Source of the DNA: a bacterium
Lineage (GTDB): Bacteria > Patescibacteriota > Minisyncoccia > JAHIHE01 > DAOWLE01
Direction of reading: 5' to 3'
Assembly: GCA_030643545.1 (NCBI GenBank)
Contig: DAOWLE010000021.1
Span: 1-34,515 of the forward strand
Length of the DNA stretch: 34,515 nucleotides
Below, one piece after another: positions 1 to 34,515 of the stretch. The notes under the pieces are model-generated. The model saw only the letters and a program-made list of their open reading frames with translations. It was not told the origin of the DNA and made no database searches. Position 1 is the first letter of the stretch, and each line of letters starts with the position of its first letter. Both the position numbers and the translations under genes were made by a program.

Positions 1-1
1 A

Positions 2-118
2 ACAACCGGATTGAAATATCCAAAAACGCCCTGGGGCAAATGCGCTTATGGAAAAAAGACAAGAAAGAAAAATAAAAGAAGCAATAAATATATTATTAAA
101 GGAAGGAAGAGAAGATAA
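2..118 (+). CDS. rplB: 50S ribosomal protein L2, C-terminal fragment
   Basis: The window opens inside a coding region that ends at TAA 116-118. The frame starting at base 2 reads KYPKTPWGKCAYGKKTRKKN and ends in a basic tail, which is the conserved C-terminal part of L2, a 23S rRNA-binding protein near the peptidyl-transferase centre. Only about 38 residues are present; the rest lies upstream. It precedes rpsS by 37 bases, the normal S10-operon order. The other frames here give no recognisable protein. The 5' truncation is caused by the window edge, not by a mutation. Confidence 0.85.
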   Translation, partial: TTGLKYPKTPWGKCAYGKKTRKKNKRSNKYIIKGRKRR

Positions 119-155
119 TGGGATTTGAAAATTATAAATTATAAATTATAAAAAA

Positions 156-491
156 ATGTCAAGATCATTAAAAAAAGGTCCTTTTGTTGACCTAAAATTA
201 ATTAAAAAAATAAAAGATTTAAAGCCGAGCGACAAAACGATTATTAAAACATGGTCCCGGGCTTGTACAATCACTCCAGAGATGATTGGATTTACTATTG
301 GTGTGCATAATGGAAAAACGCATTTGCCGGTTTTTGTGAATGAAGATATGGTTGGCCATAAATTAGGGGAATTTTCGCCGACGAGAAAATTTGCCAAGCA
401 CGGCGGGAAGATTCAGAAAGAACAGGAGCGCGCCGCTGTTGAAAAACAAAAAGAAACGGCTTCTGCGGTGAAGACAGAAGAAAAGAAATAA
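156..491 (+). CDS. rpsS: 30S ribosomal protein S19
   Basis: S19 binds 16S rRNA in the head of the small subunit and contacts the A-site tRNA region. The protein begins [12 protein letters not shown] and contains the family signature around residues 50-80 ([24 protein letters not shown]). It is 111 residues long against about 92 usually; the extra length is a charged Lys/Glu tail after the conserved core ([15 protein letters not shown]). The ATG at 156 has no Shine-Dalgarno motif and follows an A/T-only leader. It lies between rplB and rplV as in the S10 operon, but the gap to rplV is 170 bases, much longer than normal for this operon. Confidence 0.97.
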
Positions 492-537
492 AAAAAAGAT
501 AAAAATCAATAATGCGTTATTTTGAAGGAAAAAACTT

Positions 538-656
538 GCCAAAGTGCTGTTTTTGTTTTATTATTACATTATACTACTTTTGCAAAAAATGTCAATAGCA
601 ATATTCAATATTTACAAAATCCCCCTTAATCCTCCTTTAAAAAGGGGGAGAAAATA
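538..656 (+). repeat. Repeat-rich spacer inside the ribosomal operon
   Basis: The rpsS-rplV spacer contains an inverted pair of C-rich and G-rich runs (CCCCC at about 620, GGGGG at about 647) around a TTTAAA centre. The same motif recurs at about 24959-24987. The GGGGGAG arm lies about 12 bases before the rplV ATG and could act as its ribosome-binding site. An A/T-rich stretch around 555-585 contains TATACT-like hexamers that might be an internal promoter, but no convincing -35 was seen. Confidence 0.45.
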
Positions 657-661
657 AATCT

Positions 662-1216
662 ATGCAAGCAAAAGCTCATCTTAGACATTTAAGAATGTCG
701 CCTCGGAAGGTCAGATTGGTTACTGATTTAATCAGAGGCGCAGAATCAAAAAAGGCCCAAGAACAGCTTGAATTTATTCCCAAGAAAGCTTCTGAGCCGG
801 TTTTGAAATTGCTAAATTCAGCGATTGCTAACGCAAAAAATAATTTTAATTTGGAAGAAAATAATTTATTTATTTCCGAAATATTTGTGAATGAAGGACA
901 AGTATTGAAACGCTGGCGGGCCCGAGCAATGGGGCGGTCAGCTCCGATTATGAAAAGAACAAGCCATATAACGATTGTTTTAGATGAAATTAAAGCAAGC
1001 CCTGTTTCCAAGAAAAAAAAGAAAAAAGAAGCCAAGCCGAAAATTGTCAAAAAAACAGGGAAAATTGGAACAGAGAAAAAAATAATTCCGCCTAAAAAAG
1101 AAGAAAAGCCAGAAGACGAAAAATGGGAAAAAGAGAGAGAAAAATTCAGCAAACAGCAAGCCGCGCGCAAATTCAGCCGCGCAGGAGAAAAAATGTTTAG
1201 AAGAAAATCAATATAG
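662..1216 (+). CDS. rplV: 50S ribosomal protein L22 with basic C-terminal extension
   Basis: L22 binds several 23S rRNA domains and lines the nascent-peptide exit tunnel. Residues 1-110 are a complete L22: RHLRMSPRKVRLVTDLIRG at the N-terminus, and the tunnel beta-hairpin segment WRARAMGRSAPIMKRTSHI at about 80-100. The protein is 184 residues long, about 70 more than the family. The extra part is almost all Lys, Glu and Pro (SKKKKKKEAKPKIV, then KPEDEKWEKEREKFSKQQAAR) and is probably disordered. The ATG at 662 fits the N-terminus; a GGGGGAG run lies upstream. It is followed by rpsC after a 146-base spacer. Confidence 0.96.
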   Translation: MQAKAHLRHLRMSPRKVRLVTDLIRGAESKKAQEQLEFIPKKASEPVLKLLNSAIANAKNNFNLEENNLFISEIFVNEGQVLKRWRARAMGRSAPIMKRTSHITIVLDEIKASPVSKKKKKKEAKPKIVKKTGKIGTEKKIIPPKKEEKPEDEKWEKEREKFSKQQAARKFSRAGEKMFRRKSI

Positions 1217-1362
1217 TAAAAAATCAAAAATTAAATATCAAAAATCAAAATGACAGTGTAAAATTAAAAATTGGCTAATGCTAAAATGGTTTTTAATTTA
1301 TTTCATTTTAACATTTTGCTCTGTCATTTTACACTTTGATTTTTAAATTTTAAATTTGAAAC
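1217..1362 (+). repeat. A/T-rich inverted-repeat spacer between rplV and rpsC
   Basis: The left half (AATGACAGTGTAAAATT, 1248-1264) and the right half (TGTCATTTTACACTTTGAT, about 1323-1341) are imperfect inverted copies, so the spacer can fold on itself in RNA. There is no ORF and no recognised protein-binding site. Runs of AAAATTAAAAATT-type sequence recur in other gaps of this window. Confidence 0.4.
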
Positions 1363-2013
1363 ATGAGTCATAAAGTTGATCCAATATCAAATCGTTTAGG
1401 AATTATCAAAGACTGGAATTCCAAATGGTTTAATAAAAAAAAGCGTGCTGATTATTTACGCGAGGATTCTTTGATTAGGGATTTTATTAAGAAAAAACTT
1501 GCCAAAGCCGCTATAGAAAAAATAGTTATTGAAAGATCGGCGAATTTAATTAATATAATTATTTATTCAGCCCGGCCTGGAATTATTATTGGCCGCGGCG
1601 GAACCGGCGTGGAAGAATTAAAAAAAGAAATCAAGAAAAAGATTCAAGAAAAATCTGAAGTGCGGCTTGATATTCAGGAAATAAGGAAATCAGAAGTGAG
1701 CGCTGTTTTAGTCGGGCAAAATATCGCGGAACAATTAGAAAAGCGTATGCCGTTTCGCCGAGTGCTTAAAAAAAGTATTGATCAAGTAAGCCAGAATAAA
1801 AATGTGAAAGGGGTTAAAATCGCTGTTAAAGGGCGGTTAGACGGAACAGAGATGGCGCGGCGGGAATGGCTTAAAGACGGCAGAATTCCTCTTCAAACTT
1901 TGCGGGCAGATATTGATTTTGCCAAAGTGAACGCTTATACCACTTATGGAGTGGTGGGAATTAAAGTTTGGATTTATAAGGAACAGAGTAATTCTGAAGC
2001 AAGTAAAAAATAA
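1363..2013 (+). CDS. rpsC: 30S ribosomal protein S3
   Basis: S3 sits at the mRNA entry channel of the small subunit and binds 16S rRNA through a KH domain. The N-terminus reads MSHKVDPISNRLG, where most bacteria have MGQKVHP.G.RLG. The KH GxxG loop is seen as GIIIGRGGTGVEELKKEI at about residues 74-91, and the C-terminal domain has KGRLDGTEMARREW at about 157-170. At 216 residues it is within the family range. The ATG has no Shine-Dalgarno motif. It lies between rplV and rplP as in the standard operon, but the 193-base spacer after it is unusually long. Confidence 0.97.
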   Translation: MSHKVDPISNRLGIIKDWNSKWFNKKKRADYLREDSLIRDFIKKKLAKAAIEKIVIERSANLINIIIYSARPGIIIGRGGTGVEELKKEIKKKIQEKSEVRLDIQEIRKSEVSAVLVGQNIAEQLEKRMPFRRVLKKSIDQVSQNKNVKGVKIAVKGRLDGTEMARREWLKDGRIPLQTLRADIDFAKVNAYTTYGVVGIKVWIYKEQSNSEASKK

Positions 2014-2206
2014 TTGTTATTTTTTTATTGATTTAAAATTAAAGCTAATCTTAATTTTCAATGAACTAATTTTCAAACTTAATCAATTTGTTTAAAAATT
2101 AAATCATTAGAAATTTAATAGAAATTAGAAATTAAAAATTAAAAATTTTAAACTTGGTATTCAAAATGAATTTTAGAACTAAGCAAAAATAAACGAAACA
2201 GAAAAT
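2014..2206 (+). other. Long A/T-only spacer between rpsC and rplP
   Basis: This gap is almost entirely A and T with repeated GAAATTAGAAATTAAAAATT units. It has no ORF longer than a few codons, no clear terminator and no convincing promoter. In most bacteria rpsC and rplP are almost adjacent, so the length itself is the notable property. Confidence 0.4.
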
Positions 2207-2611
2207 ATGTTAACTCCTCGTAAGGTAAAACATCGAAAACATCAGAAAGGAAAATTCAGGCCTCAAGCGAAAAGAGGAACCTATCTTAGTTATGGCTCGT
2301 ATGGATTGAAAGCGGAAGCTAACGCTTGGATTTCCGCGCGCCAAATTGAAGCAGCCCGCCGGGCAATGACGAGATTTGTCAAGCGAGGCGGAAAAATTTG
2401 GATTAGAATTTTTCCGGACAAGCCGATCACTCAAAAGGGCGCTGAAGTCGGAATGGGAAAAGGAAAAGGGAGTGTTGATCATTTTGTTTCTGTGGTTGAA
2501 GCTGGCAGAATTATTTTTGAAATAGACGGAATACCAGAAGAAACAGCGAAGGAAGCAATGAGATTAGCCGGCAGAAAGTTACCGATTAAAACAAAATTTG
2601 TGATGAAATAA
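2207..2611 (+). CDS. rplP: 50S ribosomal protein L16
   Basis: L16 contacts the A-site tRNA elbow in the large subunit. The protein begins [17 protein letters not shown], the typical L16 start, and carries [25 protein letters not shown] at residues 30-54 and the [20 protein letters not shown] region at about 71-90. At 134 residues it has the usual length. It ends the ribosomal protein run here: rpmC and rpsQ, which normally follow, are absent, and ftsZ comes next. Confidence 0.97.
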
Positions 2612-2624
2612 TATAAATTCCCCC

Positions 2625-2652
2625 TTTACAGATTTTTTAAATTTGATATAAT
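2625..2652 (+). promoter_or_regulatory. Predicted sigma-70 promoter of ftsZ
   Basis: A -35-like TTTACA (2625-2630) is followed after 16 bases by a perfect -10 TATAAT (2647-2652), 60 bases before the ftsZ ATG. It lies just past the rplP stop, so ftsZ can be transcribed apart from the ribosomal genes. Confidence 0.5.
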
Positions 2653-2711
2653 AAAATAAAGATTTATAGAAATATTTTAATAATATTTATTATTTTTTTA
2701 AATCCAAAATT

Positions 2712-3872
2712 ATGGAAATTAAACCAGATATTGAAACATTTGCCAGAATAAAAGTCGTTGGAGTCGGCGGAAGCGGTTGCAATGGCATTAGCCGGATGGT
2801 TGCGTCTAAACTTAAAGGCGTTGATTTTATTGCGGTTAATACTGACGCGCAAGATCTTCATCACGCCATCGCTCCAGAGAAAATTCACATTGGCAAAAAT
2901 TTAACACGGGGATTAGGAGTTGGGATGGATCCGGAAAAAGGCCGCCAAGCGGCTGAAGAAAGCCGGGAAGAAATTCGCCAGGCGCTAAAAGGAACTGATA
3001 TGGTTTTCATCACTTGCGGTTTGGGCGGAGGAACCGGAACTGGCGCCGCTCCGATAATCGCTGAAGAAGCTAAAGAAGTCGGTGCTTTGACGGTTGCCGT
3101 AGTTACTAAGCCGTTTAGTTTTGAAGGCGCGCGCAGAATGTCAATTGCCGAGGAAGGATTGGAAGAATTAATTAATCGTGTTGATACTTTGATTACAATT
3201 CCTAATGATAAAATTCTTCAGATTATTGACAAGAAAACAACTCTTCTTGACGCTTTTAAAATTGTTGATGATGTTTTACGGCAAGGCGTTCAGGGAATTT
3301 CTGATTTAATTGTGGTTCCCGGAGTAATTAATGTTGATTTTGCTGATGTCAAAACAATTATGCAAGATGCTGGTTCCGCTTTAATGGGAATTGGACGGGC
3401 AACCGGAGAGAACAGAGCTCATGAAGCGGCGCGTTTGGCGATTAACAGTCCTCTTTTGGAACTTTCGGTTTCCGGGGCAAAAGGCGTTTTGTTCAACATT
3501 TCCGGCGGCGAAGATTTGGGAATGGCTGAAGTTAACGAAGCGGCAAATATTATTACCGAATCAATTGATACTGACGCAAAAGTTATTTTTGGTGCGGTTG
3601 TTGACGACAAATTGAAAAAAGGCGAAATGAAAATTACCGTTATTGCCACTGGTTTTGGCGACGCGCCTTTGAAAAAAATTGAGAAAGGCAAAGATAAAAA
3701 AATAACCCAGTTATTCAAGCCGTCTGGATTAAATCTTCAATCAAGAGAAATTTCCAAAGAAGTTTCCAAAGAAAAGAAAAGTAATGATGTTTTTAAAAAA
3801 GTGAGTTCGGTTTCCCAAGACGATGAGTTTGACATCCCAACTTTTATAAGAAAGAAATTAAAGAGTTCGTAA
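2712..3872 (+). CDS. ftsZ: Cell division GTPase FtsZ
   Basis: FtsZ polymerises at mid-cell with GTP and organises the division machinery. The nucleotide-binding N-domain shows KVVGVGGSGCNGISRM at about residues 14-29 and the tubulin signature GLGGGTGTGAAP at 103-114. The T7 loop and activation domain follow (DFADVKTIMQDAGSALMGIG). After a charged linker the C-terminal peptide DIPTFIRKK is intact; this is the tail that binds FtsA-type anchors. The length, 386 residues, is normal. No Shine-Dalgarno motif precedes the ATG. Its place directly after rplP, instead of in a cell-wall cluster, is unusual; murF lies about 17 kb away in this window. Confidence 0.97.
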   Translation: MEIKPDIETFARIKVVGVGGSGCNGISRMVASKLKGVDFIAVNTDAQDLHHAIAPEKIHIGKNLTRGLGVGMDPEKGRQAAEESREEIRQALKGTDMVFITCGLGGGTGTGAAPIIAEEAKEVGALTVAVVTKPFSFEGARRMSIAEEGLEELINRVDTLITIPNDKILQIIDKKTTLLDAFKIVDDVLRQGVQGISDLIVVPGVINVDFADVKTIMQDAGSALMGIGRATGENRAHEAARLAINSPLLELSVSGAKGVLFNISGGEDLGMAEVNEAANIITESIDTDAKVIFGAVVDDKLKKGEMKITVIATGFGDAPLKKIEKGKDKKITQLFKPSGLNLQSREISKEVSKEKKSNDVFKKVSSVSQDDEFDIPTFIRKKLKSS

Positions 3873-3892
3873 AGATGAAATCTTTCTTTTTG
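3866..3892 (+). terminator. Weak hairpin terminator after ftsZ
   Basis: AAAGAT / ATCTTT with a GAA loop is followed by CTTTTT directly after the ftsZ stop. The stem is short and A/T-rich, so this is only a candidate. Confidence 0.35.
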
Positions 3893-3916
3893 TCATTTCC
3901 GCGGAGACGGGAATCC
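3892..3916. repeat. Half copy of the GTCATTCC...GGGAATCC repeat
   Basis: The hairpin GTCATTTCC..GCGGAGACGGGAATCC resembles one arm of the longer elements at 8049-8128 and 24499-24578. It lies in the ftsZ-Nudix gap. Confidence 0.5.
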
Positions 3917-3943
3917 AAAATTTTGGTTAATTGAATTTTAAAG

Positions 3944-4387
3944 ATGAATATAAAAAAAGAGAGATTTAAATTAGTGCCGGCTTCATATTTGATTTTGATA
4001 AAAGATAATAAAATTTTGCTTTCTAAACGGTTTAATACCGGATATGAAGATGGAAATTACAGTGTTGTTGCCGGTCATTTAGATGGAAATGAAACTTTTA
4101 TTCAAGCAATAATTAGAGAGACAAAGGAAGAATCCGATATTGATATAAAGCCAGAAGATTTAAAAGTTGTCCATATGATGCACAGAAAAGTTCCGGGTGA
4201 AGAAAGGATTGATTGTTTTCTTGCAACAAAAAAATGGCAAGGCAAGCCAAAAATTATGGAACCGCATAAATGTGATGATTTAAAATGGTTTGAACTTGAT
4301 AATCTTCCGGAAAATACTGTCCTGTATATAAAACAAGCGATTGATTGTATTTCTAAAAATATATTTTACAGTGAGTTTGGATGGTGA
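3944..4387 (+). CDS. Nudix hydrolase
   Basis: Nudix enzymes hydrolyse nucleoside diphosphates linked to another group, such as damaged dNTPs or NDP-sugars. The Nudix box covers about residues 46-68: G, then five residues, E, seven residues, then RETKEESDI. The Gly near the end of the consensus (REUxEExGU) is Asp here, a change seen in active members too. The remainder (VPASYLILIKDNKILLSKR at the N-terminus, WFELDNLP late) fits a MutT-like single-domain enzyme of 147 residues. The substrate cannot be told from sequence. The ATG has no Shine-Dalgarno motif. Confidence 0.85.
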   Translation: MNIKKERFKLVPASYLILIKDNKILLSKRFNTGYEDGNYSVVAGHLDGNETFIQAIIRETKEESDIDIKPEDLKVVHMMHRKVPGEERIDCFLATKKWQGKPKIMEPHKCDDLKWFELDNLPENTVLYIKQAIDCISKNIFYSEFGW

Positions 4388-4401
4388 AAAATTTTGAATT
4401 T

Positions 4402-4473
4402 GCCTGGATAGCTCAGTGGTAGAGCAACTCCATGGTAAGGAGTAGGTCGTCGGTTCAAGTCCGACTCCAGGCT
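4402..4473 (+). tRNA. tRNA-Thr (anticodon GGU)
   Basis: The acceptor arms GCCTGGA and TCCAGGC pair perfectly. The D arm is GCTCAGTGGTAGAGC, the anticodon arm is ACTCC-ATGGTAA-GGAGT with anticodon GGT at positions 34-36, and the T arm is GTCGG-TTCAAGT-CCGAC. The CCA end is not encoded. It lies just before rpmG and tRNA-Trp, a linkage also seen in the tRNA/rpmG/secE/nusG regions of other bacteria. Confidence 0.93.
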
Positions 4474-4502
4474 CAGACATTTTACATTTTAAATTTACTA
4501 CT

Positions 4503-4661
4503 GTGTCTCAAAAAAATCTTATAAAATTACAATGCAGCCAATGCAAAAGAATAAATTACTATTCTCGTCGGAATCAAAAAAGCGACAAGGAAAAGTTAGA
4601 ATTGAAAAAATTTTGCAAATGGTGCAAAAAGCATACTGCTCATAAAGAAATGAAAAAATAA
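4503..4661 (+). CDS. rpmG: 50S ribosomal protein L33 (GTG start)
   Basis: A 52-residue ORF starting at GTG 4503 reads MSQKNLIKLQCSQCKRINYY, continues through SRRNQKSDKEKLELKKFC and ends KWCKKHTAHKEMKK. This is L33 of the zinc-binding (C+) type: the pairs CSQC and CKWC are intact. L33 is a small protein of the large subunit near the E site. No ATG is available upstream in frame, so GTG is the start. It lies between tRNA-Thr and tRNA-Trp, as expected for rpmG. Short length and the non-ATG start make it easy to miss; secE and nusG do not follow. Confidence 0.93.
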   Translation: MSQKNLIKLQCSQCKRINYYSRRNQKSDKEKLELKKFCKWCKKHTAHKEMKK

Positions 4662-4667
4662 TTTTTT

Positions 4668-4828
4668 GGGAGTGTGGTCTAGTGGTAGAATTTCGGTCTC
4701 CAATCCCGCACTTTTGATGGGAGTGTAGTGTCAATGGTAGCACAACGGTCTCCAAAACCGTTCGTTTAGGTTCGAATCCTAACACTCCTGCCATTAAAAG
4801 TGCGGGACGATTCCTTCCACTCCTGCCA
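4668..4828 (+). pseudogene. Broken tRNA-Trp-like gene enclosing an intact tRNA-Trp
   Basis: Bases 4668-4703 repeat the 5' half of the tRNA-Trp at 4719 (GGGAGTG acceptor arm, D arm, CGGTCTCCAA anticodon region). Bases 4808-4828 look like the end of a T arm plus CACTCCTGCCA. Between the halves, a perfect 12-bp inverted repeat (TCCCGCACTTTT 4704-4715; AAAAGTGCGGGA 4796-4807) encloses the intact tRNA. The outer sequence lacks a proper anticodon 3' strand and T stem, so it is probably not functional. It may be a decayed duplicate or an unusual pre-tRNA structure. Confidence 0.6.
4719..4793 (+). tRNA. tRNA-Trp (anticodon CCA)
   Basis: The acceptor arm GGGAGTG pairs with CACTCCT (one G-U pair), followed by discriminator G and an encoded CCA. 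The D arm is GTGTCAATGGTAGCAC, the anticodon arm is ACGGT-CTCCAAA-ACCGT with anticodon CCA, and the T arm is TTAGG-TTCGAAT-CCTAA. All cloverleaf parts are intact. CCA is encoded here but not in the Thr or Ser tRNAs of this window. Confidence 0.93.
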
Positions 4829-4830
4829 CA

Positions 4831-6462
4831 TTATTTTAAATTTTTCACCATATAAGTATCTTTTAATCGATAACCAAATTTTCGCCAATATTGGCGGACG
4901 CCAACGCCGGAAATAACGGCGATTTTTTTTATTTTAAATTTCGGACAAAAGTCATTGAGAACAATTTTTTCCGCTTCTTGAACCATTTTTCCCCCCAAAC
5001 CTTGATGCTGAGGCGCGACTTTTATTTTACTTCCTATCGGCACAGAAACGCCGTAGGTATGAATTTCGCGGATGATCGCCGCGTTTTCTAAAACTTTGAT
5101 AACTTGTTTTCCGCCGATAAAAATTTGCGAAGGGATTCTTAACCGTAAAAAAGCGTAAATTTTTTTTCGTTTTAAATCTTCCCAACTTAAAAATATTTCT
5201 TTTCCTCCAGACGCCGGATAGTCATAACGAAAAAGTTTTACCTCGTGCTTTTTTAAATCATAAAAATTTTTTATTTCCCGGCAGCGAATGCATTTGCATT
5301 GCCATCCGCGTTCTTTCATTTCTTTAGTAACTATTTCGCGAAGATTGGAAATTTTGCTTCCGGCAACAATGCTCGGCGCTGGAATATCGCGGATTACCCG
5401 GACAATTCTGACATAGTAGGGGATATCTTTTTTTATTTCCGCCAAAAGATTGATTAAAGTTTTATCTGAATATGGTTTATATTTACCTTTTTTATACCAT
5501 TGATAAATTTTTGCTTCTTTGGTCACCATACAAGGATAAATTTTAAGCATATCCGGCTGAAAATTTTCATCTTTGAAAATTCTTTTGAATATTTCCTTGT
5601 CAGTTTTTAAATTTGAGCCGGGCAAATCAGGCATTAAATGATAATTGATTTTGAACCCGGCGTCTTTTAAAAGTTTTGTCGCTTGAATTGTTTCAGCAAC
5701 GCCGTGCCCTCGATTATTTAAATCCAAAATTTTATTATTTAAGGACTGTACGCCAATTTCAATCTTAGTTACTCCCAAATCGCGAAATTTTTTAATTTCC
5801 TTTTCATTAATATGGTCAGGCCGCGTTTCCACTGAAAGTCCGACAATTCGATATTTTGCTTTTTCATTTATTTTTTGCGCTTTTTTTAGTGTTTTAAATT
5901 TTTTATTATTACAAGTTTCAAAACATTTCTTGATAAAACTTTTCTGATATTTGAAAGGCAAAGAAGAAAAAGTTCCGCCAATAATAATTAGTTCAATTTT
6001 ATCGGTTGGATGTCCCATTTTTTCAAGAGCGGTTAAGCGGTTTTTGATTTGTTTGACTGGATCAAAATTGCAAATGATCGCCCGCATTACTGCTGGCTCG
6101 TTAGAAAGATAGCTTTTTGGAATATTTTTTTCAGTCGGGCAATAAACGCAATCGTGCGGACAAGGATACGGCTTGGTTAAAATCGCGACCACAGTCACTC
6201 CGGAAAGTGAACGCATTTTTTTGGTTATTAAAATTTCCTCCAGATTTTTATTTGGAGAAATTTTTCTTTTTTTAATCAGCTCGCGATAAATTTCAAGAAG
6301 ATTAATTTTCGAAGGAAACGGCATTTTAAATTTCTCTGAATTTTTCCTGATAATCCTGTCCATTTCCTTGCTATTTTTTACTTTCCTTTTTGCCGCTTCT
6401 TGAATAATATTTTTTTGGAATTGATTTTTATCCATTGAACAACTTATTTTTGCTTGAACCAT
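4831..6462 (-). CDS. Elp3-like radical SAM / GNAT tRNA-modifying enzyme
   Basis: Elp3 family enzymes combine a radical SAM domain with a GNAT acetyltransferase domain and modify wobble uridine 34 of tRNAs. The radical SAM cluster motif CPHDCVYC (Cys101, 105, 108) is present, followed by GGTFSSLP and SVETRPDHI. A CKCIRC zinc motif lies at about 395-400. The C-terminal ~90 residues have GNAT features (QHQGLGGKMVQEAEKI). The 543-residue length fits bacterial and archaeal single-subunit Elp3. The first ATG (6462) overlaps the T-run of the upstream terminator, so the second ATG (6435, MDKNQFQKN) may be the true start. No partner Elp subunits are nearby. Confidence 0.88.
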   Translation of the reverse strand: MVQAKISCSMDKNQFQKNIIQEAAKRKVKNSKEMDRIIRKNSEKFKMPFPSKINLLEIYRELIKKRKISPNKNLEEILITKKMRSLSGVTVVAILTKPYPCPHDCVYCPTEKNIPKSYLSNEPAVMRAIICNFDPVKQIKNRLTALEKMGHPTDKIELIIIGGTFSSLPFKYQKSFIKKCFETCNNKKFKTLKKAQKINEKAKYRIVGLSVETRPDHINEKEIKKFRDLGVTKIEIGVQSLNNKILDLNNRGHGVAETIQATKLLKDAGFKINYHLMPDLPGSNLKTDKEIFKRIFKDENFQPDMLKIYPCMVTKEAKIYQWYKKGKYKPYSDKTLINLLAEIKKDIPYYVRIVRVIRDIPAPSIVAGSKISNLREIVTKEMKERGWQCKCIRCREIKNFYDLKKHEVKLFRYDYPASGGKEIFLSWEDLKRKKIYAFLRLRIPSQIFIGGKQVIKVLENAAIIREIHTYGVSVPIGSKIKVAPQHQGLGGKMVQEAEKIVLNDFCPKFKIKKIAVISGVGVRQYWRKFGYRLKDTYMVKNLK

Positions 6463-6488
6463 AAAAAAGGGTTTTTAACCCTTTTTTT
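6463..6488 (-). terminator. Hairpin terminator after rpoD
   Basis: GGGTT / AACCC is flanked by A-runs and T-runs of six or more on both sides, so it could act on either strand. For the minus strand it ends the rpoD transcript, and it touches the first ATG of the Elp3-like gene. Confidence 0.7.
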
Positions 6489-6523
6489 ATTTGTATTTAA
6501 AATTTCATATTATATTATAAAAA

Positions 6524-8002
6524 TTAAAAATAATCTTTCAATTTGCCGGCTTCTTTGTGTTTTTTAATTCGTTCCAAAACTTTTGCTTCAATTTGGCGGA
6601 TTCTTTCTCTTGTCACTCCAAATTCTTTGCCGATTTCTTCAAGAGTATGGGTGATTCCATCTTCCAGTCCGAAACGCATTTTAATAATTTTTTGTTCGCG
6701 CGGCGGCAATTCAACAATAATTTCCTTAACATAATCTTTTAGAAGTTCACGGCCAGCTGCTTGTGAAGGCAGAATTGTTTCAGTATCTTCAATAAAATCT
6801 CCCAGAGAACTTTCGTCATCATCTTCGCCGACTGATGTTTCCAAAGAAATTGTCTCTTGAGAAATTTTCATAATCTGACTAATTTTTTCTATTGGCAAAT
6901 CCATTTCAACAGCGATTTCTTCAAGTAAGGGCTCACGTCCTAAATCTTGGACAAGCCGGCGGGTTATCTGATTGTATTTGTTAATTGTTTCAACCATATG
7001 GACTGGAATGCGGATAGTCCGCGACTGATCAGCTAAAGCGCGAGTAATTGCCTGCCTAATCCACCAAGTGGCATAAGTGGAAAATTTATATCCTTTACGC
7101 CATTCATATTTTTCCACCGCTCTAAAAAGTCCGATATTTCCTTCTTGTATTAAATCCAAAAGCCCCAAGTTTGGGCTTCGCCCGATATATTTTTTGGCAA
7201 TGCTTACAACTAATCTTAAATTTGATTCAACTAATTTTTTTCTAGCGCCAACATCGCCTTTTTCTATTTTTTTTGCTAAATCAACTTCCTCTGGACCTTT
7301 AAGCAGCGGAACTTTTCCGATTTCTTTTAAATACATTTGCACTGAATCAGTGGAAACCATTTTAAGATCATCGGTTTCTTCAATATCCAAAGCTTTTTTC
7401 ATTTCCTGCTTTTCTTCTTTCTTTGTTTTTTTTCTTTCCGGAGCGGCAACAATTTCCGGCGCACTTTCTATTTTAATATTTTCTCTGTCCAAACATTCAT
7501 ATAAATGCTCAAGTCCCGCAAGGTCTTCTTCCGCGCGGGGAACTATTTGAATTATTTCCGCTTCAGTAACAAATCCGCGCTGTCTGCCGCGCGAAATAAG
7601 CTCATTAATTTGTTCTTGGCTGATTACACTTTTTTTAATCCGTTTCTTGATTTTTTTCTTAACTTTTTTTGCCGGCAGTTTTCTTTTTGCCGACTTTTTT
7701 AATATTTTTTTCTTACTTCGCTTTAAACGGCTAATTTTTTTTCTGGCTTTCTGCGACTTGATTTTTTTCTTGATTTGTTCCCCCTTTTTGGCTTTAATGG
7801 TTTTTTTCTTAATGCTTTTTCGCGCAGTTATTTTTTTCTTGATTTTTTTTACTTTCTTTGCTGGTTTAATTTTCTTAACTTTTTTCACTGGTTTTCTTTT
7901 AACCTTTTTCTTTTTTACAGCGCCCTTCGGTTTTTTAAAAAGTTTGGAAATTTTTCTTGATTTTGTTTTAAAACGAGTAATTTTTTTCTTCTTTTTTATC
8001 AT
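6524..8002 (-). CDS. rpoD: Primary RNA polymerase sigma factor (sigma-70) with Lys-rich N-terminal tail
   Basis: This factor directs RNA polymerase to housekeeping promoters. Region 1.2 reads [16 protein letters not shown]. Region 2 has [35 protein letters not shown] and [19 protein letters not shown]. Region 3 follows, and region 4 has [42 protein letters not shown] with the -35-binding helix-turn-helix. A region 1.1-like segment ([20 protein letters not shown]) lies at about 125-145. The first ~125 residues are nearly all Lys, Arg, Ala and Ile, like a histone H1 tail, and are not typical of RpoD. A terminator follows the stop. Confidence 0.95.
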
Positions 8003-8048
8003 AGTTTTAATAATTTAATTCTTTTAGGATTGAAGAGTTTATTTTTTT

Positions 8049-8128
8049 GTCATTCCTGCGAAGGCAGGAATCTACGCTTATAATTTATGTTTATTGTAAT
8101 AGTGGATTCCCGCCTACGCGGGAATGAT
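8049..8128. repeat. Dispersed repeat R1, two-hairpin type
   Basis: Two G+C-rich hairpins (ATTCCTGC..GCAGGAAT and ATTCCCGC..GCGGGAAT) are joined by about 30 A/T-rich bases, with GTCATTCC and GGAATGAT at the ends. It is nearly identical to 24499-24578 (R2) and related to 22336-22407 (R3), 20120-20144 and 3892-3916. It lies between the GT4 and rpoD genes. No transposase is present, so it resembles a MITE-like or REP-like element. Confidence 0.75.
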
Positions 8129-8158
8129 ATTAGTTTTAATATCTTTAATTTAACATAT

Positions 8159-9307
8159 TTAATAAGTTTTAGCAAAAAATATTTGTTCAATATGTTCTTT
8201 TATCTCCTTTTCAAATCTTTCTTTTGAAAATTTTTCCGCTTGTTTTTTGATCTCATCAGAATTATATTTTTTTTCATTTTTCATTAATCGACGGACACCA
8301 TCGGCTAAAAGTTCCGGAACCGGTTCGTTAAAAAATTCGCCAGTCACTGATTCAATCATTGTTTCAGTCAATCCGCCTTTTCTATAAGCTAAAATCGGTT
8401 TACCAAAAGACATTGTTTCGCAAGCGGTAATTCCGAAATCATCCTCGCCGGAAAAAATAAATGCCCGGCAATCTTGATAATACTGCCTGATTTTTTCCTC
8501 CGGTTGAAAACCGAGAAATTTTATATTTTTCCGAGCCATTTTTTGCAAATCTTTTTTCTGCCTGCCTTCGCCGATAATTATTAAAGGAAGTTCTAATTTA
8601 TTAAACGCCTTAATCGCCAAATCAATTCTCTTATATGGACTCAGCCGTGAAATAATCAAAAAATATTTTTTAGCTGGTAGCTGGTAGCCCTGCCTGCCGG
8701 CAGGCAGGCTGGTAGCTGGTAGCTGGCGTATGCCTACCGGCGGATAAATTACTTTAGAATCGCGCGAGTAGTATTTTTTAATTTTCTCGGCTGTTGTTTT
8801 AGAATTGGCAATAAAATAATTAACGCGGTCAGCGGAAATTTTATCCCACATTCTGAAATAATGCAGTATTGGCAAAACAAAAAATTTTTTAATTTTTCCA
8901 ATTTTTCTTTCTTTAAGGTAATTATAATGCCAATCCCAAACAAAACGCATCGGCGCGTGACAATAAGAAATATGAATTGTTTTTGGCTTGGTGATAATTC
9001 CTTTGGCAAATGAATTTGAGCTGGAAATAACCAAATCAAAATCTCTTAAATCAAATGTTTCCGGCGCTGTCGGCAAGAACGGCAAAAGATATTCTTTTCG
9101 TTGCTGAAAGATTTTCGGAAATTTTTGCAAAAAAGAAGTTCTAATTTCGGCTTGAGGAAAATATTGTTCCATTTTTTTCTTATCGTAAAGTAAAGTATAA
9201 ATCGGAGCTTCCGGCCAAACGTTATGCAAAGAAAGGAGCACCTGTTCAGCGCCTCCAAAATTAGTCAGCCAATCGTGAACTAAAGCAATTTTCATTTTAT
9301 GTTTCAA
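8159..9307 (-). CDS. GT4-type glycosyltransferase
   Basis: GT-B fold retaining glycosyltransferases of family GT4 move a sugar from an NDP- or GDP-donor to a lipid- or sugar-linked acceptor. The N-terminal acceptor domain starts KIALVHDWLTNFGGAEQVL. The donor domain has FLIISRLSPYKRIDLAIKAF, IIGEGRQKKDL and the E-x7-E motif in GEDDFGITACETMSFGKPI. The overall pattern recalls WbaZ/MtfB-type mannosyltransferases, but the substrate is not certain. The TTG at 9307 has an AGGAGG four bases upstream inside the previous gene; an ATG at 9295 is the alternative. Residues around 210-218 (SLPAGRQG) come from an inserted palindrome. Confidence 0.85.
   Translation of the reverse strand: MKHKMKIALVHDWLTNFGGAEQVLLSLHNVWPEAPIYTLLYDKKKMEQYFPQAEIRTSFLQKFPKIFQQRKEYLLPFLPTAPETFDLRDFDLVISSSNSFAKGIITKPKTIHISYCHAPMRFVWDWHYNYLKERKIGKIKKFFVLPILHYFRMWDKISADRVNYFIANSKTTAEKIKKYYSRDSKVIYPPVGIRQLPATSLPAGRQGYQLPAKKYFLIISRLSPYKRIDLAIKAFNKLELPLIIIGEGRQKKDLQKMARKNIKFLGFQPEEKIRQYYQDCRAFIFSGEDDFGITACETMSFGKPILAYRKGGLTETMIESVTGEFFNEPVPELLADGVRRLMKNEKKYNSDEIKKQAEKFSKERFEKEIKEHIEQIFFAKTY
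8671..8727. repeat. In-frame palindrome within tandem heptamers
   Basis: A perfect 20-bp palindrome CCTGCCTGCCGGCAGGCAGG (8689-8708) is flanked on each side by tandem TAGCTGG units. It keeps the frame of the GT4 gene and adds QLPATSLPAGRQGYQLPA to the protein, between the two Rossmann-like domains. Confidence 0.85.
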
Positions 9308-10256
9308 TTATCCTCCTTCTATTTTTTCTAAATTTATTTCTTTCAAAATTTCTAAATTTACCTTGAGAGCGGAAATATCTGCCGAATTGAGGCCGTACAA
9401 TTTTCTGGCTGAAATCATGCGATTTAGCAGAAAGAGAAACTTGTTTTAATTCAGAAATTTCATTAAGCAGTTTTTCTTCTATTTTTTTTGTTAAAAAAGT
9501 CACCCTGTCCATTTTTTCTCTTGGATCAAAAATTAGTGCAATCTCAGCAAAATTGCTCGGACCGATTTTACGTGTTTTAATCTCAGAAAATTTTTGGAAA
9601 TTTTTTTCAAGAATTTTTTTTATTTTTTCTTCCAATTCAGGATTAGCCGTATCAACCAAAGAATCAACTATTTCTTTGCTTAAGCGATAGACCTCGTAAA
9701 AAATGTAAAAAGCGACCAAAACGGCTAAAATGCTGTCGGCAGCCGGATAAAATTTTACTAAAACCAAACCAATTAATACCGCTAATGAAGAGTAAACATC
9801 AGCTCGCGAATGTTCGGCATCGGCGACTAAAGCCAAAGAAGAAAATTTATTTCCTATGGAAAATTTTAATCTGGCCATCACTTCGTTAATAATTGCCGAA
9901 CAAGCCATTAAAATAATTCCCAGAATTGTAAAATGGGCGACTGTTTCTCCTGATAAAATATTTTTCACCACTTCAAATAAAATCCAGCAAGCGGAAAGAA
10001 AAAGCAAAACAACAACCATTAAGCCAGCTAAGCTTTCGTATCGTTCATGTCCGTAAGGATGTTCTTTGTCGGCTGGTTTTCCCGCCGCTTTGATTCCAAG
10101 AAAAGTTATTAATGAAGAAGCAAAATCAACCATAGAATGCAAACCTTCAGCCATCAGGACAAAGCTTTGGCTGAAAAATCCAACAGCAATTTTAACAATA
10201 GCCATTATTAAATTGACTAAACTTGAGATTAAAGATAAACTTTTTGGATTTTTCAT
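9297..10256 (-). CDS. Cation diffusion facilitator (CDF) family transporter
   Basis: CDF proteins export divalent metals (Zn, Fe, Mn, Co) in exchange for protons. About six hydrophobic helices are visible. The metal-site motifs are present: LMAEGLHSMVDF in helix 2, HPYGHERYESLAG in the following loop, and VADAEHSRADVYSSLAVL in helix 5. A cytoplasmic C-terminal domain follows and ends in a basic Arg/Lys/Phe tail. The start chosen is ATG 10256 (MKNPKSLSLISS); a TTG at 10268 is in frame but has no ribosome site. The 3' end overlaps the GT4 gene by 11 bases if that gene starts at TTG. Confidence 0.88.
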   Translation of the reverse strand: MKNPKSLSLISSLVNLIMAIVKIAVGFFSQSFVLMAEGLHSMVDFASSLITFLGIKAAGKPADKEHPYGHERYESLAGLMVVVLLFLSACWILFEVVKNILSGETVAHFTILGIILMACSAIINEVMARLKFSIGNKFSSLALVADAEHSRADVYSSLAVLIGLVLVKFYPAADSILAVLVAFYIFYEVYRLSKEIVDSLVDTANPELEEKIKKILEKNFQKFSEIKTRKIGPSNFAEIALIFDPREKMDRVTFLTKKIEEKLLNEISELKQVSLSAKSHDFSQKIVRPQFGRYFRSQGKFRNFERNKFRKNRRRIIET

Positions 10257-10275
10257 AAAAAATGACAATGATATT

Positions 10276-11640
10276 TTAAAGCAAACTTTTTTGTCCTATT
10301 GAACTGCCTTTTTTGATTCCTTCTTTTTCTTCTGAAGAAAAAATTTCAATTTTTCCAAACTCGCCGTCATAACCGGGATGAATTTTAACTTTTTCTTCGC
10401 GAATTCTTATAATTCCTTCGGCGATTAAAGAAGAAGCGACGCTTTCTATTTCTTCTTTGCTTTTGTCCAAAAGAATTTCAAACTCGCTTCCTAAATTACT
10501 GACCATTTTCTTATATTCTTCCTGAACTGTTTTACTCGCTTTGCCCATTCCAAAAGTGTCAGCAATTATTTCTTGCAAAGGAATCAAACATTTAAAAGGT
10601 ATAATTTTTTTCGGCTTTCTGCCTTTAGGACGGTCAGCCAGTTTTTCAACCCTGTTCATTACGCCGACTGTGAGCGGTTTGCCACACTTAGGACAAATAT
10701 TTTTATGCTCTTTGGTTTCTTTTGGAGAAAAAACAATCTGGCAATTTCTATGCCCGTCAAAATGATATTTTCCTTCTTGAGGAAAAAATTCAATTGTTGA
10801 AATTAATTTTAACATTTGAGAATTTTGAGAAATTTTAGCGCCTAATTTTATCGCTTCAATAATTGCTTGATAATTTAATTCTTCACCTTCAAAAAGATTT
10901 GCCTCTCGGCCTAAATTCGCCGGAGAGTGGGCGTCAGAATTGGAAATTAAAGTGATATTATCCAAAGCTGACCATCTCCAATTCATTGCCGGATCCGAAG
11001 AAAGTCCGGTTTCAATAGCGTAAATATATTTTGTCCAATCGCCAAAACATTCTTCCAAAGAATCAAATCCTGATTGCGAGCCAAAAACACCAAACCAAGG
11101 AGTCCAGGCATGAGCCGGAATTAAAATACAATCTTCGGAAATATTTAAAATAATTTTCAATAATTCTTCAGAATCCAACCCCAAAATCGGGCGACCGTCA
11201 GATTTTAAATTGCCAATCCAACTAAGCTGGGTATTTATTTTATTAACAATATCAAAACTTGGAGCAAAAATTATATTGTGAATTCTCCTGCCGCGCCCGT
11301 TTTTGGAATAAATACTGCTAATTTCGCTAGTCAAAATAAATCTTGTTTTATTCTCTTCGCTCTTATTGCTTTTGTTTTTCTCATTAATAAATTTTTCCTC
11401 ATTTTCTCCGCCTACGGCGGATCCGCCGTAGGCGGAAACTTTTAATTTATAAAGTCCCGGTTCTGCCGGCTCTAATTTTTCTTTAAGCTCGGCAAGCCAC
11501 TGCGGATGCGTAAAATCGCCAGTTCCTAAAACTTTTATGCCTTTTATTCGCGCCCATTTGTCCAAACTTTCAACATTCATTTCCTGGCTTACTGCTCTGG
11601 AATATTTTGAGTGAATATGAAAATCAGCGATAAATTTCAT
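10276..11640 (-). CDS. Endonuclease Q-like PHP-domain protein
   Basis: EndoQ nicks DNA 5' of uracil, hypoxanthine or abasic sites in some archaea and bacteria. The PHP metal site is visible as FHIHSKYSRA (residues 7-16), GTGDFTHPQWL (39-49), LIPAHAWTPW and ISNSDAHS. A zinc-finger-like segment contains C..ICPKCGK, followed by the DRPKGRKPKKIIPF stretch and a helical C-terminus, matching the EndoQ/TIGR00375 layout at 454 residues. A palindrome inserted at about residues 69-79 adds SAYGGSAVGG. It has its own promoter upstream. Activity on damaged bases is inferred from family resemblance. Confidence 0.78.
   Translation of the reverse strand: MKFIADFHIHSKYSRAVSQEMNVESLDKWARIKGIKVLGTGDFTHPQWLAELKEKLEPAEPGLYKLKVSAYGGSAVGGENEEKFINEKNKSNKSEENKTRFILTSEISSIYSKNGRGRRIHNIIFAPSFDIVNKINTQLSWIGNLKSDGRPILGLDSEELLKIILNISEDCILIPAHAWTPWFGVFGSQSGFDSLEECFGDWTKYIYAIETGLSSDPAMNWRWSALDNITLISNSDAHSPANLGREANLFEGEELNYQAIIEAIKLGAKISQNSQMLKLISTIEFFPQEGKYHFDGHRNCQIVFSPKETKEHKNICPKCGKPLTVGVMNRVEKLADRPKGRKPKKIIPFKCLIPLQEIIADTFGMGKASKTVQEEYKKMVSNLGSEFEILLDKSKEEIESVASSLIAEGIIRIREEKVKIHPGYDGEFGKIEIFSSEEKEGIKKGSSIGQKSLL
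11407..11436. repeat. Perfect 30-bp palindrome inserted in the EndoQ-like gene
   Basis: The sequence is self-complementary around GGATCC, with arms TCCGCCTACGGCGGA / TCCGCCGTAGGCGGA. It encodes the extra SAYGGSAVGG peptide without breaking the frame. A closely related copy is at 28819-28847 in a broken tRNA gene. Confidence 0.9.
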
Positions 11641-11678
11641 AGTTATTTACGCTTTAATTATTTTAATTTCACTTTTTT

Positions 11679-11707
11679 ATTATAAAACAAATTCTTTTAT
11701 ATTTCAA
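11679..11707 (-). promoter_or_regulatory. Predicted promoter of the EndoQ-like gene
   Basis: On the minus strand TTGAAA (11707-11702) is followed after 17 bases by a perfect TATAAT (11684-11679), about 40 bases before the ATG at 11640. It lies in the gap after the SufB-like gene. Confidence 0.6.
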
Positions 11708-11715
11708 GCCGAAAT

Positions 11716-12684
11716 TTACGCTTCCAAAAATCCATTCACGATTAAATCAATTGCTTGTTTTTCCGTGAGTCCGCGCATTCGTAAATAATTTAATTCTTCT
11801 TCGGAAATTTTTCCGATTGACGCTTCGTGAGTGATTTGCGCTTTTTTGTTTTGACAAACTAATTCTGGGATGAGTTTGATAATTGATTTTTCGACAATCC
11901 TGCCTCGTCGGCAGGCAAGCTCAGAATGGAATTTTTCAGAACTAACTAATAATCCTTGGCAATCAAGATGACCTTTGCTTTCTGCTTCGGCCCTGACTTG
12001 AGAATGAGCGCTTATCCTGCTGTTTTCTTTTCCAACTAATCTTAATTTTATTATTCCGGACGAATTTTTTTCTTTCAAAATCAAAATATCATTAATGTTT
12101 ATATCAGATTGAATGGAATTTATAATAATGTTCAAATTTGCGCTTGCTTTTTCAAAGGTGTTTATTCGGGTATTAATTTTAAGTTTTTTCGGCGATTGGA
12201 AATTTTTGTAAGAATAATCTAATTTAGAATTTTTTTCTAAAATAAACTGATAATCCGATTCAACAATATCGCTTTTGTCCCAAGATTGGATATGCTCGTA
12301 TTTCAAAGCGGAATTTTCTTTTAAAATAATTTTTCCCTGGGCTTTGTGTTGACCGGATAAGTTTTTTCTTTGGGAATTACAAATTCCCTGAAGATTAACT
12401 TTTAAATTTTTTTCAATCACCAAAAGATTTTGAAGATTTTGCTTAGTATTTTTTGCGGCGATAGAAACACAGGTTGAAAAATAAGAACTGATATTTTTTT
12501 TCACCCAGATAAAATAACCCTGCTTCGGCTTTTTTTGAAAATATTTTTTTGTCCAATTATATTTTTCCCAGGCGATTTTGCTTGGTAAAATTTCAACGCC
12601 GCTTATTCGGCAAATTTTTGGAGTTTTATTATCTATTTGCGCATAAGCCGGCTTGTAAATGTTTTTTGCATTTTTCATAGCCAT
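11716..12684 (-). CDS. SufB/SufD-like Fe-S cluster scaffold protein
   Basis: SufB and SufD form a beta-helix scaffold that works with the ATPase SufC to assemble Fe-S clusters. The C-terminal family signature is clear: THEASIGKISEEELNYLRMRGL and the end IDLIVNGFLEA. The preceding beta-rich part has SRISAHSQVRAEAESKGHLDCQG. At 322 residues it is shorter than SufB (about 480) and resembles the small SufBD proteins of archaea and CPR. About 56 bases overlap the end of sufC, so a later start is possible. A palindrome at 11899-11915 adds LACRRGRI in place of a conserved loop. No SufS or SufU gene is present nearby. Confidence 0.8.
   Translation of the reverse strand: MAMKNAKNIYKPAYAQIDNKTPKICRISGVEILPSKIAWEKYNWTKKYFQKKPKQGYFIWVKKNISSYFSTCVSIAAKNTKQNLQNLLVIEKNLKVNLQGICNSQRKNLSGQHKAQGKIILKENSALKYEHIQSWDKSDIVESDYQFILEKNSKLDYSYKNFQSPKKLKINTRINTFEKASANLNIIINSIQSDININDILILKEKNSSGIIKLRLVGKENSRISAHSQVRAEAESKGHLDCQGLLVSSEKFHSELACRRGRIVEKSIIKLIPELVCQNKKAQITHEASIGKISEEELNYLRMRGLTEKQAIDLIVNGFLEA
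11899..11915. repeat. Small in-frame hairpin in the SufB-like gene
   Basis: CCTGCC-TCGTC-GGCAGG resembles a shortened version of the palindrome at 8689-8708. It adds Arg-rich residues (CRRGR) close to the C-terminal core. Confidence 0.6.
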
Positions 12685-13378
12685 ATTTTTTAATTGTTTT
12701 TAAAACTTGGCGATAATCTTTTCCTTGGCAGACAATTTTTCCGGCGATCATTATATTTACTTTTTGCGGCTTTAAAAATTTTAAAATTTCGCCGGAGTGG
12801 GTGATAATCAAAACAGAAACTTTTTTATCAATTAAATCTTTTTTAATTATTTCGGCGACCATTTCCACTTTTTTCAAATCCAAACCGGAATCTATTTCAT
12901 CAAAGATAACCATTTTTGGCTTTAAAGATAAAATTTGCAGAAGTTCGGATATTTTTTTCTCGCCGCCGGAAAAATCAACATTTATTTCTCTGTTTAAAAA
13001 ATTTAAATTGACAGATTGTTTTTTAATTTTTGTATTTTTGGAAAGTTTAAGATGAGAAGATGGAACTTTAGAAATTTTTTTCAAAAGATTGGAAAATTTT
13101 ACTCCTTTAATCGCCGGCGGATTTTGCCAGGACAAAACCAATCCCATTTTTACTCTTTTTTCCGGAGACAGTTTGGAAATTTCCTTTCCATTAAAAAAAA
13201 TCTTTCCTTCTGCGGATTTAAATTTCGGATTTCCGGCAATTACCTGAACAAAAGTGCTTTTTCCGCTGGCATTTGGACCCAGCAGCGCCTGAACTTCCCC
13301 TTTTTTTATTTCCAAATCAATCCCTTTCAAAATTTCCTTATTGTCCTTTTTAAGTTTTAGATTTTTAATCTTCAGCAT
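12629..13378 (-). CDS. sufC: Fe-S cluster assembly ATPase SufC
   Basis: SufC is the ABC-type ATPase of the SUF Fe-S assembly complex. Walker A is GPNASGKST at about 35-43. The signature motif is VDFSGGEKKISELLQIL, followed by Walker B MVIFDEIDSGLD and the switch His in VLIITHSG. The length of about 250 residues is typical. The chosen start is ATG 13378 (MLKIKNLKLKKD); a TTG at 13387 overlaps the upstream stop as TTGA and would add three residues. It is followed by the SufB-like gene with an overlap, so the pair is probably cotranscribed. Confidence 0.9.
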   Translation of the reverse strand: MLKIKNLKLKKDNKEILKGIDLEIKKGEVQALLGPNASGKSTFVQVIAGNPKFKSAEGKIFFNGKEISKLSPEKRVKMGLVLSWQNPPAIKGVKFSNLLKKISKVPSSHLKLSKNTKIKKQSVNLNFLNREINVDFSGGEKKISELLQILSLKPKMVIFDEIDSGLDLKKVEMVAEIIKKDLIDKKVSVLIITHSGEILKFLKPQKVNIMIAGKIVCQGKDYRQVLKTIKKYGYEKCKKHLQAGLCANR

Positions 13379-13383
13379 AAGCT

Positions 13384-16008
13384 TCAAAACCCTATTTTCA
13401 AACTAACAATTTCAAACGGTTTGACTTCCATTTTAATTTTTTCGCCTTGGAAGTCAATTTCCTTTTCTTCCTGCTCCAATAAATTTACAATTTTTACCGT
13501 TTTTGGTTTTTTAAATAATGTAATTTCCGTTTTGGTTTTTTCTCCTTTTGTTTCAAAAAATCTCAAAATTATTTCATCATCTTTCTCGGATTTTTTCAGC
13601 GTGGCAAGAATAATATTATTCGGCTTTATTTCAAGAAAAGACATTTCAGAAGGCAAAGATTTTTTATTAGAATCTGAATCGTCGTTATTTTCAAATGGCA
13701 ATTGCAGAGCTTTCGGGCGGAAACTTGATTCATATGCTTTAACAAAAGAAGATGCTTGCTTCCAATCTTTTTGATGCGGGAAAATAGAATAATAAAAACA
13801 ATGCTTGCCAAATTCCGCAGCATCCGGAACCGGAACAGTTGGTCCCATTTTGCCATCGCCTGAAACCATCTGAACGCTTCGAAACAAAGTAAGATAAATA
13901 TTTCCGTCCCTTATTTCATTTTCCGGAGTGCCGGCGTTAATTACCGTCAACCCTTTATTTTTATCAGAATAATCAATCCAATTTAAAGAAGGAAAAATTC
14001 CAGAGGGCTGTTCTTTCCATTCTTTATTTTGCTTGGCATAATGCTGGTTTGTGGCTCGTTCAACAACTCCGAACTGGGATTCGCAATTATATTTTTTTGA
14101 TTTAATATCAGTGAAAAATCTCACTCTTGCTCTGATATGGGGATGCTGATTATCAATTAAAGTGGTAAAATCAATTCGTGGAATATCTTTGTAAATAATT
14201 ATTTCTTTGGCAAAAGAAAAGAATTTATGACGCCACAAAAGCGGTTTCATTTTGTGCAAAAGGCGGTATGGCCAGCGAAGAGAAAGATAACCGCCTTTAA
14301 TTTTAATCACTGTCCTTATCGGACTTTCTTTAATTTCAAATTTCTTCACTTTAAAAGAACCGTATTTTATTCCGTCGCCTCCTTCTGTTTTAAAAGGTTC
14401 GTCCAGAATCTGCCGATGGTAGTAAAGGTCGCCGAGTTCTTCTTCTAAAACTAAAGAATTTCCGCCGGCAATCCATTTTCCTTTTTGGTAAATATCAATC
14501 AAGCCGTTTTCCGGATTTACTTTAAATTTAAAAAAAGAATTTTTGATAATATTTCCGTTATTTTTTAAATAAACGGATGTTTTTTTGAGTTGCGGTTTTC
14601 TTGTTAAAACTTTGTATGTCTGAAAGCCAAGAGCGGGGACTGTGGCGACAAAACCAATTCTTACCTTGCGCAAAGAATAATCTTCATGCCTGACGGACTG
14701 TAAAATTTCCACTTCTATTTCTTCTTTATTGCTTTTTAATCCTTTAATTGCTTTAATTTTTCCTCTTTCAAAATTCAATTCTATTTCTGTCCAGTTTTTT
14801 ATTTCAAAACCAAGAGGATTAAAAACTATAATATTTGCTTTTACTTTTAACGACTTAGCGATATTGGCAAGAGATTCTTCTGAAATTTCCGAGATTTCGT
14901 TTTTAAGCTGGCGAAAAATTTCTTTTACTTCAGGATAGCAATCGTCAATTCCGGTTCCCGGCAAAACATCGTGGAATCCTAAAAATAATATGTCTCTCCA
15001 TGATTCTCTAAGTTCGTCTGAAGGATAATTATTTTTATTAGACAGCATATACGAAATAACTGCCCAGCGCTCGCAAGTTAAAATTAAATTTTCGTATTTT
15101 CTTGTTCCCTGCTTAATCCATATTCTGGTTGAAGCGCAGTCCGGAAAAACTTCGGAAAATTTTCCAGAATATAATTCCCCTTTTCTGATTTCTAATTTTT
15201 GTTTTCGCGCTTCTTTTTCCATCGCTTTGAAAAAATCAACAGATCTTGAAATTTTCATTTCCGCGTCTTTATATTTTTTATTCCATTTTTCAACTTCGTC
15301 GGAAGTTTCCGGCTGAGGCGGGGTAACTCCGCTTCCGGAAGGCATTAAAATATGGGAAGTTGCCGCAAGTTCTTTTAATTCTTTATAACTTTTTCTTAAT
15401 TTTTGCAGATCCAAACCGGCGCGATAACCCTTTGGCATCCAATGGCTTAAAATTTTCGTGCCGTCCAATCCTTTCCAATAAAATTCCGAGAATTTCTTTT
15501 TATCCGCGCCGCGCCTAAAAGCAAAATATTTGTATCCTGATTTTTTATAAATTTGCGGAAGCTGGGCATTATAGCCGAAACTGTCAGCGCCCCACATCAC
15601 CGGAACATCAATGCCGAATTTTTCTTTTAAATATTTTTTTCCAAAAAGAATTTCCCTGACTAATGTTTCTCCGTTGGCTAACATCGTATCAGCCATCAAA
15701 TATTCGCCGTCAGCAATTTCAATTTTTCCCTGCTGGATGAATTTCTTGATTTTTGAAAAAAGTTTTGGATTTCTATTTTCAATTTTTTCCAGCAGAAATG
15801 TCTGTTCAATGAGAAATTTGTAATCGGTTGTTTCAATCAGTTCAATCGCTTTTTTTAAAATCAGATCAATGTTGATATAAAAATAATCCTCTTTGGTAAA
15901 AACCCAAACTGCATCATAATGAGTATGAGGGACAAGATAAATGGTGTCTTTTCTTTTTGTTTTTTGAGATTTTTTTTGTTTGATTTTTTTAGATTGTTTT
16001 TTACGCAT
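13384..16008 (-). CDS. GH38 family alpha-mannosidase
   Basis: GH38 enzymes hydrolyse alpha-mannosides using a zinc-bound retaining mechanism. The zinc and substrate motif HTHYDAVW is at residues 28-35. The nucleophile Asp lies in WGADSFGYNAQLPQI (Asp142), where most members have DTFGHSAQ. The middle and C-terminal beta domains follow, for 874 residues in total, a normal size. The first 20 residues are strongly Lys-rich with no signal peptide, so it is probably cytoplasmic. It overlaps or abuts sufC and may share its transcript. An MPGP-type phosphatase lies upstream and a GH130 gene elsewhere in the window. The natural glycan is unknown. Confidence 0.9.
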   Translation of the reverse strand: MRKKQSKKIKQKKSQKTKRKDTIYLVPHTHYDAVWVFTKEDYFYINIDLILKKAIELIETTDYKFLIEQTFLLEKIENRNPKLFSKIKKFIQQGKIEIADGEYLMADTMLANGETLVREILFGKKYLKEKFGIDVPVMWGADSFGYNAQLPQIYKKSGYKYFAFRRGADKKKFSEFYWKGLDGTKILSHWMPKGYRAGLDLQKLRKSYKELKELAATSHILMPSGSGVTPPQPETSDEVEKWNKKYKDAEMKISRSVDFFKAMEKEARKQKLEIRKGELYSGKFSEVFPDCASTRIWIKQGTRKYENLILTCERWAVISYMLSNKNNYPSDELRESWRDILFLGFHDVLPGTGIDDCYPEVKEIFRQLKNEISEISEESLANIAKSLKVKANIIVFNPLGFEIKNWTEIELNFERGKIKAIKGLKSNKEEIEVEILQSVRHEDYSLRKVRIGFVATVPALGFQTYKVLTRKPQLKKTSVYLKNNGNIIKNSFFKFKVNPENGLIDIYQKGKWIAGGNSLVLEEELGDLYYHRQILDEPFKTEGGDGIKYGSFKVKKFEIKESPIRTVIKIKGGYLSLRWPYRLLHKMKPLLWRHKFFSFAKEIIIYKDIPRIDFTTLIDNQHPHIRARVRFFTDIKSKKYNCESQFGVVERATNQHYAKQNKEWKEQPSGIFPSLNWIDYSDKNKGLTVINAGTPENEIRDGNIYLTLFRSVQMVSGDGKMGPTVPVPDAAEFGKHCFYYSIFPHQKDWKQASSFVKAYESSFRPKALQLPFENNDDSDSNKKSLPSEMSFLEIKPNNIILATLKKSEKDDEIILRFFETKGEKTKTEITLFKKPKTVKIVNLLEQEEKEIDFQGEKIKMEVKPFEIVSLKIGF

Positions 16009-16057
16009 AGATTTTTTAAATAATTTAAGAATTACGATTTAAGAATTAAGAATGAAT

Positions 16058-16882
16058 TTATTTCAAAACAAAGCTTTCAATTCCTTTTACCCATCCTTCC
16101 GGACCAATTCCATTTATTCTATAAAGCTTGGAAAATTTAATTTTCGGATTCCAGATTCCATTTTTGTTTTTAACTAAAATTGGAACATCAACAACTTTTA
16201 ACATTGATAAATCATTCAAACTGTCTCCCAATCCGATTGTTTTAATTTCACCAAATTCTTTTTGAAAAAGTTTTGCTAAGATTTTTACCGCCTTTCCTTT
16301 GCCAGCGTTTTTGCCAAAAATATTATAATACCGTCCGCCGTGAGTAAAATTAAATCCCGCTTTTTTTATTTTTTCAAAAAGAATTTTTTCTTTTTCTGCC
16401 TCATCTTTATTGGAATTATTTAATAAGATAAAACTTTCATTATAATTTTTTCTCTTGGCTAATTTTGCCATTTTAAGAGACAGTCCCGAATCTTCTGAAA
16501 CTTCTTTTGCGCTCATATCGCCAAAACCTTTAATTTTAAATCCGGTTTCTTTTTTAATTTTATTCAGAACTGCCCTTAATTTTTTATACGGTTCACTCAG
16601 TTCAATTATGAAATAATTTTTTGATGATTTGGAATATGGAAAAGAAAAAGAAAAATAATTTTTCGGAATAAAAATTGCTCCGCCATTTTCAGCGATAAAA
16701 GGAGTGTTATTTTTTAATTTTTTTTGAAAATATTCATTTTCCGCTTGAGTTTTGCAAGTGCAAAAAACCACCGGAATTTTTTTCTCTTTCAAAATTTTCA
16801 GATACGGCAAAGCTTTTTTAAAAGAATAATTAAAACCGTCAAGCAATGTTCCGTCTAAATCCGTAAAAATAATTTGTTTCAT
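16058..16882 (-). CDS. HAD-IIB phosphatase, mannosyl-3-phosphoglycerate phosphatase-like
   Basis: The HAD motifs are complete: FTDLDGTLLDG (residues 6-16) with the nucleophile Asp8, FCTCKTQAENEYF near 60, and GLGDSLNDLSML near the C-terminus. AENGGAIFIPKNYF and the long cap with FKIKGFGDMSAKEVSEDSGL match mannosyl-3-phosphoglycerate phosphatase, which makes the compatible solute mannosylglycerate. The corresponding synthase was not recognised here, so another sugar-phosphate substrate is possible. The gene is 274 residues long and diverges from the PEGA gene across a repeat-bearing gap. Confidence 0.8.
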   Translation of the reverse strand: MKQIIFTDLDGTLLDGFNYSFKKALPYLKILKEKKIPVVFCTCKTQAENEYFQKKLKNNTPFIAENGGAIFIPKNYFSFSFPYSKSSKNYFIIELSEPYKKLRAVLNKIKKETGFKIKGFGDMSAKEVSEDSGLSLKMAKLAKRKNYNESFILLNNSNKDEAEKEKILFEKIKKAGFNFTHGGRYYNIFGKNAGKGKAVKILAKLFQKEFGEIKTIGLGDSLNDLSMLKVVDVPILVKNKNGIWNPKIKFSKLYRINGIGPEGWVKGIESFVLK

Positions 16883-16909
16883 TTTTGTATAATTTAGTGT
16901 TTTTTAAAA

Positions 16910-17182
16910 ACTGAAAAACATAAACATTTTTTCGCTCAGTTGCTCGTCCCGCCCTAATCCCAAAGAATATTTTCGTCTATCAATGAACCAAAGGCGAAGC
17001 CGCCTTACGGCTCTACAATTCTATTGTAATAAATTCTGCGATAGGATTAGGGCGGGGCGAGCTCCAGCTCAACTATAAAAAAAGTTTCTTTAAAAGAAAT
17101 GGATTTATTTATTTAATAATATTAAGAAACAAAAATTTGTGCTGGGCTTAAATCTTCGCAAAAAAATGCCTATGTTTTTCAG
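16910..17182. repeat. Nested inverted-repeat element of unknown type
   Basis: The outer arms 16910-16935 and 17158-17182 are inverted copies (about 23 matches, one gap), starting and ending with ACTGAAAAACAT / ATGTTTTTCAGT. The inner arms 16942-16960 and 17044-17062 are 18/19 inverted (GCTCGTCCCGCCCTAATCC and its complement). A small hairpin GCCGCCTTACGGC lies between. The rest of the 420-base gap (16883-17305) is A/T-rich with no ORF. It could be a MITE-like element or a folded non-coding RNA; it does not match tmRNA, SRP or RNase P RNA motifs that I can recall. Confidence 0.6.
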
Positions 17183-17234
17183 TGATAAATTTATCTAATT
17201 TCCTTATAATTTTAGTTTAACGCATTCAAAATTT

Positions 17235-17263
17235 TTGTCAATTTTAAAAAAATGTGTTAAATT
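17235..17263 (+). promoter_or_regulatory. Predicted promoter of the PEGA gene
   Basis: TTGTCA (17235-17240), 17 bases, then TAAATT (17258-17263), ending about 43 bases before the ATG at 17306. Confidence 0.45.
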
Positions 17264-17305
17264 AAGATTAGAGAAGTAAAAATTTAATTCGTAAATCATA
17301 AAAAT

Positions 17306-18397
17306 ATGACATTAAAAACCCGTAAAATTTTATTTTTAATTTGCCTTTTAATTTTTATTGCCGGAGTTCCAATTTTAGTGGGCTATGCTTTGGGCTACCG
17401 CTATAATCTAAAAGATAATCGTTTAATTAAAACAGGGGCTTTTCTTTTAAAAACCCAGCCGAGCGAAACCAACATTTATCTTGACGGTTTGCTTCAGGAC
17501 AATAAAATGATGATTACGCCAAAAGGACTGATTGATAAATTTATTATTATCACCGGATTAGAGCCAAAAAATTATTTATTGGAAATAAAATTAGAAAATT
17601 ATCATCCTTGGAAAAAAAATCTTAAAATTAAAGAGGGATTGGTGACTAAAGCGGACAACATTGTTCTTCTGCCGAAAAGTCCTGAGATTTTTTCTTTAAA
17701 TAACGAAGAAGAAATAATTGAAATTCTCCCTTTTTCTAATAATAATTTTGACCAAATTAATGATCAAGAAAAAATAATTTCCAAAATTATAGGCAATCAT
17801 TTTTTCACTTATACAATTTTTCAAAATAATATTTACTATTTAGAAAAACCAAGCGGAATTATCTATAAAACTGATTTAAGCGGAAAAAATAAAAAACAAA
17901 TAAATTTAACTTGCTTAGAATCAGAAAATTTATCAAAAGAAACAAAATTAATTATTTCCGATAAAGAAAAAATCGCTGTTTTAAATAATAATTTGCTTTA
18001 TTTATTAAACCAAAATAACCAATTGATATTAATTTCAAACAATGCTAAAAGCGCGGAATTTTTTCTAGATTCATCCGATCTTCTTTGGTTCACTTCTTCA
18101 GAAATTTATGTCTGGCAACAGAATATTCAATCAGAAAATGGAGGAAACAGCCAATTAATCACCCGTTATGGCAAGGAAATAAAAAACGCTGTTTGGGCTG
18201 GTGATTCTAATCATATTTTCTTTATTGTTGGCAAAAAAATAAAATTTATTGAAACAGATGATCGCGATCAGCGGAATGTTTTTGATTTTATAGAACTTAA
18301 AAATGAAGATGGCAATTTATTTTACGATTCCAAAAATAAAAAGTTATATTTTTTGGATGGAGAAATTTATTGGACTGATTTAAAAGATTCTTTTTAA
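17306..18397 (+). CDS. PEGA-domain membrane-anchored protein
   Basis: The N-terminus has a single membrane segment (ILFLICLLIFIAGVPILVGYA, residues 8-28) without a lipobox. A PEGA-type domain follows (GAFLLKTQPSETNIYLDG, then NYLLEIKLENYHPWKKNLKI). The remaining ~250 residues have repeated beta-strand patterns (IYYLEKPSGIIYKTDLSG, NAVWAGDSNHIFFIVG) like a small propeller. PEGA proteins are often surface or wall-associated in CPR; a ligand is not known. The 363 residues end 10 bases before the convergent polX stop. Confidence 0.75.
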   Translation: MTLKTRKILFLICLLIFIAGVPILVGYALGYRYNLKDNRLIKTGAFLLKTQPSETNIYLDGLLQDNKMMITPKGLIDKFIIITGLEPKNYLLEIKLENYHPWKKNLKIKEGLVTKADNIVLLPKSPEIFSLNNEEEIIEILPFSNNNFDQINDQEKIISKIIGNHFFTYTIFQNNIYYLEKPSGIIYKTDLSGKNKKQINLTCLESENLSKETKLIISDKEKIAVLNNNLLYLLNQNNQLILISNNAKSAEFFLDSSDLLWFTSSEIYVWQQNIQSENGGNSQLITRYGKEIKNAVWAGDSNHIFFIVGKKIKFIETDDRDQRNVFDFIELKNEDGNLFYDSKNKKLYFLDGEIYWTDLKDSF

Positions 18398-18407
18398 AAA
18401 TTTTATC

Positions 18408-20108
18408 TTAAAATTTTTTCATCATTTTCTCCAAAGATAAACAGTTAATTACATCTTTTCTCTCTGCCCAGCCGCGGCGAGCTTGGGCAATTCCGAATTT
18501 TAAAAAATCAAAATGGGGGATTGAATGAGCGTCAGTGCTGATGGATAATTTTACTCCGGCAGAAATCGCTTTTCTGGCATTTTCATCATTTAAATCCAAT
18601 CTTTGCGGCCAGGAATTAATTTCCAAGGCCGTTTTTGTTTTAACTGCTTCCTGAAAAATTTTTTCTAAATCTAATAAATATCCTTCTCTTTTTTGAATAA
18701 TTCTGCCAGTCGGGTGGGCGATAACTTTCACGTTTTTATTTCTCATCGCTCTTAAAATTCTCTCGGTCATTTCATCCTTACTCATTTTAAAATGCGAATG
18801 GACTCCGGCAATTACAAAATCCAATTTTGATAAAGTTTGATCGTTAATATCCAATGTTCCATTTGATTTGATATTTACCTCGGCACCGCTCAAAATTTTA
18901 ATCCCTTTTAATTTGCAGTTTATTTTTTCAATTTCTTTTTTTTGCCGAAGAAGTTTTTTAGCGTCCAGGCCGCCGGCGATTTTCAAACTTCCAGTATGGT
19001 CGGTAATCGCTAAATATTGTCGCCCTATTTTTTGCGCCGCTTTAGCGATGGTTAAAATACTTTCTTTTCCGTCGCTCCAATCCGTATGGCAATGGAGGTC
19101 GCCCTGAATTTCATTATAGCCGATTAATTTCGGCAATTTTTTATTTTTTGCCGCTTCAATTTCACCGTTTGCTTCGCGCAATTCCGGCTCAATATAATCT
19201 AATTCTAATTTTTTATAAATATCTTTTTCAGTTTTACTTGCTATGCATTTTTTTCCTTGAAATAATCCGTATTCATTTAATTTATATTTTTTTTCTATAG
19301 CAATTCTCCGCAATAAAATATTGTGCTCTCTGCTTCCGGTAAAATATTGGAGCGCCGAGCCAAAGCTTTTTTTCTCAACTACCCTCAAATCAACATCAAA
19401 TCCTTCGCTCAATCGAATTGAAGATTTTGTTTTGCCTTTGCCCCAGATTTTTATTACTCCCGGCATTTTGACAAAATAATCCATTATTTTTTTCGGTTCT
19501 GTGGAAGCAATCAAAATATCTGCGTCACCAATAGTTTCTTTTTTTCGCCTGACAGAACCGGCCAAACTAATTTGTTCAACTTCTTTAAGTTTATTTAATT
19601 TGTTTTCTATTTCTTTAATAACTGGCAGAATAAATCCTAATAAAAATCGCCCTTTCGATTTTCGGACAAATTCAATTCCTTTGAGAATATTTTGTTCGGT
19701 TTTCTCGCCAAAGCCGTCTAAGTTTCTAATTTTACCAGTTTGAGCTTTTTTTTCCAAGTCATTTAAGTTTTTTATTCCTAATTTTTTAAAAAGAATCTTA
19801 ATCATTTTCGGGCCCAATCCTTCAATGGCAGTCAGATTTTCCAAATCAACCGGACATTGTTTTTTTAATTTTTCATACTCTTTGATTTTTCCGGTTTTAA
19901 TAAATTCCTCTATTTTTTTAGCAATTCCTTCACCGACTCCGGGAATCTGCTCTAATTTATTTTCTTGATAAATTTTTTCAATGTCTGTCGCCAAAACAGC
20001 GATTGTCTGAGCCGCTTTTTGGTAGGCCTTTGGCTTGAATTGGACATCTTCCATTTCCAGCAAAAACGCCATTTCAGAAAAAATTTTAGCAAGTTGAAAA
20101 TTTTTCAT
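18408..20108 (-). CDS. polX: DNA polymerase/3'-5' exonuclease PolX
   Basis: PolX fills short gaps in base-excision repair and has a PHP-domain 3'-5' exonuclease. The N-terminal helix-hairpin-helix regions read IPGVGEGIAKKIEEFIKTG and IEGLGPKMIKILFKKLG. The polymerase palm has SLAGSVRRKKETIGDADILI with the catalytic Asp pair, and GFDVDLRVV with the third Asp. YFTGSREHNILLR follows. The PHP domain has GDLHCHTDWSDG, AITDHTG, VHSHFKM, IAHPTGR and STDAHS. At 566 residues it is complete. A repeat hairpin (20120-20144) lies just upstream of the ATG. Confidence 0.95.
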   Translation of the reverse strand: MKNFQLAKIFSEMAFLLEMEDVQFKPKAYQKAAQTIAVLATDIEKIYQENKLEQIPGVGEGIAKKIEEFIKTGKIKEYEKLKKQCPVDLENLTAIEGLGPKMIKILFKKLGIKNLNDLEKKAQTGKIRNLDGFGEKTEQNILKGIEFVRKSKGRFLLGFILPVIKEIENKLNKLKEVEQISLAGSVRRKKETIGDADILIASTEPKKIMDYFVKMPGVIKIWGKGKTKSSIRLSEGFDVDLRVVEKKSFGSALQYFTGSREHNILLRRIAIEKKYKLNEYGLFQGKKCIASKTEKDIYKKLELDYIEPELREANGEIEAAKNKKLPKLIGYNEIQGDLHCHTDWSDGKESILTIAKAAQKIGRQYLAITDHTGSLKIAGGLDAKKLLRQKKEIEKINCKLKGIKILSGAEVNIKSNGTLDINDQTLSKLDFVIAGVHSHFKMSKDEMTERILRAMRNKNVKVIAHPTGRIIQKREGYLLDLEKIFQEAVKTKTALEINSWPQRLDLNDENARKAISAGVKLSISTDAHSIPHFDFLKFGIAQARRGWAERKDVINCLSLEKMMKKF

Positions 20109-20119
20109 AAAATACCTTT

Positions 20120-20144
20120 GTCATTCCTGCGAAGGCAGGAATCC
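20120..20144. repeat. Half copy of the dispersed GTCATTCC repeat
   Basis: One hairpin, GTCATTCCTGC-GAAG-GCAGGAAT, identical to the left arms of R1 and R2. It lies about 12 bases upstream of polX. Confidence 0.6.
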
Positions 20145-20176
20145 AGTATTGAAATTGATTTTATAGATTGGGGTTG

Positions 20177-20311
20177 ACCCCGTTCCTAAATTTAAAAAAC
20201 AGTATCACATAGAAGAAATACCAGAAGATACTTCAGGTATTTGAATTATGATAGATGGTATTGTCCGTCTACAACGGATCAGCCAAAGGATGATAAATTT
20301 AGGAACGGGGT
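20177..20311. repeat. Miniature element with perfect 18-bp terminal inverted repeats
   Basis: ACCCCGTTCCTAAATTTA (20177-20194) and its exact complement (20294-20311) enclose about 100 bases with an internal hairpin AAATACC..GGTATTT and a CGGATCAGCC motif shared with the palindrome family. No transposase is present. The right end runs directly into TTGACA, which serves as the -35 of the next gene. Confidence 0.7.
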
Positions 20312-20338
20312 TGACAATTTTATAATATCTGATAAGAT
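20311..20338 (+). promoter_or_regulatory. Predicted strong promoter at the edge of the miniature element
   Basis: A perfect TTGACA (20311-20316) and TAAGAT (20333-20338) are separated by 16 bases. Two G-rich ribosome-site-like runs (AAGGAGG and AGGAGGT) follow before the ATG at 20383. Confidence 0.6.
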
Positions 20339-20382
20339 ATAAGCAAAGGAGGAAAAAAATTAGGAGGTAAAAAAAGAAAAGA

Positions 20383-20661
20383 ATGAACAAAAATAACAGA
20401 AAGAAATTAGCAGCAACGCTGAACCCTTCAGATTTCTCACTATTCCTTTCAGCGATGCTCTTATTGATACTATTGGTTTCAATTACATTAGTCAATGTAG
20501 AATTTCAGTTAACAGTAAAACATATTTTTTCAGAATCAGGTACGATAACAGCCATACTAGCATTTATAGGGGGTTGCACAATAATGTACATTATAGCAAT
20601 TCCTATTGACATTTTCTTGGAAAAGATCATCTATCCTAGAAGAAAACAAAGATGTTCGTAA
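20383..20661 (+). CDS. Small two-helix membrane protein, unknown function
   Basis: The 92-residue product has two predicted membrane helices (LFLSAMLLLILLVSITLV, residues 20-37, and ITAILAFIGGCTIMYIIAIP, about 55-74) with a basic N-terminus and a basic tail (PRRKQRCS). AGGAGGT lies about 15 bases before the ATG and AAGGAGG further upstream. It has its own promoter and terminator, so it is a single-gene unit. I do not recognise the family. Codon use and the strong ribosome site differ from the flanking core genes, which fits an acquired or regulatory small protein. Confidence 0.65.
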   Translation: MNKNNRKKLAATLNPSDFSLFLSAMLLLILLVSITLVNVEFQLTVKHIFSESGTITAILAFIGGCTIMYIIAIPIDIFLEKIIYPRRKQRCS

Positions 20662-20676
20662 AAATTAAACCAAATT

Positions 20677-20713
20677 GGGACTTTAAAAACTTATCAAGTC
20701 CCTCTTTTTTTTT
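20677..20713 (+). terminator. Terminator of the small membrane protein gene
   Basis: GGGACTT pairs with AAGTCCC across a 12-base loop and is followed by CTTTTTTTTT. It reaches the 3' end of murF on the other strand. Confidence 0.8.
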
Positions 20714-22340
20714 ATTTTTTCAACCTTTCTAAAATACTTTCCATCCCTCTGCTTTCAAATAAAACAACATCCCCCGATTTTAAATAATTTTTTAAAATTT
20801 GATAAACTTTTTCCGGATTTTCTTGGAGGAGGAATTTTTTACCATTAATAATATACTCCGCGAAATCTTTTTTTGTGATAATTATTAAATCACAGACTTC
20901 TGCCATTTTTTTACCAAGCGATTGATGGACTTTTTTTGTTGCTGGACCAAGCTCAATAATTCCCGGAAAAAGAATAATTTTTCTTCCGGAATTATCGCCA
21001 AAATTTTTAAGATATTCCAAAGCGGCTAAAACTCCGGCTGGATTTGCGTTGTAAGTATCGTCAATTAAATAAACTTTTCCGCTAAAAACGGACATCGTTT
21101 TTGCAATCGGCCTGATTTTTTTTACCGCTTGAGAAATTTCTTTCAAGCTCATTCCCAGATGTTCAGCCACGGTAACGCAAGCCAAAATATTTGAAACATT
21201 TTGTTTTCCAATTAAATTAATTTCAAAATTTTCGCTCGCTTCGCCACTAATTACCTTAAATCTAATTTTATCTTTTTCAACTTTAATATCTGAAGCGTAA
21301 ATATCAGATTTTTCATCAATTGAAAAAAATTTCAAACTTTTCACTTTCAACTTTTCACTTTCAACTTTCAACTTACTGTTTATTATCGCCAATCCATCTT
21401 CCGGCAATGCTTCAATCAATTCAAATTTCGCTTTAACAGTATTTTCCAAACTTCCAAAAAGCGCCAGATGCTGTTCGTTGATTCCGGTTAAAATTCCAAT
21501 TTTCGGTTTTACAATATCGCGAATCGCTTTTATTTCTCCTCGCTTGTAAGCGCCCATTTCCACAATAAAAATCTGATGCTCTGGCTTTAATTCATTTAAA
21601 ATAACTTTTGCCACGCCGATATCAGTATTGGCTTTGACTGTTCTTAAGGTATTGAATTTCTGGGATAAAATTGTCGCCAAAAATTCTTTGGCGCTTGTTT
21701 TACCATAACTTCCGGTAATTCCAATAACAATTAAATTTGGATATTTTGCGATTTTATTTTTTGCTTTTTGAATAACGCGCGCTTTGGCAAATTTAGTCAT
21801 TGGCTTTAGCAAAACCACCGTGAAAAAAATAAAAAACGGTAAAAGAATTGACAGCGCTAAAGTCAAAAGCATTATTACTGTTAAAGCGTTAATGTTTCCT
21901 GCCAAAGTTTTTTCCAAAGGAATCTGGATAAAATAAAACAGGAAAATAATTATTTCAAAAATAAAAACAGCTCCGCTGATTAAAAGAGCTTTTTTGGTAA
22001 AACGCGGCCGTTTGAAAATTCTTTTTTTGGCTTCAAAAATTCCTTTTAAAATTTCCAAAGCGAAAACAGTTAATACCAACCAGACAAAAATATTTCTCCA
22101 CGATTCAGAAATAATTAAAAGCGGAAAGCTGGCAAAAAGAATCCAATGAGTAAGATTAAAAATATTAAGAATTGCCTGTCTACCACTTTTTAACGCTAAG
22201 TGGGCGTTCATTCTGTCAAAGCGATATTCTTTTAATTGCCAAAGCCAAACCCAAAACAAAACCGCGCGCGCGGTTCTAATTAACCAAAGAAAAATTATTA
22301 GATATATTAAAAACATAAAATATTTAAAAATTTCTGTCAT
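20712..22340 (-). CDS. murF: MurF-type ligase with an N-terminal membrane domain
   Basis: MurF adds D-Ala-D-Ala to UDP-MurNAc-tripeptide in the cytoplasmic stage of peptidoglycan synthesis. The Mur ligase P-loop is GITGSYGKTSAKEF (207-220); EMGAYKRGEI, GILTGINEQHL and the DDTYNANP signature follow. The first ~180 residues contain several hydrophobic helices, an extension not found in standard MurF but common in CPR proteins. A tandem insert at about 318-333 (KLKVESEKLKVKSLK) comes from repeated TTGAAAGTTGAAAG-like DNA. The start codon lies inside repeat R3 (GGGAATGACAG), so the repeat appears to provide the present ATG. Length 542 residues. Confidence 0.88.
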   Translation of the reverse strand: MTEIFKYFMFLIYLIIFLWLIRTARAVLFWVWLWQLKEYRFDRMNAHLALKSGRQAILNIFNLTHWILFASFPLLIISESWRNIFVWLVLTVFALEILKGIFEAKKRIFKRPRFTKKALLISGAVFIFEIIIFLFYFIQIPLEKTLAGNINALTVIMLLTLALSILLPFFIFFTVVLLKPMTKFAKARVIQKAKNKIAKYPNLIVIGITGSYGKTSAKEFLATILSQKFNTLRTVKANTDIGVAKVILNELKPEHQIFIVEMGAYKRGEIKAIRDIVKPKIGILTGINEQHLALFGSLENTVKAKFELIEALPEDGLAIINSKLKVESEKLKVKSLKFFSIDEKSDIYASDIKVEKDKIRFKVISGEASENFEINLIGKQNVSNILACVTVAEHLGMSLKEISQAVKKIRPIAKTMSVFSGKVYLIDDTYNANPAGVLAALEYLKNFGDNSGRKIILFPGIIELGPATKKVHQSLGKKMAEVCDLIIITKKDFAEYIINGKKFLLQENPEKVYQILKNYLKSGDVVLFESRGMESILERLKK

Positions 22341-22407
22341 TCCCGTGAAAACGGGAATCCAGATATGTTAAGTTTATCTCCTGGATTCCCACTTTCGTGG
22401 GAATGAC
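22336..22407. repeat. Dispersed repeat R3 supplying the murF start
   Basis: Two hairpins, GTCATTCCCGTG..ACGGGAATCC and GGATTCCCAC..GTGGGAATGAC, share their ends with R1 and R2 but differ in loops. The ATG of murF is in the terminal GGGAATGAC on the minus strand. Confidence 0.75.
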
Positions 22408-22429
22408 ATTATAAAACGGATTTTTAAAT

Positions 22430-23149
22430 CTAAAAATTTTGTTTTATAAAATTTACCACTTTGTTTGCCAAATCTATTGGTATTTCTTTATACGGCGAGT
22501 GTCCGATGTTTTTTAAAACTTCCAATTTTGAATTTTGAATTTTTTTATTCATCAAATTAGCGTCTGATAGGAGAGTTATTTTATCTTTTTCGCCCCAAAT
22601 AATCAAAGTTGGAGTTTTGATTTGAGATAGATGCGGAGTTAAATCCTGGCTAATTATTTTCTTAAATGTTTCTTTTAAAAATCCTTGCGTATGGATATAA
22701 TCTTTTTCTCTAACAATAAATTTATAAAACGCTTTTCTAAATAAATTAAAAAATGGCAAAAATGAAAACTTGTTTCCAATTTTCGCTATTTGAAAAAACA
22801 GATTTTGTTTGAATGTTCTTTTATGTTTTATTCCGGCCGCGGAAACCAAAATTAATCCCTTCAATTTTTCCGGATGTTGAGCTGCATATTTTATGCTTAT
22901 TCGTCCGCCAAAAGAATGTCCCAATAAAAAAAATGGTTCAGAAATTTCTGAAGAAAAATTTTTAAACCAATTAATATAATCATCCAAATCCCACGGATTT
23001 TTCAGTTCTGTTTCTTTTTTAAATCCCGGCAAATCTGGAACAATAATTTTTAATCCTTGCTTTTCAAGATTTTCTTTTACTTCTTGCCATTTTTCTTTAG
23101 AACTTCCCCATCCGTGGAGGATTATAATTGTATCTTGACAATTTTGCAT
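22430..23149 (-). CDS. Alpha/beta-fold hydrolase
   Basis: The oxyanion motif is IIILHGWGSSKEKW (residues 8-21), the nucleophile elbow is LLGHSFGGRIS at about 73-83 (Ser77), the acid lies near LIIWGEKDKIT, and the His in NIGHSPYKEIP. At 239 residues it is a compact single domain with a small lid and no signal peptide. The substrate cannot be assigned. The gene starts six bases after serS ends, so the two are probably cotranscribed. Confidence 0.85.
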   Translation of the reverse strand: MQNCQDTIIILHGWGSSKEKWQEVKENLEKQGLKIIVPDLPGFKKETELKNPWDLDDYINWFKNFSSEISEPFFLLGHSFGGRISIKYAAQHPEKLKGLILVSAAGIKHKRTFKQNLFFQIAKIGNKFSFLPFFNLFRKAFYKFIVREKDYIHTQGFLKETFKKIISQDLTPHLSQIKTPTLIIWGEKDKITLLSDANLMNKKIQNSKLEVLKNIGHSPYKEIPIDLANKVVNFIKQNF

Positions 23150-23155
23150 ATCATT

Positions 23156-24421
23156 TTATTTTTTTATTTCGCTAAACCCCAAATATTTCTCCAAAACTTT
23201 TGGAATTTTTACACTTCCGTCTTTTTGCTGGTGATTTTCTAAAATGGCGATTAAAATTCTCGGCGAAGCAATCATTGTATTATTTAAAGTATAAACAAAT
23301 TTTTTGTTTCCATCTTTTGTTTTATATTTTATATTCAGCCGCCTCGCCTGCCAGTCAGTTAACATAGAATCAGAATGAGTTTCGCCGTAACTATTTCGAG
23401 AAGACATCCAAGTTTCAATATCCTGCATTTCATATTTTCCCGCGCCCATATCGCCGCTACAAATTTGTAAAACCCGATAAGGTAATTCCAATTCTTCTAA
23501 AATTTCCTGCGCGTTTTTGCTCATTTCTTCAAAGAGACAATCGCTTTTTTCTAAATTTGCCTGCGATATAATTACTTGTTCAATTTTCATAAATTCATGA
23601 AGCCGATATAAACCTTTGGTGTCTTTTCCGTAACTTCCAACTTCCGAACGATAACATTGGGAAAATCCGGCCATTTTTATCGGTAATTTTTTCTCGTCTA
23701 TTATAGTGTTCGCGTAGTATGCCAATAACGCTGATTCAGATGTTCCGCCCAAATAAAATTTTTCTTTCATTTCTTTGCCGTCGGATAATCTTCCCGGATT
23801 TGCAATCTGATAAACTTCGTCTTTGCCTTCGGGAAAATGCCCGCTGCCGGTTAAAGCGAATTCCCGCAAAATTGTCGGCGGAATCATTATAGTAAATCCT
23901 TTTTTTCTTAATTTTTCCAAAGTAAATTGCATTAAAGCGAATTGCAAAAGCGCCGCTTCGTTTTTCAAATAATATCCGCGAAAGCCGCTTGTTTTAACTC
24001 CTTTTTCAATATCAATCAAATCCAAATCTTTTCCGATTTGAAGATGGTCTTTAATTGGAAAATCAAACTTGGGAATTTTTCCCCATTTGTAAATTTCTTT
24101 ATTTTTGCTTTCGTCAGAACCAATCGGTGTTCTTTCAGAATAAACATTCGGAACCAAAAGCATCAGTTCATTATATTTTTCTTTGACGATTTTTAATTCG
24201 CTGTCTATTTTTTTAAATTCGCCTTTAAGTTTTTTTGCTTGTTCGCGATCATCTTTTCCTAATTTTTTTTGCTCGTTTTTAATCTCCTCGCTTTTTTGAA
24301 TAAACTCTCTTCTTTTTTTATCCAAATCCAAAAGTTCATCAATATCTAAATTAATGTTTTTATTTTTACAAACTTCTTTCATTAAATCCTTATTTTCTCG
24401 GATGAAATTAATATCTAACAT
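23156..24421 (-). CDS. serS: Seryl-tRNA synthetase
   Basis: SerRS charges tRNA-Ser (and tRNA-Sec). The N-terminal two-helix coiled-coil arm that grips the long variable arm covers about 30-100 (EEIKNEQKKLGKDDREQ). Class II motif 2 is FSQCYRSEVGSYG followed by GLYRLHEFMKIE, and motif 3 is TMIASPRILIAILENHQ. GGTSESALLAYYANTII is the conserved serine-site stretch. At 421 residues it is complete. A tRNA-Ser(UGA) gene lies 4 kb away. A MITE-like repeat and A/T-rich DNA lie upstream. Confidence 0.96.
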   Translation of the reverse strand: MLDINFIRENKDLMKEVCKNKNINLDIDELLDLDKKRREFIQKSEEIKNEQKKLGKDDREQAKKLKGEFKKIDSELKIVKEKYNELMLLVPNVYSERTPIGSDESKNKEIYKWGKIPKFDFPIKDHLQIGKDLDLIDIEKGVKTSGFRGYYLKNEAALLQFALMQFTLEKLRKKGFTIMIPPTILREFALTGSGHFPEGKDEVYQIANPGRLSDGKEMKEKFYLGGTSESALLAYYANTIIDEKKLPIKMAGFSQCYRSEVGSYGKDTKGLYRLHEFMKIEQVIISQANLEKSDCLFEEMSKNAQEILEELELPYRVLQICSGDMGAGKYEMQDIETWMSSRNSYGETHSDSMLTDWQARRLNIKYKTKDGNKKFVYTLNNTMIASPRILIAILENHQQKDGSVKIPKVLEKYLGFSEIKK

Positions 24422-24498
24422 AGAAATATCAAAAATTAAAAATTAAAATGCAAAATGACAAATCAAAATTTTAAAATGATAAAATTTATATTAACAAT

Positions 24499-24578
24499 GT
24501 CATTCCTGCGAAGGCAGGAATCTACGTTTATAATTTATACTTATTTTAATAGTGGATTCCCGCCTGCGCGGGAATGAC
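24499..24578. repeat. Dispersed repeat R2
   Basis: Near-identical to R1 (8049-8128), with the same two hairpins and spacer and the ends GTCATTCC / GGAATGAC. Another half copy (GGGAAGCGGGAATGACAG) follows to about 24602. It lies upstream of serS on one side and of a small membrane-protein gene on the other. Confidence 0.75.
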
Positions 24579-24620
24579 AGAAAGGGAAGCGGGAATGACA
24601 GAAGAAAAAGAATAAAAAAT

Positions 24621-24649
24621 TTGACAGAACTTTTTATTTTTGTAATAAT
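24621..24649 (+). promoter_or_regulatory. Predicted promoter of the 60-residue membrane protein
   Basis: TTGACA (24621-24626), 17 bases, then AATAAT (24644-24649), followed by a GGAGGT ribosome site before the ATG at 24673. Confidence 0.5.
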
Positions 24650-24672
24650 TAAAATGGAGGTGGAAATAAAAA

Positions 24673-24855
24673 ATGGATATAATCTGGTGGATAATTGGAA
24701 TTGTAATAGGTTATTTTCTAATCGGATTAGTAACAGCCAAATCAATTTGTGACGAAAAAAATGGTAATGTAGAAATCTGGTTGATTATTGGCTTTTGGTG
24801 GATTGTATGTATTGGTTTGAGTGTAACCAGCTTCACCAATTGGATAAAAAAATAA
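24673..24855 (+). CDS. Very small two-helix membrane protein, unknown function
   Basis: The 60-residue product is almost entirely two membrane helices (IIWWIIGIVIGYFLIGLV and IWLIIGFWWIVCIGLSV) with a short polar loop DEKNGN and a Lys-Lys end. GGAGGT lies about 11 bases before the ATG. It is a single-gene unit with promoter and terminator, the same arrangement as 20383-20661. Family not recognised. Confidence 0.6.
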   Translation: MDIIWWIIGIVIGYFLIGLVTAKSICDEKNGNVEIWLIIGFWWIVCIGLSVTSFTNWIKK

Positions 24856-24871
24856 AACAATCTAATATAAG

Positions 24872-24903
24872 GCATTGAATAATATATCTCAATGCTTTTT
24901 TTT
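24872..24903 (+). terminator. Terminator after the 60-residue membrane protein
   Basis: GCATTGA pairs with TCAATGC and is followed by eight T residues. Confidence 0.75.
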
Positions 24904-24958
24904 GTCTAATTTTACTAAACCCTAAATATTTCTGTAAAACTTTAGATATTTTATAAAT

Positions 24959-24987
24959 CCCCCTAACCCCCTTTAAAAAGGGGGAAT
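24959..24987. repeat. C-run/G-run inverted repeat
   Basis: CCCCCTAACCCCCTTT is followed by AAAAAGGGGG. It is related to the motif in the rpsS-rplV spacer and lies at the 3' end of the MscS gene. Confidence 0.5.
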
Positions 24988-25011
24988 TTTAAACTCCTGA
25001 TATTTTTTATT

Positions 25012-26046
25012 TTAACCTTTTACAATCTTCCTCACTGGCCAGGAAATTTCAATTCCTTCCTGATCATATCGCGATTTCAGCGCCTTGATAAAATGATGGA
25101 CGATTGTGTATTTGTTGGTTCTTTGGGCGACTCTTAAAATTATTGAAAACTGGATATTTGAATCGCCGAAAGTATGATATTTCATTGTCGGCTCAAAATC
25201 TTTTACCGCGCCGGGAACTATCTGTTGAATTTTATTCGCTATTTCAAGAGTTACTTTTTCCACTTTTTCCAAATCTGAATCATAAGCGACTCCGCACTGG
25301 ATAATCACCCCCATTTCTTTTTCCGGATAAGAAACATTAGTGATGATACTGTCGGCAAGTTTTGAATTCGGAATAATAATAATATTATTGGCAATAGTTC
25401 TGATTTTTGTTGTTCGCCAGCCAATGTCTTCAACAAATCCAGAAAACCCGGAAGCGCCGCTTCCCAATTCAATAAAATCACCGACGCTCACCGGACGGTC
25501 GGAAATAAGATGGACTCCGGCGAAAAAATTTGAAAGAGTTGACTGAAGAGCCAAACCGATTGCCAAACCTCCGATGCCCAGTCCGGCGACCAAAGGAGTT
25601 ACTTCAACATTGTAATGCTGTAAAACTATTAAAAGGGCGGCTAAATAAATTATTATATTAGTCACTTTGCTGATTAGTTTCGGAGTTTTTTCAAACTTTT
25701 TTTGGACTTTCAAAAAGCGGGAGATTAAAACATTTAAAACTTTAGAGGCAATTAAAGTAATGATTAAAATTGAGCCGATGAAAAATATTTTGTCTATCCA
25801 TAAAGCGTATTGTTTTATAAAAGACAAATCTTTTACGGCAAACCATAATCCAATGAAAATAATAAATCCATAAAGCGGTTTGGTTATTATTTTTAAAATA
25901 ATATCGTCTAAGTCGCTTTTTGTTTTGTCAGTAATTCCTTTGATGTAATTGACCAAGCAAAAATGAAAAAGTTTGGCAAAAACAGCCGAGCCGATTAAAA
26001 TCAGAAAAAAATTTAAAATTTCATTTTGAATTAATAAAATTTGCAT
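25012..26046 (-). CDS. Small-conductance mechanosensitive channel (MscS family)
   Basis: MscS channels open under membrane tension and release solutes during osmotic downshock. Four to five hydrophobic helices are followed by the pore helix region GLGIGGLAIGLALQSTLSNFFAG (about 155-177), with the Gly/Ala pattern of TM3. The beta domain has RPVSVGDFIEL and IPNSKLADSIITN; the alpha/beta C-terminal part ends at IEISWPVRKI. The length, 344 residues, is slightly longer than E. coli MscS. No regulatory site was seen. Confidence 0.92.
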   Translation of the reverse strand: MQILLIQNEILNFFLILIGSAVFAKLFHFCLVNYIKGITDKTKSDLDDIILKIITKPLYGFIIFIGLWFAVKDLSFIKQYALWIDKIFFIGSILIITLIASKVLNVLISRFLKVQKKFEKTPKLISKVTNIIIYLAALLIVLQHYNVEVTPLVAGLGIGGLAIGLALQSTLSNFFAGVHLISDRPVSVGDFIELGSGASGFSGFVEDIGWRTTKIRTIANNIIIIPNSKLADSIITNVSYPEKEMGVIIQCGVAYDSDLEKVEKVTLEIANKIQQIVPGAVKDFEPTMKYHTFGDSNIQFSIILRVAQRTNKYTIVHHFIKALKSRYDQEGIEISWPVRKIVKG

Positions 26047-26083
26047 AGTTGTTTTTTTAAAATGTTATTTATTGTATTGTAAA

Positions 26084-26512
26084 TTATTTTCTTAAATTAT
26101 TTTTCAAAATCAATTTTTCTTTATATGCCTGATTATTAATATCTTTTCCAGTAATAAATACTTCTATTTTACCATTGTCTGAATATAACGGACAACCCAT
26201 AACTTTTTTCGTCTCTCCTTTTTTTAAAGAATTGCAATAGTGGGCGAGTTTGGATATCGAATCTTCATCAGCATTGAAAAATTTATCCATTTCTATTTTT
26301 TGCTTTATTCCATCTTGGAGCGAAAAAATTTCGATTTTTAAATTTAAAATATCTCCGCCATGATTTGTTATATCAAAATAATTTTGTCTTTTTTGTAATG
26401 GACTAATAGAAATTTTTGGCGTTTTATCTTCCTTACGGAATTTTAAAGGCAAATAAACACCGGTAATATAGCCCAGAACAAATGTAATAATTGCAATAAT
26501 AATAGTTTCCAT
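26084..26512 (-). CDS. Membrane-anchored hypothetical protein
   Basis: An N-terminal helix (IIIAIITFVLGYITGVYLPL, residues 4-23) is followed by a polar domain of about 115 residues with beta-strand character (DITNHGGDILNLKIEIF; KIEVFITGKDINNQAYKEKL). Two Cys are present (HYCNSL, MGCPLY). No family is recognised. It begins a run of four uncharacterised genes ending at 28608, all on the minus strand with gaps of 50-65 bases or overlaps. Confidence 0.6.
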   Translation of the reverse strand: METIIIAIITFVLGYITGVYLPLKFRKEDKTPKISISPLQKRQNYFDITNHGGDILNLKIEIFSLQDGIKQKIEMDKFFNADEDSISKLAHYCNSLKKGETKKVMGCPLYSDNGKIEVFITGKDINNQAYKEKLILKNNLRK

Positions 26513-26575
26513 AATTCAATTTTAAAAATAATTTTATTTAGCTTGCTAACCAGATATGTGATGTATAATTTTCTA

Positions 26576-27220
26576 TCAATCCCTTGTAAATCTTCTTACT
26601 ACTTCTGGCCATTTTGTCGCTAAGTCTTCAAAAACAGGTTTCCAATTTTCCTCTTTAAGCTCTTCATCTGATACAGTGATATTTGTTGTTTTTCCCAATT
26701 TGCTTGCATGTAATCTATACGCGTTTAAAAAGTTTGTTTCCGAGAGAGTAAGAGCTAATCCTATTTTTGAATGATTTTTTTTCACCTGCATCATTTCCAT
26801 GACCATTTTTACGATTCCTGATAAAAATCTTGCAATGAAAAAAATAAGTACACCTTGCCAACCAACTGTTATAAATCCATATACCGCAAGAAGAATTAGT
26901 AAAATGCCAAAACCAGAAATGTAACTATAAAATGTTCCTAAATAATCCAATCCAGGGATTATATATAATCCAAAAAGTATTATTAAAAAACCTGCGATTG
27001 AAGCAACAAAAACATATACCCCAATTTCAAATGGAGATAAGCGTAAATAAAAGCAAATCAAACCAACTACAAAAATTATTAAGGAAGGAATTGACTCTAA
27101 TCCTTCTGTCGTCTTTAAAACTTTGAAGGCATCAATCTTTGGGTAAAGTCTTGCAATTAAGGCAAACGCGTAATTAAATGGTAGTCTGATTTTTAGTCCT
27201 CGTGGTGTAAAAATGGCCAT
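26576..27220 (-). CDS. Multi-pass membrane protein, unknown function
   Basis: The 214-residue product has about four to five hydrophobic segments between residues 40 and 150 (SLIIFVVGLICFYLRL, VYVFVASIAGFLIILFGLYI, ISGFGILLILLAVYGFITVG, VLIFFIARFLSGIV). A cytoplasmic-looking tail follows (EEELKEENWKPVFEDLATKWPEVVRRFTRD in two stretches). No family is recognised. It lies between two other unknown genes and may share their transcript. Confidence 0.6.
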   Translation of the reverse strand: MAIFTPRGLKIRLPFNYAFALIARLYPKIDAFKVLKTTEGLESIPSLIIFVVGLICFYLRLSPFEIGVYVFVASIAGFLIILFGLYIIPGLDYLGTFYSYISGFGILLILLAVYGFITVGWQGVLIFFIARFLSGIVKMVMEMMQVKKNHSKIGLALTLSETNFLNAYRLHASKLGKTTNITVSDEELKEENWKPVFEDLATKWPEVVRRFTRD

Positions 27221-27274
27221 AGAATTTTAGTTAATGATAAAAAATTACATTTTATAAAATTTGTTTACTGTATC

Positions 27275-27928
27275 TTAATTTTGAGATAATATATTTTTTA
27301 AAACTTCTTCATCATTTTTATTATCCCACTCATCTTTTTTGATTTGCAATCCATCATTCATCTTTTTAAATAAACTTTGTACTACATTAAGTCCTTTTTC
27401 TTCTACTATATTATCAAGGGTTTTAAAAAAAATATTATTTTTCTGCTCGTCTTCTAGTTTTGTAACAAGTCCTTGTTTGTTGAGTTCTTTATAAATCTCC
27501 TTTTGTAAAATCAAATTAAAACCTTCTTGATTAATATTTTTGCCATCAATAAAATTTCGATGCTGACAATCTAATTGCCCACCGGGATACCATTTCAGTG
27601 GCTCGAGGAATGCGTGTAGTGTTTCGTGTATTACCCCACCCCATACATAATCTGGATTATTGCAAATCACGGGGTCATCTGGTTTTATAAAAATAATTCC
27701 GTTGGGTAAATAAAACGCGTCGCTGCTATATTCTTCGTTTTTATGGTCCCTATCTGAAAAAATAACAGTATAGCGTTTAAAGCGTGGCTCTAGACCGAAT
27801 ACTTTGACCATTGTATCCCAAGTGCCAGATATTTGATCAATATAAATCTTAACTTTTTCGTAGTGTTCTGCTTTGCAAATGGCAAAATAGTAATAATTTT
27901 GTCCTAAGGACTTCTCAAATATTTTCAT
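27275..27928 (-). CDS. Putative HExxH metallopeptidase-like protein
   Basis: A zinc-peptidase-type motif HETLH sits in WGGVIHETLHAFLEPL at about residues 97-112, preceded by YLPNGIIFIKPDD. A downstream Glu/His third ligand cannot be assigned with confidence (candidates in the GQLDCQHRNF segment). There is no signal peptide, so it would act in the cytoplasm. The 217-residue protein starts inside the stop of the preceding gene (four-base ATGA overlap), which indicates translational coupling. The activity is inferred from the motif only. Confidence 0.6.
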   Translation of the reverse strand: MKIFEKSLGQNYYYFAICKAEHYEKVKIYIDQISGTWDTMVKVFGLEPRFKRYTVIFSDRDHKNEEYSSDAFYLPNGIIFIKPDDPVICNNPDYVWGGVIHETLHAFLEPLKWYPGGQLDCQHRNFIDGKNINQEGFNLILQKEIYKELNKQGLVTKLEDEQKNNIFFKTLDNIVEEKGLNVVQSLFKKMNDGLQIKKDEWDNKNDEEVLKNILSQN

Positions 27929-28608
27929 ATCTTAATTTTTACCTTATCTAAAGAATGTCGAGCTCCGTCGTAAAAACCGTGGATAATGGCAGTCAAGCGA
28001 AATTGTGCTTCTTTATTCGGTTCAAAATCTTTATCAAAACCAAGACGGTCACAAAGAGCAAACATTAGCAAACCAGCTGTGACATTTCTTTTACAAGCGT
28101 CCTCAGAAAATAATCGATTCAAAACTCGCGTCACGCATTTGTCATTGAATCCTTCTTTGTGATATTGCTCAAATAAGTTCACTCTCGTTGTATTGACGCG
28201 AGCAAGAAAAACTCTATCAAGTGCCTTTTGCGGAGTTTTGCCAAGAGTGCTTGAGCGAGCAATTGCTTGATTATAATTTTCCGAATTTTCCCAAATATCG
28301 CTTTTATCCTTTTCTTCTAAATATTTTTTAGTAAAAACACTCTGAACAATTGCTAGTTTATCTCCAAATTTATGTAACCATGCAAGCGCAAATAATTCGA
28401 ATCGCAAAGGTATCATTTCAGCAGCAAGTTTTTCAGGCGTAATGTTAAAAAAGCTTTGATCCGCTTCAATAATAGTTTTTTTTACCGTCTCGAAGTATGT
28501 CGCGTCAGCATCAATTCCTTCAATTACCGGATTTAGGATATTCTTTTCATAAAAATCACGGCAAAAATCCTCGAGATTAACTTCTTGTTTTTTTGAAAAA
28601 ATTGACAT
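27925..28608 (-). CDS. Hypothetical all-helical protein
   Basis: The 227-residue product is mostly helical and soluble (FCRDFYEKNILNPVIEG near the N-terminus, LRFELFALAWLHKFGDKLA in the middle, LTAIIHGFYDGARHSL near the end). No known motif was found. AAGGA lies six bases before the ATG. It overlaps the HExxH gene by ATGA, so the two proteins are likely made together, for example as a peptidase-like protein and its partner. Confidence 0.6.
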   Translation of the reverse strand: MSIFSKKQEVNLEDFCRDFYEKNILNPVIEGIDADATYFETVKKTIIEADQSFFNITPEKLAAEMIPLRFELFALAWLHKFGDKLAIVQSVFTKKYLEEKDKSDIWENSENYNQAIARSSTLGKTPQKALDRVFLARVNTTRVNLFEQYHKEGFNDKCVTRVLNRLFSEDACKRNVTAGLLMFALCDRLGFDKDFEPNKEAQFRLTAIIHGFYDGARHSLDKVKIKI

Positions 28609-28698
28609 AATAATTCCTTTATAATTTTTTTAGCAAATCTTCTATGACAACTTGGTTTTGTAATAACCCAGCACAAAAATGAAATAATAAATCTTATG

Positions 28699-28783
28699 CG
28701 GAGGGTACAGGACTCGAACCTGTAAGGGTATAAATACCCGCTGGTTTTCAAGACCAGTGCCTTACCATTCGGCGCAACCCTCC
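28699..28783 (-). tRNA. tRNA-Ser (anticodon UGA)
   Basis: The acceptor arm GGAGGGT/ACCCTCC, a D arm, the anticodon arm ACTGGT-CTTGAAA-ACCAG with anticodon TGA, the long variable arm GGGTATTTATACCC and the T arm ACAGG-TTCGAGT-CCTGT are all present. The discriminator is G; CCA is not encoded. The long variable arm marks a class II tRNA and fits SerRS encoded at 23156. Confidence 0.93.
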
Positions 28784-28809
28784 TTATGTTTTTATTAAAT
28801 TTTTACAAT

Positions 28810-28883
28810 GCGGTTTTTCCGCCTACGGCGGATCAGCCGTAGGCTGACAAGACCGTCCCTTTAAACCACTCAGGCATCCCTCC
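28810..28883 (-). pseudogene. Truncated tRNA-Ser-like gene broken in the anticodon loop by a palindrome
   Basis: From 28883 the minus strand reads GGAGGGATGCCTGAGTGG, a D arm, then GACGGTCTTG, i.e. a class II 5' half up to anticodon position 35. Next comes the palindrome at 28819-28847, then AAAAACCGC, which could pair with the ACGGT strand. The variable arm, T arm and acceptor 3' strand are missing. It lies 27 bases before the intact tRNA-Ser on the same strand and is probably a dead duplicate. Confidence 0.65.
28819..28847. repeat. Copy of the CCTACGGCGGATC palindrome
   Basis: CGCCTACGGC..GGATCA..GCCGTAGGCTGA is a near-perfect palindrome related to 11407-11436. It is inserted in the anticodon loop region of the broken tRNA. 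Confidence 0.8.
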
Positions 28884-28922
28884 GCTTCTTTATGGGGCAA
28901 GCCAGTGCTTTTTTTTAATTAC

Positions 28923-28971
28923 ATTTATATAATAACTAAAAAATCCCGCAAAAGCAAGCGAGGTTTTTTTA
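28923..28971 (+). repeat. Left direct repeat with terminator-like hairpin
   Basis: This 49-base sequence matches 31571-31619 at 45 positions by eye. It contains TCCCGC..GCGAGG followed by TTTTTTT. Here no + strand gene precedes it, so the terminator has no obvious client, unlike the right copy. Confidence 0.75.
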
Positions 28972-29043
28972 TTTCCCCAAATTTGTTAAAAATCTTGTTT
29001 TGTGTTATTTTTTAAGAGCAGATTGCGATAAAAAAAGTTGAAG

Positions 29044-29063
29044 GCGACAATACGTATTGTCGC
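29044..29063. promoter_or_regulatory. Perfect 20-bp palindrome upstream of the GT/GH130 cassette
   Basis: GCGACAATACGTATTGTCGC is exactly self-complementary and has no loop, which favours a dimeric repressor or activator site over a terminator. It ends 44 bases before the ATG at 29108. A second small palindrome CTTTCGAAAG follows at once. No matching regulator gene is adjacent. Confidence 0.5.
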
Positions 29064-29107
29064 TTTCGAAAGTTGATAACCGTATAAATATTTATATCAA
29101 ATAGCAT

Positions 29108-30331
29108 ATGAAAACTACAATGGTAATTCCATCATATTGGGCAAGAGAAAAATCTGTTGGCTGGAAGCAGGGAGATGATATTTATGATCATCCTGCTCCC
29201 ATAGATAGCGAAGGTACATTATTTAGAACCGTTCAAAGCATAAAAAAACTGAAGGATAAAGATTTTCAATTAGTAATAATTGCTGTTGCCACAACGGAAG
29301 ATATTGAGAAACAAGTTGAAAAAAAGATTGCCAACATCATCAAGTTATCTAATCCAGGAGTAGAGATATTATTATTCGGAAGTTCTCATCTCAAGCAGAT
29401 ACACAAATTATTAATTGATGAAGGCAAAAAAAAGTATGCTGATATTCTTCAGCTTCAAGGATATTCTAATATCCGAAATTTATGTATATTTATTCCTCAT
29501 ATTTTAGGTTCAGAAACAGCAGTTCTTATTGACGATGACGAAGTATTTGAAGATCCGGAATTTATGTTAAAAGCCAAAGAATTTGTCGGCAAAAATATAA
29601 ATGGAAAAACTGTTAACGCGGTAGCGGGATATTACCTTCAGCCAGACGGGGATTATCATGTTAAAAAACCTTTTCGCAAATGGATGAAATATTGGGACAA
29701 ATATGATAGAATGAATGAAGCGTTTGATAAAATAATCGGAACTGAACCGAGATTGAAAGAAACTCCTTTTGTTTTTGGCGGAAATATGATTATTCATAAA
29801 AATCTTTTTACTGTTGTTCCTTTTGACCCTAAAATTTCAAGAGGCGAAGACATAGATTTTTTAATAAATGCAAAGATGTTTGGATTTTCTTTTTTACTGG
29901 ATAATCAACTATCTATTAAGCATCTCCCGCCTTCAAAGGCGCATCCTGTTTGGATGCAATTGCGAGAAGATATTTATCGTTTTGTTTATGAGCGGGCAAA
30001 AATTGAAAAACAAAAAGAGGCGGAAGGAATGATAAAAGTTTATCCAGAGAATTTTGATCCATATCCAGGATGTTTTTTGAAAAAAGATCTTGAAGAAAAG
30101 ATAAAAAAATCATCTAAATTATTGTCTGAAGAATATCTTGCCAAGGGCGATGAGCAAGGCAGCGCGGAGGCGTTAAATAATATCGCGATTGCTAAAACAG
30201 AAGCAACGCCAAAATATGACGCTTTTCAAAGCTTCTGTAAATTTCAAAAACAATGGAAAGAATTTATGCTGTTTACGAGTGAGAAAAAAATTCAAGGGCA
30301 AATTAAAAATATCATTTGTAAAAAAATATGA
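29108..30331 (+). CDS. GT-A type glycosyltransferase
   Basis: The protein begins MKTTMVIPSYWAREKS and has the metal/nucleotide-binding acidic motif AVLIDDDEVFEDPEFM at about residues 138-153. Later GGNMIIHKNLF and SRGEDIDFLINAKMFGFSF resemble the acceptor-side ED motif of inverting GT2-like enzymes. A helical C-terminal part follows; 407 residues in total. It overlaps the GH130 gene by four bases (ATGA), so the two are translationally coupled. The donor is unknown; GH130 pairing suggests mannose. Confidence 0.75.
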   Translation: MKTTMVIPSYWAREKSVGWKQGDDIYDHPAPIDSEGTLFRTVQSIKKLKDKDFQLVIIAVATTEDIEKQVEKKIANIIKLSNPGVEILLFGSSHLKQIHKLLIDEGKKKYADILQLQGYSNIRNLCIFIPHILGSETAVLIDDDEVFEDPEFMLKAKEFVGKNINGKTVNAVAGYYLQPDGDYHVKKPFRKWMKYWDKYDRMNEAFDKIIGTEPRLKETPFVFGGNMIIHKNLFTVVPFDPKISRGEDIDFLINAKMFGFSFLLDNQLSIKHLPPSKAHPVWMQLREDIYRFVYERAKIEKQKEAEGMIKVYPENFDPYPGCFLKKDLEEKIKKSSKLLSEEYLAKGDEQGSAEALNNIAIAKTEATPKYDAFQSFCKFQKQWKEFMLFTSEKKIQGQIKNIICKKI

Positions 30332-31248
30332 ATATAGTATTAAAAAGATACATTAAAAATCCTATTCTTAAACCAGTAAAAACACATAATTGGGAAGAAT
30401 ATGTTTATAATTGCGCCGCAATAGCCTTGGACAATAAAGTTCATATAGTTTACAGAGCTTTAAGTAAAGATAAAGTATCAAGGTTTGGTTATGCTTCCTC
30501 ATCAGACGGTTTCAATATTGACGAAAGATTAAAGAAACCAATTTTTGTCCCAAAATTGGAAACTGAAAAACCAATGGTAAAGTTCAATAATTCTGGTGTT
30601 GAAGATCCGAGATTAACAAGGATTGGTAACAGAATTTACATGCTTTACGCCGGAGTAAACGGTAGGACAGGCCAATCATCTATGGCTTCAATTAAAGTTG
30701 AAGATTTTTTACAAAAGAAATGGAACTGGAAAAGGTATGGAGTTCTTTTTCCACATATTGACGATAGAAACACTGCTTTGTTTCCAGAAAAGATAAATGG
30801 GAAATATGTTCTTTATACAAGGTTTATGCCGAATATCTGGGTGAGTTATTCAAGAGATTTGAAAAACTGGTCAAGTCCAAAAATAGTAATGAAACCAAGA
30901 AAAGGGATGTGGGATGAATACAAAGTTGGCATAGCAGGACCTCCCATAAAATTGAATGATTTTTGGTTATTGATTTATCATGGAGTTGAACAAAGAAAAG
31001 CTGGGGCAATTGGAAGAGTTTACAGATTAGGATTTGTTTTGATAGATTCTAAAAATCCAGAAAAATTTTTGTATAGAAGCAAAAAACCAATTTTTGAACC
31101 AGTTAAGGATTATGAAAAATTTGGGCAGGTAAATAATGTTGTTTTTTCTTGCAGTTCAATTGTTTTAGGAAAAAAGCTGTTTGTTCATTATGGCGGCGCT
31201 GACACTGTAATAGGAATAGCTACCGCAGACATTTCTAAGTTTTTTTAA
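30328..31248 (+). CDS. GH130 family mannoside phosphorylase-like protein
   Basis: GH130 enzymes phosphorolyse or hydrolyse beta-mannosides (e.g. mannosyl-1,4-glucose or beta-1,2-mannans). The five-bladed propeller pattern is visible: NCAAIALDNKVHIVYRAL, GVEDPRLTRIGNRIYMLYAG (which holds the key Asp), ERWVSYSRDLKNW-like strands, LLIYHGVEQ and HYGGADTVIGIATADI. At 306 residues it is complete. The ATG overlaps the preceding GT gene. Phosphorylase versus hydrolase activity cannot be told by eye. The pair could build and recycle a mannose glycan. Confidence 0.88.
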   Translation: MNIVLKRYIKNPILKPVKTHNWEEYVYNCAAIALDNKVHIVYRALSKDKVSRFGYASSSDGFNIDERLKKPIFVPKLETEKPMVKFNNSGVEDPRLTRIGNRIYMLYAGVNGRTGQSSMASIKVEDFLQKKWNWKRYGVLFPHIDDRNTALFPEKINGKYVLYTRFMPNIWVSYSRDLKNWSSPKIVMKPRKGMWDEYKVGIAGPPIKLNDFWLLIYHGVEQRKAGAIGRVYRLGFVLIDSKNPEKFLYRSKKPIFEPVKDYEKFGQVNNVVFSCSSIVLGKKLFVHYGGADTVIGIATADISKFF

Positions 31249-31263
31249 GAAATAAAAAAGTAT

Positions 31264-31563
31264 ATGCGAGCGAACCATAAAAAAAATTCTAAAAAATACT
31301 GGTCTGATAAAATAACAAAAAATAGCAACGCTCTTGATTTAGAGAAAGGTGTTTTTACTTTTAAGTACCCGAGAAAAATCGCTTTGTCTCTTAAAATTTC
31401 CGCCGAGGAAAGTAAAAGACGCAAAGCAAAACCGTTTCAGTCAGCTATGTCTATGCTCAATTTTTATATTAATCGCGCTGGAAAAAATTTGCCGGAAAGC
31501 CAGAGGAAAATTTTAGAACAGGCGAAAATAGAACTCCGCAAAGTTTTTAACAGAAACATTTAG
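31264..31563 (+). CDS. DUF3175 family protein
   Basis: The product, 99 residues, matches the small DUF3175 family: KYWSDKITKNSNALDLEKGVF near the N-terminus, PRKIALSLKISAEESKRRKA in the middle and the characteristic AMSMLNFYINRAGKNLPESQ near 60-80. The function is unknown; its basic nature hints at nucleic-acid binding, an inference only. It ends the GT/GH130 cassette, 15 bases after the GH130 stop, and is followed by a terminator. Confidence 0.75.
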   Translation: MRANHKKNSKKYWSDKITKNSNALDLEKGVFTFKYPRKIALSLKISAEESKRRKAKPFQSAMSMLNFYINRAGKNLPESQRKILEQAKIELRKVFNRNI

Positions 31564-31570
31564 ATATAAA

Positions 31571-31619
31571 ATTTATACAATAACTAAAAAACCCCGCAAA
31601 AATAAGCGAGGTTTTTTTA
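31571..31619. terminator. Right direct repeat; bidirectional terminator between DUF3175 and 16S rRNA
   Basis: ACCCCGC..GCGAGGT with T-runs on both strands (GGTTTTTTT on +, GGGGTTTTTT on -). It can end both the DUF3175 transcript and the convergent rRNA transcript. The 49-base unit is 45/49 identical to 28923-28971. Confidence 0.7.
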
Positions 31620-31664
31620 AATTACAATCTTGTGTGGTTGTCCTAATTGATTATAGAGACAAAA

Positions 31665-31712
31665 CAATGTTTTGCCTCTGCCTGTTTAGAAAACAGGCGT
31701 CGACACCCCATC
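31665..31712 (-). other. Hairpins in the 16S rRNA 3' flank
   Basis: Downstream of the 16S 3' end the transcript can form GCCTGTTTTCTAAACAGGC and GAGGCAAAACATTGTTTTGTCTC. They may be processing signals or part of the terminator. No tRNA and no 23S rRNA sequence is present before the + strand genes begin. Confidence 0.45.
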
Positions 31713-31830
31713 AGATAATATAAATCGAGATTTAAAATTTATCTAATAGAAAGGAGGTGATCCATCCCCAGGTTCTCCTAGGGATGCCTTGTTACGACTT
31801 CACCCTGATCACCGGTCTTACCTTAGAATC

Positions 31831-31893
31831 ATCCTCATTTTTATAAACCAATTAATTTTATATTATAAAAAACTGATTTACAAAAGAGAGGAT
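31831..31893 (-). other. Helix-44 extension in 16S rRNA
   Basis: Between the conserved ACCATCCTC and GAGGATGAT strands (which pair) there are about 45 extra A/T-rich bases. TTTTGTAAATCAGTT (31885-31871) and AATTGGTTTATAAAA (31853-31839) can form 15 pairs including wobbles, so helix 44 is lengthened by a hairpin of about 50 bases. Confidence 0.6.
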
Positions 31894-32160
31894 GGTGCTT
31901 CGGGTATTACCGACTCTCTTGGTGTGACGGGCGGTGAGTACAAGACCTGAGAACGTATTCACCGTGACATGGCTGATTCACGATTACTAGCGATTCCAGC
32001 TTCATGAGGTCGAGTTGCAGACCTCAATCCGAACTAAGACCGGTTTTGATGGGATTGGCTCCGCCTTACGGCTTAGCAACCCTTTGTACCGATCATTGTA
32101 GCATGTGTGTAGCCCAGGGCGTCAAGGGCCATGCGGATTTGGCGTCATCCCCGCCTTCCT

Positions 32161-32474
32161 CCCAGCCCTTTTGGCATTATCTTCGTAGACTATTTTTTAA
32201 ACGTTTCTTAAGATGTCCGATCACGCTGCCGTGATGCTTAAGTTTATTTTCACGAATCAAAGCGTCTTTTTTACTGCGATAAATTTCGCAATATATTAAA
32301 TTAAAAGGCGCGTAAGATTTTGTTGATAACACTTTTTTCTGATTGTGTTCATTAAATCTTCTTTTAATATTATCAGTGCTTCCAACATAAATAAAATCTT
32401 TTAGAGTGCTTTGAATAAGATAAACATAGTACATATTATTTCATTAAAAAAATAATAATGCCAAAAGGGCTGGG
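32161..32474 (-). other. GIY-YIG-bearing intervening sequence in 16S helix-40 region
   Basis: The arms ATAATGCCAAAAGGGCTGGG (32455-32474) and CCCAGCCCTTTTGGCATTAT (32161-32180) are exact 20-bp inverted copies on top of the helix whose loop is normally about nine bases (E. coli about 1165-1172). The loop of 274 bases is almost entirely the GIY-YIG ORF. The ORF stop codon lies inside the arm. No group I core or second ORF was seen. Confidence 0.8.
32177..32434 (-). CDS. GIY-YIG nuclease encoded inside 16S rRNA
   Basis: The 85-residue protein is a single GIY-YIG domain of the small UPF0213/YhbQ-like type. The motif is split as VYLIQS (4-9) and FIYVGSTDNIKRRFNEHN (14-31), with the catalytic Arg in KRRFNEH and the Glu in ALIRENKLKHHG near 62. 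It ends KKRLKNSLRR. It has no DNA-binding extension, unlike most homing endonucleases of this fold. It is in the same orientation as the rRNA, with no Shine-Dalgarno motif before the ATG. It may be a homing-type or DNA-processing nuclease carried by the insertion, or a passenger. Confidence 0.88.
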   Translation of the reverse strand: MYYVYLIQSTLKDFIYVGSTDNIKRRFNEHNQKKVLSTKSYAPFNLIYCEIYRSKKDALIRENKLKHHGSVIGHLKKRLKNSLRR

Positions 32475-32546
32475 CGGTCTCCTGTGACAAATATAACACA
32501 GGATAGGGGTTGCGCTCGTTTCCCAACTTAATGGAACGCCTCACGG

Positions 32547-32577
<31 letters not shown>

Positions 32578-32654
32578 CATCGAGTTCCTTGCGGCACTTC
32601 CTCTTTTCGGAGGAATTCTCGAGATTTCAAACCCTGGTAAGGTTCCGCGCTTAT

Positions 32655-32688
<34 letters not shown>

Positions 32689-33240
32689 AGGTCCCCGTCT
32701 ATTCCTTTGAGTTTTAAGCTTGCGCTCGTACTTCCCAGGCGGGACACTTATCGCGTTAGCTTCGACACTTGAAGGGTCGACACTTCAAATATCTAGTGTC
32801 CATCGTTTACGGCGTGGTATACAAGGGTATCTAATCCTTTTTTATGCCCACGCTTTCGTCTCTCAGCGTCAGATATGTTCCAGCTGAATGCCTTCGCCTT
32901 TGGTGTTCCCCATGATATCAACGGATTTCACCCCTACTTCATGAGTTCCATCAGCCTCTGACAATCTCTAGTCTAAACGTTTCAGATGCGGTTTCAAAGT
33001 TGAGCTCTGAAATTTAACACCTGACTATTTAAACCGCCTACAGACGCTTTACGCCCAATGATTCCGGATAACGCTCGAGGTCTCTGTATTACCGCTGCTG
33101 CTGGCACAGAGTTAGCAACCTCTTATTCCTTGGATAAGCTCAAATTAGCAGCTGATTTGTAATTGTTAAATTATATTTTTGGAGAAAAAATAGCGGGAGA
33201 CAAAAGAAAATTTATTTATCTCCCTTTTTCTTTGCTTCTT

Positions 33241-33519
33241 TTATCTTTTTAATATTATCTTTGTTTTCTTGTTCCCAAAGCTTTTCCTGAAAGTTACTCT
33301 TTTCCAATCTTTTGCTTGATATCTTTTTACGAATTCTATTCTTACTTTTAGTTCTGGAAAATCATAGCCAATCAATTCATTTGGTAATACAATAGAAAAA
33401 CTCGAAGAAAATATATTAGTCGTATTCATTAATTTTTCGTCTACATATTTTTCTATTTTATCTACTGTTTTTTTCTGTTGATCATTTGGATTTTCCAACT
33501 CTTCTGGTCCTAAAGCCAT
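33241..33519 (-). CDS. Hypothetical protein in the 16S insertion
   Basis: Starting at ATG 33519 (MALGPEELENPNDQQKK) the product has 92 residues: an acidic helix followed by beta-rich, basic C-terminus (VRIEFVKRYQAKDWKRVTF, KKTKIILKR). AAAGGAG lies about nine bases before this ATG, which decides the start over an upstream in-frame ATG at 33585 that has no ribosome site. The family is not recognised. It is last in the insertion operon. Confidence 0.6.
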   Translation of the reverse strand: MALGPEELENPNDQQKKTVDKIEKYVDEKLMNTTNIFSSSFSIVLPNELIGYDFPELKVRIEFVKRYQAKDWKRVTFRKSFGNKKTKIILKR

Positions 33520-33536
33520 TTTTCTTTTTTCTCCTT

Positions 33537-33635
33537 TTAATATATCAATTCTTTTGCTTCCAGCGCCGCGAGATGCACAGGGCATAATTGTTCACCATTT
33601 TCAGTTTGCCATACTGCTTTCAGGACATTCTTCAT
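33537..33635 (-). CDS. Possible 32-residue protein in the 16S insertion
   Basis: ATG 33635 gives MKNVLKAVWQTENGEQLCPV and continues LAALEAKELIY to a stop at 33537, 17 bases before the next ATG. An overlapping shorter ORF (33651-33601, MDVEEYEECPESSMAN) has the better-placed AAGGA ribosome site. Either one, or a frameshifted combination of both, fills the gap between the NADAR gene and the last gene of the insertion. No family is recognised. Confidence 0.3.
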   Translation of the reverse strand: MKNVLKAVWQTENGEQLCPVHLAALEAKELIY

Positions 33636-33663
33636 ATTCTTCTACATCCATTTTTCCTTTTTA

Positions 33664-34122
33664 TTATTTCCTTAACTCTTCTCTAATCTCATCTCTCACC
33701 TGCATCAATAATCTACCCAACCAATTTTCTCCTTTTTCACCCCAGAACATATCAGTCGGACTATCCTCGTGAATAACCGCATCGCCGGTTGCAAGTAATT
33801 TTTTTCGTAATTCTGGATTTTTAAATTTCGCTCTAAGCCCCTTTAGCATTACATCTACTTTCTTTGAATTCCAGTCATCAACCAATTCTTTTCCTTCTCT
33901 TAATGAACGACCTGCAATCATTGCTAAATATGGACTCGGCGCACTATTAATCCAACTTATTATGTATCCGCCTATGAAGCTTTTATCTTGTGCTTTCTGG
34001 GATTGATACCAATGCTCATTTGTCTGGTACGAAACACCATCAACCGTCTGCCAGCATCTCCAGAAATTACTAAGCCATCCATACTCCTTTCTCCTAAAAT
34101 AGAAATTTATTTCTTCTTCCAT
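33664..34122 (-). CDS. NADAR-family (YbiA-like) protein inside 16S rRNA
   Basis: NADAR proteins are N-glycosidases: YbiA-type members act on riboflavin intermediates, and others remove ADP-ribose from guanine in DNA as antitoxins to DarT-type toxins. The family pattern is clear: INFYFRRKEYGWLSNFW near the N-terminus, TNEHWYQSQKA at about 34-44, AMIAGRSLREGKELVDDW, VMLKGLRAKFKNPELRKKLL, and ATGDAVIHEDSPTDMFWG near the C-terminus. At 152 residues it is complete. AAGGA lies four bases before the ATG, and the gene follows the zinc-ribbon gene by nine bases. Its target is unknown. Confidence 0.87.
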   Translation of the reverse strand: MEEEINFYFRRKEYGWLSNFWRCWQTVDGVSYQTNEHWYQSQKAQDKSFIGGYIISWINSAPSPYLAMIAGRSLREGKELVDDWNSKKVDVMLKGLRAKFKNPELRKKLLATGDAVIHEDSPTDMFWGEKGENWLGRLLMQVRDEIREELRK

Positions 34123-34131
34123 TTTTCCTTT

Positions 34132-34365
34132 TTACAACTCCTCTTTTTTTACAAACTTTCCTAATGCTGCGTCGTAGTAAACAATATTGTCTTCCTCGTC
34201 AAACTGAAAATAAAAATGTCCACCTTTTTCATTATGCACTCTTCCGCACTCGTCACAAACAAATATTTCCTTTATTCCAAACATATATTCTATTTTAGAA
34301 ACATCCATCGTTTTTAACGCTTCTAATTCTAAGTGTCCTTTACATTTTTTATCCGAACATTTCAT
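34132..34365 (-). CDS. Small zinc-ribbon-like protein in the 16S insertion
   Basis: The 77-residue product has two metal-binding pairs, CSDKKC (3-8) and CDEC (37-40), followed by an acidic, aromatic C-terminus (HFYFQFDEEDNIVYYDAAL). This looks like a single zinc ribbon. AGGAGG lies about 12 bases before the ATG. It is the first gene after the 16S helix arm and is translated in the direction of the rRNA. Family and function are not recognised; a nucleic-acid or protein adaptor role would be typical of such folds. Confidence 0.6.
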   Translation of the reverse strand: MKCSDKKCKGHLELEALKTMDVSKIEYMFGIKEIFVCDECGRVHNEKGGHFYFQFDEEDNIVYYDAALGKFVKKEEL

Positions 34366-34515
34366 TTTTTTCTTTTTTCCTCCTTATTTTTTTAATTCTG
34401 CCATCCTTTACGGAAATGACAGAAAAGTGATTTTTACAATCACAAAACAGCCACTAATTTTGTTGTCCAAGAAAAGAACTTTACACCCCGAAGGGCTTCT
34501 TCGTTCACGCGGCGT

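Follow-up and report, generated by a model that had tools for sequence, protein, structure and literature searches.

Why does the gene for a small GIY-YIG nuclease lie inside a 16S rRNA gene, enclosed by a perfect inverted repeat, and does the insert belong to the ribosomal RNA or has it moved there? The window analysed here is a whole contig of 34.5 kb (34,515 nucleotides), from a genome of 845 kb in 45 contigs. Genome sizes, and named relatives labelled Patescibacteria, make the Candidate Phyla Radiation (CPR) its most likely phylum. The original prediction took the insert to be an intervening sequence carrying a nuclease gene. From the sequence comparisons described below, the insert is with a probability of about 0.7 one copy of a small mobile element of the insertion sequence kind, of which the sole protein is a minimal GIY-YIG nuclease. 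The plan of such an element would be a length of about 300 bp, perfect or near-perfect inverted repeat ends of 12–22 bp, and a GIY-YIG gene of 83–90 aa. In this family the stop codon of the gene lies in or beside the 3' arm.

The insertion in helix 40 of the 16S rRNA gene

The features of the window are listed in Table 1. A repeat search found the two arms to be the only long near-perfect inverted pair in the region, and they are perfect reverse complements over 20 bp. The 16S rRNA gene, on the minus strand, matches RF00177 with 933.6 bits, and its flanks on either side of the insert are 85–89% identical to native relatives. In relatives of the same order that lack the insertion the site reads GCCCAGGTTAACTGGGAGG or GCCCGGGTTAACCGGGAGG, which places the insert in the hairpin loop of helix 40. 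The window reads GCCCAG-[CCCTTTTGGCATTAT ... ATAATGCCAAAAGGG]-CTGGGAGG here, therefore the tip of the helix has been replaced. The match to native 16S breaks at 32472 and 32163 (BLAST), and the outermost 5 bp of the arms (CCCAG/CTGGG) may be native stem, the remainder of the arm being new. The predicted energy of the arm duplex in the RNA is -43.1 kcal/mol, and the whole 361 nt piece folds 5.6 sd better than shuffled sequences (z -5.6). The perfect stem at helix 40 and the stop codon within the arm, both part of the original prediction, are borne out, and the comparison with uninserted relatives that it had proposed has located the insertion.

Table 1. Features of the 16S rRNA region of the window
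Feature	Position	Strand	Description
16S rRNA gene, 3' part	31750..33144	-	Interrupted by the element; RF00177, BLAST to native 16S
Small AT-rich hairpin extension	31820..31885		In 16S helix 44
Whole element	32161..32474	-	About 310 bp, in the apical loop of 16S helix 40; native relatives L031, L033, L035
3' arm	32161..32180	-	ATAATGCCAAAAGGGCTGGG in RNA sense; overlaps the ORF stop codon; repeat search
GIY-YIG nuclease ORF, 85 aa	32177..32434	-	ATG start; TAA stop within the 3' arm; sense to 16S
5' arm	32455..32474	-	CCCAGCCCTTTTGGCATTAT in RNA sense; exact reverse complement; outer 5 bp coincide with native helix 40 stem CCCAG; repeat search
Second insertion	33145..34468	-	About 1.3 kb, in 16S helix 17
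16S rRNA gene, resumption	34469..34515	-	Native positions 367–413; contig end falls inside the gene

Covariance models of group I and group II introns do not match positions 31600–34515, either at the gathering score or at E≤10, which agrees with the earlier statement that no group I core is visible. A comparable search does detect group I introns at two other loci (L012 and L093). Neither a second near-copy of the element nor an ORF-less hairpin with the window type of arm was found in the same genome. Its other two GIY-YIG ORFs (L003, C43, and L004, C25) are also near repeats: one lies between inverted GTCATTCCTGC-type repeats and the other adjoins GC-rich palindromic repeats.

The last 47 bases of the contig match native 16S positions 367–413, therefore the 1.3 kb before them is another insertion. 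It contains, all in sense orientation, a gene of 152 aa with a NADAR domain (PF08719, 101.6 bits), a zinc-ribbon-like ORF of 77 aa, and an ORF of 114 aa without known family. Its ends pair in a long stem (-47.1 kcal/mol, against -25.0 for shuffled sequences, sd 4.3) and it has no match to the intron models. Because it has no GIY-YIG gene, it is treated apart from the element.

The GIY-YIG protein

The ORF between the arms matches PF01541 (GIY-YIG) with 65.7 bits, the cut-off being 22.6. The predicted protein carries the conserved Tyr, Tyr, Gly, Arg, His, and Glu of the GIY-YIG domain, and in an alignment of ten members Y5, Y16, G18, R26, H30, and E62 are invariant. The nearest solved structures in the PDB are UPF0213/YhbQ proteins (1zg2, E 2e-12), in keeping with the minimal YhbQ-like nuclease that had been proposed. 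The likeness to these proteins is in domain family and length; unlike them, the protein is carried between inverted repeats on an apparently mobile unit and has a conserved basic C-terminal motif, around KLKHHGS..GHLKKRLKNSL in the alignment. Scans against Pfam and NCBIfam identified no transposase family (DDE, HUH, tyrosine, or serine) in the sole ORF between the arms, and no Y1 (REP-associated tyrosine) transposase, the only ORF there being that of the GIY-YIG protein. Where dS is measurable (not saturated), pairs of these ORFs have dN/dS of 0.06–0.14. The ORF is therefore under purifying selection, with the protein kept functional.

Relatives and their inverted repeats

Relatives of the window protein were found in Omnitrophota, Elusimicrobia, and Patescibacteria by protein search of bacterial genomes; a search for plasmid and viral homologues found none. 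The closest, which are from Omnitrophota and Elusimicrobia and 55–64% identical, occupy other sites and have CCCCGCCCTTTTG arms, and in close relatives the inverted repeats hug the ORF. The shared arm sequence is present as ACCCCGCCCTTTTGGC in L007, L008, and L010, as GCCCCGCCCTTTTGAGA in L009, and as CCCAGCCCTTTTGGC in the window, at sites as unlike as intergenic DNA, a tRNA gene, and the 16S gene. Arm-bearing ORFs outside rRNA are intergenic at L007, L008, and L010 and are located at tRNA genes at L009 and L011. The original prediction had itself set the occurrence of the ORF with such flanks outside rRNA against its reading, and as a purely ribosomal intervening sequence the insert does not hold up.

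A survey profile built from ten relatives has matches at E≤1e-10 in 253 of 379 genomes from the phylum, with up to 14 matches per genome, and 110 of the best places were fetched with their flanks. Arms were scored by aligning the left flank to the reverse complement of the right flank, with flanks re-paired between loci as the control. In 133 loci, a set biased to top hits, 55% have an arm score of at least 12 (1.1% of re-paired flanks) and 26% a score of at least 16 (0.2%). The arms fall into motif families (CCCCGCACCTTTT, CCCCTCACC, CCCCGTTAGAG, ACCCTGTTAAATA, and CCCCGTAGAGAAATTT), which the protein clades largely match; targets match the clades less.

The protein tree is weakly resolved, with 87 columns and 60 open forks, therefore reliance is placed on a permutation test and on close pairs. 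For pairs in different target classes, arm similarity is correlated with protein identity (r=0.20, permutation sd 0.045; no value as high in 2000 permutations). The sister proteins L051, in RNase P, and L053, just beyond the 3' end of 16S, share CCCGCACCTTTTAGCC. Seven target labels placed on the tree require 51 changes, where the minimum is 6 and the shuffled mean 67.8. Targets are therefore partly inherited but often switched. Arm sequence, as far as these comparisons go, appears to follow the protein more than the target, and the arms probably belong to a mobile element for which rRNA is one of several landing sites.

Target sites

The 78 elements with an arm score of at least 12 and a protein score of at least 70 bits comprise 21 within 16S, 23S, or RNase P RNA, 4 at tRNA genes, 23 at the start codon of the downstream gene (assigned by an automatic rule), and 30 elsewhere. 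The 16S sites, with helices named from the flanking sequence, are h6 (L012, L063, L084, L123), h17 (L093, L122), h40 (the window), and h44 (L060). The 23S sites are L013, L098, L121, L138, and L159. Most of these assignments to rRNA or RNase P are confirmed by Rfam; L159, L041, L043, and L077 were assigned via flanking sequence. Nearly all of the arm-bearing insertions in rRNA and RNase P RNA (20 of 21) are in sense orientation.

Insertions in RNase P RNA are always immediately 5' of AGGAAAGTCC. The usual form of native P3 in uninserted genomes is CCCC-loop-GGGG with AGGAAAGTCC after it, a stem that the CCCC...GGGG ends of the element extend exactly. Extension of a native stem by the arms is seen both for h40 and for RNase P P3. 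Among the RNase P genes sampled, L196 and L199 have apparent ORF-less arm remnants in P3 (CCCCGCCCTTT... and CCCCTCACCCTTT...).

The copies at start codons often overlap the downstream start as ATGA, and in several cases this overlap of the GIY-YIG stop and the downstream start suggests translational coupling. Judged by eye, the starts of the downstream proteins resemble YchF, ScpA, SMC, ThrRS, NusB, and a sugar nucleotidyltransferase. Elements that end at the start codons of conserved genes include L113–L118, L140, L141, and L165, among others.

A related arrangement is common among the relatives that lack arms: they run straight into an intact tRNA of the same orientation, and the ORF is preceded by a truncated copy of that tRNA, exact for up to 45 nt. 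A GC-rich hairpin interrupts this copy in or beside the D-, anticodon, or T-loop (L056, L061, L065, L088, L090, L124, L130, L134, L145, L146, and others). More distant GIY-YIG relatives from Alphaproteobacteria, Bacteroidota, and Acidobacteria (L016, L017, L027, and L028) are also at most about 120 bp from tRNA or tmRNA genes.

Evidence for mobility

Two copies 181 kb apart on one contig (L092 and L101) have 312 bp in common at 89% identity. The homology begins and stops exactly at the arms and the flanks are unrelated. The inverted repeats travel with the gene, as they do in insertion sequences. With a tolerance of up to 5 nt in the position of the borders, direct repeats of at least 4 nt are present at 47% of 30 intergenic copies, against 6.6% of controls, and direct repeats of at least 6 nt at 23%, against 1.7%. 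Examples are GGGG-TTGAC-CCCGCAC...GTGCGGGG-TTGAC (L046 and L101) and GGG-TTTAC...GGG-TTTAC (L083). The copy at the tRNA gene of L011 is arranged as GGG-CCCGTAG-CCCCTCAC...GTGAGGGG-CCCGTAG, in which the tRNA regains its 5' end from the GGG of the element itself.

Hairpins of the CCCGTTAGAG type without an ORF are present in 7 of 360 genomes, with up to 4 per genome, and the reversed pattern was found in none. Flanking duplications of at least 5 nt accompany 4 of 11 ORF-less hairpins with the CCCGTTAGAG tip, compared with 0 of 110 control pairings. In Omnitrophota (L234, L235, L007, L008, L157, L162) there are both ORF-bearing and ORF-less hairpins with window-type tips, in a common larger repeat context (...GAATTTGA / TTCAATTCGCAGACGG...). 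ORF-less CCCCGCACC hairpins were also considered as derivatives of the element. They are present in 13 of 360 genomes, and the reversed pattern in 2. Among the 13 there is no target duplication of at least 4 nt, and T-runs follow several; most are therefore probably terminators, and they were left out of the evidence.

Target duplication is a feature of many intergenic relatives and some ORF-less hairpins. It is absent from the window copy and from all 21 arm-bearing copies in rRNA and RNase P RNA, in which the native loop is replaced instead of duplicated. These copies must therefore be assumed to have entered by another route or to have been trimmed later; perhaps a working RNA arises only from those that have lost the extra bases. 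As judged from the arms, proteins, and flanks compared, the unit of arms and ORF has moved between sites, between genes, and between phyla.

Alternative explanations

In a classic rRNA intervening sequence, the insert would be an extension of the helix 40 stem-loop that is removed by RNase III, the arms would be features of the rRNA, and the nuclease gene would have been captured by chance. The perfect stem in the RNA sense, the position in a hairpin loop, and the absence of an intron core are all as expected of this, and to that extent the original reading stands: the insert is closed by a stem and has no intron core. It is not merely an rRNA insert, however, since similar arms enclose such ORFs in intergenic DNA, tRNAs, RNase P RNA, and other phyla, and go with the protein more than with the site. 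As the whole story this explanation is largely refuted by the arm-bearing relatives outside rRNA, and it is improbable. An assembly artefact or a chimera in the genome bin is suggested by the contig end inside the 16S gene, but is scarcely credible given the native identity of the 16S flanks on both sides and the same architecture in rRNA or RNase P genes of more than 10 independent genomes.

The least unlikely of the alternatives, yet still an unlikely one, is a GIY-YIG homing element, with a conserved rRNA site as its recognition sequence and break repair as the means by which it enters empty alleles of that site. Homing endonuclease profiles do match, weakly (TIGR01453 at 25.6 bits, below its cut-off, and phrog_7168), and small sub-clades of close relatives do have a common target, such as tRNA 5' ends (L011/L040/L045), RNase P (L041/L043), and 16S h6 (L084/L123). 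Against this, target duplications are not expected from homing, and in place of one conserved target the close relatives occupy unrelated genes, being found in 16S, tRNA, RNase P, and intergenic DNA. With targets that change so often over the tree, simple homing does not serve as the general model. A little less probable again is that the hairpins are non-autonomous and are moved by an unrelated transposase, for example of the REP-associated Y1 type, with the GIY-YIG protein as cargo or in another role. ORF-less hairpins with duplications exist, and REP/RAYT systems are a precedent. The coupling of arm and protein sequences, and the purifying selection on the sole gene between the arms, argue against this.

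Comparison with known systems

Tsurumaki et al. 2024 (PMC11270868) reported GIY-YIG genes in CPR rRNA insertions that are never in group I or group II introns, are scattered, and seem to be outside homing, and left these elements unclassified. The window insert belongs to this set. The parts of that article that were searched make no mention of arms, target duplications, ORF-less copies, or sites in genes for RNase P RNA, tRNA, and proteins. Nor did the literature searched, which excluded preprints and most subscription papers, describe such arms or duplications, forms without the ORF, or targets other than rRNA.

Like the bacterial 23S intervening sequences that are excised by RNase III and encode the IVS protein, the window insert is closed by a stem at an rRNA hairpin loop and has its ORF in the loop. 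It differs from these in being in 16S, in having a GIY-YIG protein in place of the IVS protein, and in arms that appear to be mobile and occur outside rRNA. REP palindromes and their RAYTs are likewise dispersed, some with a nuclease gene and some lacking one, but those nucleases are of the Y1/HUH type, whereas here the protein is GIY-YIG, the ORF is inside the palindrome, and many intergenic copies have short target duplications. With insertion sequences and MITEs the element has in common terminal inverted repeats, ORF-less derivatives, a single gene and, at many intergenic copies, short target duplications. Unlike these, it has no DDE, HUH, tyrosine, or serine transposase, is only about 300 bp, and occupies RNA loops and start codons. 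By analogy, the element seems to behave like an insertion sequence with its MITEs, and partly like REP/RAYT. As its sole protein is a GIY-YIG nuclease, it does not have the transposase of either family. Since hairpin-ended genes of this kind recur at such varied sites in many uncultured bacteria, they would seem to form a mobile element family not described before, and the window copy not to be a one-off ribosomal insert.

Possible mechanism and significance

The mobile element favoured here could move as follows. The nuclease would nick or cut the target and the element would be copied into the gap through its ends. The paired arms would then let the host RNA fold around the insert, so that insertions in rRNA and RNase P RNA would be tolerated and the ORF could be expressed from the promoter of the host RNA. 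A bolder reading, held tentatively and at slightly less than even odds, is that these elements are a new class of bacterial transposon. An 85 aa GIY-YIG nuclease would be the sole mobility protein, acting on inverted repeat ends of 12–22 bp, making target duplications of about 5 bp, and spawning ORF-less hairpins. Such a transposon would colonise start codons and the loops of rRNA, RNase P RNA, and tRNA genes because its ends, by pairing with each other, keep the host gene functional.

The arms and target duplications give the unexplained GIY-YIG genes of CPR rRNA, as reported in 2024, a model of mobility that can be tested at the bench. The copies at tRNA genes and start codons indicate that the same element fits very different host genes. 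Pairing of the ends, by which the RNA stays folded, is a possible answer to how rRNA and RNase P genes tolerate insertions in reduced genomes. Should the nuclease prove sufficient to move the element, it would represent a transposase class outside those known, and the elements would be among the smallest autonomous mobile elements.

Follow-up and report, generated by a model that had tools for sequence, protein, structure and literature searches.

The window analysed here, the whole stretch of 34,515 nucleotides, ends within a 16S rRNA gene that is interrupted at the tip of helix 17 (h17) by a segment containing a small cluster of genes, one of which encodes a NADAR-family protein (Table 1). 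This is the only 16S gene found in the host genome (0.85 Mb, 95% complete), no second copy being detected; its 3' end at 31750 has the anti-Shine-Dalgarno sequence GGATCACCTCCTTTC, while about 398 nt of its 5' portion fall past the contig end at 34515, and this missing 5' third was not found elsewhere in the assembly. Comparison with E. coli by blastn recovered the gene in pieces: E. coli positions 399–439 correspond to window positions 34513–34473 (88% identity), 506–1126 to 33116–32495, and further pieces to 1174–1424 and 1487–1541. Conserved 16S sequence had been claimed on both sides of the segment, and the first two of these matches bear this out; the 5' flank consists of 44 nt of 16S, after which the contig ends. 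Two minor features of the locus are a short A+T-rich non-coding stretch that lengthens the tip of helix 44 (31840–31890) and the lack of a 23S gene, which was found neither downstream of the 16S in the window (31500–31750) nor in the assembly.

Table 1. Features of the interrupted 16S rRNA gene (window coordinates)
Feature	Coordinates	Strand	Description	Basis
16S rRNA gene	31750..34515	minus	Interrupted	RF00177, 933.6 bits; blastn vs E. coli rrsB pieces
Helix 40 insertion	32161..32476	minus	20-bp perfect arms around GIY-YIG ORF (32177–32434)	
Helix 17-tip insertion segment	33129..34471	minus	1,343 nt, about 67% A+T	Flank anchors vs insertion-free relatives
5' arm of extended helix 17	34436..34474	minus		RNA folding and shuffles
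3' arm of extended helix 17	33126..33166	minus		RNA folding and shuffles
ORF1	34132..34365	minus	77 aa, four-cysteine (CxxxxC...CxxC), zinc-ribbon-like; AAGGAGG upstream	
ORF2	33664..34122	minus	152 aa, complete NADAR, YbiA family; E36, K43, E119	
ORF3	33537..33651	minus	Starts MDVEEYEEC with ribosome site; frame break into ...LCPVHLAALEAKELIY	
ORF4	33241..33519	minus	92 aa, without sequence family	

Helix 17 is the gap between the first two E. coli-matching pieces, which in E. coli are separated by an interval of about 66 nt. In relatives without the insertion h17 measures about 30 nt (GGGAAAAATTTTGATATTACC) compared to 1,343 nt here, an excess far greater than the insertion of at least 100 nt relative to E. 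coli by which CPR rRNA insertions are recognized. This supports the original prediction of a CPR-type insertion in 16S h17; CPR-like 16S insertions are present in this tiny genome and in its class, which may point to a CPR-type host.

The ends of the segment, described originally as arms of about 36 bases able to pair over most of their length, form three helices with a small internal loop and a single mismatched base between them: an outer one of 9 bp, which is h17 proper (34474–34466 with 33126–33134), a middle one of 13 bp (34460–34448 with 33142–33154) and an inner one of 11 bp (34446–34436 with 33156–33166). Folding of the arms, which had been proposed as a check, gave a duplex of −35.9 kcal/mol against −13.0 ± 3.0 in 2,000 shuffles (z about −7.7), and the segment's own 3' arm was its best partner among 34 loci, all of them h17 insertions; in this set the true 3' arm ranked best 29 times and second 5 times, both energies and ranks taking in the outer h17 base pairs. 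For a 25-nt arm pattern the number of matches expected by chance is zero, and a search of the 34.5-kb window turned up no other copy of the arm. These statistics bear on whether the structure is an assembly chimera, a 16S fragment and unrelated DNA having been fused at the end of the contig, as the short 5' flank there and the failure to find the remaining 5' 16S might suggest. However, a chance fusion would hardly produce two junctions 1.3 kb apart with 33 bp of complementarity in the h17 register and with the segment's own arm the best of those available, and relatives are built in the same way at this point; we therefore regard a chimera as very improbable.

Four frames lie in the loop on the same strand, preceded by the Shine-Dalgarno-like sequences AAGGAGG, AAAAGG, AAAAGG and AAAAGGAG. 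Of the three or four ORFs claimed originally, three are solid while the third in order, ORF3, is broken by a frame break; it is either a decayed gene or an assembly error, and parts of the cargo may thus be decaying. Codon usage (z of 3.0 for ORF1, 3.1 for the NADAR gene and 2.0 for ORF4) gives only moderate support for coding, and promoter-like matches inside the segment are at chance level. The zinc-ribbon cargo that had been predicted is ORF1, which belongs to a small zinc-ribbon family also represented in other genomes of the class (pattern MKC...C.G...CD.CGR.H): a relative at locus L118 (1501–1704) has C3, C8, C37, C40, G41, R42 and H44 in common with it, and a similar protein is visible at L121. 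ORF4 matched nothing in Pfam, in PHROG at E<0.001 or, by tblastn, in phages, and its relatives in the class reach E about 1e-3 at best, mostly within longer or interrupted frames. A single-sequence structure model of its product (pLDDT 70) matched nothing significantly in the PDB, while the best BFVD match (E 3e-3, TM 0.66) shows a weak likeness to small phage proteins; this one model weakly suggests a phage origin for ORF4. For the cargo genes in general a phage source is possible, since many phages also encode NADARs (446 phage records); no relatives of ORF1, the NADAR gene or ORF4 were found among viral contigs.

The identification of ORF2 as a NADAR gene is confirmed by profile matches to PF08719 (E 7.3e-29, 101.6 bits compared to a cut-off of 35.1) and TIGR02464 (98 bits, cut-off 73.7), and by a match to YbiA (2b3w, E 2.7e-21). 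In an alignment with the solved structure 8bau, its E36, K43 and E119 fall on the catalytic residues, so that the protein resembles YbiA (PDB 2B3W, 8BAU) in the whole domain as well as in the catalytic E, K and E, while differing from it in being encoded within an rRNA gene and in having no RibA or DarT partner that could be found. The residue in the last strand, E119, is glutamate rather than aspartate or histidine, which places the protein in the YbiA family; the roles of the NADAR residues, including the aspartate variant of DarT1-linked NADARs, have been described previously (PMC11543638). NADARs including YbiA undo the ADP-ribosylation of guanosine in DNA (PMC11125620) and in RNA (PMC11833690), and from its family the ORF2 product would most likely act on RNA or DNA to take ADP-ribose off guanine. 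Its likeliest role would be protection from foreign ADP-ribosylating toxins.

Two other roles are disfavoured. The 95%-complete genome yielded neither DarT nor RibA (GTP cyclohydrolase II, PF00925), which argues against an N-glycosidase acting on riboflavin intermediates and, together with the YbiA-type glutamate in place of aspartate, against an antitoxin NADAR of the DarT1-linked kind; the antitoxin function suggested originally is thus not supported in its DarT form. More broadly, the NADAR might neutralize a DarT-like or YarT-like toxin encoded in the segment or elsewhere in the genome, given that YbiA-type NADARs counter YarT in myxobacteria (PMC11125620) and that ORF4 is small and without family. 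However, with no ADP-ribosyltransferase match to the ORF4 model and no DarT found when the genome was searched for that toxin, we give this little credence.

With a DNA query spanning h17, matches were obtained in 297 of 384 same-class genomes, and in about 45 of the 297 there are insertions at the h17 tip, their flanks lying approximately 75–480 nt apart as counted from coordinates. These insertions also have pairing arms but are shorter than the 1,343 nt found here, the NADAR segment being the longest h17 insertion seen and the only one with a NADAR gene. Five of the loops that were read code for GIY-YIG proteins (L059, L064, L068, L069, L073) and one codes for 23S_rRNA_IVP (L067), while several others contain small proteins of no assigned family that have ribosome sites (L056, L058, L062, L070). 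In one of these, L058, a 49-aa ORF scores weakly as MazE-like (E 0.035, well short of the cut-off) and is possibly antitoxin-like. Most same-order relatives in which a 16S was found have no h17 insertion, and one of the same order (G003, locus L056) has different cargo at the same point, a 99-aa membrane-like ORF with an AGGAGG start; this distribution suggests that the insertion is variable and probably recent.

The arm GTCCGGCCCTTTTTGG is common to five loci (L057, L063, L071, L074 and L088, families f29 and f202) whose loop contents differ. These loops contain several small, partly membrane-like ORFs antisense to the rRNA, and in some a TTGACAA-like sequence lies just inside the 3' arm. One arm around different contents in five other genomes is what would be expected of a mobile element whose arms are its own terminal inverted repeats, which targets h17 tips and whose cargo moves without an endonuclease gene of its own. 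The second insertion in the present gene, in helix 40, can be read in the same way, as its GIY-YIG protein has relatives (38–45% identical) in the h17 loops of five other genomes. However, the NADAR segment has arms that match neither f29 nor f202 and of which the window showed no other copy, and it encodes no transposase or homing endonuclease, hence we consider this explanation unlikely, though less so than a chimera.

The usual interpretation of CPR rRNA insertions is that they are selfish introns carrying homing endonucleases. The segment could be a degenerate or unusual self-splicing intron that carries cargo and is removed by splicing, group I and II introns being common in CPR 16S genes according to the main text of a recent survey (Tsurumaki et al. 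2024, PMC11270868). Against this, covariance models of group I and II introns failed to match the segment at any E up to 10, it encodes neither a maturase nor a homing endonuclease, and it occupies a variable hairpin tip between long pairing arms, whereas LAGLIDADG introns sit at highly conserved sites. A recognizable group I or II intron was rejected on the first of these grounds, and even a degenerate one appears very unlikely.

In bacterial 23S rRNA, intervening sequences are excised by RNase III and some of them carry 23S_rRNA_IVP. The segment is likewise a stem-loop insertion with an extended stem (9+13+11 bp) at a variable hairpin, a position that fits the intervening-sequence type; a full-length gene for RNase III, with endonuclease and dsRNA-binding domains, is present in the genome; and the sister h17 insertion L067 encodes 23S_rRNA_IVP itself. 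It differs from the 23S examples in its location in 16S h17, its larger size and its other cargo, and in that its excision is a prediction. We propose, with a probability of roughly 0.6, that the segment is a cargo-bearing rRNA insertion whose genes are co-transcribed with the 16S and whose extended helix is probably cut by RNase III. A small foreign gene cluster encoding a zinc ribbon, a NADAR and a protein without family, perhaps derived from phage, would have been captured in the loop of the extended helix and would be transcribed as part of the pre-16S rRNA. A near-continuous stem of about 24 bp would let h17 form, and RNase III would cut there as it does in 23S intervening sequences, leaving a 16S rRNA in two pieces held together by h17 or, less likely, rejoined. 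The released loop RNA, or its precursor, would then be translated, and the NADAR product would protect the cell or the element from ADP-ribosylating toxins rather than serve riboflavin synthesis. That the rRNA locus might shelter and express this cargo, as was originally suggested, is plausible.

The site and hairpin anatomy are of a known kind. According to the main text of the CPR survey (PMC11270868), insertions occur in 48% of 16S genes; the long ones are found chiefly at the tips or bases of stems, some code for proteins and some fit no intron family, features that the h17 segment shares. Homing endonucleases make up 90% of the annotated ORFs in 16S insertions, whereas the present segment is a multi-gene cluster without an endonuclease. 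NADAR is not mentioned in that text, comprehensive as the survey is, and a NADAR operon as cargo appears to be undescribed, in line with the original remark on a NADAR plus zinc-ribbon cargo. The locus indicates that rRNA loops can carry ordinary genes and not homing endonucleases alone. Because a multi-gene enzyme cargo lies in the only 16S detected, and because other h17 loops contain non-endonuclease ORFs with ribosome sites, it also suggests that rRNA transcription may serve to carry and express such genes. We would tentatively go further: the hairpin tips of CPR 16S rRNA, chiefly h17, might be general docking sites for cargo (NADAR, zinc ribbons, membrane proteins, small unassigned proteins, GIY-YIG and IVP) expressed from the rRNA transcript without an intron, with the NADAR guarding the translation machinery against ADP-ribosylating attack, although we hold this broader view to be doubtful. 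These proposals make rRNA maturation, split 16S in CPR ribosomes and the use of the loop as mRNA testable.

NADAR genes were present in 24 of 380 genomes in the phylum set and 27 of 384 in the class set, and no other rRNA-embedded NADAR was found among the retrieved and checked loci of these NADAR-positive genomes; there is thus no evidence of selection for placement in rRNA. At L048 the NADAR gene follows a 16S gene at a distance of about 1 kb. The closest NADAR matches in genome contigs come from archaeal MAGs (42–44%) and have no neighbour in common with the present gene. Within the phylum NADAR genes are often near tRNA genes (L033, L035, L040, L044, L103, L114, L116), a placement expected of integrated elements.
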